Assembly (NCBI GenBank): GCA_023954415.1
Contig: JAMLIB010000008.1
Location: 1 to 64,000, forward strand
Direction of reading: 5' to 3'
DNA: 64,000 nt
From: Trueperaceae bacterium
Lineage (GTDB): Bacteria > Deinococcota > Deinococci > Deinococcales > Trueperaceae
The notes under the pieces were generated by a model. It worked only from the letters and a program-made list of their open reading frames with translations, was not told where the DNA came from and searched no databases. Both the position numbers and the translations under genes were made by a program. The stretch's first letter is position 1. The number at the start of each line of letters is the position of its first letter. Below, in pieces: positions 1 to 64,000 of this stretch.

Positions 1-41
1 CCCACGCACCGAAGCGCCGCCGACCCGCCGGCACCTGACGG

Positions 42-54
42 TATGCTCCGGAGC
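42..54 (+). promoter_or_regulatory. Leaderless -10 box of rpiA
   Basis: TATGCT at 42-47 is followed by 7 bases and then ATG at 55. No Shine-Dalgarno sequence sits at a workable distance. The layout matches at least 17 other genes in the window and decides the start at 55 rather than at the ATG inside the box at 43. Confidence 0.6.
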
Positions 55-750
55 ATGAGCGAAGCGATCACCGGTGCCGAGGCCATGAAACGGGCGGCGG
101 CGCTGCGCGCCCTAGCCCTCGTCAACAGCGGCATGCTCCTCGGCCTCGGCACGGGCAGCACCGCCCGCTGGCTCGTCGAGGAGCTGGGGCGAGCCCTCGC
201 GCGCGGGGAGCTGACGGACGTGCGCGGTGTCGCGACCTCGAGGCAGACGGAGACGCAAGCCGCCGGGCTCGGGATCCCCCTCGTCGACCTGCCGCCCGAG
301 GGCGTCGACCTCGCCATAGACGGCATGGACGAGCTCACGGTGGGCCTTGACGCCGTCAAGGGCCTCGGCGGGGCGCTGACCAGGGAGAAGATCGTGGCTA
401 CCGCGGCCAAGCGGTTCGTGCTGATCGGCGACGCCACCAAGCTGGTCGCCCACCTCGGTGAGAAGGCGCCGCTGCCGGTCGAGGTCGTCCGCTTCGGGCG
501 GCTGCGCACCGAACGCCTGCTTACGGAGTTCGGCGGGGAGGTCAGGCAGCGGCTGGCGGGTACGGAACCGTTCGTGACGGACAACGGCAACCTCGTCTAC
601 GACATCCACTTCCAGGCCCCGTTCGACGCGCGCTCGCTGGCCGCGCGCCTGGCCGACACCCCCGGCGTCGTGGAGCACGGGCTCTTCCTAGGCATGGCCG
701 AGCGCGCCTTCGTGGCCACGGCCACGGGCGTCGACGAGGTCGCCGGTTGA
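55..750 (+). CDS. rpiA: Ribose-5-phosphate isomerase A
   Basis: Interconverts ribose 5-phosphate and ribulose 5-phosphate in the non-oxidative pentose phosphate pathway (cytosol). The 231-residue product has the family phosphate-binding motif GLGTGST near residue 30, the active-site segment VDLAIDGMDE, the KGLGGALTREKI loop and the C-terminal GVVEHGLFLGMA block, and its length is normal for RpiA. The usual DGADE is DGMDE here, but both acidic residues are kept. The ATG at 55 is chosen because it lies 7 bases after a TATGCT box. The stop overlaps the TTG start of acpS, so the two are probably translationally coupled. Identification is secure. Confidence 0.96.
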   Translation: MSEAITGAEAMKRAAALRALALVNSGMLLGLGTGSTARWLVEELGRALARGELTDVRGVATSRQTETQAAGLGIPLVDLPPEGVDLAIDGMDELTVGLDAVKGLGGALTREKIVATAAKRFVLIGDATKLVAHLGEKAPLPVEVVRFGRLRTERLLTEFGGEVRQRLAGTEPFVTDNGNLVYDIHFQAPFDARSLAARLADTPGVVEHGLFLGMAERAFVATATGVDEVAG

Positions 751-1145
751 TCGTCGCCGTCGGGCTCGACATGGTCGAGCTCTCCCGCATCCGGAGGGCG
801 CTCGAGCGCTTCCCCGACCGGTTCGTCGGGCGCGTCTTCCACCCCGAGGAGCTCGCGGCGCTGGCGGACCGCACGGACAAGGTGCCGGGGCTGGCGGCGC
901 GGTTCGCCGCCAAGGAGGCCTTCCAGAAGTGCTGGCCGACGTCGTTCGGCTGGCGCGACGTCTGGGTCGTGAAGGACGGCAGCCGCCCCGTGCTGCGCAT
1001 GGCGCCCCCGTTGCGGGAAGCATGCGAGCGCGAGGGCCTCAGCGCCCACGTGTCGCTGACGCACGCGCGCGAGACGGCCGCCGCCGTGGTGGTGCTCGAG
1101 CTGCGGGTTACAGTGGCGCCTCATGTGCCCGAAGAACGACCCTGA
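747..1145 (+). CDS. acpS: Holo-[acyl-carrier-protein] synthase
   Basis: Transfers the 4'-phosphopantetheine arm of CoA to acyl carrier protein, activating it for fatty acid synthesis (cytosol). The 132-residue product starts MIVAVGLDMVELSRI, holding the family's metal-binding Asp, and has the second motif RFAAKEAFQK with the catalytic Glu and Lys. The C-terminal SLTHARETAAAVVV block is also typical. The start is TTG at 747, overlapping the rpiA stop (TTGA), which implies coupling to rpiA. The C-terminus overlaps rnhA by 23 bases in another frame. The last ~12 residues look like read-on beyond the usual family end. Confidence 0.94.
   Translation: MIVAVGLDMVELSRIRRALERFPDRFVGRVFHPEELAALADRTDKVPGLAARFAAKEAFQKCWPTSFGWRDVWVVKDGSRPVLRMAPPLREACEREGLSAHVSLTHARETAAAVVVLELRVTVAPHVPEERP
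1109..1122 (+). promoter_or_regulatory. Leaderless -10 box of rnhA inside acpS
   Basis: TACAGT at 1109-1114 is followed by 8 bases and ATG at 1123. It lies inside the acpS coding end, so rnhA may have its own promoter in addition to read-through from rpiA-acpS. Confidence 0.45.
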
Positions 1146-1656
1146 CTCGCAGGCGAGCCTCTTCGCCGCCTCCCCCGGCGCCGCGACCGACCGACCCGCG
1201 CCCCTAGCCCCCTTGCGCAACGTGACGGCCTACACGGACGGCTCGTGCGACACGGCGAGCGGCCACGGCGGGTGGGCGTACATGCTCGTCGCGGACGGCC
1301 AGGAGCGGACGGAAGCCGGTTACGCCCCTGACACCACCAACAACCGCATGGAGCTGACGGCGGCCGTGCGCGCCCTCGCGGCCCTCGAGCAGGCGTCGGA
1401 CGTGACCGTCGTGACGGACAGCGAGTACCTGAAGAAGGCCTTCACGGACGGCTGGCTCAAGAACTGGCTACGCAACGGCTGGCGCACCGCCGCGCGGCAG
1501 CCGGTCAAGAACCGCGACCTGTGGGAAGAGCTGCTCGAGTTGGAGAAGCGGCACCGCGTACGGTGGTCGTGGACCAAGGGCCATGCGGGCCACGCGGAGA
1601 ACGAGGCCGTCGACGCGCTGGCGCTGGCGGCGCGGCGCTCGCGCGGGCGGCGCTGA
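1123..1656 (+). CDS. rnhA: Ribonuclease HI
   Basis: Cleaves the RNA strand of RNA-DNA hybrids, removing primers and R-loops. The 177-residue product has about 32 extra N-terminal residues of low complexity and then the RNase H fold. The four metal-binding acids are visible: Asp in TDGSC, Glu in NRMELTAA, Asp in TDSEY and the last Asp in NEAVDALA. The catalytic-loop His is in TKGHAGH. The basic substrate-binding handle around WLKNWLRNGWRTA is present, as in Escherichia coli type HI. It overlaps acpS by 23 bases and has a TACAGT box 8 bases before its ATG. Confidence 0.95.
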   Translation: MCPKNDPDSQASLFAASPGAATDRPAPLAPLRNVTAYTDGSCDTASGHGGWAYMLVADGQERTEAGYAPDTTNNRMELTAAVRALAALEQASDVTVVTDSEYLKKAFTDGWLKNWLRNGWRTAARQPVKNRDLWEELLELEKRHRVRWSWTKGHAGHAENEAVDALALAARRSRGRR

Positions 1657-1765
1657 GCGGTCGGGGACGGGCGATCGGCTCCAGGCGCCGGGAGGTGGCC
1701 ACCGCCGATAGGTTCCGCGGGACCGCTACCGGCGAGACGACCCGTTCACGCGCGTCGCGCGGCCT

Positions 1766-2956
1766 TCAGGCCAGCCGCGCCAACAAGCTGCTGAGGGCCG
1801 CCAGGCCGGCGCTCAACGACGCCGGCTCGAGCCATTCGTCGAGGCGGTGGGCGTTGCCCCCGCGGTAGCCGCCGAAGGCGATGGCCGGGATGCCCGCGGC
1901 CATGGCCGGGTTGGCGTCGGTGCTGGCCGCGGAGGTCTTGTGCGTCACGCCGACCTCGGCGTACGCCGCCCTGGCCGCGGCCACGAGCCGCTCGTTGTCC
2001 GAGCGCCCGGCCTGGCGCGCGCCGACCTGCACGAGCTCGACGCCGGCCCCGGCCGCCTTCGCCGCCGCGCGCACGGCGGCGAGAGCCGCCGCCTCCAGGG
2101 CGGCCAGCGTGGCCGCGTCGAGGCTTCTCAGGTCGAGGTTGAACCCCGCGCGCTCCGCGATGGCGTTGACGCTCGTGCCGCCCCACACCTGGCCGACGTT
2201 GAGGCTCGAGCGTGGCGCGGTCGGCACCCTCACGCGCCGCAAGGCGGCGATCGCCTCGCCGGCGGCGTGCACGGCGCTGGCGGCGCCGTAGTCGCCCCAC
2301 GAGTGGCCGCCCGGCGCCGTGAAGCGCGCCTCGTAGCGCGCGGAGCCGACGGCCGTGTCCGTGATGGAGCCGAGCCCGCCGTCGAACGCCACGAACGCGT
2401 CGGCTCCGCGCCCGAGCTCGGCTACCAGGTGCTTGGCGCCGCGGAGGTCGCCGAGGCCCTCCTCACCGACCGTCGCGGCGACCACTAGGTGCGGCCTGTC
2501 GGAGCGCCCCGGCAGGTCGCGGGTCTGGAGATACCTGGTCAGTACGGCGAGCGACGCGGCGTTGTCGCCGATGCCCGGGCCGCTCCAGCGCTCGTGGCCC
2601 TGGATGACGCTCACGTCCACGTCAGGACCGAACACGCTGTCGAGGTGGGCGGCCACCGCCACTGTCGGCACGCGCGCGGCGCCCTGGCCCTCGGCGCGGC
2701 CGCCTGGTCGAGAGGGCGGGACGTGCGCGACGACGTTACCTACGGCGTCCAGACGCGCGTCGAGGCCGGCCTCGCGCCATAACCGCATGACGAGCGCCGC
2801 CCGGTCGCCTTCCGAGCCCGTCGGGGCCGGGGTCTGAGCGATGGTGAGGAGGAGGGTCCGTAAGGCGGCTGCGTCCGCCGCGGGGTCGGCCGCGACCCGG
2901 GCGCCGACGTCAGCGGCCCCGTCGGCGCGGTGGCCGACCTCGGCGTGTGGCGGCAT
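1766..2956 (-). CDS. M20-family metallopeptidase
   Basis: A 396-residue zinc peptidase of the M20 (ArgE/DapE/carboxypeptidase G2/PepT) group, probably a cytosolic amino-acyl or peptide hydrolase. Visible family features are AHLDSVFG (metal-ligand His and Asp), the SGPGIGDNAASL metal-bridge Asp region, TVGEEGLGDLRG (catalytic and ligand Glu), the dimerisation-domain segment APGGHSWGD and the late metal His in GNAHRLDEW. ATG at 2956 is the first start after the end of the upstream response regulator, leaving a 20-base gap. Both genes read the same way and are likely co-transcribed. The exact substrate cannot be read from sequence. Confidence 0.88.
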   Translation of the reverse strand: MPPHAEVGHRADGAADVGARVAADPAADAAALRTLLLTIAQTPAPTGSEGDRAALVMRLWREAGLDARLDAVGNVVAHVPPSRPGGRAEGQGAARVPTVAVAAHLDSVFGPDVDVSVIQGHERWSGPGIGDNAASLAVLTRYLQTRDLPGRSDRPHLVVAATVGEEGLGDLRGAKHLVAELGRGADAFVAFDGGLGSITDTAVGSARYEARFTAPGGHSWGDYGAASAVHAAGEAIAALRRVRVPTAPRSSLNVGQVWGGTSVNAIAERAGFNLDLRSLDAATLAALEAAALAAVRAAAKAAGAGVELVQVGARQAGRSDNERLVAAARAAYAEVGVTHKTSAASTDANPAMAAGIPAIAFGGYRGGNAHRLDEWLEPASLSAGLAALSSLLARLA

Positions 2957-2976
2957 GGACGCCGCCCGCTTGCCCG

Positions 2977-3642
<666 letters not shown>

Positions 3643-3655
3643 GGGCCCAATCGTA
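3643..3655 (-). promoter_or_regulatory. Leaderless -10 box of the response regulator
   Basis: Read on the minus strand, TACGAT (3655-3650) is followed by 7 bases and the ATG at 3642. No ribosome-binding site is visible. Confidence 0.5.
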
Positions 3656-3881
3656 GCGTATGCGCCCGGCCCGGCGCGGTCCGACTCGCCACCCCCGAAA
3701 GCGTGCTACCCTTCCCGGGCAGCTGCCGGGCACGCGGCGTCACCGCTACTCGCGTCCTCACCGCCGTACATGGCATGGAGGCGGTCCGGCGACGGCGGGC
3801 GTCCGGCAGCTGCATGCTAAGGGCGCGGTCGGCACCGACCCGGGCCTTGATGAGACCGCATGAACCAAGGATGGAGTGAAC

Positions 3882-4706
3882 ATGGCGCACCCCAAGGGGT
3901 TGCTGATCGAACGCGCCCAACGGCTCGGCCTGCCACGGCCGGAGTTCGACACGGCGCGCACGGGACCCGAGCACGAGCCGTCGTTCCTGAGCGATGTCAC
4001 GATCGACGGCGAGCTGCTCGGCACGGGCCAGGGCGGCTCCAAGCGCGAGGCGGAGCGGCAAGCGGCCGAAGAGGCGCTTAGCACCCTCGACAAGCGCGAG
4101 GCGGCAGGCGGCTCGATCGGCGTGCAAACGAAGGCCGGCGCGAAGGCCTCGAGTACCAAGGCGACGAGCGCCGCCCGGCCGCCGGCCGACGATGAGGAGG
4201 CAGTTCCGGCCCCCGGTGGCAAGCGTGCCGCCAAGGGCGGGAAGGCTGCCGACACTGCCAAGGCGGCCAAGGGCACGCAAGTGGCCAAGGGCGCGCGCGT
4301 GACCAAGGAAGCCGCCAAGGGACAGGCGAAGGGGGCCGCCAAGACCGCGCAGAAGGAAGGCCGGCCTCCAGCGGGCGGCCGGCAGACCACCGTCGGTCCG
4401 GACGCGGCGACGTCCAGGGGCGGGGCCGCCGACGCAAGCGGCGCCAAGGCGGCCGCGACGCCGGCCCAGCCCGCGACGACCGCCGCCTTCGAGCGAGAAG
4501 ACGCCGAACCGTTCAGCGGTCCGTGGCCCATGATCGACGACGTCCTCGCGAGCGTCATCACCGTCGCCGAGAGGCGCGTGAGCGCCGACCTGCGCGGCGA
4601 GACGGCGCTCGTCGCCATCCGCGACTTCGCTCTGCGGCTCTACAAGGACATGCTCGCCGACCTGGGCGAGGTCGTCGAGGAGGACGAGGAAGAAGAGCAG
4701 GAGTAA
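3882..4706 (+). CDS. Double-stranded-RNA-binding-domain protein with Lys/Ala-rich linker
   Basis: A 274-residue protein in three parts. Residues 1-68 form a dsRNA-binding domain like the C-terminal domain of RNase III: HPKGLLIERAQRLGLPRPEF, then DVTIDGELLGTGQGGSKREAERQAAEEAL, with the conserved GGSKREAE basic helix start. About 120 residues of Lys/Ala/Gly-rich disordered linker follow. A predicted helical C-terminal segment (MIDDVLASVITVAERRVSAD onward) ends in a strongly acidic tail. No RNase catalytic domain is present. ATG at 3882 has AAGGA 9 bases upstream; GTG at 3876 is possible but too close to it. It is a stand-alone gene whose cellular role is unknown. Confidence 0.8.
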   Translation: MAHPKGLLIERAQRLGLPRPEFDTARTGPEHEPSFLSDVTIDGELLGTGQGGSKREAERQAAEEALSTLDKREAAGGSIGVQTKAGAKASSTKATSAARPPADDEEAVPAPGGKRAAKGGKAADTAKAAKGTQVAKGARVTKEAAKGQAKGAAKTAQKEGRPPAGGRQTTVGPDAATSRGGAADASGAKAAATPAQPATTAAFEREDAEPFSGPWPMIDDVLASVITVAERRVSADLRGETALVAIRDFALRLYKDMLADLGEVVEEDEEEEQE

Positions 4707-4711
4707 ACGGT

Positions 4712-4745
4712 CGCAGGCCGGAGCGGGGCCTCGTCCCGGCCTGCG
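4712..4745. terminator. Bidirectional hairpin between converging genes
   Basis: A perfect 10-base inverted repeat, CGCAGGCCGG at 4712-4721 and CCGGCCTGCG at 4736-4745, with a 14-base loop. It sits between the stops of two converging genes. No U-tract is seen, so termination is inferred from position and stem strength. Confidence 0.5.
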
Positions 4746-4779
4746 GTCGCGGGGCCCGGCTCCGGTCGGCGCTCCGCGT

Positions 4780-5118
4780 TCAGTCCGGCGCGGCGGCAGC
4801 CTTCGCGAACCTCTCGATCCGCTTGAGGTCCTGGGTCGCCTTCTCGCGCATGAGCATGTCGCGCAGACCAGGGCTCACGTCTACGTCCGAGATGCCCTGG
4901 ATCTCGATGATGTCAAGCATCTTGGCGCCGAAGGCGCGCAAGGGTGTCGCCAGCTCGATGCCGGCGGTCGTCGTCGGCGTGGCGGCCTCGAGGGCGAGCA
5001 GGTCGGCGTCGAGGCCGCCCGCAGCGGGGTTGACGCTCACGACGACGTCCCCATGGTCGGTCGTCACCAGGTAGCGCCTGTCCGCCCGCCTCCCCGCTCC
5101 GTCCGGTGTCCGACTCAT
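4780..5118 (-). CDS. Small protein of unknown function
   Basis: A 112-residue acidic protein that I do not recognise. It has a β-rich first half (RYLVTTDHGDVVVSVNP), a middle stretch LDADLLALEAATPTTTAGIEL, and a helical end (LRDMLMREKATQDLKRIERF). There is no signal peptide, membrane segment or Cys/His metal motif. ATG at 5118 is chosen over upstream starts because TAGCGT lies 7 bases before it. It converges on the dsRNA-binding-domain gene with a shared hairpin between, and its 5' side faces the antiporter gene. It is likely a real gene, given its promoter and even codon use. Confidence 0.6.
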   Translation of the reverse strand: MSRTPDGAGRRADRRYLVTTDHGDVVVSVNPAAGGLDADLLALEAATPTTTAGIELATPLRAFGAKMLDIIEIQGISDVDVSPGLRDMLMREKATQDLKRIERFAKAAAAPD

Positions 5119-5131
5119 CCCCGCGACGCTA
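5119..5131 (-). promoter_or_regulatory. Leaderless -10 box of the 112-residue gene
   Basis: On the minus strand, TAGCGT (5131-5126) is followed by 7 bases and the ATG at 5118. Confidence 0.45.
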
Positions 5132-5279
5132 GCACGCCCGAGCCGCCGAGCGCCTCTCACGGCTACCTGGTCTTCACGCCGCTCGTCGGTTATGGTCGGG
5201 GCCGCCATAGGCCGCGACCTCGCGGGAGGATAAGGAGACGACCACGGCACCGTTCACAGCCGCCCCACACGGAGACGTC

Positions 5280-7397
5280 TTGCACCTGCTCGTGCAGGTC
5301 GCGCTGCTCCTGTTCGCAGCTCGCGCCCTCGGCGAGCTGGCGCGACGCTTCAACCAGCCCTCGGTCGTCGGCGAGCTCCTCGCCGGCATCCTGTTGGGAC
5401 CGTCGCTCGCCTCGAGCCTGATCCCCGCGTTCGGCCACTGGATGCTGCCGCAGAACGCGACGCAGGGCTATCTACTCGAGCTCGTCAGCCTGTTGGGGGC
5501 CATGTTCCTGCTCCTCATGACGGGGCTGGAGACCGACCTGCAGCTCGTCAGGCGGCACATCCGCACTGCCGTCGGCGTGTCGTTAGGTGGCATCATCGTC
5601 ACGTTCTCCACTGGCTTCGCGCTCGGTCAGCTGCTGCCGGAGTCGCTGATAGGCCAGGGGCAAGGACGCCTCGTCTTCGCGCTCTTCGTCGCCACGTCCC
5701 TGGCGATCTCCTCGATCCCGGTCATCGCCAAGGTGCTCATCGACCTTAGGCTCATGCGTCGGGATATCGGCCAGACGATCCTCGCGGCCAGCATGAGCGA
5801 TGACACCATCGGCTGGATCCTCCTATCGCTCGTGGCCGGCTTGGCGACCGGCGATGCCGTGACGACCGGCACTGTTCTCAGCACCGTTGGCAGCGTATTC
5901 GCGTTCATGGTGGTGTCGTTCACGTTGGGGCGGTGGTTGGTTCGTCAGGCCCTCGCCTTCGTGCAGGACCGGGTGGTCAGCCCGAATCGCCTCCTCACGC
6001 TGGTGATGGTGCTCACCCTTGCATGGGCAGCGGTGAGCCAGGCGCTGCACATCGAGGCGGTGCTCGGAGCGTTCGTCATGGGCGTGCTGTTCGGACAGAT
6101 GCGCCGTCTGCCCGACGAAGTGCATAGCCATATCGAGGGCATGTCCGTAGGGATCTTCTCGCCCATCTTCCTGGCCGTGGCGGGTCTCAAGGTGGACCTG
6201 CGCAGTCTGCTGGAACCGAGGCTACTCATGGTGGTCCTCGGCGTCATCGCCATCGCTACCCTCGGCAAGGTCGCCGGCACTTATCTGGGCGCCCGCCTGG
6301 TCGGCCGCCACGGGCACTGGACGGCGCTCGCCTACGGCGCTGGACTGAACGCCCGTGGGGCCATGGGCATCATCATGGCCGCGATCGGGCTCCAGCTGGG
6401 CATAATCGGCCAGGACATGTACTCGATCATCGTGGTCATGGCGATGACGACGTCCATCATGGCGCCGACGGCCCTACGCTTCGTGCTCGCCCGCGTGAAG
6501 CCGGACGAGGAAGAGGCACGCCGGCTACGCCAGGAGGAGCTGGCGGAGGACAGCCTGATCGCCAACGTCCACCGCGTGCTGTTTCCCGTGCGTGGTCCCC
6601 GAACGGGCCAGAGCAGGCCTGCTCCGAGAACCATCGAGGCCTTCGTGCTCGACAAGCTGGGCAAGGACCTGTCCGTCACGTTGCTCAACGTCACCAGTCC
6701 GGGCCAGAAGGCGGCCGCTCAGGGCTTCCTCGGCGACCTCGCGAGCGGCTTCGACAACGGCGAGGTGACGCGCAGGGTCGTCGAATCCGAAGCGACCGTC
6801 GACGCGATCCTCGACGAGGCGGCCAAGGATTACGACCTCATCGTTCTCGGCGCCTCCGAGCAGGCAGGCACGAACGAGGTCGTCTTCAACCGCGTCGTCG
6901 ATCAGGTGGTGCGCATGGCGCCCTGCCCCACCATGGTCGTGAAGGGCGCGGGGGAGCCAGCCTCCTGGCCGCCGCGACGCATCCTCGTGCCGAGCGACGG
7001 CTCTGCCGCAGGCCGCCACGCCGCCGAGCTCGCCTTCGCGCTGGCGGCGGACACGGCGGTGCACGTAGCCCTGCTCAACGTAGCCGTGCAGCAGCCCGGA
7101 CCGTACCGCCTGGACGCCAGCGGCGCCGCCGAGAAGCGCCAACTCGCGGCGGCCAACCAGATCGTCGACAACCTGCGCCAGCTCGGCGAAGCGCGCGGCG
7201 TGAGACCGAGCACCGAGGTGCGCGTGGCGGCGGACCCCGTCTCCGCCATCCTCAGCGTGGCGACCCAGCTCGAGTACGACCTGATAGTGCTCGGCACGGA
7301 CGTGCGCCCAGGCTCGGAGCGGCTCTACCTCGGACCGCGCGTCGAGCGCATCCTGGCCGCGGCCGAGGTTCCCGTCATCGTCATCAACGGCTCCTGA
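5280..7397 (+). CDS. Cation/proton antiporter (CPA2 type) with two universal-stress domains
   Basis: A 705-residue inner-membrane transporter, likely exchanging Na+ or K+ for protons. Residues 1 to about 400 form the Na+/H+-exchanger fold with around 12 hydrophobic segments; typical stretches are FNQPSVVGELLAGILLGP, the ion-site region ASMSDDTIGWILL and GLNARGAMGIIMA. Two UspA-type nucleotide-binding domains follow (about 424-555 and 563-705), the second with RRILVPSDGS and LIVLGTD. Such cytosolic USP domains are thought to regulate CPA2 transporters. TTG at 5280 has GGAG 5 bases upstream. A stronger AAGGAG at 5232-5237 sits 6 bases before an in-frame ACG at 5244, so the true N-terminus may be 12 residues longer. 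Confidence 0.88.
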   Translation: MHLLVQVALLLFAARALGELARRFNQPSVVGELLAGILLGPSLASSLIPAFGHWMLPQNATQGYLLELVSLLGAMFLLLMTGLETDLQLVRRHIRTAVGVSLGGIIVTFSTGFALGQLLPESLIGQGQGRLVFALFVATSLAISSIPVIAKVLIDLRLMRRDIGQTILAASMSDDTIGWILLSLVAGLATGDAVTTGTVLSTVGSVFAFMVVSFTLGRWLVRQALAFVQDRVVSPNRLLTLVMVLTLAWAAVSQALHIEAVLGAFVMGVLFGQMRRLPDEVHSHIEGMSVGIFSPIFLAVAGLKVDLRSLLEPRLLMVVLGVIAIATLGKVAGTYLGARLVGRHGHWTALAYGAGLNARGAMGIIMAAIGLQLGIIGQDMYSIIVVMAMTTSIMAPTALRFVLARVKPDEEEARRLRQEELAEDSLIANVHRVLFPVRGPRTGQSRPAPRTIEAFVLDKLGKDLSVTLLNVTSPGQKAAAQGFLGDLASGFDNGEVTRRVVESEATVDAILDEAAKDYDLIVLGASEQAGTNEVVFNRVVDQVVRMAPCPTMVVKGAGEPASWPPRRILVPSDGSAAGRHAAELAFALAADTAVHVALLNVAVQQPGPYRLDASGAAEKRQLAAANQIVDNLRQLGEARGVRPSTEVRVAADPVSAILSVATQLEYDLIVLGTDVRPGSERLYLGPRVERILAAAEVPVIVINGS

Positions 7398-7494
7398 GCC
7401 GAGCGCCACGGCAGCGCGCCGCCGCGAGCGCTCCGGGCTCCGGGAGCGTAAGCGTGCTCCATGGCGCCACGACGACGGCACCAGGACGACGGAA

Positions 7495-7520
7495 GGGGCC
7501 GGTCCCGTAAGGCCGGCCCC
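7495..7520. terminator. Hairpin between the converging antiporter and CRP-like genes
   Basis: GGGGCCGG at 7495-7502 pairs with CCGGCCCC at 7513-7520 around a 10-base loop. It lies about 100 bases after the antiporter stop and 33 bases after the stop of the opposing regulator gene. Neither side has a good U-tract. Confidence 0.5.
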
Positions 7521-7553
7521 TCGCACAACGCTTGGTCTAGCTCAGTAGCGGCT

Positions 7554-8264
7554 CTAGGTGCTCGCCTCGTCGAGGAACGCCTGCAACCGCTCCGTGTTGA
7601 CGGTGATGGGCGCGCGCCTGCGGCGCACGGCCCCGTACTCGAGGAGCCGCGCCAGGCAGTGGCTGACGGTCTCACGCGTCGCGCCGATCATCTTCGCGAG
7701 GTCTTGCTGCGTGAGCGTCAGGTCGATGACCGTCCCGCGCTCGGAGACCGTGCCGAAGTCCTTGGCGAGCCTGAGGAGCAGGTTGGCCAGGCGCCCCGGC
7801 GCATCGAAGGCGCCGACCTCGGCTTGCCACTGCTGCGCCTGCCACAGACGCGTGCTCATGACCTGGATGAACTTCATGGCGATGCGCGGCTGCTGCTGCA
7901 GTAGACGCTGGAACTCCATCTCGGGCATGACGATGAGCGTCGTGTCCATGACCGCCTCGGCCTGGTTCGGGCGCCTCTCGCTCTGCAGGAGGAGGAGCTC
8001 TCCGAAGATGTCGTACTTGCCGAGCAGCCCCAGGATCATCTCCTTGCCGTTCGGGAAGTACATGGAGATCTTCACCATGCCGTCGCGGATGAAGTAGAGG
8101 GCGTCCGCCGGGTCTTCCATGTGGTAGATGATCTCGCCCGCCGCGAAGCGCTTGTAGGGCGTGATCTTCGCCATCTGCTCGATCTCGTCCGGAGTGAGGT
8201 CCTCGAACAGCTCCGTGTTCTTGAGGTGCCAAACCAGACTCGGGTACTGGCTCGCTTCCGTCAT
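7554..8264 (-). CDS. CRP/FNR-family transcriptional regulator
   Basis: A 236-residue regulator. Residues ~15-135 form a cyclic-nucleotide-type β-barrel (LFEDLTPDEIEQMAK, AAGEIIYHMEDPADALYFI, ILGLLGKYDIFGELLLL), followed by the long dimer helix. A winged helix-turn-helix lies near 165-225 (LTQQDLAKMIGATRETVSHC). There is no FNR-type cysteine cluster, so oxygen sensing by an iron-sulfur centre is unlikely. The effector pocket ends FGELLLLQSERRP rather than the cAMP-binding GE...R(T/S)A pattern, so the ligand is uncertain. ATG at 8264 has AGGGGA 5 bases upstream. The divergently oriented downstream genes do not suggest a target. Confidence 0.9.
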   Translation of the reverse strand: MTEASQYPSLVWHLKNTELFEDLTPDEIEQMAKITPYKRFAAGEIIYHMEDPADALYFIRDGMVKISMYFPNGKEMILGLLGKYDIFGELLLLQSERRPNQAEAVMDTTLIVMPEMEFQRLLQQQPRIAMKFIQVMSTRLWQAQQWQAEVGAFDAPGRLANLLLRLAKDFGTVSERGTVIDLTLTQQDLAKMIGATRETVSHCLARLLEYGAVRRRRAPITVNTERLQAFLDEAST

Positions 8265-8379
8265 CTTCTTCCCCTTCGAGCGTGACCGCGTAGCCCGGCA
8301 CCAAAGCCTTGTGCCCCGCCACGCTCCTCACACGTCGTCGTTCCGGTTCTCACTATCGCACATGAGAAGCGCCGAACGC

Positions 8380-9516
8380 TCACGGTTGCACAGGCTGCGC
8401 CTCGCCGGCCATGGCGCTACTCAGCCGCATGAGGCGCAAGTAATCGGCCACGTCCCGGTAGTCGCCGACCTTGAGGCCGTCGACGAAGACGGTAGGGGTG
8501 CCCGTCAGGCGCAGGTCCTGGGCGGCCACGCGGTAGGACTCCTCCACCAGCGCGCCGTAGCGACCGCTGCGCACGCACTCCGCCAGCCCGTCGGCAGAGA
8601 GCCCGGCGTCCTCGGCGATGGTGACGAACAGGGGCAGCGGATCCGGTCGGCCCGCCCATTCGTCCTGGCGCGTGAAGAGCGCGCTCTGGAAGGTCCAGAA
8701 CGCGTCCTCGCCGGCGGCGAAGTCGACGAGCTCGGCCGTGGTCGCCGCCAGGCACTCGCTCGCCTCCGCCGCGACGGTGGCGTTCGGATGGATGCTCTTG
8801 AGCGGGAAGTGGTAGAGCTCGAGGCGCACGTCGCCGCGCGGGAGGAGCTCGCTCCTCACCACGGGCATCCCCAGCGCCTCGAACTGCGCGCAGTACGGGC
8901 ACTGCAGGTCGGTGAACAGGCGCACGACGTGCGGGGCGCCCAGGGGCCCGAGGACGTGCGCCGGCGGGCCGAAGCGGTCCGCGTCCACGTGCTGCGGCGC
9001 GAAGCGCACGCTGACCTCGGGGGTGGGGCCGGCAACGACGTCGACGAACATGAGGTACTCCATGACCTCGACGGCCACCTCGCCGACCCCGGTCAGCTCG
9101 GAGGCGCGCGTGCGGAAGAAGTCGGCGACCGGCGCGGCGATGCCGTCGCCGTAGCCGCTCGCGACTCCGACCAGCGCTCCGAGGAAGCGCACGTTCGCAT
9201 CGCTCAGCGCCCCGGCCCCGTTGACCTCGACGGCCACCCCTTCGGAGGCGAGCACGCCGAACGCGAAGCCGCTGGAAGTGACGAAGCCCGTCCCGTCATC
9301 GGTCGGCGTGGGCTGGTAGTCGGAGAGCGCCGCCAGGATCGTCGCGGGAGGTTCGCCGATCTGGGCCCGCGCCACCCCCGGCAGCAAGGCAGTCAGGAGG
9401 GCCAGCGGGAGCGCGGCCGACCGCAGCGTCGCCAGGAGCGGCCGCGCGCCGCGGGTGCGAGCGAAGGCGCGCGCGGTGGGCGCGCTCACCGCGGTGCGCA
9501 GCTGACGCGCATTCAT
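8380..9516 (-). CDS. Secreted DsbA-like thioredoxin-fold protein
   Basis: A 378-residue exported protein. The basic N-terminus and hydrophobic stretch ALPLALLTALLPGVARAQ form a signal peptide with a probable AxA cleavage. An N-terminal ~130-residue domain of unknown role is followed by a DsbA-type fold with the redox pair CPYC at about 206-209, the helical insert with further Cys, and the cis-Pro segment TGTPTVFVDG. It probably acts as an oxidoreductase in the periplasm or outer envelope layer. Its ATG overlaps the stop of the carboxypeptidase gene (ATGA), implying coupling. The N-terminal domain before the thioredoxin fold is unusual for plain DsbA. Confidence 0.85.
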   Translation of the reverse strand: MNARQLRTAVSAPTARAFARTRGARPLLATLRSAALPLALLTALLPGVARAQIGEPPATILAALSDYQPTPTDDGTGFVTSSGFAFGVLASEGVAVEVNGAGALSDANVRFLGALVGVASGYGDGIAAPVADFFRTRASELTGVGEVAVEVMEYLMFVDVVAGPTPEVSVRFAPQHVDADRFGPPAHVLGPLGAPHVVRLFTDLQCPYCAQFEALGMPVVRSELLPRGDVRLELYHFPLKSIHPNATVAAEASECLAATTAELVDFAAGEDAFWTFQSALFTRQDEWAGRPDPLPLFVTIAEDAGLSADGLAECVRSGRYGALVEESYRVAAQDLRLTGTPTVFVDGLKVGDYRDVADYLRLMRLSSAMAGEAQPVQP

Positions 9517-11024
9517 GCGAGCCCGTAAAGGGCGCCGTACTTGCCCTTGAGGTAGTCGACGTAGTGGCGGGAGTCGAGCTCAGAGCCGGTGGCTCGCCTG
9601 ATCAGTTCGGCGGGCAGGTAGCGCGACCCGTGTCGGTGCACGTTCGAGCGCAGCCAGCCGAGGAGGGTCGCGAAGTCGCCCGAGCGCACGTCGGCGTCCA
9701 GCTCGGGCAGGGCGCCCCTGGCCGCCGCGAAGAGCTGCGCGCTCACCAGGTTGCCGAGGGCGTAGGTCGGGAAGTAGCCGACGAGCCCTACGGCCCAATG
9801 GATGTCCTGCAGGCACCCGAGCGCGTCGGAAGGCGGCGTGATGCCGAGGTAGGAGCGGTACAGGTCGTTCCACGCCGCCGGCAGGTCCTTGACGGCGAGG
9901 TCGCCGTTCAGCAACGCCAGTTCGAGCTCGAAGCGCACGAGGATGTGCAGGTTGTAGCTCACCTCGTCCGCCTCGACGCGGATGAGGCTGCTCTCGACGC
10001 GGTTGACGGCGGCGTAGAGGCTCTCCACGTCCTCGCCGCCGAGGGCCTCGGGGAAAGCCGCCCGCAGGGCGGGGAACGCGCCTTCCCAGTACGGGAGCGA
10101 GCGCCCGATCAGGTTCTCCCAGAGCCGCGACTGCGACTCGTGGATGCCGAGGCTGGCACCGTGAGCGAGGGGGGTGCGGTGGAACTCGGGCGCGAACCCT
10201 TGCTCGTACATGGCGTGGCCCGCCTCGTGCATCGTGCCGAAGAGGGCGGGGTTGAGGAACCGCTCGTCGTAACGCGTGGTGATCCTCACGTCGTCGGCAC
10301 CGATGCCGATCGCGAAGGGGTGGGCCGTGACGTCGAGCCGGCCGCGCCGGAAGTCGTAACCGAACGAGGCCGCGGTGGCCTCGCAGACCCGGCGTTGCGC
10401 GTCGACCGGGTAGGCCCTACGCAACATCTCGTCGGAGAGCTGCACGCCGCTCCCGGCGATGGCCGCGAGCAAGGCTACCTGCTCCTCCTTCAGCGGTTCG
10501 AAGACCGCTGCGAGAGAGGCGGCCGTGGCCCCGGGCTCGTACTCGTCGAGGAGCGCGTCGTAACGTTGCCCGCCGCCACCGACGGCGTCGGCCTCCTCAC
10601 GCTTGAGCTCCAGCACGGCCGCCAGCTCGGGCGCGAACAGGTCGAAGCGGTCCTCGCTGCGGGCCTTGGCCCAAGCGACGCGGGCGCTCGCCGTGCGGCG
10701 CGCCAACTCCTCGACGAGCCGCCGCGGCATCCGCCCCGCCCTGCTCGCGGTGCGGCGCGCGACGCGCACCATGGCGTGATCGCTGCCTGCGGGGTCTAGG
10801 CCGCTCGCCTCGAGCTCGTCGAGAAGACCCGTGTAGGCGGGGTCCGTCAGCCGCCCGTGCCGCAGGGCGTGGAGCGTGGCCTCCTGCTCGCCGCGGCCGG
10901 CCGCGGCGCCGGGCGGCATGTAGGTGTCCTGGTCCCAGGACAGTAGGTCGGCCGCGGCGGCCAGGTCGCTCAGGATGGCGGCCTCCGCGCGGAAGGCGCG
11001 TAGAGCTTCGGAGACGTCTCGCAT
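9513..11024 (-). CDS. M32 metallocarboxypeptidase (carboxypeptidase Taq family)
   Basis: A 503-residue cytosolic zinc carboxypeptidase, close to the ~500 residues usual for the M32 family founded on the Thermus aquaticus enzyme. The zinc motif HEAGH (in MHEAGHAMYEQGF) lies near residue 264. Other family blocks are the N-terminal LLSWDQDTYMPPGA, GIHESQSRLWENLIG with the distal Glu ligand, and RVEADEVSYNLHI. ATG at 11024 is set by the LSWDQ alignment and by TATTGT 5 bases upstream. Its last base overlaps the DsbA-like gene, forming a two-gene unit. It is divergent from the dynamin-like gene across a 63-base gap. Confidence 0.94.
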   Translation of the reverse strand: MRDVSEALRAFRAEAAILSDLAAAADLLSWDQDTYMPPGAAAGRGEQEATLHALRHGRLTDPAYTGLLDELEASGLDPAGSDHAMVRVARRTASRAGRMPRRLVEELARRTASARVAWAKARSEDRFDLFAPELAAVLELKREEADAVGGGGQRYDALLDEYEPGATAASLAAVFEPLKEEQVALLAAIAGSGVQLSDEMLRRAYPVDAQRRVCEATAASFGYDFRRGRLDVTAHPFAIGIGADDVRITTRYDERFLNPALFGTMHEAGHAMYEQGFAPEFHRTPLAHGASLGIHESQSRLWENLIGRSLPYWEGAFPALRAAFPEALGGEDVESLYAAVNRVESSLIRVEADEVSYNLHILVRFELELALLNGDLAVKDLPAAWNDLYRSYLGITPPSDALGCLQDIHWAVGLVGYFPTYALGNLVSAQLFAAARGALPELDADVRSGDFATLLGWLRSNVHRHGSRYLPAELIRRATGSELDSRHYVDYLKGKYGALYGLA

Positions 11025-11087
11025 GCCAGACAATATCAGCGCCCGGGGGGACGGGAACGCCGATGCCAGCGTGGTATCTTCGCCTCG
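11025..11087. promoter_or_regulatory. Compact divergent promoter region with two leaderless -10 boxes
   Basis: On the minus strand TATTGT (11035-11030) sits 5 bases before the carboxypeptidase ATG. On the plus strand TATCTT (11075-11080) sits 7 bases before the dynamin-like ATG at 11088. Both genes would be transcribed from their start codons, leaving about 39 bases between the two boxes. Confidence 0.5.
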
Positions 11088-12815
11088 ATGCTCGAGTTGC
11101 CCACCAGGACGCGTGACCTGATAACCAAGGAGCGGGGCGCCATCACGGACCTCCTCGTCCTGCTCGCCAAGCTCGAGGCCGAGCCCGGTCACGTCGCCGA
11201 CGTCCGCACGGCCGCCGACGACCTCGACGGCATCTTCCTGCTCGTGGTGGCGGGCGAGTTCAACGCCGGCAAGTCGAGCTTGGTGAACGCGCTCCTCGGC
11301 GAGCGCGTCATGCCGGAAGGCGTGACGCCCACGACCGACCGCGTCACGGTGATAACGCACGGCGAGGAGATCGGCGAGGCGGTCGACGGCCGCGACGTCG
11401 TCCGGCGCACCTATCCGAGCGACCTCCTCGACACGGTCGCCTTCGTCGACACCCCGGGCACGAACGCCATCGTGGCCTCCCACCAGGCGTTGACGGAGCG
11501 GTTCGTGCCCCGCGCCGACCTCGTGCTCTTCGTCACGAGCGCCGACCGGCCCTTCACGCAGAGCGAACGGGAGTTCCTCGAGCTCATCGCGTCCTGGGGC
11601 AAGAAGGTCGTGATGGTCGTCAACAAGGTGGACATCCTCGCCTCGGACGCCGAGAGAGAGACCGTCCTCGAGTACGTGGCGCGCCATGCGCGCGACACGC
11701 TCGGCTCCACCCCCGAGGTGTTCGGGGTCAGCGCCCGCCAGGCGTTCCAGGCGCGGCAGTCGGGCGACCAGTCCGGGCTGGAAGCGAGCGGCCTGCCGGC
11801 GCTGGAGACGGCCATCCGGGCGCGCCTCGGTGCCGACCGGCTCAAGCTGAAGCTGCTCACGCCCCTCGGCGTTGCCAAGCGGACCTCCGAGCATTACAAG
11901 GGCGTGCTCGACAACCGCCTGGGGCTCCTGACCGACGACAGCACCACCCTCGAGGTGATCGACAGGCAACGCAAGCGCTTCGAGTCCGAGATGCGGCGCG
12001 ACCTCGGCCTGCACGTCGGGGCGGTGGCCCGCGTGCTCGAGGACGTGGCCAGGCGCGGCGAGGAGTTCTTCGACGACACCATCAGGTGGCGCCGCTTCGC
12101 CAAGCTCATGAACACCGAGCGCGTCAAGGATGAGTTCCAAGCCAAGGTCATCAAGGACGCCGAGGCCGAGATCGACGGCCGCCTCGGCGAGCTCGTCGAC
12201 TGGTTCATCCAGCGCAACCTCCAGTTCTGGGAGGACGTGATGCGTTTCCTCAACGAGAAGCGCGCGGCCGAGCAGGAGCGCGTGATCGGCGAGGTCGGCG
12301 GACGCTTCCAGTACGACCGCCAGGCGCTGCTCAGGGGCCTGCGCGAGCGCGCCGAGGGCGCCCTGGAGGAGTACGACGCGCCGGCCGAGGCCAAGGCGAT
12401 AGCCGATCGGCTACAGGCCTCCGTCGTCCGTACGGGGCTCTTCGAGGTAGGCGGCATCGGGTTGAGCGCAGCGATGCTCGCCCTCCTGACGGGCGCGGCC
12501 TTCGACATCACGGGCATCGCCATCGGCCTCACCGCCATCGGCCTCGGGCTGCTCGTGTTCCCGCGCCAGCGCGCCCGCTCCAAGCGCGAGCTCCGCGGCA
12601 AGCTGGACGAGCTCAGGACCGCCCTCGAGGAGGGTATCGGCAAGCAGTTCGCGCTCGAGCTCGAGCGCTCGCAGGAGAAGCTGTCCGGCGCCATCAGCCC
12701 GTACACGCGCTTCGTCGGCGCCGAGCTGGAGCGGCTGCACGAGCTGCAGGCCGAGCTCGGCGACCTGACGGGGCGGTTGGCGACGTTGAAGCACGAGGTG
12801 GAGACGACCGCCTGA
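11088..12815 (+). CDS. Bacterial dynamin-like GTPase
   Basis: A 575-residue large GTPase probably acting on membranes. G1 is GEFNAGKSSLVNALLG (residues ~55-70), G2 lies in VTPTTDRVT, G3 is DTPGTNA and G4 is NKVD. After the GTPase domain comes a long predicted helical stalk (300-440) with many Lys/Glu/Arg. A hydrophobic paddle-like pair of segments at about 444-486 (GLSAAMLALLTG, GIAIGLTAIGLGLLVF) is followed by a C-terminal helix. This layout fits bacterial dynamin-like proteins, which remodel or protect membranes. The stand-alone gene has a TATCTT box 7 bases before its ATG. The specific cellular role cannot be stated. Confidence 0.85.
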   Translation: MLELPTRTRDLITKERGAITDLLVLLAKLEAEPGHVADVRTAADDLDGIFLLVVAGEFNAGKSSLVNALLGERVMPEGVTPTTDRVTVITHGEEIGEAVDGRDVVRRTYPSDLLDTVAFVDTPGTNAIVASHQALTERFVPRADLVLFVTSADRPFTQSEREFLELIASWGKKVVMVVNKVDILASDAERETVLEYVARHARDTLGSTPEVFGVSARQAFQARQSGDQSGLEASGLPALETAIRARLGADRLKLKLLTPLGVAKRTSEHYKGVLDNRLGLLTDDSTTLEVIDRQRKRFESEMRRDLGLHVGAVARVLEDVARRGEEFFDDTIRWRRFAKLMNTERVKDEFQAKVIKDAEAEIDGRLGELVDWFIQRNLQFWEDVMRFLNEKRAAEQERVIGEVGGRFQYDRQALLRGLRERAEGALEEYDAPAEAKAIADRLQASVVRTGLFEVGGIGLSAAMLALLTGAAFDITGIAIGLTAIGLGLLVFPRQRARSKRELRGKLDELRTALEEGIGKQFALELERSQEKLSGAISPYTRFVGAELERLHELQAELGDLTGRLATLKHEVETTA

Positions 12816-12862
12816 GCCTCGGGCGAGCGCCGACGGTGCGGCCGGGCGCCTCCGGCTAGGGT

Positions 12863-12875
12863 TACACTCCTCGCC
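12863..12875 (+). promoter_or_regulatory. Leaderless -10 box of pheA
   Basis: TACACT at 12863-12868 is followed by 7 bases and ATG at 12876, with no ribosome-binding site. Confidence 0.55.
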
Positions 12876-13739
12876 ATGAGCGCAAAAGGATCCGTTCGCA
12901 TCGCTTACCAAGGAGTCCCGGGAGCTTTCAGCGAGGAAGCCTCCCTAGGGTTCGCCCCGGGCGGCACGGCCGTCGGGTTCCCCTCCTTCGAGGAAGCGTT
13001 CGCGGCGGCCGCGGACGGCACGTGCGACTACGCGTGCCTGCCCGTCGAGAACAGCCTCGCGGGCTCCATCAACCAGACCTACGACCTCCTCACCGACTCG
13101 GCCCTGAACGTCGTCGGTGAGAGGATCGTGCGTGTGCACCACAACCTGCTCGCCAAGCCGGGCGTGAAACTCTCCGACATCAAGCGCGTCTACAGCCATC
13201 CGCAGGCGCTGGCACAGTGCGCCGGCTTCATCCGGCGCCACAAGTTCGAGGCCGTCACCGACTTCGACACGGCCGGGGCCGCGATGCTCCTGGCGCAGAA
13301 CGGTGGGGAGGGCAAGGCGGCGATCGCCAGCGTGCGTGCCGCGCAGGAGTACGGTCTGGACGTGCTGGCGGAGAAGATCGAGGACCTCCCATTCAACTTC
13401 ACGCGCTTCTTCGTGCTCGCCTACGGCGAGGGCAGGGGGCCCAAGTCGGACGGGGGCGGGGCCGTGCGCTTCAAGTCGAGCATGGTGCTGGCCACGCGCC
13501 ACCGTCCGGGCGACCTCGTCACGTGCCTCGAGGTGTTCCCGAAGCACGACATCAACATGACCAAGCTGGAGTCGCGGCCCAGGCGCGACAAGCCGTGGAG
13601 CTACCTCTTCTACATCGACATCGACGGTCACATCGAGGAGCCGCACGTGGCCGCCGCGATGACCGATCTCATGCGCAGGGCGGCGTTCGTGAAGTTCCTG
13701 GGCAGCTACCCTGCCGCCGAGCCGATCGAGGTCAGCTGA
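12876..13739 (+). CDS. pheA: Prephenate dehydratase
   Basis: Converts prephenate to phenylpyruvate, the committed step to phenylalanine (cytosol). The 287-residue monofunctional enzyme starts with the family motif AYQGVPGAFSEEA and has the substrate-binding ENSLAGSI and the catalytic TRF in NFNFTRFFVL form (NFTRFF near residue 175). The C-terminal ACT regulatory domain (about 190-280) carries the ESRP motif (LESRPRRDKPW) that binds phenylalanine for feedback inhibition. No chorismate mutase domain is fused. It is followed after 2 bases by a small S4-domain gene. Confidence 0.95.
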   Translation: MSAKGSVRIAYQGVPGAFSEEASLGFAPGGTAVGFPSFEEAFAAAADGTCDYACLPVENSLAGSINQTYDLLTDSALNVVGERIVRVHHNLLAKPGVKLSDIKRVYSHPQALAQCAGFIRRHKFEAVTDFDTAGAAMLLAQNGGEGKAAIASVRAAQEYGLDVLAEKIEDLPFNFTRFFVLAYGEGRGPKSDGGGAVRFKSSMVLATRHRPGDLVTCLEVFPKHDINMTKLESRPRRDKPWSYLFYIDIDGHIEEPHVAAAMTDLMRRAAFVKFLGSYPAAEPIEVS

Positions 13740-13741
13740 CC

Positions 13742-13963
13742 GTGGACGAGGCCCCCGCCATGCGCCTCGACGACGTGCTCAAGTTCTTCGGGGTGGCCGG
13801 CACGGGCGGCCACGCCAAGCAGCTGATCCAGTCGGGCGCCGTGCGCGTCAACGGCGTGACGGAGACGCGGCGTAAGCACCTCATCCAGGCGGGCGACAGC
13901 ATCGCCGTCGGGGACGAAGCGTTCGTGGTCGAGTTCGAGAGGGCGCCGGAGCCCGGGGCCTGA
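13742..13963 (+). CDS. Small S4-domain RNA-binding protein
   Basis: A 73-residue protein made almost entirely of an S4 fold: MRLDDVLKFFGVAGTGGHAK, then QLIQSGAVRVNGVTE and KHLIQAGDSIAVGDE. It resembles the YaaA/RqcP-like family of short S4 proteins that bind structured RNA or ribosomes. GTG at 13742 begins 2 bases after the pheA stop, with GAGG upstream; ATG at 13760 is an alternative giving 67 residues. Coupling to pheA is by position only. The specific RNA target is unknown. Confidence 0.75.
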   Translation: MDEAPAMRLDDVLKFFGVAGTGGHAKQLIQSGAVRVNGVTETRRKHLIQAGDSIAVGDEAFVVEFERAPEPGA

Positions 13964-14021
13964 CCGGCGCCGCTCCGAGGAACGGCCCCGGCGGCGTGCC
14001 GGCCCACCGCGAGCCGAGCCC

Positions 14022-14918
14022 CTAGCCGCCGAGTGCGCTGCCCTCCCATGGGGGCTCGGCTCCCAGGGTCTCGACGGCCACGTCAGTCAGCCCGGTAACG
14101 GGGACCGCCTCGCCCGGGTACCAGAGCGTCCGCGAGCGGTAGGCGCCACCCCACGGCGAGCGGTACGCCTCCGTCCAGCCGCGCCGCACGTCCACCGACC
14201 ACACCTCACGCACCCCTGCTGCGGCGTAGGCGGCGAGCCGCGCCTCCGTCGACCAGGCGGTCTGCGTGCCACGCTGCGCCGGCGATCGCCCCGACGACCG
14301 CGACTCGGCGCTCTGCCGGACCCCGGCGTCGGCGGTGGCCAGCTCGACCGCCAGCACGACGGCCTCGGCCTCCACTCCACCCCCGGCCCGTATCAGGTCG
14401 CTCGGCGGCGGGCCGGGACCCCACCTGCGGGGGCGGGCCAACAGCGCCAGGTCGGGGCGGAGCACCGACTCGGGCCCCAGCCGGACCAGGGCGAGCGTGA
14501 TCACCTCGACCGGTGCCGCGTACGCCGTCCCGATCGCCGCCCCAGCGGCGGTCCCGGCCACGCCACTGGGCGCCGCGCTGACCAGCGCGACCTCGCCCGG
14601 TGCCGCGCCGCGCGCAGCGGCGCGCAGCGCGCCTTCCAAGCTCCCCCGCACCGACGCGAGGAGGGAGGCCTCGGCGGCGCGGCGCACGGTCTTCGCGGCC
14701 ACGCGCCCGTCCAGCAGCTCCGCCCGGGCGGCGTCGGCCACCCCGCCTTCCCTCAGCGAGGCGAGGAACCCGGCAGCGGCCAGCCTCGGTTGCGGCAGCG
14801 ACCGGCTCCATAGGCCCCTGCCGGCCCTGCCGAGCCGAGCACCCCCGTCGCCCTCGTCTCGTCCTCGCGTCATGCCGTCAAGCGTCGCAGCGGACGCAAC
14901 TTCATGCAGCGTGGACAT
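14022..14918 (-). CDS. Uma2-family (DUF820) protein
   Basis: A 298-residue protein with the PD-(D/E)XK-like Uma2 core in its second half: RPDLALLARP, AVVLAVELATADAG, a long disordered Ser/Gly insert, then ARLAAYAAAGVREVWSVDV and WTEAYRSPWGG. Family members are proposed nucleases that are common in cyanobacteria and Deinococcota, but their biological role is not established. The N-terminal half is Ala/Arg-rich. The expected catalytic Asp (RPDLALL) and Glu (VELATAD) are present, although the insert interrupts the spacing after them. The start is uncertain: ATG at 14918 or 14873, neither with a clear ribosome-binding site or -10 box. Confidence 0.65.
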   Translation of the reverse strand: MSTLHEVASAATLDGMTRGRDEGDGGARLGRAGRGLWSRSLPQPRLAAAGFLASLREGGVADAARAELLDGRVAAKTVRRAAEASLLASVRGSLEGALRAAARGAAPGEVALVSAAPSGVAGTAAGAAIGTAYAAPVEVITLALVRLGPESVLRPDLALLARPRRWGPGPPPSDLIRAGGGVEAEAVVLAVELATADAGVRQSAESRSSGRSPAQRGTQTAWSTEARLAAYAAAGVREVWSVDVRRGWTEAYRSPWGGAYRSRTLWYPGEAVPVTGLTDVAVETLGAEPPWEGSALGG

Positions 14919-14985
14919 GGGTGGGCGCCGACCGGCGCTAGGCGCGTGCAGGAGCGGGGTATGCGCCGCGCCGCCGGCTGGGTGG

Positions 14986-15022
14986 TACACTCCTCCTTTG
15001 GTGATTGCGAGGCCCCTAATAC

Positions 15023-15030
<8 letters not shown>
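14986..15030 (+). promoter_or_regulatory. carB promoter with a possible leaderless mini-ORF
   Basis: TACACT at 14986-14991 is the -10 box. Nine bases later a GTG at 15001 opens a 9-codon frame (MIARPLIHA) whose TAG at 15028-15030 overlaps the carB start region (ATG 15023). GAGG at 15009-15012 is the only ribosome-binding candidate for carB. The mini-ORF may simply be chance. Confidence 0.35.
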
Positions 15031-18103
<3,073 letters not shown>

Positions 18104-18106
<3 letters not shown>

Positions 18107-18133
18107 GCGAGAGGCCCCGAAGGGGGCGGCTCA
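18104..18133. terminator. Bidirectional terminator hairpin overlapping both stop codons
   Basis: TGAGC (18104-18108) pairs with GCTCA (18129-18133), and inside it GCCCC (18114-18118) pairs with GGGGC (18123-18127). The carB stop and the stop of the converging gene both lie in the outer stem. Confidence 0.5.
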
Positions 18134-19765
18134 GGCCTGCAGGCCCCTGCCCTCGCCCAGGTCCGCGCCGGTCAGCTCGTCGGCTTCCGGCGCGACCCCC
18201 GCCTCGTCCTCGTCGTCCAGGCCGATGACGCGCTCGCGCCCCCGGACGGGCAGGCGCTCGCGCAACGAATCGGCGTAGGACGACAGGCTGCTGAGAGCGT
18301 TGCCAACGGGCAGGCGCAGGAGGAACTCGCCCTGCTCCACGCGCGCAACCAGCTGGAACGGGGCCTCGGAGAGGCGCTCGAGGATGCGCAGCACGGCCTC
18401 CCTGCCGATACCGACGTCGGTGGCCAGCTCCTCGAGCAGGAAGACGCTCGGGGCCTTGAGCTGCGCGAGGCGCGTGAGGACCTGGGACGTGGCGCCGCGC
18501 TCGGCGACGCGCTCGGTGACGCCGCGCTCGAACCGCTGCAAGCCGGACTCGAAGAGCCCGTCGCGCTCGAAGTGGGACTCGAGGTCGATCGGCGTGAGCG
18601 GAACGGTGCCGTGCAACACCCGCAGGCGTTCGAGGGCGGCCCAGCTCCAGAGCGTGGCGCGCGCCAGCTCGGCGGGGCTGGTAAGGCGCACGAGGTCGCG
18701 ATGGTCGCCGATGACGGCGAGGTAGCGGGCGCCGAGCGACCGGCGCCGCGAGAGGAGCGCGGCCCAGTCGAGGCGCTCGCCGTCGGGTAGCAGCATGGCG
18801 TGCACCTGGTAGTTGCGGCGCCCCATGTCGGTCGCGATCGTGAGTTGGCCGCCGCCCAGGGGCGTCAGCTTGAAGCCGAGCGGCTCGAGCACGCCACGCA
18901 GGCGCCTCGACAGGTCGAGGGCCGTGAGGTCCGTGTCGTCGACCTCGCGCGGCCCGACCGGCTCCGCGGGGCCTTCAGGGACCCGCCGCTCGTGAACGTG
19001 GCGCACGCGGGTGTCGGGGCGCGCCTGAGGAGGGCCGCCTGCCGCCGCACGGGCGTCGCCGCCCCAGAGACCCGGCTGCGCGGCGTCGGCCGCCTCGGGC
19101 ACGAAGCCGGCCGGGGCCTCCGCGAACCGCGGGGTCGGCTGCTGGTGACCGGCGCCGGTCGCGTGAGCCAGAGGCGCGGACGGCGCGGCCTCGACGAGTT
19201 CGGCGACGTCCTCGCTCACCGCCGCACCCATGCGGGGGACTTCCTGCAGAGGGGCCTCCGCCGGGTCAGGCTGTTGCTCCTCCTCCGCGAGCTCGACCGT
19301 GGCGCTCTGCCAACGGCCGTTGCGGAGCTCGAAGCGCGGGTCCGCCGCGAGGTACGGGGTGAGGTCGAACCCTTCCGGAAGGCTCGGGTAGAGGGCGTGC
19401 AGCTCGGCTTCCGTGGCCGCAACGCCCGCCTCGGCCACCTCGTCGAGGACGGCGGTGAGGGCGGTGGTGGCGTCCTGGGCGGCCCGCCTGGTCCTGTTGA
19501 CGGCCTCGAAGCTGAAGCGGCCCTCGCCGACGGGTGTCACGTGCAGCTCGTCGTTCACGTCGAGGCCGTGCTCGCGGTAGAGGGGCCCGAGCCCGGCGAG
19601 CTGCCGCCGCGACACGAGCTCGAGGGGGTACTCCTTGCCGGTCTCCTCGTCCACCGCGACGATGGGGCCGCTCCCGGGGAAGAGCTCCAGCATGGCGAGC
19701 GGCAGGGTCATGGTGCCACCGCGGAGGCAGACGCGGGTGAGCGGGTAGCGATATGCCTGTGCCAT
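18131..19765 (-). CDS. Unknown protein with predicted C-terminal winged-helix segments
   Basis: A 544-residue soluble protein that I do not recognise. Residues ~1-190 look ordered: a β-rich start (YRYPLTRVCLRGGTMTLPLA), then LPEGFDLTPYLAADPRFELR resembling a winged-helix wing. An Ala/Pro/Glu-rich linker follows (about 190-300). The C-terminal 240 residues start LDLSRRLRGVLEPLGFKLTP and include a compact α/β segment (YLAVIGDHRDLVRLTSPAEL) and a winged-helix-like stretch (LLEELATDVGIGREAVLRIL). ATG at 19765 has AGGAGA 6 bases upstream. It follows RNase R on the same strand, 177 bases away. A nucleic-acid-binding role is possible but not shown. Confidence 0.7.
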   Translation of the reverse strand: MAQAYRYPLTRVCLRGGTMTLPLAMLELFPGSGPIVAVDEETGKEYPLELVSRRQLAGLGPLYREHGLDVNDELHVTPVGEGRFSFEAVNRTRRAAQDATTALTAVLDEVAEAGVAATEAELHALYPSLPEGFDLTPYLAADPRFELRNGRWQSATVELAEEEQQPDPAEAPLQEVPRMGAAVSEDVAELVEAAPSAPLAHATGAGHQQPTPRFAEAPAGFVPEAADAAQPGLWGGDARAAAGGPPQARPDTRVRHVHERRVPEGPAEPVGPREVDDTDLTALDLSRRLRGVLEPLGFKLTPLGGGQLTIATDMGRRNYQVHAMLLPDGERLDWAALLSRRRSLGARYLAVIGDHRDLVRLTSPAELARATLWSWAALERLRVLHGTVPLTPIDLESHFERDGLFESGLQRFERGVTERVAERGATSQVLTRLAQLKAPSVFLLEELATDVGIGREAVLRILERLSEAPFQLVARVEQGEFLLRLPVGNALSSLSSYADSLRERLPVRGRERVIGLDDEDEAGVAPEADELTGADLGEGRGLQA

Positions 19766-19942
19766 GTCGTGTCTCCTAAGCCGTTCGGCTCGAGCGGGCT
19801 CCGAGTGGAACCGACGCCGGGCGGCCGCCCTCTCGGACCCGCAGGTCCCGCGCGCCACCCGGTCAGTTGGCGAAGTCTACCAGACGGCGTGAAGGAGCTC
19901 ACTCCACGCGTCCACCCGGCCGTTCCGGACGGGGTCCGCGGG

Positions 19943-22594
19943 TCAGCCGAAGCGCAGCACCTTGCGCTTCTTGGGCTTCCGCTGCTCGGCGGCCACCGCG
20001 GCCGCCGGTTCCGGGTCCGCGGCGACAGCGCCGCGCGCCGCGCGGTCGACCTCCGAGACCGCGCCCGCGCGTTCCGTCGCGCGAGCTCCCGCCCTAGCCT
20101 GCGGCTTCGCCGCGGCCGCAGCCCCTTCGCCGGCGCGCCCGTCGGCGCCCTTCCCGGCGGAACGACCGCGGCCGCCACGGCCACCCTTACCCGAACCGCC
20201 CTTGCTCGGCGCGCCCTTGTCGGATGCGTCCTTGTCGGACCCGTTCCTGGCGCCCCCGCCCGTGCCCGCCGCGGTTCCGGCGGACGCCTCCTTCGAGGCC
20301 CCGCCTCGCGCCTGTCCGCCCTTGGCAGCGGCGCCCTTGGCAGCCCCACCCTTGCCAGAACCGCCCTTGCCAGAACCGCCCTTGGCTACCACGCCTTCCG
20401 CCACGCCTTGCTGCGGCGTCTTCAGCTTGCCGGGCGGGCGCGTGTCGGCCTGCTTCTCCTCGGCCTCGACGTCGGGCATCGGCATGTCGGCCGGGATGAG
20501 GTCGATCTGGCGCTGCGTCGGGTTGGCCGCGAGGATCCTGACCTCCACCCTGTCGCCCATGCGGTACCGCTTGCGCGTGTGCTTGCCCATGAGCATGAGC
20601 TGGTCCTCGATGTAGAGGTAGTAGTCGTCGACCAGGTGGCTGACGTGCATGAGCCCCTCAACGGCGTTGGTGAGCTCGACGAACACTCCGAAGTTCGTGA
20701 CCCCGACCACGAAGCCCGTGAACTTCTCCCCGACGTGCTCCTTCGCCCACCGGGAGTGGAAGTAGCGGGTGAGGTCGCGCTCGGCCTCCTCCGCCACGCG
20801 CTCGCGGTCGCTCGCGTGCTCGGCGAGCGCCGGGAAGTCGGTCTTCATCCGCTCCTTCAGCGTCGGCGAGAGCCGGTGCTGCAGGAGGGCGCGCACCACG
20901 CGGTGCACCACCAGGTCGGGGTAGCGGCGGATGGGGCTGGTGAAGTGCAGGTAGCTCTCGAACGCCAGTCCGAAGTGCCCCAGGTCCTCGCTCGAGTAGC
21001 GCGCCTGCTTCAGGCTGCGCAGGAGGAGGGTGTTGACGAGCTGCGCCTCCGGCTTGCCGGCCGCCTGGCGGAGGATGGCCTGCAGGTCCTGCGGCTCGGC
21101 GTGGTGCAGGTCGAGGACGTAGCCGAGCTTGGCGAGCGCCTTCTGCAGCCCCTGGATCTTCTCCGTGCTCGGGTCCTCGTGCACCCGGAAGAGCGCCGGG
21201 ACGTCGCGGCGGCTCAGCTCACCCGCGACGAGGCGGTTCGCGAGCAGCATCAGCTCCTCGACGAGCTGCCTGGCCGAGTTGCTGCGCACCGGCGTGACGT
21301 GGAGTGCGCCCTGGTCGTCGACCTCGACGCGCGCCTCGGTGAAGTTGAAGTCCAGCGCCCCGGCGCCGATGCGGGCCTTGCGCAACTCCTGGGTCAGGTT
21401 CAGGAGGACCTTGAGGTCGCGCTCCAGCCTGCGCCGCCCGGCAGGCATGCGCCCGCCGTCGGAGAACTCCTGGACCTGCTTGTACGTCAGGCGCGCGTCG
21501 GAGCGGATGACCGTCTCCTTGAACTCGAAGGCCGCCACCTCGCCGGTCCTGGACAGCTCGACGAACAGCGAGAGGGCGAGGCGCGCCTTGCCCTCGTCGA
21601 GCGAACAGATGCCGTTGGAGAGCTCCTCCGGCAGCATGGGGAGCACGCGTCCGGGCAGGTAGACGGAGGTGGCGCGCTCCTTGGCCTCCTTGTCGAGGCT
21701 CGTGCCTTCCGCGACGTAGTAGCTGACGTCGGCGATGTGGATGCCGACGCGCAGGTTCCCGTCCCTGCCCGTGCCGACGCGTTCGATGCTGATGGCGTCG
21801 TCGTAGTCCTTGGCGTCCTCGCCGTCGATCGTGACGGTCGTGACGTCCCGGCAGTCCGTCCGCCCGGCCATCATCTCCTCCGTCACCTCCTCGGGGACGG
21901 CGGCGGCCTCCTTCATGGTGTCGGGGTCGAACTCGGCCTTGAGGTCGTACTTGACGATGACGGCGCGGGTCTCGACCTCCGGGTCGTCCTCCGCGCCGAG
22001 GAACTCGACCACCTCGCCGAAGGGCTCGCGCTCGCCCGACTCCTCGGGCCACACCATCCGCGCCACGATGCGTGAGCCGCCCTCGAGCTTCCCGACGGAC
22101 TCGGGCGTGAGGAGCACGCGCTGCTGCAGGCGGACGGAGTCCGGACGCAAGATGGCGTAGCCGCGCGCGTACTCGAGGGTGCCGACGACGCGCTGGTAGC
22201 CGCGCTCGATGATCCTGACGATCTCGCCGGACGGACGGCCGTCGTCGCTCTTCATGGGGTTCGGCCGCGCCATCACGCGGTCCGTGTCCCAGGCGCCCCC
22301 GAGCCGGTCGGCCGGCACGTACAGGTCCTTGCCGCCCGCGTCGGGGATGACGAAACCGTACCCGCCGGAGGCGACCTGGAGGCGGCCGAGCACCATGTTC
22401 ATCTCCTGCGGCAAGCCGTAGGTCCTGCGCCTCGTGCGTATCAGGCGACCGCCGTCGGCGAGCTCGGCGAGGAGGTGGCGCAAGGCGGCGCGGTCCTCGA
22501 CCTTGAAGCGCCGTTGGATGTCCTGAACGTGCCAGGGGCGCTCCGGATGGTCCAAGAAGAAGCGCATCACCTGGTCGGTATCTAGCTCTGACAT
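19943..22594 (-). CDS. rnr: Ribonuclease R (RNB family 3'-5' exoribonuclease)
   Basis: Processively degrades structured RNA from the 3' end. The 883-residue product has an N-terminal winged helix (QVMRFFLDHPERPWHVQDIQ), two cold-shock domains, the catalytic RNB domain with the acidic cluster TIDGEDAKDYDDAIS near 260 and HFTSPIRRYPDLVVHR, and an S1 domain (FTGFVVGVTNFGVFVEL). About 160 residues of Gly/Lys/Ser/Ala-rich tail follow, ending in basic KPKKRKVLRFG. E. coli RNase R also has a Lys-rich tail, but this one is much longer. ATG at 22594 is chosen because TAGACT lies 8 bases upstream and the winged helix starts there. Confidence 0.95.
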   Translation of the reverse strand: MSELDTDQVMRFFLDHPERPWHVQDIQRRFKVEDRAALRHLLAELADGGRLIRTRRRTYGLPQEMNMVLGRLQVASGGYGFVIPDAGGKDLYVPADRLGGAWDTDRVMARPNPMKSDDGRPSGEIVRIIERGYQRVVGTLEYARGYAILRPDSVRLQQRVLLTPESVGKLEGGSRIVARMVWPEESGEREPFGEVVEFLGAEDDPEVETRAVIVKYDLKAEFDPDTMKEAAAVPEEVTEEMMAGRTDCRDVTTVTIDGEDAKDYDDAISIERVGTGRDGNLRVGIHIADVSYYVAEGTSLDKEAKERATSVYLPGRVLPMLPEELSNGICSLDEGKARLALSLFVELSRTGEVAAFEFKETVIRSDARLTYKQVQEFSDGGRMPAGRRRLERDLKVLLNLTQELRKARIGAGALDFNFTEARVEVDDQGALHVTPVRSNSARQLVEELMLLANRLVAGELSRRDVPALFRVHEDPSTEKIQGLQKALAKLGYVLDLHHAEPQDLQAILRQAAGKPEAQLVNTLLLRSLKQARYSSEDLGHFGLAFESYLHFTSPIRRYPDLVVHRVVRALLQHRLSPTLKERMKTDFPALAEHASDRERVAEEAERDLTRYFHSRWAKEHVGEKFTGFVVGVTNFGVFVELTNAVEGLMHVSHLVDDYYLYIEDQLMLMGKHTRKRYRMGDRVEVRILAANPTQRQIDLIPADMPMPDVEAEEKQADTRPPGKLKTPQQGVAEGVVAKGGSGKGGSGKGGAAKGAAAKGGQARGGASKEASAGTAAGTGGGARNGSDKDASDKGAPSKGGSGKGGRGGRGRSAGKGADGRAGEGAAAAAKPQARAGARATERAGAVSEVDRAARGAVAADPEPAAAVAAEQRKPKKRKVLRFG

Positions 22595-22608
22595 ATCCTG
22601 GCAGTCTA
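22595..22608 (-). promoter_or_regulatory. Leaderless -10 box of rnr
   Basis: On the minus strand TAGACT (22608-22603) is followed by 8 bases and ATG at 22594. Confidence 0.5.
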
Positions 22609-22680
22609 GCGCGCGAGCGTCCACCGACGCCGGCACGACCTGCTCCGCCTTCCCCGGGCTTGGCCCGCGCCGCGCCCGCC

Positions 22681-23631
22681 TCAGTTGGCTCGCGCCCCCT
22701 CGCGCCCGACGAGCTCGGCGAGCGCGGCGCGCTCGGGCGACGGTGGGAACGCCTCGAGGGCCGCGCGCGCATCGGCGACCAACGCCCCGATCTCGCGCTT
22801 CGTCGCCTCGCTGGCGCCGGACCGCACGGCCAACTCTGCCATGCGCTCGACGTCGCCCACGTGCGCCGCGCGGCGCGCGAGGATGGCGCGCGCTTCATCG
22901 GAGCCGTGCGTGAGCAGGAGCTCGAGCACCGTGTGCGTGGCCTTGCCTTCCCTCAGGTCGCCCCCGACGGGCTTGCCGAGCTTGGCGGCGTCACCGAGGA
23001 GGTCGAGGTAGTCGTCCCTGAGCTGGAAGGCTCGGCCGTAGGCCATGCCGAAGCGCTCGAGGGCCGCGAGCCGCGGCGCGTCGAGGCCGGCGAGGAGCCC
23101 GACGCCCCTGGCGGCGGCGGCGAGCAGGACGGCCGTCTTGCCGTCGATGATGCGGCCGTAGTCCTCCCAGGAGTACTCCTGGAGGGTCGCGACCTGGAAC
23201 TGCAGGACCTCCGCCTCGCAGATCGCGGCGGCGGTGTCGGCCATGAGGTCGGTGAAGGCGGCGCTGCCGCTGGCGGCGAGGAGCCGCAGCACGCGGGCGA
23301 GCATGAAGTCGCCGGACATCACGCTCACGACGTTGCCGTAGCGCCTGAAGGCCGCCTCGTTGCCGCGGCGGGTGTCGGCGTCGTCGATGAGGTCGTCGTG
23401 GAGCAAGGACGCGGAGTGGAGCAGTTCCACGGCGAGCGCGACCTGCATGGCCGCTTCCGGCTCGGCGCGGAGCAGTCGCCCGGTGAGGAAGGCGACGGCC
23501 GGCCTCAGCCGCTTGCCGCCCGCCGTCACGAGGTCGGCTCCGATCGCCTCTATGAAGGCGACCGACGAGCGCAGCTCCTCGGCCAGGCGCAACTCGAAAC
23601 GTTCCAGGTCGCCTGAGACGAGGTCGAGCAC
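22681..23631 (-). CDS. Polyprenyl (octaprenyl/heptaprenyl-type) diphosphate synthase
   Basis: Extends farnesyl/geranyl diphosphate with isopentenyl diphosphate to make the long prenyl tail of menaquinone or a related lipid. The 316-residue product has both aspartate-rich motifs: the first in LLHDDLIDDADTRRG and the second in QLRDDYLDLLGD. It also has the allylic-site GGKRLRPA motif near residue 40. GTG at 23631 is preferred because TATACT lies 6 bases before it; GTG at 23667 would add 12 residues. It lies 52 bases after rex and reads the same way. Chain length cannot be fixed from sequence alone. Confidence 0.9.
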   Translation of the reverse strand: MLDLVSGDLERFELRLAEELRSSVAFIEAIGADLVTAGGKRLRPAVAFLTGRLLRAEPEAAMQVALAVELLHSASLLHDDLIDDADTRRGNEAAFRRYGNVVSVMSGDFMLARVLRLLAASGSAAFTDLMADTAAAICEAEVLQFQVATLQEYSWEDYGRIIDGKTAVLLAAAARGVGLLAGLDAPRLAALERFGMAYGRAFQLRDDYLDLLGDAAKLGKPVGGDLREGKATHTVLELLLTHGSDEARAILARRAAHVGDVERMAELAVRSGASEATKREIGALVADARAALEAFPPSPERAALAELVGREGARAN

Positions 23632-23643
23632 AGGGTCAGTATA
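23632..23643 (-). promoter_or_regulatory. Leaderless -10 box of the polyprenyl synthase gene
   Basis: On the minus strand TATACT (23643-23638) is followed by 6 bases and GTG at 23631. It would let the gene be made without the SPOR-rex transcript. Confidence 0.45.
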
Positions 23644-23683
23644 CGCGGCCCTAGTGCCAAACGTCACAAGGGGTTCCCTACGT

Positions 23684-24325
23684 TCAGCCCGCCACCGCGG
23701 CGTGGGGTTGCAGGTAGAAGGCGAGGCGCTTGAGGCCGGCCAGGAAGTCGACGGGCTCGACGCGCACGGCCTCCGGCACGGTGAGGACCGTCGGCACGAA
23801 GTTGAGGATGCCGCGGATGCCGGCCGCCACGATCAGATCGGTCGCCGCCTGGGCGCTCGCGACGGGCACCGTGAGGAACGCGATGTCGAGCGCCTGCTCG
23901 CGCGCCCGGCCGGCGAGCTCGTGCATGTCGTACACGGGGAGGGTCCCGAGCGTCTTGCCCACCTTGCTCGCGTCCCTGTCGAAGCCGCAGATGAGGCTGA
24001 AGTTGAAGCCGCTGAAGTCGGGGTAGTCGGCGAGCGCCTGGCCGAGGCGCCCCATGCCGACGATGGCGACCCGCCACGAGCGCGTTAGCCCGAGCGTGCT
24101 GCTCAGCTCACGCCTGAGGATCGCGACGGTGTAGCCGCGGCCCCGCGTGCCCGACGTGACGCGCGTGAGGAGCAGGTCCTTGCGGACCTGGTGGGCGGAG
24201 ACCTGCGACGCGCCGCCCAGGCGCTCGGAGGTGACGTAGGCGACACCTTCGGCCTCCATGTCCGCCAGCACCCGCAAGTAGCTGACGAGACGGCTGACCG
24301 TCACCGACGGCAGGTCGTGTTGCAT
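23684..24325 (-). CDS. rex: Redox-sensing transcriptional repressor Rex
   Basis: A 213-residue repressor that senses the NADH/NAD+ ratio. The N-terminal winged helix has SRLVSYLRVLADMEAEGVAY and SAHQVRKDLLLT. The Rossmann domain has the dinucleotide motif VAIVGMGRLGQAL and downstream family blocks GFDRDASKVG, LPVYDMHEL, AFLTVPVASAQ and GILNFVPTVL. The loop after the recognition helix (LTRVTSGTRGRGY) differs from the usual FG-rich version. The ATG shares its first base with the TGA of the preceding SPOR gene, so the two are coupled. The polyprenyl synthase gene follows. In other bacteria Rex controls respiratory and fermentative genes. Confidence 0.95.
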   Translation of the reverse strand: MQHDLPSVTVSRLVSYLRVLADMEAEGVAYVTSERLGGASQVSAHQVRKDLLLTRVTSGTRGRGYTVAILRRELSSTLGLTRSWRVAIVGMGRLGQALADYPDFSGFNFSLICGFDRDASKVGKTLGTLPVYDMHELAGRAREQALDIAFLTVPVASAQAATDLIVAAGIRGILNFVPTVLTVPEAVRVEPVDFLAGLKRLAFYLQPHAAVAG

Positions 24326-25506
24326 CAACGAGCGAAGCTCTCGATACCGGCGGAGTCGAGGCGCGCCTTGGCCTCGGTCAGAGCGGCCCCCTCGTACGGG
24401 CCGACGAGGAGCTTGAGGAGCGTGCCCTCGGTGCGCTCGGTGACCTGGAAGCCGAGCCCTTGCAGGCGTTCGATCTGGGGCATGGCGCTCTCACGGCTGC
24501 CGTAGGCCCCGACCTGGAGGTACCGGGCCGCCTCGGAGGCCGTCGTAGCCGGCGTCGGCGCCGTGGTCGGAGTCGTGGCGGCAGGCGTGGTCGTGCTCGT
24601 AGCTGCAGGCGCAGTGGTCGCGGCGGCAGGCGCCGTGGTCGCGGCCGGCGCGGTCGTCGTGCTGCTCGCGTCGGGCTCGTAACGGTAGACGGTGGCGTCG
24701 GTCACGCCGAAGTCGCCTGCCTTCACCCGGTCGGCCACCGACCGGGCTTGCGCCTCGGTGTCGTACGGGCCGACGAGGACGATCGTGAGGTTGCCCTGGG
24801 TGCCGAGCAGCACCGGGTAGCCGGCCGCCTGGAACGTGCTGGCGAGGCGCTGGGCGTTGTCGGGGTTACCGAAAGCGCCCACGGCGACGCGGTAGGAGCT
24901 CTCGCCGGCCGCCGCCGTCGCGGCGGTGTTGGCAGGAGCGGTGTTCTGAGCGGACTGACCGGCGCCCGTGGTCGAGGCCGGACCCTGAGTGGCCGGAGCC
25001 TGGGTAGCCGCCGTCGTGGCCTGGGACGGCGTCGTCGCAGGCGTGGTGGCGGTGGAGGGCGTGCCCTGCCCGCCCGGCGGGAGGACCGCGATGGGGGCGC
25101 CGCCCTGGCTAGCCGTCGACCCGGGTGTGGTGGCACCCTGGGTGGTCGCCGGTGTCTCGGTACCGGCCGCCGGCGTGGCTTCTGGCGTCGCTTCCGGGGT
25201 GGCGCCGCCAGCGGTCGCCGCGCCTTCTGTGCCCGTGGCTGCGGCTTCCGCCCCGGTCTGGCCCGCCTGGGTTCCCGCCGCCTGACCCGCAGCACCGGCC
25301 GGCGTGGTCGGCGTCACGGCGTTGCCCGTCGTCCCCGGCGTGGTGCCGGAGCTCTGCGTAGTGGTGGCTCCGCCCGCGTTACGGTTGCCCGGGCCGATCG
25401 GGAAGAACGAGCCTCCCGAGATCAACGTGGCGATGATGCCGGCGATGACGGCCACCAGGGCCACGCCTATCAGGAGATCGGGCCAGTTGCGTCGAAGCCA
25501 ATCCAT
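24325..25506 (-). CDS. Membrane-anchored protein with two SPOR domains
   Basis: A 393-residue bitopic protein: 8 cytosolic residues (MDWLRRNW), one transmembrane helix (LLIGVALVAVIAGIIATLI), a long Thr/Ala/Pro/Gly-rich extracytoplasmic spacer, then two SPOR domains. The first is near 204-275 (SYRVAVGAFGNPDNAQRLAS), the second near 325-393 (RYLQVGAYGSRESAM). SPOR domains bind glycan strands lacking stem peptides and often mark division proteins such as FtsN or DedD. It overlaps rex by one base and leads a SPOR-rex-polyprenyl synthase unit. TACAAT lies 6 bases before the ATG. Confidence 0.85.
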   Translation of the reverse strand: MDWLRRNWPDLLIGVALVAVIAGIIATLISGGSFFPIGPGNRNAGGATTTQSSGTTPGTTGNAVTPTTPAGAAGQAAGTQAGQTGAEAAATGTEGAATAGGATPEATPEATPAAGTETPATTQGATTPGSTASQGGAPIAVLPPGGQGTPSTATTPATTPSQATTAATQAPATQGPASTTGAGQSAQNTAPANTAATAAAGESSYRVAVGAFGNPDNAQRLASTFQAAGYPVLLGTQGNLTIVLVGPYDTEAQARSVADRVKAGDFGVTDATVYRYEPDASSTTTAPAATTAPAAATTAPAATSTTTPAATTPTTAPTPATTASEAARYLQVGAYGSRESAMPQIERLQGLGFQVTERTEGTLLKLLVGPYEGAALTEAKARLDSAGIESFAR

Positions 25507-25518
25507 AGCGTGATTGTA
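25507..25518 (-). promoter_or_regulatory. Leaderless -10 box of the SPOR-rex unit
   Basis: On the minus strand TACAAT (25518-25513), one base from the TATAAT consensus, is followed by 6 bases and ATG at 25506. Confidence 0.55.
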
Positions 25519-25621
25519 CCCTCGCGTTCAGCGCGGTGGCGCTGCCTAGAGTTCCCTCGGGCCCCTGGCGCTCGCGTCTCGCGCCCAGCCAACGGCCCGC
25601 CTCACACCGATGACGCCACCC

Positions 25622-27151
25622 TCACAGGTAGCTGCTGATCGCACTGCAAGCGGGCTGGTAGCCCTGCTGGCAGGACGAGACCCAGGCGTCGCGGGCGGAG
25701 CCGCGCCGGTCTTGCGAGTAGAGCGCCCAACCGAGGTTGTAGAGGCTCTCGCTGTCGTTCGGGTTCTGGCCGACGAGGAGCTGGTAGACCTTCTCGGCGT
25801 CCTCGTAACGGCGGGCGGCGAGGTAGCCGGCGCCGAGGTTGACGCGCGCCACGAGGCTGCTCGGGTCGAGCTGCACGGCCCGCTCGAAGTTGCGCACTGC
25901 CTGCGTGTAGTCGGCGAGCTGGTAGGCGGCGAGCCCGTACCAGAGCTGCACCTGCGCGTCGTTGGGGCGCTCCTCGAGCACGGCCTGCAACTCGGCCTGC
26001 GCCCCGAGGTAGTCGCCGAGGCGGTAGAGCGCCCGCCCGGCGATGAGCCGCGCGTCGAGGACGAGCTTGGGGTCGGAGAGGCGGGCGATGGCCTCGCGGG
26101 CGTTGCTCAGGGCCTCGGAGCTGTTGGAGAGCTGGTCGTGGGCCGTGGCGAGCGCGAGGTAGACCTCCGGGCGGCTGCCGTCGAGGCGCTGCGCGTCCTG
26201 GAGGGCGCGGACAGCGTCGCGGGTCTGGCCGCCCTCGAGGTTCGCGATGCCGAGGTTGTACTGCGCTTCCCAGGACGCCGGGTAGACGAGGGCGGCGCGC
26301 TCGAACGAGTCGTGGGCCTGCTCGTCGCGGCCGAGGCCGCGCTGCAAGGTGCCCAGCTTGACGAGCGTGCTCGCCTGGGCCGGCTTGTCCTCCGCCCGTT
26401 CCGCTTTCTGCAACGCGCGCTCCAACGACCATAGGGCGTAGTCGATCTGGCCCTGGGCGACGTAGATGTCCGAGATCAGCGCGCTGACGCGGTAGTCGCT
26501 GCTCTGCGCCTCGAGGGCCGTCAGCTCGGGCAGCGCCTCGAGGCCGCGCCCGGCGCGGTACAAGGCCTGGCCGCGCCTGAGGACGTACGCGGCGGTGCCT
26601 GGCTGCAGTTCGAGGGCGGCGGCGTAGGCCGCGGCGGCGCCCGACCAGTCCTCGCTGAGCTCGAGCTGGGCCGCCAGGCCGAGCTGGGCCTGCACGCGGT
26701 CGTCGAGGCTCGCTTCCGGCTCGGCTTGGTCGATGGCCGCGCGGAACGCCATGGCCGCGTCGGCCGGGCGCCGCAGGCGCGCGAGAGTGACGGCGCGGTT
26801 GAACTGCCCGTCGAAACGTTCGGGGTAGAGGCGCGTGACCTCGGTGAACTCGAAGAGCGCGGCCTGGTAGTCGCCGCGCGAGAACTCCGCAAGGCCGAGA
26901 CCGTAGTGGGCGTCGCCGGACGTGTAGTCGAGGGCGATGGCCTCGAGGTAGCTCTCCTTCGCCAGGTCGAACTCCGACTGGCCGTAGTAGGCGTTGCCGA
27001 GGGCGACCCAAGCGCTCACGCTCCCGGGCTCGGAGTTCACCTCCGCACGCAGCTCGGAGACGGACTGCGCCCACGCCGGTGAGAGCAGGAGCAACGCGGC
27101 CGCTGCGACCAGAGCCGCGCGGCCGCTCCACCTGCGGGTTCCTCTTTCCAT
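25622..27151 (-). CDS. Secreted TPR-repeat protein
   Basis: A 509-residue exported protein built of tetratricopeptide repeats. The N-terminus MERGTRRWSGRAALVAAAALLLLSPAWA (quoted in parts: MERGTRRWSG, then AALVAAAALLLLSPAWA) is a clean signal peptide. Around a dozen 34-residue repeats follow with the W-LG-Y-A-F-A-P pattern, for example VSAWVALGNAYYGQSEFDLA and ASWEAQYNLGIANLEGGQTR. It probably scaffolds protein complexes outside the cytoplasm. ATG at 27151 is chosen because GGGAGG lies 5 bases upstream. An upstream TATAAG at 27208-27203 is the likely -10 box. No enzyme domain is seen. Confidence 0.82.
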   Translation of the reverse strand: MERGTRRWSGRAALVAAAALLLLSPAWAQSVSELRAEVNSEPGSVSAWVALGNAYYGQSEFDLAKESYLEAIALDYTSGDAHYGLGLAEFSRGDYQAALFEFTEVTRLYPERFDGQFNRAVTLARLRRPADAAMAFRAAIDQAEPEASLDDRVQAQLGLAAQLELSEDWSGAAAAYAAALELQPGTAAYVLRRGQALYRAGRGLEALPELTALEAQSSDYRVSALISDIYVAQGQIDYALWSLERALQKAERAEDKPAQASTLVKLGTLQRGLGRDEQAHDSFERAALVYPASWEAQYNLGIANLEGGQTRDAVRALQDAQRLDGSRPEVYLALATAHDQLSNSSEALSNAREAIARLSDPKLVLDARLIAGRALYRLGDYLGAQAELQAVLEERPNDAQVQLWYGLAAYQLADYTQAVRNFERAVQLDPSSLVARVNLGAGYLAARRYEDAEKVYQLLVGQNPNDSESLYNLGWALYSQDRRGSARDAWVSSCQQGYQPACSAISSYL

Positions 27152-27454
27152 CCCAGCCTCCCAGGTCGCTAACGTGCGTGCCATGCGTTAGTCAGGGCCA
27201 AGCTTATACGGTGCCCCCTTGCGCGCTTGTGAAATCGTCCACCTGCTCCTGGCGCGAGTAGCGTCCTGCTCGCCAAACGCGCGGTGTCACACGCGCCGGG
27301 GAGCGCGTCGGTCGGGAGCCGTGCGCCGTGCCGCCGGGTCGGGGTGCTCGGGGGTGCGGCCTCTTCGACACCATCGGCATAACGCACCGGCGCGCCGGCT
27401 CGGGGTGCGCGGGAGCGCAGCCCCGCCCCGACTTCCGCACGGGGCACCTGCCGG
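27152..27454. other. 303-base spacer between rlmN and the TPR gene
   Basis: I see no convincing gene. It holds the TPR promoter (TATAAG at 27208-27203, minus strand) and two imperfect copies of a G-rich unit around CGGGGTGC (near 27335-27362 and 27395-27422). The second copy folds into a hairpin: GGGGTGCGC against GCGCAGCCCC with one bulge. The hairpin may end rlmN transcription, but there is no U-tract. Confidence 0.4.
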
Positions 27455-28528
27455 TCAGACGCCGGCCATCACCACGCCGGAGTCGGCCACGCTCGCGGCC
27501 TCGGCGCCCTGAAGGGCGAGCTGACCGCAGGCCGCACCGGCGTCGCGCCCACGACTGAAGCGCACGGACACGCTGACGCCCCGCGCCTCGAGGCGCCGTT
27601 GGAACTGGGCGAGCCGCGGTCGCTCCGTGCCGCTGAAGCCCGAGCCGGTCCACGGGTTGAACGGGATGAGGTTCACGTGGCTGGTGAGCCCGGTCAGGAG
27701 GTCGGCGAGCATGTCGGCCTGCCAAGGGTGGTCGTTGACGCCCTCCAGCATCGTGTACTCGACGGTCACACGGCGCCCTATGGCCGCCTGCCAATCGCGC
27801 ATGGCGGCGACGATGTCGTCGACCGCGTTCGCCAGCGCGGTCGGGATGATCCGTTGCCGCGTCTCCTGGTCCGGCGCGTGCAGGCTGACGGCGAGGACGA
27901 GCGGCAGCCCCTCGGCCGCGAGCCTGCGCATGCGGCTCGGCAGCCCCACCGTCGACAACGTTATGCGCCGCGGCGACATGTCCAGACCGCCGGGGTCGAT
28001 GAACGTGCGGATGGCGCCGACGGCGTTGTCGTAGTTGAGGAGCGCCTCGCCCATGCCCATGAGGACGACGTTGCGGATGGCGGGCGGCTCGAGCCCCTCC
28101 TGGCGCGCCACCTCGACGAGCTGGGCGACGATCTCGCCGCGCGTGAGGTTGCGCCCGAAGCCGAGCGCCCCGGTGGCGCAGAACGCGCACCCGGCCGGGC
28201 AACCGACCATCGAGCTGAGGCACACGGTCCGGCGGCCGGCGTACGGCATGTACACGGCCTCAGTCTGCTTGCCGTCGCGCAAGGTGAAGAGGTAGCGCAC
28301 GGAGCCGTCGTCGGACGGGAAGCGCCGGGAGGCGACGAACGGCTCGGCCGCGTGCTCGGCCGCCAACCACGCGCGCAGGCTCGTGGGCAGGTCGGTCATC
28401 CGCTCGGCGTCGGTCACCCCGCGGCGGTAGAGCCAGTGCGCCACCTGCTTGCGCCGGAAAGCGGGCTCGCCCTCCGGCAGGGGCAACGAGGCGAGCTCGT
28501 GGTCGAACAGGGTCGGGGCCAGCGCCAT
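27455..28528 (-). CDS. rlmN: Dual-specificity 23S rRNA/tRNA adenine-C2 methyltransferase RlmN
   Basis: A 357-residue radical-SAM enzyme that methylates A2503 of 23S rRNA and A37 of some tRNAs. The Fe-S cluster motif CxxxCxxC is CPAGCAFC near residue 109. Other family marks are [11 protein letters not shown], the SAM-binding [36 protein letters not shown], the late segment VNLIPFNPW and the C-terminal catalytic Cys in GAACGQL. The second catalytic Cys lies earlier in the fold. ATG at 28528 has TAGCGT 6 bases upstream. It is divergent from glgC. Confidence 0.95.
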
Positions 28529-28540
28529 GGGGCCACGCTA
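28529..28540 (-). promoter_or_regulatory. Leaderless -10 box of rlmN
   Basis: On the minus strand TAGCGT (28540-28535) is followed by 6 bases and ATG at 28528. Confidence 0.45.
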
Positions 28541-28644
28541 CCGCGTCCGCGGTGGCGTTATCATGCTCGCTACATACACGGGCGATCGGCCGAGCCGATC
28601 AGGGCACGACAGCCGTGGCCGGGTCTTTGTCTCATGGAGGGCGC

Positions 28645-29898
28645 ATGCTTACCCGCAACGTCAAGGTCATAGGCATGGTGTTGGCTGGCGGCAAGGGTTC
28701 GCGCCTCCACCCGCTCACGCTGCAACGCACGAAGCCTGCCGTGCCGTTCGGCTCCAAGTACCGGATCATCGACTTCGCCCTCAACAACATGATCAACTCG
28801 GGCGTCTACGGCATGTACATCCTCACGCAGTTCAAGGCCCAGTCCCTGACGGAGCACATCCAGCGGCACTGGCGCTTCGGCACCTTCCTCGACGACCACT
28901 TCATCACCCTCGCCCCCGCCCAGATGTACCTCTACGAGGAGCTCGGCGCGGAGTGGTACCGGGGCACGGCCGACGCCATCTATCAGAACCTCCACCTCGT
29001 CGGCAACAACCGGGCCGACCTCGTGGCCATCTTCTCCGGCGATCACATATACAAGATGGACATCAGCCACATGCTCGAGTACCACCTCGACAACCAGGCC
29101 GACGTGACCATCGCCGCCTACCCGACGCCGGTCGAGGACGGCAAGCGCTTCGGCGTGCTGCAGGTCGACGACGACTGGCGCATCACCGAGTTCCAGGAGA
29201 AGCCGGACGCGCCGAAGGCCATCCCCGGGCGCCCGACGCACTGCCTCGCCAGCATGGGCAACTACGTCTTCACGGTCTCGACGCTCATCGAGATGCTCAA
29301 GGACGACGTCGGCCGCCGCGACTCCGAGCACGACTTCGGGAAGGACGTGCTGCCCCGCGCCCTGCAGGAGGGCAAGCGCATGTTCGCGTACGACTTCGCC
29401 CGCAACCCGATCCCGGGCCAGAGCGGGCCAAACACCTACTGGCGCGACGTTGGCACGCTCGACAGCTACTGGGAGGCCAACATGGACCTCGTGGCCGTCA
29501 AGCCCGAGTTCGACCTCTACAACGAGGAGTGGCCGCTGCGCACGTCCGCCGAGTACTCGGCGCCGGCCAAGTTCGTCCACGAGGAGGAGGGGCGGCGGGG
29601 CCAGGCGTTCAACTCGTTGGTCGCCGGGGGCGTGATCATCTCGGGGGCCACCGTGCGGCATAGCGTCGTCTTCCGCCGCGTGCGCGTCAACTCCTACGCC
29701 ACCGTCGAGAACTCCGTGCTCTTCGACAACGTGACCGTAGGCCGCCATGCGCGCGTCGTCAACGCCATCCTCGACAAGAACGTGACCGTGCCGGACGGCG
29801 TGAGCGTGGGCGTCGACCCCGAGGAGGACAGGGCGCGGGGCCTGATCGTGACCGACACGGGCCTCGTGTGCGTGCCCAAGGGGTACTCGTTCCGCTGA
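28645..29898 (+). CDS. glgC: Glucose-1-phosphate adenylyltransferase (ADP-glucose pyrophosphorylase)
   Basis: Makes ADP-glucose from ATP and glucose 1-phosphate, the rate-limiting step in glycogen synthesis (cytosol). The 417-residue product has the nucleotidyltransferase signature [20 protein letters not shown], the IIDFALNN and [11 protein letters not shown] segments, and the sugar-phosphate site [12 protein letters not shown]-terminal left-handed β-helix follows, with hexapeptide repeats such as [18 protein letters not shown] at 28645 has GGAGG 4 bases upstream, and TATCAT at 28559-28564 is a candidate -10. No other glycogen gene is in the window. The sequence is of normal bacterial length. 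Confidence 0.95.
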
Positions 29899-30164
29899 CC
29901 ATGACGACCGGCGCGGCTTCGTGGCCGCCCCCTTGCGCTCGCAACGCTCACAGGGCTCGCCGGGCCGGCGCCGGCCTTCGGCGTCCGCCTGGCGCCCGCC
30001 GGGCGGAACGTTAAGGTTCCACTTAGCTCGAAGACTCCCCAGTACAGTGCCGGCTCATGGTGCGGTGCTAGGCTTTACGTATCGGTTCGCGGCACCCCAC
30101 GACCGCCGCTTGCCAGACTCACAGCGTGTGGCCGGAGCGGAGCCCGGGCCCTGGAGGAATTCAG
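29899..30164 (+). promoter_or_regulatory. ftsH upstream region
   Basis: A 266-base spacer. TACAGT at 30043-30048 is a good -10 box. Eight bases later a tiny frame ATG-GTG-CGG-TGC-TAG begins at 30057, which looks like a leaderless four-residue mini-ORF. A second box, TAGGCT, lies near 30068. GGAGGA at 30153-30158 is the ftsH ribosome-binding site. The first half is GC-rich with self-complementary GGCGCC segments that may end glgC transcription. Confidence 0.4.
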
Positions 30165-32174
<2,010 letters not shown>

Positions 32175-32237
32175 CCGGCGCACCTTAGCGCCGTGCCGAC
32201 GGGCGGTAGGACGACGACGCGGACGGCGGGGGTCTGA

Positions 32238-34028
32238 ATGTCGTTGCTCGACGGCAGGTACGAGGTCATAGCGCAGCGCGCACTCGACGCGGGACGCACG
32301 GAGTTCGAGGCGACGGCGCCGGACGGCGCGCCGCTACGCATCGAGTGGTTCGACCTCAAACCGGAGCGCGAGCCCGAGTTCGAGGCGTACCGGCGCCTGC
32401 TGCGGCGCCTCAAAGGGGCCGGGCTCGCGGCCGTCCACGACGTGATCGCCCGCCCCGGCGCCCACTACGTGGCCTGGGAGCGCCCGCCGGCCGACGCTGT
32501 CGCCGTGTCCTCCGGCAACGGCGCGGGGTCCGACCTGCGCGAGCTTCTCGAGCGCGCCGGTTACCCGCTCGAGGTCGCTGACCTGCGCAGGCAGCACGCG
32601 CGCCAACCGCGCGTCCTCCTGTACGGGCTCGCGTTCGGCGGGGCGCGGAGGGCGCAGCCCCCCTCCCAGCCCCAGCATGGCCATCGCGACGCTCCCGGGC
32701 AACCCGATGCGGCCGGACCGTATGGCGCGGGCGGCGCTGCCGGGCTCGACGGCACCCCGCGGGCGCGACCGCTTCGTCATCAGCAGTCCCTAGGTCGACG
32801 CACGGCGGAGCTGCTGGAACGGCTGCCTGAGCGCGCGCTCGCGTGGAGCATCGCCGGCGCGCTGCTGCTCGTGGCCGTGGTGGCGACCCTCATCGCCCTC
32901 AGGGTAGCGGCCGTCGATACGTTCGTGAACGTGCCGGATGTCGTCGGCGCCGACGCGACGCTCGCGGCCCAACAGCTCGCGCAGCTCGGGCTGTTCGTCG
33001 ACGCGACCCCGCTCACCTCGTCAGAGCCCCCGGGCACGGTCCTGGCCGTCGAACCGGCAGCCGGCTCGGCACTCAGACCCGGTCGCACCGTCCTCATGCG
33101 TTACGCCCTCCCCCCCGGGGAGCTGGCGCCTACCGAGGCGCCGTCGCTCCTGGGGCTGAGCTACCCTGACGAGGCGCGCGCGGCCCTCGAAGCCACCGGG
33201 CTGCGGCTCGGCGAGGCGGCGCGCATCCACGCACCGAGCCCCGTCGGAACGGTCCTGGCCCAGGACGTCGACGCCGGCAGCCGGGTAGCGAGCGACACCG
33301 CCGTGTCGGTCCTCGTGAGCCTCGGCCCCCAGCCGGCGCAGACCTTCCTCCCCAACCTCGTCGGCCTCGAGCTGGAGGAGGCCAGGGCCCTGGCGAAGCT
33401 CGCCGGCATCGGCGATGACCGCATCGTGATCGACGAGCTGCTCGGTACGGCCGGGGCCAGCGGCCAGGTGCTCGAGCAGTCGCTGGCGCCTTACGTCCCG
33501 GTCGCGCGCGACACGGCCGTGCTGCGCCTCGTCGTCCAGGCGGGCGAGCCGGCCGTGGAGGTCCAGGGCGGCGGGGCGCCCGACGTCGTCGGCCTTGGCC
33601 TGGCGAGCGCGCGCGCGGTGGCAAGCGGCTGGAACCTCGACGTGCGGGTGATAGGCAACCCAGGGCTGCCGGAGGGGGTCGTCGCGCAAGACCCGGGCCC
33701 GGGAGGTGAGCCGAACGCAACGCGGACCCTGGCGCTCACGGTGAACGCGCATCCGGTGGCGCTCTCCACGAGCGGCGTCTACGCGGTCGTGCGCGGGCCG
33801 GAACCGCGCAGTGTCGAGTACGCCTGGGCCATCCAGCCGGGCATCGGTCTGCAGCAGGGCGAAGTGTGGGCGGCGGACTTGAGCGGGAACCGGGTGCTCG
33901 TGAGCCGCGTCTCCGTGCGCGGCGGCGAGATCCTCCGCGGCCAGTGGCGCACGACCGTGGTCGGCCCGGTCCGGTTCGAGCTGCTGCTCGGCGGGGTTCC
34001 CTACGGCGAGTCGTTACTGGTACCATGA
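32238..34028 (+). CDS. Membrane PASTA-domain protein with a degenerate kinase-like N-terminus
   Basis: A 596-residue bitopic protein. Residues ~1-85 (GRYEVIAQRALDAGRTEFEA, PLRIEWFDLK, then HYVAWERPP) resemble the N-lobe of bacterial Ser/Thr kinases, but the glycine loop, the catalytic Lys and the whole C-lobe (HRD, DFG) are missing. A Pro/Gly/Gln-rich linker leads to a transmembrane helix near 215-233 (AWSIAGALLLVAVVATLIAL). Four PASTA repeats follow (VNVPDVVGADATLAAQQLAQ, SLLGLSYPDEARAALEATGL, FLPNLVGLELEEARALAKLA, PDVVGLGLASARAVASG), then a β-rich end. PASTA domains bind muropeptides or cell wall. It lies 63 bases after ftsH. Confidence 0.8.
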   Translation: MSLLDGRYEVIAQRALDAGRTEFEATAPDGAPLRIEWFDLKPEREPEFEAYRRLLRRLKGAGLAAVHDVIARPGAHYVAWERPPADAVAVSSGNGAGSDLRELLERAGYPLEVADLRRQHARQPRVLLYGLAFGGARRAQPPSQPQHGHRDAPGQPDAAGPYGAGGAAGLDGTPRARPLRHQQSLGRRTAELLERLPERALAWSIAGALLLVAVVATLIALRVAAVDTFVNVPDVVGADATLAAQQLAQLGLFVDATPLTSSEPPGTVLAVEPAAGSALRPGRTVLMRYALPPGELAPTEAPSLLGLSYPDEARAALEATGLRLGEAARIHAPSPVGTVLAQDVDAGSRVASDTAVSVLVSLGPQPAQTFLPNLVGLELEEARALAKLAGIGDDRIVIDELLGTAGASGQVLEQSLAPYVPVARDTAVLRLVVQAGEPAVEVQGGGAPDVVGLGLASARAVASGWNLDVRVIGNPGLPEGVVAQDPGPGGEPNATRTLALTVNAHPVALSTSGVYAVVRGPEPRSVEYAWAIQPGIGLQQGEVWAADLSGNRVLVSRVSVRGGEILRGQWRTTVVGPVRFELLLGGVPYGESLLVP

Positions 34029-34122
34029 CCGTTCTACTTGGCGGTTATAGTCGCCGGCAGAAATTTCGGCGCCCGCCTATGAACTAGGGCCCGAGCGGGG
34101 GTCGTAGACGAAGCACCTTCCT

Positions 34123-34158
34123 GACGACCGCCTCCGTGCACCAGCGGAGGCGGTCGTC
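34123..34158 (+). promoter_or_regulatory. Perfect 14-base-pair hairpin in the ABC-exporter leader
   Basis: GACGACCGCCTCCG (34123-34136) is exactly complementary to CGGAGGCGGTCGTC (34145-34158) around an 8-base loop. A TATAGT box at 34046-34051 would place it in the 5' leader of the exporter operon, 29 bases before the GTG start. No U-tract follows. It could be an attenuator or stabilising stem, or simply the terminator of the PASTA gene. Confidence 0.5.
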
Positions 34159-34187
34159 GGCCGCGCGTCAGGGGACCGAGGAGTCGT

Positions 34188-35951
34188 GTGCTCAAGACCA
34201 TAAGAGACCTGCTGCCGTTCGTGAGGAGGCACCGCCCCAAGCTCCTGCTTGGCATGGGGTTGATCGTCGTCAACGGCTTCTTCTCGACGTTGACCCCGAT
34301 CATCCCCGGGCGGGCCATCGACGAGTTCAGGAACCGGACCATGACCATGGACCGGCTCTGGCTCTACGCCCTCGCCCTCCTGGGCGTGGCCGTGGTGGCC
34401 GGCGTGGCCATGGTGCTGGTCAGACGCATATTCATGTACACGAGCTGGGAAGTCCAGTTCGACATCAGGCACGCTATCTTCAAGCACTTCACCAAGTTGG
34501 ACGGCGGCTACTTCGACCGCACGCGCGTCGGCGACCTCATGGCCCGCCTCACCGCCGACCTGGGCGCCGTCCGCATGCTGGCCGGCGTGGCCGTCTTCCA
34601 GGGCCTGAACACTCTCTTCCTGTTCGCCTTCACGTTCTACCGGATGTTCGACCTGAGCGTGCAACTCTCGCTCATCACGCTCGCCACCGCGCCGCTCACG
34701 TCGCTGGCCTTCTACCTGATCCTGCGCGTCGTCCACCGCAGGTACCAGTACGTGCAGGAGCAGTTCTCCGACGTCTCCGCGATGGCCCAGGAGAACTTCT
34801 CCGGCATCCGCGTGGTCAAGGGCTTCGGCATCGAGGAGCGCGAGATCGGCACCTTCGGCCGCCTCAACGACGAGTTCGTCAAGCGCAACATGGCCCTCGT
34901 CAGGGTGGACGGGCCGCTCTTCCCGATGATGGAGTTCCTCTTCGGGCTCACCATGTCGCTCCTGGTCCTGATAGGCGGCAGGCTCGTGCTCGGCATCGGT
35001 GGCAACCTCACCGTCGGCGAGTTCTCGAGCTTCGTCTTCCTCTACGAGGGCATCCAGTGGCCCATGATCTCGCTCGGGTGGATCGGCAGCCTCATACAGC
35101 GCGGCACCACGTCGTGGGGGCGCCTCAAGGAGATCCTCACGCAGGTGCCGGAAGTCGCCGACGGCCCCGAGACCGACTACGACCTCCGCACGGTCAGGGG
35201 CCGCATCGAGTTCAAGGGCGTGAGCGTCACGTACAACGGCGTCAAGGCGCTCGACGGCGTCAGCTTCGTCGTCGCGGAGGGCGAGGCCGTCGGCATCACG
35301 GGGCGCACGGGCTCGGGCAAGACGTTGATCGTCAACCTCATCGCCCGCGTCATCGACCCGGACGAGGGCCAGATCCTCATCGACGGCATCGACAACAAGC
35401 TCTTCCCCGTCGAGGTCCTCAGGCGCTTCATCGGCCTCGTGCCCCAGGAGCCGTTCCTCTTCTCCGACACCATCGCGGAGAACATCGCCTACGGCCTGCC
35501 CGAGGCGCCCGCCGAGGTCCTGGCGCCGCGGGTACTGCGCGCGGCGGAGGTCGCACAGTTGGCCGGCGACGTCCAGGAGTTCCCGGACGGCTTCGACACG
35601 CGCTTGGGCGAACGCGGCGTAACGCTCTCCGGTGGGCAGCGCCAACGCACCGCCATCGCGCGCGCGCTCGTGCGCGAGCCGTCCATCCTGATCTTCGACG
35701 ACGCCCTCTCGGCCGTCGACACGCAGACGGAGGCCCGCATCCTCGACGGCCTCGCCGACGCCCAGCGGGACCGCACGACCGTGATCGTCGCCCACCGCAT
35801 CAGCGCCTTCCAGAACGCGCACCGCGTGCTAGTGCTCGAGAACGGCCGCGCGGTCGAAGAGGGCACCCACGACGAGCTGATCGCGCAAGGCGGCTGGTAC
35901 GCGGACATGGACCGCAGGCAGCAGCTCGAATCCGACCTGGAGGTGGCGTGA
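34188..35951 (+). CDS. ABC exporter half-transporter, degenerate-site subunit
   Basis: A 587-residue membrane protein: six transmembrane helices (~15-310), then an ATPase domain. Walker A is GRTGSGKT, the Q-loop region is GLVPQEPFLF, the signature is consensus LSGGQRQR and the H-loop is VAHRIS. Walker B is ILIFDDALSAVD, where the catalytic Glu is replaced by Asp. This is the pattern of the degenerate-site subunit of heterodimeric exporters such as TM287/288 and TmrAB. GTG at 34188 has AGGAG 5 bases upstream. The stop overlaps the next gene (TGATG), so the pair is co-translated. Likely cargo is drugs, peptides or lipids. Confidence 0.92.
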   Translation: MLKTIRDLLPFVRRHRPKLLLGMGLIVVNGFFSTLTPIIPGRAIDEFRNRTMTMDRLWLYALALLGVAVVAGVAMVLVRRIFMYTSWEVQFDIRHAIFKHFTKLDGGYFDRTRVGDLMARLTADLGAVRMLAGVAVFQGLNTLFLFAFTFYRMFDLSVQLSLITLATAPLTSLAFYLILRVVHRRYQYVQEQFSDVSAMAQENFSGIRVVKGFGIEEREIGTFGRLNDEFVKRNMALVRVDGPLFPMMEFLFGLTMSLLVLIGGRLVLGIGGNLTVGEFSSFVFLYEGIQWPMISLGWIGSLIQRGTTSWGRLKEILTQVPEVADGPETDYDLRTVRGRIEFKGVSVTYNGVKALDGVSFVVAEGEAVGITGRTGSGKTLIVNLIARVIDPDEGQILIDGIDNKLFPVEVLRRFIGLVPQEPFLFSDTIAENIAYGLPEAPAEVLAPRVLRAAEVAQLAGDVQEFPDGFDTRLGERGVTLSGGQRQRTAIARALVREPSILIFDDALSAVDTQTEARILDGLADAQRDRTTVIVAHRISAFQNAHRVLVLENGRAVEEGTHDELIAQGGWYADMDRRQQLESDLEVA

Positions 35952-37912
35952 TGGCCCGCAGCGCCGAACGCCGCCCCGTCGACCTGCTCGACACGGACCT
36001 GCCCGACTACTCGGTCGAGGCGGCAAAGGGGGCCTACCGCACACGGGACCGCGACCGACGCCGCGCCATGCGCGCGGAGAGCGTCCGGGACGAGGACGGC
36101 GAGGAGTTCGAGAAGGCGTACGACCAAGGCATCATGCTGCGGCTCCTCGGCTACCTCAAGCCGTACCGCCTCCAGCTCTCGCTCGGCGTGGGGCTCCTCC
36201 TCCTGAGCAGCGCCCTCACCCCCGTCTTCCCCACCCTGCTGGCGCGCGCGCTCGACGACTACATCATCGCGGCGTCCGAGCCGTTCGCCAGCCTCGACAT
36301 GGACGGGCGTCTGCGCGGCCTCACAGTGATCGTGGTCGTCTACCTGGCGTTGCGGCTCCTCAGCTTCGGCCTCCGGTTCGGCTACACCTACCTGGTGTCG
36401 TGGCTGGGGCAGCGCATCATCTACGACATGCGGCGCGAGATGTTCGCCAAGATCCAGCGGCTGCACATGGGCTTCTTCGACCGCACGCCCGTCGGGCGCC
36501 TCATCACGCGCATCACGAGCGACGTCGACGCCATCCAGCAGATGATGACGGACGGCGTGGTGGGGCTCATCGCCGATGTCGGCCTCATGGCCGGCCTGCT
36601 CTTCTACATGTTCTCCATCAACTGGCGCATGGCCCTCATCACTCTCGTCGTCATGCCGCCGCTCTTCCTCATCCTCAACCTGCTCAGGCGCCGCATCCGC
36701 ACCGCGTACCGGTCCGTGCGCCTCAGGACCTCGCGCTCGAACGCCTACCTCGCCGAGAACCTCAGCGGCATGAAGACGGTCCAGCTCTTCAACCGTGAGG
36801 CCCGCAACGCCAGGCGCTTCGACGAGCTCAACCTGCAGCTGCTCGAGGCCAACAACGAGCAGGTGCGCTGGTTCAGCCTCTTCTTCCCGACCATCGGCAT
36901 CACGAGCGCCATCTCGACCGCGCTCATCCTGTACTACGCCGGCACGCAACTCGTGCCGGACGTGGCGTCGTTCGTGACCATCGGCACGCTCGTGGCGTAC
37001 ATCCAGTACTCCGGCATGTTCTTCCGTCCCCTGCAGGACCTCTCGGACAAGTTCAACATCATCCAGGCGGCCATGGCCTCGAGCGAGCGCATCTTCGGTC
37101 TCCTCGACACGCCGGAGCAGATCGCGGACCTGCCGGACGCCGCCGGCTTCGCAGGCTCGTTCAGGGGCGAGGTCGCGTTCGAGGACGTCTGGTTCGCCTA
37201 CGACGACGAGGAGTGGGTGCTCCGCGGCGTGGACTTCACGATCGCGCCGGGGGAATCAGTGGCGTTCGTCGGGCATACGGGGGCGGGCAAGACGACGATC
37301 ATCAGCCTCGTGAGCCGCTTCTACGACGTGCAGAAGGGCCGCGTCACGATCGACGGCAAGGACGTCCGCGACTACGACCAGGTGCAGTTGCGCAAGCACG
37401 TCGGCATCGTGCTGCAAGACCCGTTCCTGTTCTCGGGCACCGTGCGCAGCAACATCACCCTGGGCGACGACAGCGTGCCGCAGGAGCGCGTCGAGGAGGC
37501 GGCCAGGTTCGTCAACGCGCACGAGTTCATCTCGCGCCTGCCGGACGGCTACGACACGCCCGTGCTGGAGCGCGGGGCGGGCTTCTCGACGGGGCAGAAG
37601 CAGCTCATCGCGTTCGCCCGCGCCCTCGTGCAGAACCCCGACATCCTCCTCGTGCTCGACGAGGCTACCGCCAACGTCGACACCGAGACGGAGGAGCTCA
37701 TCCAGGACGCCCTGAAGAAGCTCATGCAGGGGCGCACGAGCATCATCATCGCCCACCGCCTCTCGACCATCCAGGACGTCGACCGGATCCTCGTGATGCG
37801 CAAGGGCAAGCTGATCGAGCAGGGCAACCACTTCGACCTGCTCAAGGTGGAGGGGTACTACCGCAAGCTGTACGAGCTCCAGTACCGGGACCGCGCCGCG
37901 CGTTCCGGTTGA
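35951..37912 (+). CDS. ABC exporter half-transporter, catalytic-site subunit
   Basis: A 653-residue partner of the preceding subunit. About 60 N-terminal basic/acidic residues precede six transmembrane helices (~70-385) and an ATPase domain. Walker A is GHTGAGKT, Walker B is ILLVLDEATANVD with the catalytic Glu kept, and the H-loop is IAHRLST. The signature is FSTGQKQL instead of LSGGQ. Paired with the first subunit, one ATP site gets Glu plus LSGGQ (active) and the other gets Asp plus STGQ (degenerate), as expected for a true heterodimer. It starts on the last base of its partner's stop codon. Confidence 0.93.
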   Translation: MARSAERRPVDLLDTDLPDYSVEAAKGAYRTRDRDRRRAMRAESVRDEDGEEFEKAYDQGIMLRLLGYLKPYRLQLSLGVGLLLLSSALTPVFPTLLARALDDYIIAASEPFASLDMDGRLRGLTVIVVVYLALRLLSFGLRFGYTYLVSWLGQRIIYDMRREMFAKIQRLHMGFFDRTPVGRLITRITSDVDAIQQMMTDGVVGLIADVGLMAGLLFYMFSINWRMALITLVVMPPLFLILNLLRRRIRTAYRSVRLRTSRSNAYLAENLSGMKTVQLFNREARNARRFDELNLQLLEANNEQVRWFSLFFPTIGITSAISTALILYYAGTQLVPDVASFVTIGTLVAYIQYSGMFFRPLQDLSDKFNIIQAAMASSERIFGLLDTPEQIADLPDAAGFAGSFRGEVAFEDVWFAYDDEEWVLRGVDFTIAPGESVAFVGHTGAGKTTIISLVSRFYDVQKGRVTIDGKDVRDYDQVQLRKHVGIVLQDPFLFSGTVRSNITLGDDSVPQERVEEAARFVNAHEFISRLPDGYDTPVLERGAGFSTGQKQLIAFARALVQNPDILLVLDEATANVDTETEELIQDALKKLMQGRTSIIIAHRLSTIQDVDRILVMRKGKLIEQGNHFDLLKVEGYYRKLYELQYRDRAARSG

Positions 37913-37961
37913 CTTGACGGCGCAGTCGGTCGCTGCGCGCCCGTCCGCGCCCTGGAACGTC

Positions 37962-37991
37962 GGCGCCGGCCGACGAATGCCGGCCGGCGCC
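37962..37991. terminator. Bidirectional terminator hairpin
   Basis: GGCGCCGGCCG (37962-37972) pairs perfectly with CGGCCGGCGCC (37981-37991) around an 8-base loop. It lies between the exporter operon and the converging secreted-protein gene. CTTGCT follows on the plus strand. Confidence 0.6.
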
Positions 37992-38011
37992 CTTGCTACC
38001 AGGCAGCAGGC

Positions 38012-38512
38012 TCAGTTGACGAGCGTGGCCCGGTAGTAGAAAGGCTCTTCCTGCCCCGGCTCCATGGGGACGAGGAGGGTCCAGCGGATCGCCGTGTACT
38101 CGGTGGGTTCGGCTACCTTGCGCTCCCCATCCGACACCACGATGACGGGCGGGGCCGAGAAGGTCTGGCCGTCGACCGAGAACTCCGTCATGACCCGGTC
38201 GGAGGTGGGGGTCGCCGAGTTGGCGACGTACTGGAGGTGGCCCTGGACCGGTACCGTGATCTGGACGGCGCCCTGCGGCAACGTCGTCTCACCGGCGTTG
38301 ATCGCGAAGATGCGGTACTCGACGACCTGACCGGGGATGGCCTCGGTAGCCGCCGTGAAGCGCTCTTCCTTGGTGCCGTCCTGCAGCGTCACTTGACTGA
38401 CCACGTAGATCTCGCTGCGGAACTGGATGCCGTTGTTCTGGGCGAGGCCGGCGCCGAGCAGCAGCGCTAGCACCACCGACGCCAGGAGGGTGACCACATG
38501 ACGATCTCTCAT
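38012..38512 (-). CDS. Secreted DUF11-like protein
   Basis: A 166-residue exported protein. The signal peptide is MRDRHVVTLLASVVLALLLG followed by AGLAQ. The mature part is one β-sandwich resembling the DUF11/conserved-repeat domain: GQVVEYRIFAINAGETTLPQ, then ITVPVQGHLQYVANSAT and the later IRWTLLVPMEPGQEEPFYYR. Such domains occur in surface proteins; no enzyme motif is present. ATG at 38512 is chosen because TATCTT lies 8 bases upstream, while the ATG at 38530 would fall before that box. It is a stand-alone gene converging on the exporter operon. Confidence 0.72.
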   Translation of the reverse strand: MRDRHVVTLLASVVLALLLGAGLAQNNGIQFRSEIYVVSQVTLQDGTKEERFTAATEAIPGQVVEYRIFAINAGETTLPQGAVQITVPVQGHLQYVANSATPTSDRVMTEFSVDGQTFSAPPVIVVSDGERKVAEPTEYTAIRWTLLVPMEPGQEEPFYYRATLVN

Positions 38513-38526
38513 CGGATCCCAAGATA
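38513..38526 (-). promoter_or_regulatory. Leaderless -10 box of the DUF11-like gene
   Basis: On the minus strand TATCTT (38526-38521) is followed by 8 bases and ATG at 38512. Confidence 0.45.
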
Positions 38527-38594
38527 GCAACTTCAGATGACTGCTCTTTGAGGGGCATGAAGGCGGCGCTTAGCGTGCGCGCTGCCGCGGTCCG

Positions 38595-40343
38595 CTACTC
38601 GGCGTCCTCGCGCAACGCTTCCATGGCGAACGCCACGTAGTCTGCCGCGGGCGTGAGGCCCGTCGCCGCGGCCGCGCGGAACTGCGCCAACGCCGCGACC
38701 GGGTTGCGGACGACGCCGGTGCCGTGCAGGAGGAGCTTCCCGTACTCGTACTGCCCTTGCGGGTTGCCGAGGGCCGCCGCCCGCGCGTACCAGGAGGCGC
38801 CGATCACGTCGTCTCGCTCCACGCCCATCCCCCGCAGGTAGAGGTCGCCGAGTGCCAGCTGTGCCTCGGGGACGCCCCCCTCGGCGGCGCGCCGGTAGTA
38901 GGCGGCGGCCTTGGCGTTGCTCCACGGCTGCCCGAGACCGTTCTGGGCCATGTACCCAAGGTAGTACTGGGCGAGGTGGTTGCCGGCATCGGCCTCGGGC
39001 TCCAGGGCGCGCCTGGCGCCGCCGAAGTCCCCGCCGCGGTAGGCGGCCATACCGGTCTCGAACGAGCTGGGCGCGAGCGCGCCCGTCATGCGACCGGCCA
39101 TCACGTACTGCAAGAGCAGGAAGACGGCGATGGAGGCGACGAGGCTCCAGACGAGGTACGGGCGCAGACGCGGCCCGCCCGCCCTGGCAGGCGGCGCGAT
39201 CCAGGAGGCGCCGCCGTAGGCGGCACCGGGCACCTTGGTCCCGCCGGTACCCCGGCCGGCCGACTGCGACGCCCCCTCGCTCCAACCGCGGTCGCCGCGG
39301 GCCACGGCACCGGACTCGCCGTAACCGTCCGCCGCGGCGTGGTCGTCGGCAGCGTAGCCGTCGTGGGGCGACGGCACCCACCGTGTCGAGGTCGTGAACA
39401 CGGCGATATCGTCCGCCCTGCGCCGCGGGCCCAGACGATCGGCCTCCTCCTCCGGGTCGCTCGGGTACTCCTCCTCGACCGGCGCATCGCCTTCCCCTTC
39501 GTCGACCACCGCCCACGCGACTCCGAGCCGGTCGCCGACCCCGGGGTCGGCGCCTCCGGGGTCGTGATCCTCCTGCTCGGCGAGCCCACGGTCCACTTCC
39601 GCTCGTTCCGCGTCCGCGCCCTCAGCGTCGGCCCACCCGGCGTCCTCCTCGTCCTCCTCGTCAGCCCCGTACCCGACCCGGTCGGGGGCGATGGGGCGCA
39701 ACGCGCTCCAACTGCCCGTGTCCTCTACGGCCCAGGCCGAGGAGGTGTCCCAACCCGTTCGCGGGGGTTGCGGTTCCGCAGTGGCCATGGGGGCGTCGTA
39801 AGGGGGACCGTGGGCCTCGTCAGTAGCGGCGTGCGGCGGGACGCCGGGCGGGTCGGTCCGCCCACCGGCTTCCCGTTCCGACGCAGCGAACCGACCGTGC
39901 TCGTAATACCGCTCGCCCGGCTCCCCCCACGGCGCCTCCGCGTAGTGCTCGGCCTCGAGCTCCAGGTCAGGCTCGGGGCCGAAATCCGGCTCGTCGTCGG
40001 GTTCATAGGCAGGGGCGTCGTAGGGTCCGGAGCCGGACTCGACCGCCGAGTCGACCCCGGCCTCCGGTCGAGCGTCCGGCTCGCCTCCCGAGAGGAAAGA
40101 CACGACCGGATCGGGCGCGGGCACCACGGCGACCTCGACGCCGGCCTCCATGAACACCTCGGCGATGGCCGCGGCTTTGTCCGGCAGCACGGGCTTGGTG
40201 ACCGGACCCTTGCGGCCGTGGAGGAGCGTGTGGATGCGTTGCGGGTCCATCTCCAAGCGCTCGGCGATGCGCGTGGAGACCCCCCCGACGTCGGCGGCGG
40301 GTACCGGGCGAGTGACCTCTACAACGAAGCGGCGTTCGCTCAA
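38595..40343 (-). CDS. Membrane protein with Sel1-type repeats
   Basis: A 582-residue protein. Residues 1-75 form a small α/β domain (RRFVVEVTRPVPAADVGGVS, IHTLLHGRKGPVTKPVLPDK, AGVEVAVVPAP) that I do not recognise. A ~300-residue Asp/Glu/Gly-rich disordered stretch follows, then a transmembrane helix near 390-410 (YLVWSLVASIAVFLLLQYVM). Four or so Sel1-like repeats complete it: LAQYYLGYMAQNGLGQPWSN, AQLALGDLYLRGMGVERDDV, PQGQYEYGKLLLHGTGV. Sel1 repeats mediate protein contacts. TTG at 40343 has GGAAGG 6-8 bases upstream, and TACAAT at 40373-40368 is the likely -10. It is divergent from darA. Confidence 0.75.
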   Translation of the reverse strand: MSERRFVVEVTRPVPAADVGGVSTRIAERLEMDPQRIHTLLHGRKGPVTKPVLPDKAAAIAEVFMEAGVEVAVVPAPDPVVSFLSGGEPDARPEAGVDSAVESGSGPYDAPAYEPDDEPDFGPEPDLELEAEHYAEAPWGEPGERYYEHGRFAASEREAGGRTDPPGVPPHAATDEAHGPPYDAPMATAEPQPPRTGWDTSSAWAVEDTGSWSALRPIAPDRVGYGADEEDEEDAGWADAEGADAERAEVDRGLAEQEDHDPGGADPGVGDRLGVAWAVVDEGEGDAPVEEEYPSDPEEEADRLGPRRRADDIAVFTTSTRWVPSPHDGYAADDHAAADGYGESGAVARGDRGWSEGASQSAGRGTGGTKVPGAAYGGASWIAPPARAGGPRLRPYLVWSLVASIAVFLLLQYVMAGRMTGALAPSSFETGMAAYRGGDFGGARRALEPEADAGNHLAQYYLGYMAQNGLGQPWSNAKAAAYYRRAAEGGVPEAQLALGDLYLRGMGVERDDVIGASWYARAAALGNPQGQYEYGKLLLHGTGVVRNPVAALAQFRAAAATGLTPAADYVAFAMEALREDAE

Positions 40344-40415
40344 ACCGCACCTTCCCGTCTTGGCGTCATTGTACTCTCACCAACTCGGGGTTCTGTCTGC
40401 TAGCATGTTCACACC

Positions 40416-40745
40416 ATGAAGTTGATCCTCGCCATCGTGCAGGACGCGGACTCCTCGCGTCTCCAGGAAGCCCTGGGGGAGAACGGTTTCCAGTCCACCA
40501 AGCTCGCGTCGACCGGGGGCTTCTTACGTGAGGGCAACACGACCGTGCTCATCGGCGTCCAGGACCACAAGGTTCCAGAGGTGAAGGAGATCATCCACGC
40601 CACGTGCCGCGAGCGCACCAAGGTCGTCACGGCCGGCTCCCCCATCCACGCGCTCGAAGGCGTCTTCGCCAGCCAGCCCATGGAGGTGCCCGTCGGCGGC
40701 GCCATCGTGTTCGTGCTCTCGACGGACGAGTTCGTCAGGCTGTAA
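40416..40745 (+). CDS. darA: Cyclic-di-AMP receptor, PII-like (DarA/PstA)
   Basis: A 109-residue trimeric PII-like signal protein that binds c-di-AMP. It matches the family along its whole length: KLILAIVQDADSSRLQEAL, TKLASTGGFLREGNTTVLIG, then VVTAGSPIHALEGV and the end VPVGGAIVFVLSTDEFVRL. Unlike GlnB/GlnK there is no uridylylated T-loop Tyr. No diadenylate cyclase is in the window, so its signal comes from elsewhere. TAGCAT lies 9 bases before the ATG, and a good terminator hairpin follows the gene. It is divergent from the Sel1-repeat gene across 72 bases. Confidence 0.93.
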   Translation: MKLILAIVQDADSSRLQEALGENGFQSTKLASTGGFLREGNTTVLIGVQDHKVPEVKEIIHATCRERTKVVTAGSPIHALEGVFASQPMEVPVGGAIVFVLSTDEFVRL

Positions 40746-40792
40746 GCGCAGTTCGGCAAGCGAGCCCGCCATGGGCGCGTTCGAGTGACCCG

Positions 40793-40814
40793 CCGCCTCC
40801 CGCTCGGGAGGCGG
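40793..40814 (+). terminator. Intrinsic terminator of darA
   Basis: CCGCCTCCCG (40793-40802) pairs with CGGGAGGCGG (40805-40814), followed by the T-rich TTGCTGTTCT. It lies 50 bases after the darA stop and just before the stop of the converging MFS gene. Confidence 0.7.
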
Positions 40815-40822
40815 TTGCTGTT

Positions 40823-42109
40823 CTAGAGCTCGGCCTCCCCACCCGACGTGGCGGCCGAGAGCGCACGCTTGTCCGCCGCCCGCAGCGCCCCGAACCTGAA
40901 CGAGAACGAGACGGTGATCGCCGCCATGAGCACGGCCAGGCCGAAGAGCGCCGGCATACCTACGAAGGGGATGAGGATGCCGGCCGCGACGGGCGCGAGG
41001 CTGGGTAGTGCCAGCACCGTGTTCGAGAGGCCGATGTAGAGCGAGCGGTCGTGCACGGGCGCGATGGCGTACAGGAGGTTCCACGCGGCGATCCCGACGC
41101 CGGCGTTGCCGACGGACGAGAGGACGAACACGACCGAGTAGAGGCGCCAGTCGTGGATCAGGAGCGCCGCGAGCGGAGCGGCGAGGAGCGAGAAGTACCC
41201 GACCTGCATCACGAAGACGTTGCGACCCCCGTCCGCCGGCAGCCTGAAGGCGTAGTTGCCGACGATGGTGGCCGCCGTCGCGGCCATGACGTAGACGCCG
41301 ATGGCGCTCTCGGGGGCACCGAGCTTGGTGATGGCGTACACGGCGTAGAACGGCTCGGCGAGGAGCGCCGCGAGCCCGAGGAAGCGTACGCGCAGGAACC
41401 GCCGCAACCCGACGTCGACGCGCAGGAGGGCCGGTATCTCGCGCAGCATGCCGACCAGCGGGCGCTTCAGCCCTGGCACGCCGCGCGGCTCCTTGACGAG
41501 CGAGAAGCTCGCGTAGGCGAGCCCGGAGAGGATCGTCCCGAGCAGGAAGATCAGGCCGAAGTTGTTGGGGAAGCCGATGTCCGACTCGAGGACGGCGCGC
41601 AGCACGAAGCCGGCCCCGAGCGCGAGGATGCCGCCGATCGAGTTGCGTAGCGCCCAGAAAGTGCCCAGCCGCGCGTGGGGCACGATCTTGGCGGTGACGT
41701 CCGCGAACGGGACCCCACCGATCCCGCCGGCCATGGCGTTGATGGTGATCATGACGAGGAGGATCGTCGTCATGAGCGCGGGCCGACCGCTGCCGATGAA
41801 GAACACGGACGCCGTCATGGTGAGGAGGGCGAGCGTGCGCACCGTGGACGTGAAGTGGTAGAAGCGCAGCTTGAGCGGCTCCGGCGAGATGCGGTTGGCG
41901 ACCAGGAGCTGCGGCAGGAACCAGGTTCCGACCCGCAGCGCCGGTACGAGGCCGATCACCACGGCCGGCGCCCCGATCGAGGCCAGGAACGGCGCCATGA
42001 CGAGGCCGGAATGCAGGAAAGCCTCGCCGCCGTTGACGAGGATCCCGTTGATCACGCCCAAGAAGAAGTTCCGCCGCTTGACGCGCTCAGGCACCATGTC
42101 TCGGGACAT
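40823..42109 (-). CDS. Major facilitator superfamily transporter
   Basis: A 428-residue integral membrane protein with about 12 hydrophobic segments, for example LLTMTASVFFIGSG, FGLIFLLGTILSGLAYASF and VVFVLSSVGNAGVGIAAWNL. The central cytosolic loop contains KEPRGVPGLKRPLVGML. The fold fits the MFS, but I recognise no substrate signature. The start is either ATG 42109 or ATG 42097; TACGAT (42113-42108) lies 10 bases before the latter and overlaps the former, so the shorter form is plausible. A perfect 14-base-pair palindrome lies directly upstream and may regulate it. Confidence 0.82.
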   Translation of the reverse strand: MSRDMVPERVKRRNFFLGVINGILVNGGEAFLHSGLVMAPFLASIGAPAVVIGLVPALRVGTWFLPQLLVANRISPEPLKLRFYHFTSTVRTLALLTMTASVFFIGSGRPALMTTILLVMITINAMAGGIGGVPFADVTAKIVPHARLGTFWALRNSIGGILALGAGFVLRAVLESDIGFPNNFGLIFLLGTILSGLAYASFSLVKEPRGVPGLKRPLVGMLREIPALLRVDVGLRRFLRVRFLGLAALLAEPFYAVYAITKLGAPESAIGVYVMAATAATIVGNYAFRLPADGGRNVFVMQVGYFSLLAAPLAALLIHDWRLYSVVFVLSSVGNAGVGIAAWNLLYAIAPVHDRSLYIGLSNTVLALPSLAPVAAGILIPFVGMPALFGLAVLMAAITVSFSFRFGALRAADKRALSAATSGGEAEL

Positions 42110-42115
42110 CGTATA

Positions 42116-42147
42116 GCGCCCCGGCCGCCTTGGGGCGGCCGGGGCGC
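42116..42147. promoter_or_regulatory. Perfect 14-base-pair palindrome upstream of the MFS gene
   Basis: GCGCCCCGGCCGCC (42116-42129) is exactly complementary to GGCGGCCGGGGCGC (42134-42147) around TTGG. It abuts the TATACG/TACGAT -10 region of the MFS gene and would cover its -35 zone. It may be an operator, or a transcription terminator for minus-strand transcripts. Confidence 0.5.
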
Positions 42148-42228
42148 GTGCCTCCCGTCACCACGCCGTCGCGGTCTCGGGCGCCGCGATGGCGAACCGC
42201 GCGCATAGGGCCGGACGCGTACCGGCGT

Positions 42229-42258
42229 TTGACACCCCCGCGGCGCAACACTTACACT
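42229..42258 (+). promoter_or_regulatory. Sigma-70-type promoter of tRNA-Ala
   Basis: A perfect -35 TTGACA (42229-42234), an 18-base spacer and TACACT (42253-42258), 40 bases before the tRNA. The tRNA-Lys gene has the same arrangement. Confidence 0.75.
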
Positions 42259-42298
42259 TCCCGTTGCCCGGTCCGCTTCGCACGGACCGCCGGCTCCC

Positions 42299-42375
<77 letters not shown>

Positions 42376-42544
42376 GGAAAACACGCTGGGAACGGCGCTT
42401 CTTGACGAGGCGCCGTTCAACGTTCCGGTCCCACGGTAGCAGGCCGGCGGCAGAGCGTGCCGTGAACGCCAGCCGCATCCGGTCCGGCCCGGCGCGTATC
42501 CTTCCCCGAGGCCCCACGGACGGGCCACGAGGGAGGCGATCGCG

Positions 42545-42811
42545 ATGCCCAAGTACCTGTTCTCGGTCCTTCACGATTCGGACGGCATGGCCACCGCCGA
42601 GGAGATGGCCGCGATCGACGCCTTCAACGAGCAGCTCCAGGCCGACGGCCACCGGCTCTTCGCCTGCGGCCTGGCCGCGCCGGCCACGGCTACCGTCGTC
42701 GACGGTCGAGGGCGCGAGGCGGTGCTGACCGCCGGGTCGTTCGTGGCGTCCGAGGAGCATGTCGTGGGGTTCTGGATCATCCAGGCCCAGGGCGCGGACG
42801 TGGCGCTCTGA
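42545..42811 (+). CDS. YciI-family protein cut short by an in-frame TGA
   Basis: An 88-residue frame matching the YciI/DGPF (PF03795) ferredoxin-like family: PKYLFSVLHDSDG, AFNEQLQADGHRLFACGLAA, then EHVVGFWIIQAQGADVAL. The frame stops at TGA (42809-42811). The same frame then continues LATEASKCCNRRIELRALFD to a second TGA at 42872-42874, and that segment matches the usual C-terminus of this subfamily. The gene thus carries one nonsense codon, possibly from a CGA codon, or a base error. The family DGPF motif is also altered (AGSF), consistent with decay. GGGAGG lies 8 bases before the ATG. Family function is unclear. Confidence 0.7.
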   Translation: MPKYLFSVLHDSDGMATAEEMAAIDAFNEQLQADGHRLFACGLAAPATATVVDGRGREAVLTAGSFVASEEHVVGFWIIQAQGADVAL

Positions 42812-42874
42812 CTGGCTACCGAGGCGTCGAAGTGCTGTAACCGGCGGATCGAGCTCAGAGCCCTGTTCGACTGA

Positions 42875-43134
42875 CAGGGGGCGGGCCGCCGCCGCCGCGG
42901 CGAACGCTCACCGCCGCACACGCACGAGATGTGAGCAAGCCCACAGGCGCGGCCCTTCCCTAGTGTGTCGCCAGGCTGTTACACTCTCTCTCGGCCCACG
43001 ACCCCCCGCGTGGGCCACTTTTCATAGGTATTCACCTATGAACGCCCCGTTCCCAACGCTAGTTCTGAGGTTTCCATTCTAACAGCGAACCAGACACTTG
43101 GGGCGGGTGCACGCCACGAAGAGCAGTGACGCCT
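42875..43134. other. Spacer with a possible short transcript
   Basis: 260 bases between the YciI remnant and the ZIP gene end. TACACT at 42980-42985 is followed by a hairpin (GGCCCACG 42993-43000 with CGTGGGCC 43009-43016) and ACTTTTCAT, so a very short terminated RNA could arise. An inverted repeat ATAGGT-N4-ACCTAT lies at 43024-43039. No convincing gene is seen. Confidence 0.35.
42993..43024 (+). terminator. Intrinsic terminator
   Basis: An 8-base-pair stem (GGCCCACG/CGTGGGCC) with an 8-base C-rich loop, followed by a T run (ACTTTTC). It is the only clear terminator after the tRNA-Ala/YciI stretch. Confidence 0.6.
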
Positions 43135-43959
43135 TCAGCCGAGGGCGACGTCCAGCACCAGCATGACCAGGGCGCCCAGCATGGTGCCGAGCGTCGCGAC
43201 GCGCTCGTGGCCGTTCCCGTGCGTCTCCGGCACGATCTCGTCGAGGATCACGAACAGCATGGCGCCCGCGGCGAAGCCCATGGCGTAGGGCAGGATGGGC
43301 GCCGCGACGTGCACGAGCCAGGCGCCTATCACCGCCAACGGGACCTCGACCACCCCAGCCCTGATACCGGTGAACGCGGCGTACCAGAGGCTGCCCATCC
43401 CGGCGTTGCGCGCCGCGACGGCCACCGCCAGGCCCTCGGGCACGTTCTGGATGCCGATGGCCAGCATGAGGGCGATGGCGTCGTTGAGGTTGCCGCTGCC
43501 GAAGCCGACCCCGACGGCCAGGCCCTCCGGCATGTTGTGGAGGGTGATGGCGACGATGAAGAGGAGCACGCCGGAGAGGCCGCTGCGGCGGCGAGCGTCC
43601 GCGCCGGACTGCTGGGCGGCGTCGGACCGCGGTCGGCCCGTCACGAGCACGTGGATGTGCGGCACCCACGCGTCGGCGCGGTCGAGCATGATGACCCCGA
43701 TGACCATGCCTATGACCACGGGGAGCAGGCCGCCGACCTCGATGCCGGGCAGGATGAGGCTCGTGAAGCTCGCGGTCAGCATCACGCCGGCGGCGAAGCC
43801 GAGCGCCGCGTCGAGCGAGCGCCGCGTGGGGTTGCGCCAGACGAGCACGGCCAGCGCGCCGATCAGGTTGAAGGCGGTGATGATCAGTCCGCCCCAGAGA
43901 CCCTGCCAGACGGGGTGTGGACCGATCACCTTCGCGAAGAGGTCGACGAGACCTTCCAT
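43135..43959 (-). CDS. ZIP-family divalent metal transporter
   Basis: A 274-residue membrane protein moving zinc or related divalent metals into the cytosol. It has about eight hydrophobic helices. The metal-site motifs of ZIP helices IV and V are HNMPEG (near 139) and NVPEG (near 172), as in the GufA subfamily. A short His-containing loop (WVPHIHVLV) precedes helix IV. The C-terminus has FVILDEIVPETHGNGHE, another family hallmark. ATG at 43959 is chosen because TAAACT lies 7 bases upstream and helix I starts soon after. It is a stand-alone gene. Confidence 0.92.
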   Translation of the reverse strand: MEGLVDLFAKVIGPHPVWQGLWGGLIITAFNLIGALAVLVWRNPTRRSLDAALGFAAGVMLTASFTSLILPGIEVGGLLPVVIGMVIGVIMLDRADAWVPHIHVLVTGRPRSDAAQQSGADARRRSGLSGVLLFIVAITLHNMPEGLAVGVGFGSGNLNDAIALMLAIGIQNVPEGLAVAVAARNAGMGSLWYAAFTGIRAGVVEVPLAVIGAWLVHVAAPILPYAMGFAAGAMLFVILDEIVPETHGNGHERVATLGTMLGALVMLVLDVALG

Positions 43960-43972
43960 CGGCGCCAGTTTA
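43960..43972 (-). promoter_or_regulatory. Leaderless -10 box of the ZIP gene
   Basis: On the minus strand TAAACT (43972-43967) is followed by 7 bases and ATG at 43959. Confidence 0.5.
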
Positions 43973-44060
43973 TGTTCCCGCCGGCCGAGGAGGGGCCGGC
44001 CGGCGGCAGACAACGGACTTCGCACACTCGCCGGCACCCGGGGCGGACCATGATGGGGTC

Positions 44061-45068
44061 ATGCCCCACCACCCGACCCGCGACGCGGCAAGGACCGCGG
44101 TCGTTACCGCACTGCTCCTGACGGCCTTCTGCGGCTGCGCCGGGAGCAGGTCGCAGACCCCTCCCCCGCCAGGGCGTGGGCCGGACCTCGCCGGCTGCCC
44201 CATGCTGCCGGCCGACAACATCTGGAACGCCCGCGTCGACGGGCTACCCATCATGCCACCAACGGGCGACTACGTGGCGTCCATCGGGGCGGGCACGTCC
44301 GTGCACGCCGACTTCGGCTCGGGGCTCTGGGAGGGCGCGCCGATCGGCATCCCGTTCACCACGGTCGCGGCCGGCCAGCCGACCGTGACCGTGAGCTTCT
44401 ACTACCCGGAAGAGTCCGACCGGGCGCCGTACCCCATCCCTCGCGACGCGCCCGTGGAAGGCGCACCGCCCGGCGGGGTGGCGGACGGCGGCGACCGGCA
44501 CGTGCTCGTAATAGACGTCTCGAGCTGCGTCCTGTACGAGCTGTTCGACGCCGAGTCGCGAAGGGACGGGAGCTGGGCCGCCGGTTCAGGCGCCGTCTTC
44601 GACCTGCGGAGCAACGCCCTCAGACCCGACGGCTGGACCTCGGCCGATGCCGCCGGCCTCCCGATCCTCCCCGGCCTCGTGCGCTACGACGAGGTGGCGG
44701 CGGGCGAGATCGCCCACGCCATACGGTTCACCGCGCCGCGCACGCGCGACGCCCACGTATGGCCCGCGCGCCATGACGCCTCCAGCCATGGCGACCCCGA
44801 GCTGCCGCCCATGGGTCAACGCTTCCGCCTGCGCGCCGACTTCGACGCGAGCGGCATGGCGCCGGAAGTACAGGTCATCGTGAGGGCCATGCAGCGCTAC
44901 GGCCTCGTCCTCGCGGACAACGGCTCGAGCTGGTTCCTCTCCGGCGCACCCGACGAGCGCTGGGACAACGAGGCGTTGCAGCAACTCAAGCGGATCGAGG
45001 GGAGCGACTTCGAGGCCGTTGACGTGTCCGGCCTCATGGCCGACCCCGACTCCGGACAGGTGAGGTGA
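44061..45068 (+). CDS. Predicted lipoprotein of unknown function
   Basis: A 335-residue exported protein. The N-terminus has a hydrophobic stretch AVVTALLLTAFCGCAGS with a probable lipobox ending at FCGC, so it is likely lipid-anchored. The mature part contains blocks I associate with a conserved but unnamed family of secreted proteins: LPADNIWNARVDGLP, VHADFGSGLW, PYPIPRDAPVEGAPPGG, GDRHVLVIDVSSCVLYELF, DAAGLPILPGLVRYDEV and PMGQRFRLRADFD. No catalytic motif is recognised. ATG at 44061 is the first start before the signal sequence. The PfkB gene follows after 4 bases on the same strand. Confidence 0.75.
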   Translation: MPHHPTRDAARTAVVTALLLTAFCGCAGSRSQTPPPPGRGPDLAGCPMLPADNIWNARVDGLPIMPPTGDYVASIGAGTSVHADFGSGLWEGAPIGIPFTTVAAGQPTVTVSFYYPEESDRAPYPIPRDAPVEGAPPGGVADGGDRHVLVIDVSSCVLYELFDAESRRDGSWAAGSGAVFDLRSNALRPDGWTSADAAGLPILPGLVRYDEVAAGEIAHAIRFTAPRTRDAHVWPARHDASSHGDPELPPMGQRFRLRADFDASGMAPEVQVIVRAMQRYGLVLADNGSSWFLSGAPDERWDNEALQQLKRIEGSDFEAVDVSGLMADPDSGQVR

Positions 45069-45072
45069 GGGC

Positions 45073-45984
45073 GTGCGCTTCGTCTGCGTGACGCCGAACG
45101 CCGCCGTCGACCGCATCCTGCATCTGAGCCGGCCGCGCGCGCCACACGGCCTGAACCGCGTGGCGCGCGTAAGCGAATCGGCGGGCGGCAAGGGGATGAA
45201 CGTCGCCCGCGTCCTGAAGGCGCTGGGCGCCGAGGTCGTGGTGGCGGGGTTCCTCGCCGGTCTCAACGCCGCGCGCTTCAAGGCGCTCCTCGAGCGCGAC
45301 GGCCTGGACGGACCCTTCGTAGCGGTTACCGGCGAGACGCGCGAGTGCCAGATCGTGGTGGACGGACACGGGCAGCCGATGGAGATCAACGACCCGGGGC
45401 CCTTGGCCGAGGCGAGCGACTGGGAGCGGCTCGCCGCCGGGCTGCCGGAGGGGCGCCTGGTCATCTCCGGCAGCCTGCCGCCCGGCCTGTCTCCCGAGGA
45501 GTTCGGAAAGTTCCTCACCGCGATCGCCGAGAGGCGCGGCGAGAAGCCGGTCGTCGACACGAGCGGGCCGTTCCTCGTAACGGCCGCCGCCGCGGGCGTC
45601 GCCCTCGTCAAGCCGAACGAGCACGAGATCGGGCTCTTGAGCCCGGGAACGGCCGACCCGGTCGAGGCGGCCCGCGGGGTGTACGCGCGCACGGGCGTCC
45701 CGGTCCTGCTCACCCTCGGGGCGGCCGGCGCCGCGTACGTCGGCACGGAGAGCGCCTTCGTGCCGGCGCCGTCGATAGACGCCGTCAACCCCGTCGCGTC
45801 CGGCGACTGCCTGTTGGCGGCCTTCCTCTGGGCCGGCGCCCAAGCGTGGCCGACGGCGGAAGCGCTGAGGCTGGGCGTGGCGGCTGGCGCCGCGAACGCA
45901 CGGCTCGGCGGCGGCGGGCGACTGCGCCGCGAAGAGGTCTTCGCGCAGCTCCGGCAGGTGGCGCAGGCCGTCGCCCTCGACTGA
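45073..45984 (+). CDS. PfkB-family sugar-phosphate kinase (1-phosphofructokinase-like)
   Basis: A 303-residue cytosolic kinase of the FruK/LacC branch of the PfkB family, which phosphorylates fructose 1-phosphate or tagatose 6-phosphate. Marks are VTPNAAVDRIL at the N-terminus, the substrate-binding SAGGKGMNVARVLKALG, and VISGSLPPGLSPEEF. The C-terminal active-site loop reads NPVASGDCLLAAFL, with the catalytic Asp kept but GAGD changed to ASGD. GTG at 45073 begins 4 bases after the lipoprotein stop, with GAGG upstream. No PTS or tagatose genes are adjacent, so the substrate is uncertain. Confidence 0.87.
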   Translation: MRFVCVTPNAAVDRILHLSRPRAPHGLNRVARVSESAGGKGMNVARVLKALGAEVVVAGFLAGLNAARFKALLERDGLDGPFVAVTGETRECQIVVDGHGQPMEINDPGPLAEASDWERLAAGLPEGRLVISGSLPPGLSPEEFGKFLTAIAERRGEKPVVDTSGPFLVTAAAAGVALVKPNEHEIGLLSPGTADPVEAARGVYARTGVPVLLTLGAAGAAYVGTESAFVPAPSIDAVNPVASGDCLLAAFLWAGAQAWPTAEALRLGVAAGAANARLGGGGRLRREEVFAQLRQVAQAVALD

Positions 45985-46084
45985 GGCAAGGCCGAGAGAC
46001 CAGCGCGGCGCGGGAGCGACCGGGCGGGGAAGCCCCGAACCGCCGGCTGGGCGAGCGGCGGACCGGCGAGGCCGCCGCGTCCGC

Positions 46085-46102
46085 CCGACCCTGAAAGGTC
46101 GG
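46085..46102. terminator. Small hairpin between converging genes
   Basis: CCGACC (46085-46090) pairs with GGTCGG (46097-46102) around CTGAAA, between the PfkB kinase gene and the nucleoside importer operon. The stem is short and has no U-tract. Confidence 0.35.
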
Positions 46103-46110
46103 CCCCGGGC

Positions 46111-47028
46111 TCACTCGTCGCCGACCCCGAGCCTGCGCCTGCGAGCGGCGCTGTACCCCACGAACGCCACGAGGGTCAGCACGTAGGGGAAAGCGAGGAG
46201 GAGTTGCGGCGCCACGCCTCGAACGGTGAGCTGCAGCGAGTTCGCCACCCCCTCTGCCGCACCGAAGAGGAGCGCCACGCCGGCGGAGCCCCAGGCCGTG
46301 GCGCCGCCGACGATGGCCGCCACGAGGCCCACCCAGCCGCGACCGCCCGACATGTCCTGCACGAACCCCCCGAGGGTCAGCGAGAGCTGGGCCCCGGCGA
46401 GGCCGGCCAGGAGGCCGCTCGCCGCGACCGCCGTGTACCGGAGGGCGTCGACCCGTAGCCCCGCGGCTCGAGCGGCGGCGGGGTCCTCGCCCGTCGCGCG
46501 CAGCCTCAGGCCGAAACGCGACCGGAACAACACGTGAGCGACGACGGGCACCAGCAACCAGGCGAGGTAGTCGAGCGCAGTGTGACCGTTCAGGAACGCC
46601 AACGGTCCGAAGCCGGCGACGCCTGGAAGCGCCAGGCGCGGCAACGTCGGCATGCCGGCGAACCGGAGCTGCCCCGCCTGGCCGGAGAGCAGCCAGGCGG
46701 CGTAGGCGGTGACGGCCGCCGAGAACGCGTTGGTGGCCAACCCAACGATGAACAAGTTGGCGCGAAGGTAGAGAGAGAACCAGCCGAACACCAGCGCAAG
46801 GAACATGCCGGCGAGCGCCGCGCACGCGACCCCAACGACCAGGCTGCCAGTCAGCCCGGCGCCTAGCACCGCCGCGAAGGCGCCGGCCAGGAGCACGCCC
46901 TCGAGACCGATGTTGACGAGCCCGGCGCGCTGCGTGAGCGCGCCGGCCAGCGCGAGGACGACCAGGGGGGCGCCGAGCCTGAGGACGTCGTGCAGGAGCT
47001 GGAGGTCGAACACGCCGAGGACGCTCAC
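46111..47028 (-). CDS. Nucleoside-type ABC importer, second permease
   Basis: A 305-residue inner-membrane permease of the branched-chain/nucleoside (BPD_transp_2) family, last gene of the importer operon. It has about eight to ten hydrophobic helices. Family marks are LTQRAGLVNIGLEGVLLAGA near the N-terminus and GRGWVGLVAAIVGGATAWG after the cytosolic loop LRATGEDPAAARAAGLRVDA, which contacts the ATPase. GTG at 47028 overlaps the stop of the first permease (GTGA), so the two are coupled. It pairs with the first permease to form the channel. Confidence 0.9.
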   Translation of the reverse strand: MSVLGVFDLQLLHDVLRLGAPLVVLALAGALTQRAGLVNIGLEGVLLAGAFAAVLGAGLTGSLVVGVACAALAGMFLALVFGWFSLYLRANLFIVGLATNAFSAAVTAYAAWLLSGQAGQLRFAGMPTLPRLALPGVAGFGPLAFLNGHTALDYLAWLLVPVVAHVLFRSRFGLRLRATGEDPAAARAAGLRVDALRYTAVAASGLLAGLAGAQLSLTLGGFVQDMSGGRGWVGLVAAIVGGATAWGSAGVALLFGAAEGVANSLQLTVRGVAPQLLLAFPYVLTLVAFVGYSAARRRRLGVGDE

Positions 47029-48119
47029 GCGCGCGGCCCCCCGCCGGGCCCGAGTGCGCCCCGCTCGCCGGGCCGGTCTGCGCGGCGGCCCAACGCGCGG
47101 CGGAACCACACGTAGAGCGCCTGGGCGGTGATCAGGTAGAAGATCACGGACTGGACGACGGTGGCGACGCGCGGCGACACGTCGGACAGGAGGCCGGCCG
47201 CGTTGGCGCCGACCTGCAGGTAGCCGTACAGGAGCGCGGCCGGCACGACCCCGAGAGGGTGAAGCCGAGCGATCAGGGCCACCGTGATGCCGTTCCAGCC
47301 CAGGTCGTTCGAGAAGCCCGTGATGAGCCGCCCGTGCACGCCCGCGACCTCGAGCACGGCCGCGGCGCCGGCGAACGCGCCGCTCAGCGCCAGCGCCCAT
47401 ACGAACGAGCGCTTGGTGCGCAGCCCGCTGAAGCGCGCGAAGCGCGGGTTGCTCCCCGTCATCCTGAGGGCGTAGCCGAAGCGCGTCCGGAAGAGCATAA
47501 CGAACACGAGAGCAGCCAGGGAGAGCCCCAGGAAGAAGCTCGCGTTGAGGTTCGAGGGGGGCAGGAGGCGCCCGAGCCTCAACGCGGGCTCGAGGGTGCG
47601 GGTAGCCGGGAACGCCGCCGCCGCGTCGACGAGATAGCGCCTGAGCACGAGGTCGAAGAGCTGGATGACGGCCGCGCCGACGAGGAAGGACGTGATGGCC
47701 TCGCTCGCGCCGAACCGGACGCGCAGCCAGCCGGACAGCGCCGCGAACGCCCCACCGGCCGCGGCCCCGACTAACACGGCGACGGGCAGGAACCAGCCGC
47801 TGTGCGCCCCGGCCAGCAGCAGGGCGGCGCCCCCGGCGAGCCCGCCCACATACACCTGCCCTTCCAAGCCCAGGTTGACCGCGCCGGCCCTGAAGGCGAT
47901 CACCGCGCCGAGGCCCGTGACGATCAGCGGCGCGGCCGCCTGCAGCATGTTCCCGAAGAAGAAGGCGTTCGTGAACGGCCCGGTGAAGAACGCCCTCAAG
48001 GCGGCGCCAGGCTCCGCGCTCGCGCCAACGACGAGGAGCACGCCGACGCTTAGCGCTACGACCAGCGTGACGAGCAGCCCGAGGGCGTCCGCGAGCCGGT
48101 TCAGGAGCGTTGCGCTCAC
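47025..48119 (-). CDS. Nucleoside-type ABC importer, first permease
   Basis: A 364-residue inner-membrane permease of the same family. Its longer N-terminus holds an extra helix (LLVTLVVALSVGVLLVVGAS), typical of the first permease of BMP-type nucleoside importers. Marks are AFRAGAVNLGLEGQVYVGGL, the ATPase-contact loop LRMTGSNPRFARFSGLRTKR and DLGWNGITVALIARLHPLGV. The C-terminus adds a Gly/Arg-rich tail. GTG at 48119 overlaps the ATPase stop (GTGA). Together with the neighbouring permease, ATPase and BMP protein it forms a complete importer. Confidence 0.91.
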   Translation of the reverse strand: MSATLLNRLADALGLLVTLVVALSVGVLLVVGASAEPGAALRAFFTGPFTNAFFFGNMLQAAAPLIVTGLGAVIAFRAGAVNLGLEGQVYVGGLAGGAALLLAGAHSGWFLPVAVLVGAAAGGAFAALSGWLRVRFGASEAITSFLVGAAVIQLFDLVLRRYLVDAAAAFPATRTLEPALRLGRLLPPSNLNASFFLGLSLAALVFVMLFRTRFGYALRMTGSNPRFARFSGLRTKRSFVWALALSGAFAGAAAVLEVAGVHGRLITGFSNDLGWNGITVALIARLHPLGVVPAALLYGYLQVGANAAGLLSDVSPRVATVVQSVIFYLITAQALYVWFRRALGRRADRPGERGALGPGGGPRA

Positions 48120-49768
48120 GACGTGGCGCTCACGCCCGTGAGCATGTGGCGGCCCAACGCCTCCTTGCCAGTGGCGCCGGCGCCAGGCAGGGTAGCGACG
48201 ACGGCGCCACCGGCGAGCACGACGATGCGGTCGCTGAGCGCGATGACCTCGTCCAGGTCCGTGGAGAGGAGGAGCACGGCGCAGCCGGCGTCGCGGTAGC
48301 GACGGACGAGCGCGTGGAGGTAGCGGATGCCCCTCACGTCCAGGCCGCGGGTAGGCGAGCCGAGGACGAGCGCAACGGGAACGCCTTGCCCCGAAGGGTC
48401 GGCGTGGCGTGCGACGCTCGGCTGAGCACCAGGCGTCGCGCCACTCCCGAGGTCCTCGCTCCTCGCACGCCGTCGCGCCGTCAGCTCGCGGCCGAGCACG
48501 AGTTTCTGGACGTTGCCGCCCGAGAGCGCCGCGAGGGGCACGGAGAGCCCGGGCGTGCGCACGTCGAACTCCGCGAGCAGCCGCCTAACGGACCGCTCGA
48601 GGAGCGCAGGGCGCAGGAAGCCGAACGGGCTCTGGTACTGCAGCTGGGAGACGCCGTTGTCGAACACCGACGCGGCGGGGGCGCAAGCCCATGCGAGCCT
48701 GTCGGAAGGCACGGCGGCCAGCCCACGCCTGCGCCGCTCGCGTGGGTCGGCCAGCGTCACGTCGTGACCGGCGAGCTCGACCGTGCCGGACCGCGGCTCG
48801 AGAAGCCCGCAGAGGGCGAGTTCGAGCTCCTCCTGCCCTCCGCCCTCGACGCCCGCGACCCCCACGACCTCGCCGGCGCGCACCGTGAACGACACGTCGC
48901 GCAGCGCCGCGCGCCCGGCGACGGAGACGACGCTCAGCCCGACGACCGCGAGGGAGACGGCGCCCGGGGAGCCGTAGGGGTCGCCCTCGGCGGCCGCGGC
49001 GACCGGCCCGGGCGGCTCCGCACGGGCACCCGTCGCCGCGGCCGCGCCCACCGCGACGCCCCCTACCATCAACCCCACCAGCTCCGACTCCGAGACGGCA
49101 GAGGCGGGCCCGCTGAACACGTTCCGCCCGGCGCGCAGGACCGTGACGTCGTCCGCGACGGCCAGGACCTCGTCGAGCTTGTGGGCGATCAGGACGACCG
49201 TCCTGCCTTCGGCCGCGAGCCGCCGAACCCCCGCCAGGAACTCGGCAACCTCCTGAGGCGCGAGGGCGGCCGTCGGCTCGTCGAAGATCAGCAGGTCGGC
49301 GCCCAGGTAGAGGGCCCGCAGGATCTCGACCCGCTGTCGTTCGCCCACGGACAGGTCAGCGACCTTGGCGCGCGGATCGATGAATGTGCCGTAGCGGCGC
49401 GCTACGGTCTCGACCTCGGATCGCGCCAGGGCGCGGTCGACCGTGAGGCGGCCCGGCTCCTTGCCGAGGACCACGTTCTCCGCCACGCTCAGCGATGAGA
49501 AGAGCATGGGCTGCTGGTGCACCATGCCTACGCCCGCGGCCGCGGCCTGCCGCGGCGAGGCCGGGCGGTAGGGTCGGCCGGCGAGCGTCAGCGTGCCGCT
49601 GTCGAACGGGACCAACCCAGCGATGACCTTGGCCAGGGTGCTCTTGCCGGCGCCGTTCTCACCGATGACGGCGTGGACTCGGCCGCGACCGACACGCAAG
49701 CTGACGTCCTGCAGGGCGCGGGTCCCGTCGTACGCCTTACCGAGCTTGTGGCACTCGAGGTAGCCCAC
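48116..49768 (-). CDS. Nucleoside-type ABC importer, duplicated ATPase
   Basis: A 550-residue cytosolic ATPase with two fused nucleotide-binding domains. Domain 1 has Walker A GENGAGKST, signature LSVGERQRVE and Walker B LLIFDEPTAAL. Domain 2 has the degenerate Walker A usual for this family (GVEGGGQEE), signature LSGGNVQKLVLGREL and the PTRGLDV segment. About 30 extra residues (TARRRARSEDLGSGATPGAQ and on) sit between the second signature and Walker B, which I have not seen as standard. GTG at 49768 lies 91 bases after the BMP gene. It energises uptake through the two permeases. Confidence 0.92.
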   Translation of the reverse strand: MGYLECHKLGKAYDGTRALQDVSLRVGRGRVHAVIGENGAGKSTLAKVIAGLVPFDSGTLTLAGRPYRPASPRQAAAAGVGMVHQQPMLFSSLSVAENVVLGKEPGRLTVDRALARSEVETVARRYGTFIDPRAKVADLSVGERQRVEILRALYLGADLLIFDEPTAALAPQEVAEFLAGVRRLAAEGRTVVLIAHKLDEVLAVADDVTVLRAGRNVFSGPASAVSESELVGLMVGGVAVGAAAATGARAEPPGPVAAAAEGDPYGSPGAVSLAVVGLSVVSVAGRAALRDVSFTVRAGEVVGVAGVEGGGQEELELALCGLLEPRSGTVELAGHDVTLADPRERRRRGLAAVPSDRLAWACAPAASVFDNGVSQLQYQSPFGFLRPALLERSVRRLLAEFDVRTPGLSVPLAALSGGNVQKLVLGRELTARRRARSEDLGSGATPGAQPSVARHADPSGQGVPVALVLGSPTRGLDVRGIRYLHALVRRYRDAGCAVLLLSTDLDEVIALSDRIVVLAGGAVVATLPGAGATGKEALGRHMLTGVSATS

Positions 49769-49859
49769 GCACGCCGCCCTTCTCCAAGCCGCCCCGTCTC
49801 CCTCTCGTCAGGCCCTACTCCGGCCCGCGGCTCGACGCTAAAGGCCCCCGTCCTCGCCG

Positions 49860-50891
49860 TCACCGAGCCTCGAGCGCCGCCTCGGTCAGCCTCACGTAGT
49901 CGATGGCGCCGGAGGCCATGCCCGCCTGGATCTCGCTCAGACGCGCGCGTATGGCTCCCGGCACGTACTGCTCGTAGAACTCGTCCTCGGCCAGGGAGAT
50001 GGCGCCCTCCTCCACCCCGGCGCTCTCGAGCGTCCCGTACGGGAGCTCGCCCGCCATGGCGCGCTCGACCACGGAGTATATGGAGTTGTCGAGACGCTTG
50101 AGCACGCTGGCCAGGATCACGCCGGGGGCGTCGCCGTTCTGGTTGGTGTTCACCCCGACCGCGTAGCCGCCCGACTCGCTCGCGGCACGGTACACGCCGC
50201 TGTCGCCGCCGCCCGTGACCGCCATGACCGCCACCGCGCCGCGGTTGAACATGCCGAGCGCGAGGTCGCGCGCGCGGTTCGGGTCGTTCCAGTCGCCGAC
50301 GACGGCGTAGAGGACGTCCGCCCCCGAGGCCACGTACCGCGCGCCGGCGGCGAAGCCGGGGTGGATCTTCGTGTCCATCGCCGGGTACGGCGTGCCGGCG
50401 AGCAGCCCGACCGTCGGGTCGTCCGGGCTCCCACTCGGAGCGTCCGCGGTGGCAAGCAGCCCCGCCACGGCCCCGCCCAGGAAGCCGAGGGCCTCGTCCG
50501 AGTACACAAGCGAGTAGACGTTGGGCTGGTCCGGCGCGGCCGCGTCGAGCACCGCCCACCGCTGCCCGGGGAAGTACCGGGACACTTCCTGCACGATCTG
50601 CGGCATGCCCTCGGTGAACGTGATGATGAGCTCGTACCGGCCGCCGGCCGCGAGCGCCATCGCGCCCGACTCCCAGTCGGAGGCGGCCCCGCCCTCGATC
50701 ACGCGCACCGTCACGTTCGGGAACGCCTCGCGCACGCGCTCGACACCGGCTGTGATGGGCGGCTCGATCGGGTTCCCTCCCAGGCGACCCGGGAAGAACA
50801 CGGCCACGTCGAAAGCGTCGCCCTGCGCCCACGCGAACCCCAGGACTAGCGAGAGGAGCAGAGCGATCGTGGTCGTCCGGGAACGTCTCAT
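49860..50891 (-). CDS. BMP-family substrate-binding protein
   Basis: A 343-residue exported solute-binding protein of the BMP (basic membrane protein/PnrA-like, PF02608) family, which binds purine or other nucleosides. The signal peptide is TTTIALLLSLVLGFAWA with cleavage after AWA; there is no lipobox Cys. The mature part begins AFDVAVFFPGRLGGNPIE. Further family blocks are YELIITFTEGMPQIV, YSLVYSDEALGFLGGAVAGL, TKIHPGFAAGARYV and VGVNTNQNGDAPGVILASVL. ATG at 50891 has AAGGAG 6 bases upstream. It is the first gene of the importer operon; TATCAT at about 50948-50943 (minus) is a candidate -10. Confidence 0.92.
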   Translation of the reverse strand: MRRSRTTTIALLLSLVLGFAWAQGDAFDVAVFFPGRLGGNPIEPPITAGVERVREAFPNVTVRVIEGGAASDWESGAMALAAGGRYELIITFTEGMPQIVQEVSRYFPGQRWAVLDAAAPDQPNVYSLVYSDEALGFLGGAVAGLLATADAPSGSPDDPTVGLLAGTPYPAMDTKIHPGFAAGARYVASGADVLYAVVGDWNDPNRARDLALGMFNRGAVAVMAVTGGGDSGVYRAASESGGYAVGVNTNQNGDAPGVILASVLKRLDNSIYSVVERAMAGELPYGTLESAGVEEGAISLAEDEFYEQYVPGAIRARLSEIQAGMASGAIDYVRLTEAALEAR

Positions 50892-51064
50892 CGGGCACTC
50901 CTTCGGTTTCCGCCGACGCTGCGGCGGTCTCAAGTTGCCGATGATAGCCTTGCGGGCCGCCTCGGGGCGTCTCGCGGTGGCGGGTGCGGCCTCTGCCTCC
51001 CCGGGGATGGCCCGGTCCCGAACGTCTCGCCTAGAATCCTGGGGGATCAGGAGGCCCGAACCGC

Positions 51065-51484
51065 ATGCCCTGGTGGAGCTACGCGTTACTTTCGGCGGTG
51101 GCCGCGTCCGCGACGGCGATCCTGGCGAAGATCGGCGTGAAGGACGTACCCTCGAACCTCGCCACCGCGATACGGACGGTGGTCGTGCTCGTGTTCGCGT
51201 GGGGCGTCACCTTCGCGTTCCAGGAGCACCACGCACTGCGCGAGCTCAAGCCGCGCTCCGTGGTGTTCCTCGTGCTGTCGGGCATCGCGACCGGTATCTC
51301 CTGGATCGCCTACTTCAAGGCGCTCCAGATGGCTCCTGCCTCGCGGGTGGCGCCGCTCGACAAGGTCAGCTTGGCTTTCACCATCGTCCTGGCCGCCGTG
51401 GTCCTCGGCGAGCAGGTCTCGTGGAAGCTGGGTCTGGGCGTGGCCTTCATGGTCGCCGGCGCGCTGCTGACCATCTGGAAGTGA
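51065..51484 (+). CDS. Single-domain EamA-family transporter
   Basis: A 139-residue membrane protein of the drug/metabolite (DMT) superfamily with five predicted helices: one EamA domain instead of the common fused two, so it probably works as a dimer. Marks are LLSAVAASATAILAKIGVKD, the loop FKALQMAPASRVAPLDKVSL, VLAAVVLGEQVSWKLGLGVA and the end FMVAGALLTIWK. ATG at 51065 has GGAGG about 10 bases upstream, and TAGAAT near 51032 may be the -10. It is divergent from the BMP operon. Substrate unknown. Confidence 0.88.
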   Translation: MPWWSYALLSAVAASATAILAKIGVKDVPSNLATAIRTVVVLVFAWGVTFAFQEHHALRELKPRSVVFLVLSGIATGISWIAYFKALQMAPASRVAPLDKVSLAFTIVLAAVVLGEQVSWKLGLGVAFMVAGALLTIWK

Positions 51485-51566
51485 GCGCGCCCGCGCCAGG
51501 ACACCGACGACCCTCAACCTCGCCGCACACGTTCGGGTAACGACGGCCGCGCCCATACCGCCGGGG

Positions 51567-52628
51567 CTACCTCCTCAAGATGTCGTACGCCTCGCCGATC
51601 AGCTTGAACTGCTCCTCGGCGAGCTTGACCATGGCGCGCGGCATCTTCTTCGAGCGCATGGCGTCCGGGTGCACCGCCGCGCGCAACTCCCGGTAACGCT
51701 GCTCTATCTCCAGCTTGGAGGCGCCCTCGCGTACCTCCAGGACCGTCAGGGCCTCGGCGACCGTGCGGGGACGAGCGGAGCCGGCCGGCTGCCCCCGCGC
51801 CTGCGCCTCCGTTCGACCGGCACCGTAGCCCGACTGGTAGGCGGTCTGGCGCTCCGCACGCAAGCGCTCCTCCATGGCGCCGAGGGCCGTGCGCCGGCCC
51901 TCGGCCACGCCCCGCCCGTAGGCCTCGGAAGCGAGCTTCTGCGCCTCGCTCGCACCGTCGGCGCGCCCCTGCACGTAAGCGGCATTGGCGGCGGACGAGA
52001 CGCGTGTCTGCACGTCGGCCTCGTTGAAGAGCCTCGTCGCCTCGCGACGCCCTTGCTGCAGGCCGGCGGTGAAACGGTCGTCGATGAGCTTCGCGAGGTA
52101 CGACCGGGTCAACTCCGTCCGCCGCGCCGAGTGTGACTTGGCTACCTCGTCCAACTCGGCCGCAGCCGCGGCCATGTGGGTCGCCACCGTGTCGGGAGCC
52201 GCCGAGAACCCAGGGTAGTCGCGGGGCGCCAGGGTAACGGCCAGCCAGGCGCCGAGCCCGGCGCCAGTTGCGGCGAGGACCAGCCACAGCCACGGCCGCA
52301 GCCCGGCGGCCCATTCGGCCTGCGCGGGCAGCGCGCCGACGGCGCCCGCGAGCGCCACGCCGGCGAGGAGCGCTCCGCTGCCCAACGTCGCGACGAGCAC
52401 GCGCTCGCGCCTGCGCACGAAGCTCGCCACGCGCCGCCGCTCCGCCTCCGCCTGGTGCGCCCACGCGTGCCTGTAGCCGAGCCGCACGCCGTCGCGGTAG
52501 AGGGCCTCGACGAGGAGGTCGGCCTGGGGAAGGTCCTTGACCTCCTTCGCGTCACGGCGGGCCTGGTTGCCCCTCACCAGGAGCCAGACGACGAGCGCCG
52601 CCGCGACCACCGCGACCAGGAGGCCCAT
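51567..52628 (-). CDS. Membrane-anchored J-domain protein
   Basis: A 353-residue protein. The N-terminal helix (LLVAVVAAALVVWLLVRG) and a second hydrophobic pair near 85-130 (LLAGVALAGAVGALPA, LWLVLAATGAGLGAWLAV) anchor it. A long charged helical stretch follows. The C-terminal ~65 residues form a J domain (VAEALTVLEVREGASKLEIE, then YRELRAAVHPDAM), with the HPD motif that stimulates DnaK. It probably recruits DnaK to the membrane. ATG at 52628 has GGGGG 6 bases upstream; GTG at 52634 is also possible. No dnaK or grpE is nearby. Confidence 0.78.
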   Translation of the reverse strand: MGLLVAVVAAALVVWLLVRGNQARRDAKEVKDLPQADLLVEALYRDGVRLGYRHAWAHQAEAERRRVASFVRRRERVLVATLGSGALLAGVALAGAVGALPAQAEWAAGLRPWLWLVLAATGAGLGAWLAVTLAPRDYPGFSAAPDTVATHMAAAAAELDEVAKSHSARRTELTRSYLAKLIDDRFTAGLQQGRREATRLFNEADVQTRVSSAANAAYVQGRADGASEAQKLASEAYGRGVAEGRRTALGAMEERLRAERQTAYQSGYGAGRTEAQARGQPAGSARPRTVAEALTVLEVREGASKLEIEQRYRELRAAVHPDAMRSKKMPRAMVKLAEEQFKLIGEAYDILRR

Positions 52629-52754
52629 CAGCACGCCCCCGGGGCTCGAGTCACTCTCGGGTCGCCGGCCGCCAGGTCGTCCATCAGCGCCTCAGAGCGT
52701 ACCGAACGGAGGCGGTAGCGCACGCTCACCCGGCGCACGCTCACCCGGCCAAGC

Positions 52755-53278
52755 TCAGCGCATCCGTGCGGGCGGCGGCAGCGAACCGGCGGGGCCAAGC
52801 GGGCGCTGCATGATCACGAGGTCGGCCCAAGCGCCGAGCTTGAAACCGACGCCCTCGAGGCGTCCCGCATGCACGAAGCCCAACTTGGCGTGCAGCGCGA
52901 CGGACGGGGCCGCGCCGTCACCGATGACGCCACCATCTGCCGCCACGGTCCGGCCCCGCACCGAGCTATCAGCTCGGTGAGCAGGGCAGTGCCGATGCCG
53001 CGGCCAGCCATGCCGTCGGCCACGTAGACCGAGTCCTCGACCGTGAAGCGGTAGGCGGCCCGCGGGCGGAAGGCGCCGGCGTACGCGAACCCGCCGAGCC
53101 GGCCGTCGCTCTCGGCCACCAGGTAGGGCAGCCCCAGGCTCAGCACCGCGAGCCGCCGCGCGGCCAGCTCCGCGACGTCAGGGGGCGCCTCCTCGAACGA
53201 CGCGCGTCCGTATAGGACGTGGTGCGCGTACAGCTCCGCGATGGCTGTCAGGTCCGCTTCCGTGGCGTCTCGGATCAC
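52755..53278 (-). pseudogene. Frameshifted GNAT acetyltransferase (phosphinothricin-acetyltransferase-like)
   Basis: The first frame encodes IRDATEADLTAIAELYAHHV, TVEDSVYVADGMAGRGIGTA and GPWRQMVA, then runs into unrelated sequence. The expected continuation, VIGDGAAPSVALHAKLGFVH then FKLGAWADLVIMQRPLGP, lies in the next frame. A single missing G near 52928-52931 explains it. The whole matches the Pat/bar-like GNAT family, which N-acetylates phosphinothricin or related amines using acetyl-CoA. GTG at 53278 has GGGAGG 8 bases upstream. It is either real decay or a homopolymer read error. Without the shift the product would be about 174 residues. Confidence 0.75.
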
Positions 53279-53352
53279 GTGGCTCGCCTCCCGCGACCCC
53301 AAAACCAGGACAGGACGTGCTCATTCGCGTGAGGCACGTCCTATCTTACGTT

Positions 53353-53428
53353 TGGTGGGTCGTGTAGGACTCGAACCTACAACCTACTGATTAAGAGTCA
53401 GCTGCTCTACCGGTTGAGCTAACGACCC
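53353..53428 (-). tRNA. tRNA-Lys (anticodon CTT)
   Basis: A 76-base cloverleaf on the minus strand with CCA encoded. The acceptor stem GGGTCGT pairs with ACGACCC, discriminator A. The anticodon loop CTCTTAA gives CTT, reading codon AAG. The D-arm (AGCTCAACCGGTAGAGC) and T-arm (GTAGGTTCGAGTCCTAC) are regular, and the sequence is very like known bacterial lysine tRNAs. Confidence 0.96.
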
Positions 53429-53458
53429 ACGGCGCGCACCGCGGCGCGAACGTCGTGA

Positions 53459-53488
53459 AGTGTACGCAATGAGGCCGGGCACGGTCAA
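53459..53488 (-). promoter_or_regulatory. Sigma-70-type promoter of tRNA-Lys
   Basis: On the minus strand TTGACC (53488-53483), an 18-base spacer and TACACT (53464-53459), 30 bases before the tRNA. The layout is nearly identical to the tRNA-Ala promoter. Confidence 0.7.
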
Positions 53489-53585
53489 CCGCGAACTCAT
53501 CCGTTAGCCTCCGGTGTAGGCGCGGGTCGCCGGCCCGGAGCGACGGTTGCGGCCACCGTTCGCTACGGCGCCCCTATCATGTGCC

Positions 53586-54809
53586 ATGACCCGCACCGCG
53601 CGTCGCATCGCCGGGGCGCCCCGCCCCGACCGGCTCGTCCTGCACGTAGTCGCCGCCCTCCTGACGCTCTCCGGCGCCCCGGCCTTCGCCCAGCCGCCCG
53701 CCTTCCTCCAGGTCGGTTCGCGCCTCACGTGGGACGCGGGCGGCTCGAGCCTGTCCGGGAGCCGCTTCGTGCCGGACCCGAACGGCTGGGTCTGGCAGAA
53801 CGAGCAGTGGAACCGGGTGGAGGCGACGTACGGCGGCGGGGGCGTCGGGCTCGTCCAGATCGACATCCTGTCGGCGGGGGCCGAGGGCTTCGTCGGCGAC
53901 GTGCGGAGCTACCTCAACACCGACCTGCAGTCGGACGCCTACGCCCTGAGCGGGGTCGACGCCGTGGTGGGCGACACGGGCTCCTTGAGCCCCTACTGGG
54001 TGGCGCCTGCCCGCCTCGCCGCCATGCAGCCCGGCTTCGACGGCATGACGCGCGTGTGGCGCGGGCCGCGCCTTGTCAACGGGACGCAGCTCGACACCGT
54101 GTCCATCGCGACGATGACGCAAGCGAGCTACTCGAGCAACACCTACGACGTCGCTTCCGGGCTGCTGCTCTTCGGCGGCAGCATGGACGCCCAGCCCGGC
54201 GTGATGGCCAGCGACCCGAACGGAACGGTCGTGTTCCAGAACCAGGGCGCGGTCAGCTACAGCCACCTGCTGTTCCGCGGCACCAGGCAGTTGCAGGTGC
54301 CGTGGGCGGACCGGCCGGCGCCCGACTGGGCCACGCCGGGCCTGACGGTCCTCTACCAGGGGCAGAGCCGCGCCGAGATCGGCGGCGGCCTGCCGCCCCT
54401 GCCGGGCTCCGCGATGGCCATCAGCTACGTGTTCACCCAGCGCTTCGGCGGTGCGCTGCTCGGTTACCAGGTCTCCCAACTGGCCACGACGCAGGGCCTG
54501 CCGCCCGACCAGGTCAGGCTTAACCGCGCGTTCGGCAGCGCGGCCATGGGCGGCCTGTGGGCCGCGCCGGACGTGCTCGCCCGGCTCCAGGCCGGTCAGG
54601 TCCTCGATCAGGACCCGTTCACCGGCATGCAGGTCTACTTCGGCGGGGTGCAGAACGGCGCCGCCCTCGTCGTGTACCAGGGCCGCGGCGACGCGCTCGA
54701 GAACTACTACGACCCGAGCTCCGGGTTCCTGGTGTTCACCCGCTACCGCAAGCAGGCCGCGAACGTGGGCTTCCAGGTGAACGAGCTCTGGTACGCGGGT
54801 ACGCAGTGA
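53586..54809 (+). CDS. Secreted protein of unknown function
   Basis: A 407-residue exported protein that I do not recognise. The basic start (MTRTARRIAG) and hydrophobic LVLHVVAALLTLSGAPAFAQ form a signal peptide with AFA cleavage. The mature part is rich in Gly, aromatic and β-strand stretches (FLQVGSRLTWDAGGSSLSGS, LVYQGRGDALENYYD-like ends, GLLLFGGSMDAQ), with no Cys and no catalytic motif. It resembles a soluble β-structured envelope protein. TATCAT at 53575-53580 lies 5 bases before the ATG. The following convergent gene is the 84-residue member of the candidate BTAD regulon. Confidence 0.7.
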   Translation: MTRTARRIAGAPRPDRLVLHVVAALLTLSGAPAFAQPPAFLQVGSRLTWDAGGSSLSGSRFVPDPNGWVWQNEQWNRVEATYGGGGVGLVQIDILSAGAEGFVGDVRSYLNTDLQSDAYALSGVDAVVGDTGSLSPYWVAPARLAAMQPGFDGMTRVWRGPRLVNGTQLDTVSIATMTQASYSSNTYDVASGLLLFGGSMDAQPGVMASDPNGTVVFQNQGAVSYSHLLFRGTRQLQVPWADRPAPDWATPGLTVLYQGQSRAEIGGGLPPLPGSAMAISYVFTQRFGGALLGYQVSQLATTQGLPPDQVRLNRAFGSAAMGGLWAAPDVLARLQAGQVLDQDPFTGMQVYFGGVQNGAALVVYQGRGDALENYYDPSSGFLVFTRYRKQAANVGFQVNELWYAGTQ

Positions 54810-54833
54810 CCCTCGCCTAGCAGCGAGCCTGGC

Positions 54834-55088
54834 CTAAGTAGGGCCGGCGGCGCCCTCGGTAACGCCGGCGAGGCCGCGCCGGCGCAGTTCGGCCTGCGCC
54901 GACGCGAGGTCGCCGTAGGTCGCCAGCGGTGCGGAGCCGCTGACGACCCTGCGTTCCAAGCTCGCGCACAGCTCAGCCAACTCCTCGACGCTCAACGAGC
55001 CGAGGTCCGGCCGGGCCTCGGTCGCGAGCGCCCGACCGCCATCCGACCGGTTCGGCTCTTCGAAGACCCCCACGCCGTCCACTTCCAT
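54834..55088 (-). CDS. Small protein of unknown function, candidate BTAD-regulon member
   Basis: An 84-residue, mostly helical, acidic protein with no signal peptide, membrane segment or metal motif (LSVEELAELCASLERRVVSG, then YGDLASAQAELRRRGLAGV). I do not recognise it. It is supported as a gene by its promoter: TAGTCT 7 bases before the ATG, and upstream of that two TTAAG repeats 11 bases apart. It points away from the BTAD activator gene, whose start lies 141 bases away. A role in the activator's circuit is inferred from position and the shared promoter layout. Confidence 0.6.
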   Translation of the reverse strand: MEVDGVGVFEEPNRSDGGRALATEARPDLGSLSVEELAELCASLERRVVSGSAPLATYGDLASAQAELRRRGLAGVTEGAAGPT

Positions 55089-55095
55089 GGCGCGC

Positions 55096-55128
55096 AGACT
55101 ACTGCCGCCCCGCTTAATGCCGACTTAA
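55096..55128 (-). promoter_or_regulatory. Candidate activator-binding direct repeat and -10 box (84-residue gene)
   Basis: Read on the minus strand: TTAAG (55128-55124), 6 bases, TTAAG (55117-55113), 11 bases, TAGTCT (55101-55096), 7 bases, ATG. The repeat period is 11 bases, one helical turn. The same arrangement occurs at 59841-59873. Confidence 0.6.
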
Positions 55129-55181
55129 GAGCCCCGTCAGGCCCACCGCCGCACAGTAGGCGCCAGGAGCGCCCGGCTGGC

Positions 55182-55229
55182 TATACTCGGTTCCACGAAG
55201 CCACGGAGCGCGAAGCTCCTGGAGCGAAC
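55182..55229 (+). promoter_or_regulatory. Promoter and leader of the BTAD activator gene
   Basis: TATACT at 55182-55187 is a good -10 box. The leader contains a small hairpin (GGAGC 55205-55209 with GCTCC 55215-55219) and the ribosome-binding site GGAG at 55221-55224, 5 bases before ATG 55230. Confidence 0.5.
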
Positions 55230-58001
55230 ATGCTCAGCGTCCGGCCTACGGCAACCCCCTTCCACCTGCGCCGCACCAGGCTGCTGGAGCGCATGCCGGA
55301 CGAACCGGGCTTCATGGTGTGGCTCGAAGCGCCGTACGGCTACGGTAAGAGCGTCCTGGCCGGGCAGTGGGCCGAGGAGCTCGAGGGCGACGGCTGGCGC
55401 GTCGCGTGGCTCTCGCTCGCGGGCCGCGACCCACGCGCCCTGTTGGCCCAACGGCTCTCCCTCCCGGCCGCCGCGCCGTGGGGCATCATCGACGAGGAGC
55501 TGTGGCGCGAGCCGACCCTCCTCGTGTTGGAAGACCTGCAAGGCAGCGAAGACCTGGCGCCCATCCTCCAGCACCACCCCGGCCTGGTCCTCCTCGCGAG
55601 CCGCGGCCACCTCCCTTACCTCGAGCTACCCAAGCTGCGCACGCAAGGGCGCCTGCTGCACCTCACCAGCGAGCAGCTCGCGTTCCAGGAGGACGAGGCC
55701 GCCGAGCTCTTCGAGGACCGGGAGCGCGGCCACGAGGCGTGGCGCCTCACGCGGGGCTGGTCGCTGCCGCTCCACTTCGCCGCGCTGACGGGCGACCTCC
55801 CGCAGCAGGCGACCCTGTTGGAGGGCGTGAAGAGGAGCGTGAGCGAACGCGCGTGGCGTGAGCTGATGTTTCTCGCCACTGTGGACTTCCTCCCTAAGCA
55901 GGCGGCGGTAGCGGCCACGGGCGACCTCGCGCGCTCCGGGTTCCTCCAGACGCTCACGGACGGCTACCGCCTGCATCCGCTCATAGCCGAGAGCGTCCTC
56001 GGAGCGCACGACGCCGAGGTGAACGCCGCCCTCGGGGAGCAGGCCCACCGGCTCGAACCCGCGCGGCGCGGCGAGGCCTGCGAGCGCGCGCGCTTCCTGA
56101 CCGGGCTGAGGGAGGTCCTGATAGGCGGCGACGGCGCCACCGTGGCCCTGAACGTCCCCGAGGCGTTCCTCAGGTGGGACGCGGCGGTGCCGCCGAGCCC
56201 GGAGCTGGAGCGGCGCGCGCACGCCACGCTCGCGCGCCTGACGCTCGGACGCTTCGAGGATGCGCTCGACGACGCGCGCGAGCTCGCCACGAACGCCGCG
56301 TTGGCGCCGCGGCTGCGCTCGGCCATCGCCAGTCAGACGCTCTCCGGCCTCGGCGGGGTCAAGCGGTTCGCGCAAGCGGCCGAGTTCAGCGCCGTCGCTC
56401 TCGACCTCTTGGACGAGCTGGCGCCGCAGGAGGCGGGGGCGATCCTGAGGGGGCTCGGCCTCGTCGCCTTCGCGCAGGGCGACTACCCGGAGGCCGAGCG
56501 GAGCTTCCGAGCAGCTCTCGCCAAGTTCCAGGCGGCAGAGGCCGGCGAGCAACAGACGACCTTCGCGCTGGTCGGCCGCGCGAACCTAGCCAGCACGCTG
56601 TGGGAACTACACGGCGATCCGCACGAGTTGCTCGCCATGATCCGCGAGGTGGCCTCCGCCCCCGGCCTGGACGACGGGGCGTTCGTGACGTTCAAGCAGA
56701 ACCTGGCCGTCGCCCAGGCGTTCGTCGGTGACGAGGCCGGCGCCCTCGAGGCCACGCGGGCGGCCGCCACGAAGGCGCGCGACTACGGGGCGGTCGTCGT
56801 GAACTCGATGCTCGCGTACTTCGAGGGGGACACGGCGGCCTTCCCCGCCCTCATGGCCGGAGCGCGCAAGTGGGAGCGGTTCGAGCTCTCCGAACGCGTG
56901 AGCGCCCTCTGGCTCCGCGCGCTGCGCCGGGCCGGCGACCTCGATGCGGCCATCGACCTGCAGGAGGTCCTCGAGGTCGGCCCGTTCACGAAGCTCGAGC
57001 TCGTGTGGGCGTACGAGCGGCGCGGCGACCGCGCGCGGGCTAGGGAGCTGCTCGAACAGACGCGCGGCGCCTACCCGTACCGCGAGTTCCGCCTCCACTG
57101 GCATGCGGCCGCTTACCTCGTCGAACGCACTCACGAGCAGCTGGACGCCATCCTGGAGCTGAGCACCAACCGCGAGGGGATGCTCATCTACACCGGGGTG
57201 CCTCTCACCGCGCTGCCGCAGGACCGGCCCGAGCTAGCTCGCGCCTACCCCCTCGCCGAGGTCCTAGCCTCGGGCTGGACGGAGGCCATCCGCCTGCGCC
57301 TCGGCGAGGTGCCGCCGCTGGAGGTCAAGGTCCTGGGCGAGGTGAGCGTCGACCGCCTGGGCGAGCCGGTGCCCCTCACCGACCGCCAGCGGGAACTGGT
57401 CACCTTGCTCGCCTTGGGTGTCGGGCGCGAGGCGATCGCAGAGGAGATGTGGCCGGGCACGGACCAGAAGAAGCAGCGCAACAACCTCGGCGTCCAGCTC
57501 AACATGCTGCGCAAGCTCCTGGAGCCCTGGGGCGTGACGACCTACCTGCTCGAGAGCGGTCTGACGCGCTTCGAGTCGGACCACGCGCGCCTCGAGGCGG
57601 CGCTAGGGCGTGGCGACACGGAGACGGTGACCGCGCTGTACCGCGGTCCGCTCGCGCCGGGTGTGGACGGTGACACCGTCGTCGAGGAGCGCCTCAACCT
57701 GCACGAGCGCGTCCTGGACGCCCTGCTGGCGGGCGCCGAGGCGAACGCCTCCGCTGACGTCAGCGAACCGGACGGCACCCGGAGGGTCGAGGACGCCGTT
57801 CGCTACCTGAAGCGCCTGCTCGAGCTGGAGCCCATGCATGAGGAGGCCGTGCAGGTGTTGCTCGGCCTCCTCATGCGTCTTGGGCGCCGTAGGGACGCGC
57901 AACGCACGTTGGAGCGCTTCGCCCAGCTCTTGCGGCAAGAGACGGGGCTGGAACCGCAGCCCAGCACGCTTGCCCTGCTCGACAAGGCGGAGGGCGGCTA
58001 A
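55230..58001 (+). CDS. Large ATPase/TPR transcription activator with C-terminal winged helix and BTAD domain
   Basis: A 923-residue predicted signal-integrating regulator. The N-terminus is a STAND/MalT-like P-loop ATPase with Walker A APYGYGKSV at about 33-41 and a Walker-B-like LLVLEDLQG. Residues ~300-650 are helical TPR-type repeats. A winged helix like OmpR/SARP DNA-binding domains lies at about 697-790 (LEVKVLGEVSVDRLGEPVPL, AIAEEMWPGTDQKKQRNNLG, then LNMLRKLLEPWG), followed by the BTAD domain to the end (AVRYLKRLLELEPMHEEAVQ). Its stop overlaps that of the converging secreted-protein gene by two bases. CTTAA repeats lie about 54 bases before its own -10. Confidence 0.85.
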   Translation: MLSVRPTATPFHLRRTRLLERMPDEPGFMVWLEAPYGYGKSVLAGQWAEELEGDGWRVAWLSLAGRDPRALLAQRLSLPAAAPWGIIDEELWREPTLLVLEDLQGSEDLAPILQHHPGLVLLASRGHLPYLELPKLRTQGRLLHLTSEQLAFQEDEAAELFEDRERGHEAWRLTRGWSLPLHFAALTGDLPQQATLLEGVKRSVSERAWRELMFLATVDFLPKQAAVAATGDLARSGFLQTLTDGYRLHPLIAESVLGAHDAEVNAALGEQAHRLEPARRGEACERARFLTGLREVLIGGDGATVALNVPEAFLRWDAAVPPSPELERRAHATLARLTLGRFEDALDDARELATNAALAPRLRSAIASQTLSGLGGVKRFAQAAEFSAVALDLLDELAPQEAGAILRGLGLVAFAQGDYPEAERSFRAALAKFQAAEAGEQQTTFALVGRANLASTLWELHGDPHELLAMIREVASAPGLDDGAFVTFKQNLAVAQAFVGDEAGALEATRAAATKARDYGAVVVNSMLAYFEGDTAAFPALMAGARKWERFELSERVSALWLRALRRAGDLDAAIDLQEVLEVGPFTKLELVWAYERRGDRARARELLEQTRGAYPYREFRLHWHAAAYLVERTHEQLDAILELSTNREGMLIYTGVPLTALPQDRPELARAYPLAEVLASGWTEAIRLRLGEVPPLEVKVLGEVSVDRLGEPVPLTDRQRELVTLLALGVGREAIAEEMWPGTDQKKQRNNLGVQLNMLRKLLEPWGVTTYLLESGLTRFESDHARLEAALGRGDTETVTALYRGPLAPGVDGDTVVEERLNLHERVLDALLAGAEANASADVSEPDGTRRVEDAVRYLKRLLELEPMHEEAVQVLLGLLMRLGRRRDAQRTLERFAQLLRQETGLEPQPSTLALLDKAEGG

Positions 58002-58792
58002 GGCGCCCCGTAGTACGGGGTCCTGCTCCCGTCGGGGTTGATCTGGTACCACACGTTGAAGGCGGGGTCGAAGACCAGCGGCAAGCCGGTCGGCGTCTGG
58101 TAGTAGGTGTTCTGGCTAGGGGCGTAGGGCAGGTCGTACGTGGTCCCCGTGGTGGGGTCCGTGTACTGGTCCTCCTCGCGGATGACGGTGCGGTTGAAGT
58201 CGGCGACGCCCGCCTCCTGCGCCTGTTGCTGCTGCCACCAGGCGGCCATGGCCGCGTCGTTGGCCGCGTCGCGCTGCTTCACGCCCGCCATCCAGGCGTC
58301 GAAGCTCGCCTGCTGGCTGGCCTGCGCCGCCTTCGAGCCCTGGTAAGCCAGTTGGCAGTCGAGCGGGTTCTGCTGGCAGTGGATCGCCTGCCCCATCTGC
58401 AGGGCGTAGGAGTCGGGCGAGGTCATGTCGCCCGTCGTCTTGCGGTAGAGGTCGATGAAGTACTTGTTGTACTCGTCCAACTTCGCCTGGATCTGCTGAC
58501 CGATGAGGTCCATCTGCGCCATCGGATCGAGGTTGGCGTTGTACATGCCGCCCATGGTCGGGTCGTAGGGCATGCCGTACGCGCCACCCATCGTCGGGTC
58601 GTACTGGTAGCCGTACATGCCGCCCATGGTCGGGTCGTAGGGCATGCCGTACATGCCACCCATGGTGGGATCGTACTGGTAGCCGTAGGGGTACCCGGCC
58701 GGGTAGCCGTACGGGTAGTACTGGCCAGCGGCCAGGCCGAGCGCCGCCGCGCAAAGCAGCGCCAGCGCGCTGCGTCGTCCGAACTCACTCAC
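57998..58792 (-). CDS. Secreted protein with DPTMGG tandem repeats
   Basis: A 264-residue exported protein, probably the second gene of a two-gene unit. The signal peptide is ALALLCAAALGLAAG. It is followed by Tyr/Pro/Gly-rich repeats: four copies of a unit like YDPTMGGMYGMP (residues about 37-84). The C-terminal ~170 residues are helical and Gln/Ala-rich (QQIQAKLDEYNKYFIDLYRK, then ASFDAWMAGVKQRDAANDAA), ending in LPLVFDPAFNVWYQINPDG. I do not recognise the family. GTG at 58792 has AAGGAGG 5 bases upstream. It converges on the BTAD gene with overlapping stops. Confidence 0.72.
   Translation of the reverse strand: MSEFGRRSALALLCAAALGLAAGQYYPYGYPAGYPYGYQYDPTMGGMYGMPYDPTMGGMYGYQYDPTMGGAYGMPYDPTMGGMYNANLDPMAQMDLIGQQIQAKLDEYNKYFIDLYRKTTGDMTSPDSYALQMGQAIHCQQNPLDCQLAYQGSKAAQASQQASFDAWMAGVKQRDAANDAAMAAWWQQQQAQEAGVADFNRTVIREEDQYTDPTTGTTYDLPYAPSQNTYYQTPTGLPLVFDPAFNVWYQINPDGSRTPYYGAP
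58541..58682 (-). repeat. Coding tandem repeat (DPTMGG unit)
   Basis: Four near-identical copies of a ~36-base unit encoding [YQ/MP]YDPTMGG[M/A]YG. Differences between copies are mostly third-position, so the repeats are kept by selection on protein sequence rather than being a fresh duplication. Confidence 0.75.
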
Positions 58793-58866
58793 CTGCGCCT
58801 CCTTCCGTAGGCCGCCATGAACGGCGCGGCGCGTGACCTTCCCGCTTCCCCGATCGCCGGTCGCGC

Positions 58867-59817
58867 TCACGGCGTGGGTTGGTTGGAGGTCTTCTGGAGC
58901 ATGTAGGTCGTGTCACCGATGTCCAGCATCGTGTAGCCGCCGTCCTCGTAGACCCAGAACTCGAACTGGTTGCCTTGGCCGTGGACCGACCCGTCGTCGT
59001 CGATGTGCGCCTGGAACTGGTAGCGCTGCCCCTGGTCCTGGATGTAGCCGACGTAGCCGCCTTGCGCGCCCTGCAAGGAGAGCACGAACGCGCCGTTGTT
59101 GCCGACGTAGGTGCCCGTCATGTCGCCGGTCTGCGTACCGAAGCCGGGCTGGGTCGGCGTACTCGGCTGCGTGCCGAAGCCGGGCTGGGTCGGCATACCC
59201 GGCTGGGTGGGCATGCCGGGTTGGGTCGGCGTGCCGAAGCCCGGCTGCGTCGGCATGCCAGGCTGGGTGGGCGTACCGAAACCGGGTTGGGTGGGCATGC
59301 CGGGCTGGGTGCCGAAGCCCGGCTGCGTGCCGAAACCGGGTTGGGTGGGCATGCCAGGTTGGGTGGGCATGCCGGGTTGGGTCGGCGTACCGGGCTGGGT
59401 GCCGGCGCCGGGGTTCACCGGCACGGCCCCTGGAGGCGGGGTCGGGAAGCCGGTCTGAGCGCCGCCCTGGCGCTGCAGGACCATCGTCTGCCCCTGCCCG
59501 ACGGGCTGGCCGTTCGGCCCCATCTCGTAGAACTGGACCTGCAGCATCGAACCGTCCGGGCTGACCTGCGCTTGAAAACCGAGCACGCCCTGTTGCGACT
59601 GCACGGCGCCGTACGCGTACTGCCCGTCGGCCTGCCCCTGCAGCGGGAACTGGCCGTTGCCAGTGATGACGGCCCCCGACAAGGTGCCGTTCTGAGCCTG
59701 CTGGAACGCGATGCTGATGCCGTTGGCCTGGTCGACGAAGGTGCCGTTGAACTGCTGGGCGAGCGCCGAGGTGAGAGTCAAGGCCAAGGCCACGAAGACT
59801 AAGGTGCGGATGCGCAC
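58867..59817 (-). CDS. Secreted protein with TQPG repeats between two β domains
   Basis: A 316-residue exported protein. The signal peptide is RIRTLVFVALALTLTSALAQ. An N-terminal β domain (FNGTFVDQANGISIAFQQAQ, ending near residue 130) and a C-terminal β domain (MTGTYVGNNGAFVLSLQGAQ) look like two copies of one fold, linked by ~100 residues of TQPGMPTQPGFGTQ-type repeats. No enzyme motif. GTG at 59817 has GGAGG 5 bases upstream. Its promoter shows TTAAG-N6-TTAAG-N11-TAACCT. The DPTMGG-repeat gene follows 74 bases later on the same strand, so the pair is probably co-transcribed. Confidence 0.75.
   Translation of the reverse strand: MRIRTLVFVALALTLTSALAQQFNGTFVDQANGISIAFQQAQNGTLSGAVITGNGQFPLQGQADGQYAYGAVQSQQGVLGFQAQVSPDGSMLQVQFYEMGPNGQPVGQGQTMVLQRQGGAQTGFPTPPPGAVPVNPGAGTQPGTPTQPGMPTQPGMPTQPGFGTQPGFGTQPGMPTQPGFGTPTQPGMPTQPGFGTPTQPGMPTQPGMPTQPGFGTQPSTPTQPGFGTQTGDMTGTYVGNNGAFVLSLQGAQGGYVGYIQDQGQRYQFQAHIDDDGSVHGQGNQFEFWVYEDGGYTMLDIGDTTYMLQKTSNQPTP
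59132..59405 (-). repeat. Coding TQPG tandem repeat
   Basis: About 20 copies of a 9-15 base-multiple unit encoding TQPG(M/F)(P/G) within the 316-residue secreted protein. The linker probably spans a distance in the envelope. Copy number is likely variable between strains. Confidence 0.75.
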
Positions 59818-59840
59818 GGTCTCCTCCTTAAGGTAAGCCA

Positions 59841-59873
59841 AGGTTAGGAGAGGGGTGCTTAAATCCCGCTTAA
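59841..59873 (-). promoter_or_regulatory. Candidate activator-binding direct repeat and -10 box (secreted repeat-protein pair)
   Basis: Read on the minus strand: TTAAG (59873-59869), 6 bases, TTAAG (59862-59858), 11 bases, TAACCT (59846-59841), then a short leader with AAGGAGG and GTG 59817. The spacing is identical to that at 55096-55128. Confidence 0.6.
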
Positions 59874-59898
59874 TAGCGCGGACGGCCGCGGACGGCCG

Positions 59899-61365
59899 TC
59901 ACACGCCGATCAGGGAGACGACGATGAGCAGCCCGATCTGCGCCCCGAACGTCCAACCGGGCACCCCGAAGGCCGCCAGCACGAAGGCAGGCAACGCCGC
60001 GAGCAGCGCGGCGACGAGCTGGGCCTCCAAGCGCGCTGCGCCGGTGCCGCTCCAGGAGCCGTACTTCTCCACCACCAAGAGCACGGTTAGCACGAGCGCC
60101 GCGCCGGAGAACAGGCCACCGGCGGCGTCGCCCAGGAGGATGCTCGCCGCGAGCAGCGCGAACACGATGACGGCCGCTGCTGGAACGACCCGGCCAAGGG
60201 TGCGCGAGTAGGGGTCGAGCGGCATGACCCCGACGGCGAACTCCGGACCAAGCAGCCCGGTCCCGGCGCGGGCGACGAGGATCGCCGCCGCGAACACGGC
60301 CAACGGGCCGCCGAACAGGCTCCCGAGCGTGCCGGCAGACGGCTGCGTCGTACCCAACGCGCCCGCCCCTCCGCCGGCGCCGACCATGGCGGCCAGGCCG
60401 CCGGCGAGGAGCGCGAGGCAGAGCGTAGCGACCTGCCGCCACCAGGGGGCGCGCCAGAAGTGCGTCAGCGCGCGCCAGGCGAACGCACGCCAGACCGGGG
60501 CCTCCGCGGCGGGGAGCGGCAGTGACCGACTCGGCCGGGTGGCGCCCGGAGTGTCGTAGAGGGCGGCCAGGAGGCGCCGGCGTTCTCCGCCGTCGGCCGC
60601 CGCCTGGCGGATGAAGCTGGCCATCCCGGCCATGAGCTGCATCAGGCGCATGGCCTGCAACTGGGTGAGGACGAGGCTCTGCGAGGCGAAGCGCGGCGGC
60701 CACTCCTCCGCCAACGACGACCTGACGGACACGACGCCCAGCGCGACGACGGCGATGGGGGCGATGAGGACGACGGGCGAGGCGCCGAGGAGCGCGTCCG
60801 CGAACCCGTAGGGCACCGCGCTGAGGGCGATACCGAGCAGGGCGACGTGCCAAGCGCGTAGGCCGGACGCCCGGTAGGCGTACACGAGCCAGGCGGCGCA
60901 GAACCGGGCCACCAGGACGAGCCCTATCACGGGGGCCGCGAACGGGGTCGCTCGCCAGAAGAGTGCCGGAGCGATGGCCGTCCACACGAGGCCTACGAAG
61001 ACACCCATGGCGAAGAGGCCCGCCGCCTTGAGCATGAAGCGCCATCGCAGCGCCGACCATGGCGGCACGGGGGCGAGACCGAGGCGGAACAGGTCGCGCC
61101 GGTCGAGGATGAGGGGCGGCGCCCGCCTGGCGAGTATGACGCTCGCGAACGAGGCGACGAAGACGCCAACCAGGTACGGCCGGGGGCCGGCGAGCGGCGC
61201 GGCCAGGGGCTCGAGCGTCTCGAGGCCGGCGATGACGAAGACCACCAGCCACGCGACCAGGTAGACGATCGTCCACCAGCCGACGGCGCGGCCGACCCAG
61301 TCGCGGTAGGCGCGCATGGCGCGCCCGACCGTGCGCCGCCTCAGGTAAGCGACGCCGGCCGTCAC
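59899..61365 (-). CDS. ABC transporter membrane protein (multi-pass)
   Basis: A 488-residue integral membrane protein with about 10-12 hydrophobic segments (WWTIVYLVAWLVVFVIAG, YLVGVFVASFASVILA, AAAVIVFALLAASILLG). Its layout fits ABC-2-type export permeases, and it is the partner of the ATPase that precedes it. GTG at 61365 overlaps that ATPase's stop (GTGA), so they are coupled. A cytosolic stretch in the middle (ASFIRQAAADGGERRRLLAA) separates two membrane halves. I recognise no substrate signature. An overlapping open frame in another phase over the same bases is a GC-rich shadow. Confidence 0.8.
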   Translation of the reverse strand: MTAGVAYLRRRTVGRAMRAYRDWVGRAVGWWTIVYLVAWLVVFVIAGLETLEPLAAPLAGPRPYLVGVFVASFASVILARRAPPLILDRRDLFRLGLAPVPPWSALRWRFMLKAAGLFAMGVFVGLVWTAIAPALFWRATPFAAPVIGLVLVARFCAAWLVYAYRASGLRAWHVALLGIALSAVPYGFADALLGASPVVLIAPIAVVALGVVSVRSSLAEEWPPRFASQSLVLTQLQAMRLMQLMAGMASFIRQAAADGGERRRLLAALYDTPGATRPSRSLPLPAAEAPVWRAFAWRALTHFWRAPWWRQVATLCLALLAGGLAAMVGAGGGAGALGTTQPSAGTLGSLFGGPLAVFAAAILVARAGTGLLGPEFAVGVMPLDPYSRTLGRVVPAAAVIVFALLAASILLGDAAGGLFSGAALVLTVLLVVEKYGSWSGTGAARLEAQLVAALLAALPAFVLAAFGVPGWTFGAQIGLLIVVSLIGV

Positions 61366-62003
61366 GCGCGTAGCGTGCCGTCGACGAGCTCGAGCCGCCT
61401 CGCCTCGAGCACGCTCTCGAGGTCGCGCTGGTGGCCCGTCAGCAGCACGGCGCCCCCGGCCGCGCCCCGCGCTTGCAGGCCGGCGGCGAGCAGCTCCTGC
61501 GAGGCGATGTCCAGGCCGTTGAAGGGCTCATCGAGGATGGTGAGGGGCAGTTCCAACCCCAGCGCCAGCGAGAGCGAGAGCTTCTGACGCATGCCGCGGG
61601 AGTGGGTGCCGGGGTACTCGTCCAGGCGCGCATCCAGGCCGAACGCGCCCAGCCACTCGAGCGCCCTGGCGTCGGCGTCCGGCCGGCCGTACAGGACGGC
61701 GTTGAGACGAGCGTGCTCGCGCAAGGTCAGGTCCTCGTAGAGCGCCGGGTCGTCGGGGGCGAAGACGAACTTGGAACGGGCACCCATGCTGCGGTTCGGG
61801 CGCCCGAAGATCTCGACCTCGCCGTTGCTGGGCAGGAGTCCGATGACGGCGCGCAGCAACGTGCTCTTGCCCGCCCCGTTCGGTCCGACGAGGAGCGCGA
61901 CGTCGCCCGCGGCCAGTCGGAAGGTCACCTCGTCGAGCACGCTCACGCCGGCGAGGCGCACGCGCAGGTCGACGACGTTGAGCGGCGCGGGATCGGCAGA
62001 CAT
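61362..62003 (-). CDS. ABC transporter ATPase
   Basis: A 213-residue ATPase of an ABC-2-type export system. Walker A is GPNGAGKST, the Q-loop is replaced by FVFAPDDPALYEDLTLREH, the signature region is HSRGMRQKLSLS (LSGGQ degenerated to SRGMR, as in many ABC-2 ATPases), Walker B is LTILDEPFNGLD and the H-loop His is in LTGHQRDLE. TACAGT lies 6 bases before the ATG at 62003. The permease gene overlaps its stop by four bases. Confidence 0.92.
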   Translation of the reverse strand: MSADPAPLNVVDLRVRLAGVSVLDEVTFRLAAGDVALLVGPNGAGKSTLLRAVIGLLPSNGEVEIFGRPNRSMGARSKFVFAPDDPALYEDLTLREHARLNAVLYGRPDADARALEWLGAFGLDARLDEYPGTHSRGMRQKLSLSLALGLELPLTILDEPFNGLDIASQELLAAGLQARGAAGGAVLLTGHQRDLESVLEARRLELVDGTLRA

Positions 62004-62015
62004 GCCGGCACTGTA
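62004..62015 (-). promoter_or_regulatory. Leaderless -10 box of the ABC ATPase gene
   Basis: On the minus strand TACAGT (62015-62010) is followed by 6 bases and ATG at 62003. Confidence 0.5.
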
Positions 62016-62137
62016 CCAACCGCTCGCCGGTGCCGCCCGGGCGTCGCGCCATGACCGGCCGAACGGCCGCCGGTCCGTTGTAACGCACCGCCGTGTGCCC
62101 GTGCGCTCGGGGGCCCTCCCGCTGCCAGAATCCAGTC

Positions 62138-62407
62138 ATGAACAAGACTTGCGGGGTGGGGAACCACGGGAAGCGCGGCAGTCGACTCATACCGAACGCG
62201 ACGGGGACGGCGGTGCGAAGGCCGGTCAGGGTGCCAACCTTCCCGCTCGGGGCCGACGAGGACGCGGAGGCGCTGTTCACCTTCACCTTCGGATCACAGG
62301 ACCGCCAAGCGACCACGTACGATGGGACTCTGAGCGGCACGCCAGGGGACGAAGGGGTCGGAGGCGACATGCACTATACGATCGAGTTGCGAGCGGCGGA
62401 CCGGTGA
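62138..62407 (+). CDS. Small unknown protein coupled to nagA
   Basis: An 89-residue predicted protein that I do not recognise: a basic N-terminal third (KTCGVGNHGKRGSRLI) and a β-like end (EDAEALFTFTFGSQDRQATT, then MHYTIELRAADR). It has no signal peptide or metal motif. Support as a gene is that its TGA overlaps the nagA GTG (GTGA) and a CAGAAT box lies 6 bases before its ATG. It might equally be a nagA leader with no protein product. Confidence 0.4.
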   Translation: MNKTCGVGNHGKRGSRLIPNATGTAVRRPVRVPTFPLGADEDAEALFTFTFGSQDRQATTYDGTLSGTPGDEGVGGDMHYTIELRAADR

Positions 62408-63711
62408 CGGACGGCGCGGTTCCGCGCCCCGGGGCCGGCTTCGTGGTGCGAGGCGGCACCCTAGTCCTCCCCGACGGACTGGCGCCTGGCGCGGCGCTGG
62501 TCGTGGTCGACGGGACGATCGCGGCCGTCGTGCCCGAGTCGGAGCTGACGGCGGACCAACTGGCCGCACCCACGCTCGACGCCGGCGGCGCCTACGTGCT
62601 GCCTGGCCTCGTCGACATCCATACCCACGGCGCCAGCGGCCGGCTGTTCAACGAAGCCGACGACGAGGCGTGGTCGAGCATCCTCGCGACGCAGCTCGCG
62701 CACGGCGTCACGAGCGTGCTGCCTACGACGCTGACGGCGAGCATCCCGGAGCTCACGGCCGCGCTGGCACAAGGGCGGCGGTGGCTGCGCTCGCCGGCCG
62801 CCCGGTCGGCGCGCGACGGAACGCCACGCGACCGTACGCCGTACGAGCCGGACCCCGGCGACGGGGCGCCGGCGCACGCCCAGGTTCTCGGGATGCACGT
62901 GGAAGGCCCGTACTTCGCCCTCGCGCAGTCGGGTGCCCAGGACCCTGCACACATCCGGAACCCGGACGACGGCACCGTGGACGAACTCCTCGCCTACGCC
63001 GACGCCATCAGGCTGATGAGCTTCGCGCCCGAGCTGCCCGGCGCGCTGGAACTGACGTCCAGGCTGAGCGCGCTCGGCATCGTGCCGGCCGCCGGCCACT
63101 CGAGCGCCAGGGACGAGCACCTGGCGGCGGCCATGGCGCGCGGGCTCACGCACGTCATCCACCTGTTCAGCGCCCAGTCCACCACCGTGCGCGAGGGCCC
63201 GTGGCGCAAGCCCGGGCTGCTGGAGGCCTCGCTCGCGTTCGACGGCCTCACCGTCGAGGTGATCGCCGACCACCGCCACCTCCCGACGACGCTCCTGCGC
63301 CTCGCGTACAAGGCCATCGGTCCGGACCGCCTCTGCATCGTCAGCGACGCGACGCACGGCGCCGGCATGCCCGAGGGGACGGAGCTGAAGCTCGGCGGCC
63401 TCGACATCGTCGTAGGGCCCGGCGTGGCCATGCTGAAGGACCTCACCGCGTTCGCGGGCAGCACGACGCTCCTCGACCGCATGCTCCAGGTGATGCACTT
63501 CGAGGTCGGCCTGCCGCTGGCGGAGGTCGTGCGCATGGCCTCGCTCAACCCGGCCAGGGCCGTCGGCGCGGCCGGGCGCAAGGGGAGCCTCGAGCCCGGC
63601 AAGGACGCCGACTTCGCGCTCTTCTCGCCCGCCCTCGAACCGCTGGCCGCGTACATAGGCGGCGCCCGCGCCGTTCCCAAGAGTGTGAGCGTCACAGGAG
63701 CGGACGGTTGA
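62404..63711 (+). CDS. nagA: N-acetylglucosamine-6-phosphate deacetylase
   Basis: Removes the acetyl group from N-acetylglucosamine 6-phosphate in amino-sugar use or cell-wall recycling (cytosol). The 435-residue amidohydrolase has the metal motif PGLVDIHTHGASG near residue 72, the MHVEGPYF segment with the ligand Glu, AGHSSA and HVIHLFSAQS (usually HLFNAM), and the catalytic Asp in IVSDATHGAGMPEG. The end GRKGSLEPGKDADFALF is typical. About 30 extra Arg/Pro-rich residues (RSARDGTPRDRTPYEPDPGD) interrupt the fold near 130-160. GTG at 62404 overlaps the stop of the small upstream frame. No nagB is nearby. Confidence 0.9.
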   Translation: MTDGAVPRPGAGFVVRGGTLVLPDGLAPGAALVVVDGTIAAVVPESELTADQLAAPTLDAGGAYVLPGLVDIHTHGASGRLFNEADDEAWSSILATQLAHGVTSVLPTTLTASIPELTAALAQGRRWLRSPAARSARDGTPRDRTPYEPDPGDGAPAHAQVLGMHVEGPYFALAQSGAQDPAHIRNPDDGTVDELLAYADAIRLMSFAPELPGALELTSRLSALGIVPAAGHSSARDEHLAAAMARGLTHVIHLFSAQSTTVREGPWRKPGLLEASLAFDGLTVEVIADHRHLPTTLLRLAYKAIGPDRLCIVSDATHGAGMPEGTELKLGGLDIVVGPGVAMLKDLTAFAGSTTLLDRMLQVMHFEVGLPLAEVVRMASLNPARAVGAAGRKGSLEPGKDADFALFSPALEPLAAYIGGARAVPKSVSVTGADG

Positions 63712-63745
63712 CGGAATCTCAACCGAAACGGGCCCTGGCTTGCGC

Positions 63746-63757
63746 TAGCATCCGCCC
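63746..63757 (+). promoter_or_regulatory. Leaderless -10 box of the last gene
   Basis: TAGCAT (63746-63751) is followed by 6 bases and ATG at 63758. Confidence 0.5.
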
Positions 63758-64000
63758 ATGGTTACTCCGCACCCCGTTCGGACCCTTAGGCTCCTGTCGA
63801 CCCTGGCATTGGGGGTACTCATGACCGCTTTCGCGTTCGCGCAGGGGGCCGACCAGGCCGACCTGCCGGTCACCCGCGTCGTGCTCTTCACCAACGGCGT
63901 CGGCTACTTCGAGCATGAGGGGACCGTCACGGGCAACCAGGTCCTGAACCTGGAAGTGCCGCGTAGCGAGATGGACGACATGCTCCAGAGCCTCGTGCTG
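63758..64000 (+). CDS. Secreted DUF4139-like protein (5' part, runs off the window)
   Basis: The first 81 codons of a longer gene. The N-terminus has a signal peptide (LLSTLALGVLMTAFAFAQ). The mature start, LPVTRVVLFTNGVGYFEHEG, then VPRSEMDDMLQSLVL, resembles the N-terminal β domain of DUF4139 proteins, whose function is not established. TAGCAT lies 6 bases before the ATG, and no ribosome-binding site is seen. The rest lies beyond 64000, so length and domain order cannot be judged. Confidence 0.65.
   Translation, partial: MVTPHPVRTLRLLSTLALGVLMTAFAFAQGADQADLPVTRVVLFTNGVGYFEHEGTVTGNQVLNLEVPRSEMDDMLQSLVL

Follow-up and report, generated by a model that had tools for sequence, protein, structure and literature searches.

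The DNA analyzed here is a stretch of 64,000 nucleotides (the window, 71% G+C) from a Trueperaceae genome of 3.2 Mb in 30 contigs. The central gene of the locus (positions 55230 to 58001, plus strand) encodes a protein of 923 amino acids, called the activator below, in which a MalT-like STAND ATPase (about residues 1 to 320) is followed by a TPR superhelix (about 326 to 690) and a C-terminal winged helix and BTAD domain. Divergent from it lies p84 (54834 to 55088, minus strand), a gene of 84 codons whose product has no signal peptide. A pair of genes for secreted proteins, sec1 (58867 to 59817, minus strand) and, behind it, sec2 (57998 to 58792, minus strand), presumably forms one transcript. 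The start of sec1 is most likely the GTG at 59817, which is preceded by GGAGGAG (MRIRTLVFVALALTLTSALAQ), and not the TTG beside the -10 box of its promoter. The protein has a signal peptide, and its model shows two eight-stranded beta domains separated by a disordered linker of PTQPG-type repeats; the closest solved folds to these domains were avidin-type barrels, which matched weakly (best E value of 1.3e-3). The second secreted repeat protein, sec2, starts at GTG 58792 with the signal peptide MSEFGRRSALALLCAAALGLAAG and has homologues at L027 to L029 and L123 (L numbers denote loci and G numbers genomes, G000 being the own genome and the others those compared). A further gene for a secreted protein of 420 amino acids (53547 to 54809, plus strand) adjoins p84. 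No box of the kind described next was found before it with up to two mismatches, and its homologue in G004 (L033 8589) lies beside a paralogous activator and does have a box.

The first-pass annotation had pointed to two sites of the form TTAAG-N6-TTAAG-N11-TANNNT, and both were found to be exact. Box 1 with its -10 box (55128 to 55096, minus strand) reads TTAAG-TCGGCA-TTAAG-CGGGGCGGCAG-TAGTCT and forms the promoter of p84, and box 2 (59873 to 59841, minus strand) reads TTAAG-CGGGAT-TTAAG-CACCCCTCTCC-TAACCT and forms the promoter of the sec1-sec2 pair. These were the only two sites with the full pattern within the window, and 100 dinucleotide shuffles of the window gave no match. In a pattern search of the whole 3.2-Mb genome the TTAAG pair occurred three times, each time with TANNNT at N11, against a chance expectation of 0.04 pairs under a first-order Markov model of the window and no match to the reversed control pattern. 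The two copies had been judged unlikely to be due to chance, a view that these numbers bear out, and the pattern, at three pairs per genome, is not of the frequent kind without promoter context that had been named as evidence against it. The third pair, at G000:C1:139008, lies before a gene for an 813-amino-acid lipoprotein (MKHENSKTMLAALYLVVPLLWLLVSCGG), whose ATG is 40 bases from the start of the box, and gave the first hint of a system that extends beyond the locus.

The domain reading of the activator (P-loop ATPase, TPR, and an OmpR/SARP-type winged helix with BTAD) was confirmed by profile comparison, structure prediction, and fold search. Pfam reported BTAD (PF03704) at residues 789 to 916 (E value of 4e-12), a weak Trans_reg_C match at 711 to 766, and TPR repeats, with no receiver domain among its matches. 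A profile of 18 orthologues matched the MalT structure 8bob at residues 5 to 195 (E value of 2.4e-12) and the AfsR structure 8hvr at residues 688 to 896 (E value of 6e-8). In the AlphaFold model (mean pLDDT of 91), the ATPase part leads into a long TPR superhelix, and the C-terminal region folds into a winged helix and then the BTAD helices; Foldseek matches to the model included the STAND-TPR protein 6mfv, MalT (8bob), the AfsR transcription complex (8k60 and 8hvr), and EmbR (2ff4 and 2fez). From the predicted secondary structure and an alignment, the winged helix was placed at residues 697 to 783 (57318 to 57578, plus strand), with the recognition helix at 746 to 764; the model together with the Pfam match places the BTAD domain at residues 784 to 922 (57579 to 57995, plus strand).

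This architecture combines features of several known regulators. Like MalT and the LAL regulators, the activator has an N-terminal ATPase with a GYGKS Walker A loop, then TPR-type helices and a C-terminal output; unlike them, it lacks the C-terminal LuxR-type helix-turn-helix that is their hallmark and carries the winged helix and BTAD domain in its place. Its score against the MalT equivalog NF003420 was 42 bits, below the curated cutoff of 537, and no link to maltose genes was seen. PimR likewise fuses a SARP output to a LAL/ATPase part and has boxes of 22 nucleotides made of two direct repeats with an 11-bp period (PMC5930380), but its parts are in the reverse order, with the SARP part N-terminal, and its sequence and targets differ. 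EmbR of Mycobacterium tuberculosis shares the winged helix-BTAD fold but has an N-terminal DNA-binding part, an FHA sensor, and other targets. The closest parallel is AfsR among the Streptomyces SARPs, which acts at the afsS promoter: it too joins an OmpR-type winged helix and BTAD to a STAND ATPase and TPR in one protein, and its two 11-bp direct repeats cover the -35 region with the spacing to the -10 box that is seen here (PMC10936776). At the level of sequence, the promoters described here have the 11-bp direct repeats close to the -10 box that typify SARP targets. In contrast to AfsR and to the N-terminal placement that is usual in SARPs, the DNA-binding part of the activator sits at the C terminus (residues 697 to 922 of 923), its predicted targets are genes for exported proteins rather than antibiotic or other secondary-metabolite clusters, and the host belongs to the Deinococcota rather than the actinomycetes. 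The base-contacting residues of AfsR (T88 and R92) were not conserved in our alignment, in keeping with the different half-site, TTAAG; the AfsR contacts therefore cannot simply be transferred to the activator.

With positions -12 to -7 assigned to TANNNT, the upstream TTAAG spans -39 to -35 and the downstream TTAAG -28 to -24. In the AfsR complex, the repeats span -40 to -30 and -29 to -19, and each AfsR protein contacts the first 8 bp of its repeat and engages sigma region 4 (PMC10936776), so that by position both TTAAG copies fall inside the stretches that AfsR contacts on its own repeats. In Deinococcus-Thermus, TANNNT is the usual form of the -10 box and leaderless mRNAs are common (PMC3160421). 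In many targets the ATG starts 38 to 41 bases from the start of the box, which is the expected transcript start, and most of the remaining targets have a Shine-Dalgarno sequence and a start at 51 to 78 bases; this regular spacing supports the assignment of promoters and start sites. As p84 starts 7 bases after its -10 box, its mRNA would probably be leaderless. Because the flanking G varies (TTAAT, TTAAC, and TTAAA occur at sites of equal geometry and target class), the better core of the putative site is TTAA-N7-TTAA-N12-TANNNT. The idea that exact TTAAG is the full determinant was given up in favor of this core. Since CTTAAG is palindromic, the exact TTAAG pair is in some cases found on the wrong strand. 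This was so for two sites in G004, where the opposite strand gave the functional reading, with TTAAT-N6-TTAAG-N11-TAGGCT in front of a sec1-type gene and TTAAC-N6-TTAAT-N11-TAGCCT in front of the p84 homologue.

The same locus was then compared in relatives, the nearest named ones being Trueperaceae and other Deinococcota metagenome assemblies. Full-length orthologues of the activator at 90, 88, 58, and 56% identity keep the box before p84. In six genomes, which represent two genera, p84 or its homologue stands divergent to the activator, and in all six its promoter carries the box in exact or degenerate form; box 1 is kept in G005, G003, G001, and G004 and degenerate in G046, which belongs to the other genus. 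Box 2 is kept in G005 and G003, and boxes precede homologues in G001 (two), G004, G006, and G030. The sec1 family thus recurs behind boxes in other genomes, partly away from the activator, with one gene 9 kb off in G001 and those of G004 on other contigs. More distant full-length relatives and paralogues (35 to 44% identity) also have boxes nearby, which appear to drive other exported genes. Conservation at orthologous loci, suggested at the outset as a check, accordingly reaches down to 35 to 40% protein identity. Eight distant loci (35 to 41% identity) were newly added from a scan of named contigs; they come from Thermaceae, an Armatimonadota MAG, and other sources. Seven of the eight had a box when up to one mismatch was allowed in the 11 fixed positions, and no box turned up in shuffled versions of these loci or in 50 kb of the window outside the locus. 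In our overall tally, which counted as a box either an exact TTAAG pair or a site matching at least 10 of the 11 positions, 28 of the 32 full-length activator genes examined had a box within 6 kb, and four (G043, G045, G019, and L196) had no recognizable one. At three Thermaceae loci (L203, L204, and L206) one box lies 39 to 40 bases before the start of the activator-encoding open frame, which suggests autoregulation in that family; L203 and L204 have a second box behind the activator, before a gene for an exported protein, and the contig of L206 ends behind the activator. Relatives with one-mismatch boxes also occur in assemblies labeled Burkholderiales and Ideonella (L201 and L210), which may reflect horizontal transfer or a binning error.

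A genome-wide scan with the core promoter pattern yielded 22 sites in the five activator-bearing genomes of the genus (four in G000, six in G001, two in G003, and five each in G004 and G005) and none with the control pattern. By inspection, the first gene behind these sites encodes an exported protein (signal peptide or lipobox) in 17 cases and p84 in the other 5; a crude automatic screen found export signals behind 14 of the 22, compared with 6.3% of random positions. The own genome has seven sites when one mismatch is allowed (control, 0), all of them before exported genes or p84. The first-pass annotation had proposed a local regulon and suggested scanning for enrichment before secreted genes. 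Sites outside the locus again precede genes for exported proteins, so that the regulon stands, but it is not local, the sites being scattered through the genome. The 813-amino-acid lipoprotein family was present in the five activator-bearing genomes of the genus and in 0 of 13 other family genomes searched, and most of its members have a box upstream. At L037 (7049 to 12578, G000:C1) two large lipoproteins of this family, 82% identical, lie in tandem, and the box is found at the first copy only.

The sites also follow the activator. Ten of the 15 TTAAG pairs in six genomes of the genus (control, 0) lie no more than 5 kb from a full-length activator gene, although such stretches make up 0.9% of the DNA (P of about 6e-18, uncorrected for shared ancestry). 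Most of the genomes compared are metagenome assemblies. In a family survey of 39 genomes, sites occurred in 7 of 9 genomes with the activator versus 2 of 25 without it (Fisher P of 2e-4), a comparison that was limited to genomes with zero control matches and, like all counts over related genomes and orthologous sites, is not one of independent observations. The absence of boxes from activator-free genomes is due in part to the absence of the target families there. The AT-richer genomes G006 and G030 had background matches and some sites with no sensible gene behind them, and the box is less diagnostic in such genomes, where the controls are nonzero.

An OmpR-family response regulator might own the boxes instead and control both the exported proteins and the genes around the BTAD protein, which would then be a mere neighbor or target. 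An 11-bp repeat logic is common to OmpR-type winged helices. CtrA of the Alphaproteobacteria recognizes the same core, TTAA-N7-TTAA (PMC9437464), a resemblance that concerns the site only, as CtrA is a phosphorelay response regulator of an unrelated lineage. Against this account, boxes accompany full-length activator genes across many genera, even where paralogues sit at new places. A box common to other BTAD proteins was rejected, since only 2 of 26 loci of such proteins had one, both in lower-GC genomes. G002, which is of the same genus and has no full-length activator orthologue, had no core promoter site. G002 has a different BTAD regulator, of 997 amino acids, with the winged helix and BTAD domain at the N terminus as in classical large SARPs, and around it lie three GTAACG-N5-GTAACG direct repeats (L242, G002:C87, at 11210, 9773, and 5516, minus strand) whose period and geometry equal those of the TTAAG boxes. 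In two of the three, TANNNT follows at exactly N11, and the genes behind these two encode a sec1-like exported protein and a lipoprotein. A different regulator thus comes with a different box sequence but with unchanged geometry and target class, which speaks against binding by an unrelated response regulator; we consider that account unlikely. The G002 case also suggests a ready system in which the half-site preference of BTAD proteins shifts within a fixed geometry.

A second alternative is that the activator or a paralogue binds the boxes as repressor sites or within a mixed circuit and switches the exported genes off. Sequence does not tell whether a site activates or represses, and the box covers the -35 region; yet the box replaces the -35 hexamer, its distance from the -10 box is that of AfsR-activated promoters (PMC10936776), and BTAD proteins of such geometry are activators, which makes repression very improbable. 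Finally, the repeats could have paired by chance in GC-rich DNA or reflect a promoter style that is general to the lineage. The window holds just two sites, the palindrome CTTAAG inflates one-strand matches, and many palindromic CTTAAG pairs of a different type occur in G025. An expected number of 0.04 or less per genome, the empty reversed control, conservation across genera, and the fixed -10 distance and target class leave chance with next to no likelihood. A general Trueperaceae promoter style was ruled out by the finding of no site in 23 activator-free genomes with zero control.

Our preferred reading, to which we assign a probability of about 85%, is that the repeats, which lie over the -35 region, are bound by the activator and that this binding turns on exported-protein genes scattered through the genome. 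The boxes with their geometry, rarity, and conservation, the target classes, and the domain architecture, all read from sequence, form its basis; from these we infer the binding, activation as its direction, and feedback by p84. The 923-amino-acid protein would be a STAND-type switch with a SARP-type output, whose ATPase/TPR part would receive a signal and whose C-terminal winged helix-BTAD parts would then engage DNA, side by side on two half-sites one helical turn apart (TTAA-N7-TTAA, at best TTAAG-N6-TTAAG). The bound activator would recruit RNA polymerase to the TANNNT box 11 bases downstream; activation, rather than repression, is suggested by the box geometry and the known behavior of BTAD activators. 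We predict as its targets p84 and the sec1-sec2 pair and, elsewhere in the genome, a minimum of five further genes for exported proteins, mainly for sec1-like secreted proteins and for one large lipoprotein family. The p84 product, made from the divergent promoter, would probably be a feedback partner of the activator, a guess from the layout.

The papers searched for Truepera or Deinococcus described no regulator of this kind, and the locus very probably represents a previously unnoticed surface-protein switch with the box as the putative binding site of the activator. It offers a predicted binding site, regulator, and target list for a bacterial group. A SARP promoter logic described chiefly for the control of antibiotics in Streptomyces would here apply to the exported proteome of Deinococcota, in a protein that carries its DNA-binding part at the opposite end from known SARPs. 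It is conceivable, if rather doubtful, that Trueperaceae and their relatives hold parallel STAND-BTAD switches in which the promoter geometry is fixed, the half-site is specific to each switch (TTAAG here, GTAACG in G002), and each switch serves its own bank of exported repeat proteins and lipoproteins, and that p84 represents a novel class of small anti-activator, expressed from the switch's divergent promoter.

Repeats of another kind were observed in G025, where L067 to L097 gave 27 TTAAG-N6-TTAAG matches against 1 in the control. These were mostly palindromic CTTAAG-N5-CTTAAG, read on both strands, and resemble a repeated element or binding site of a different kind.
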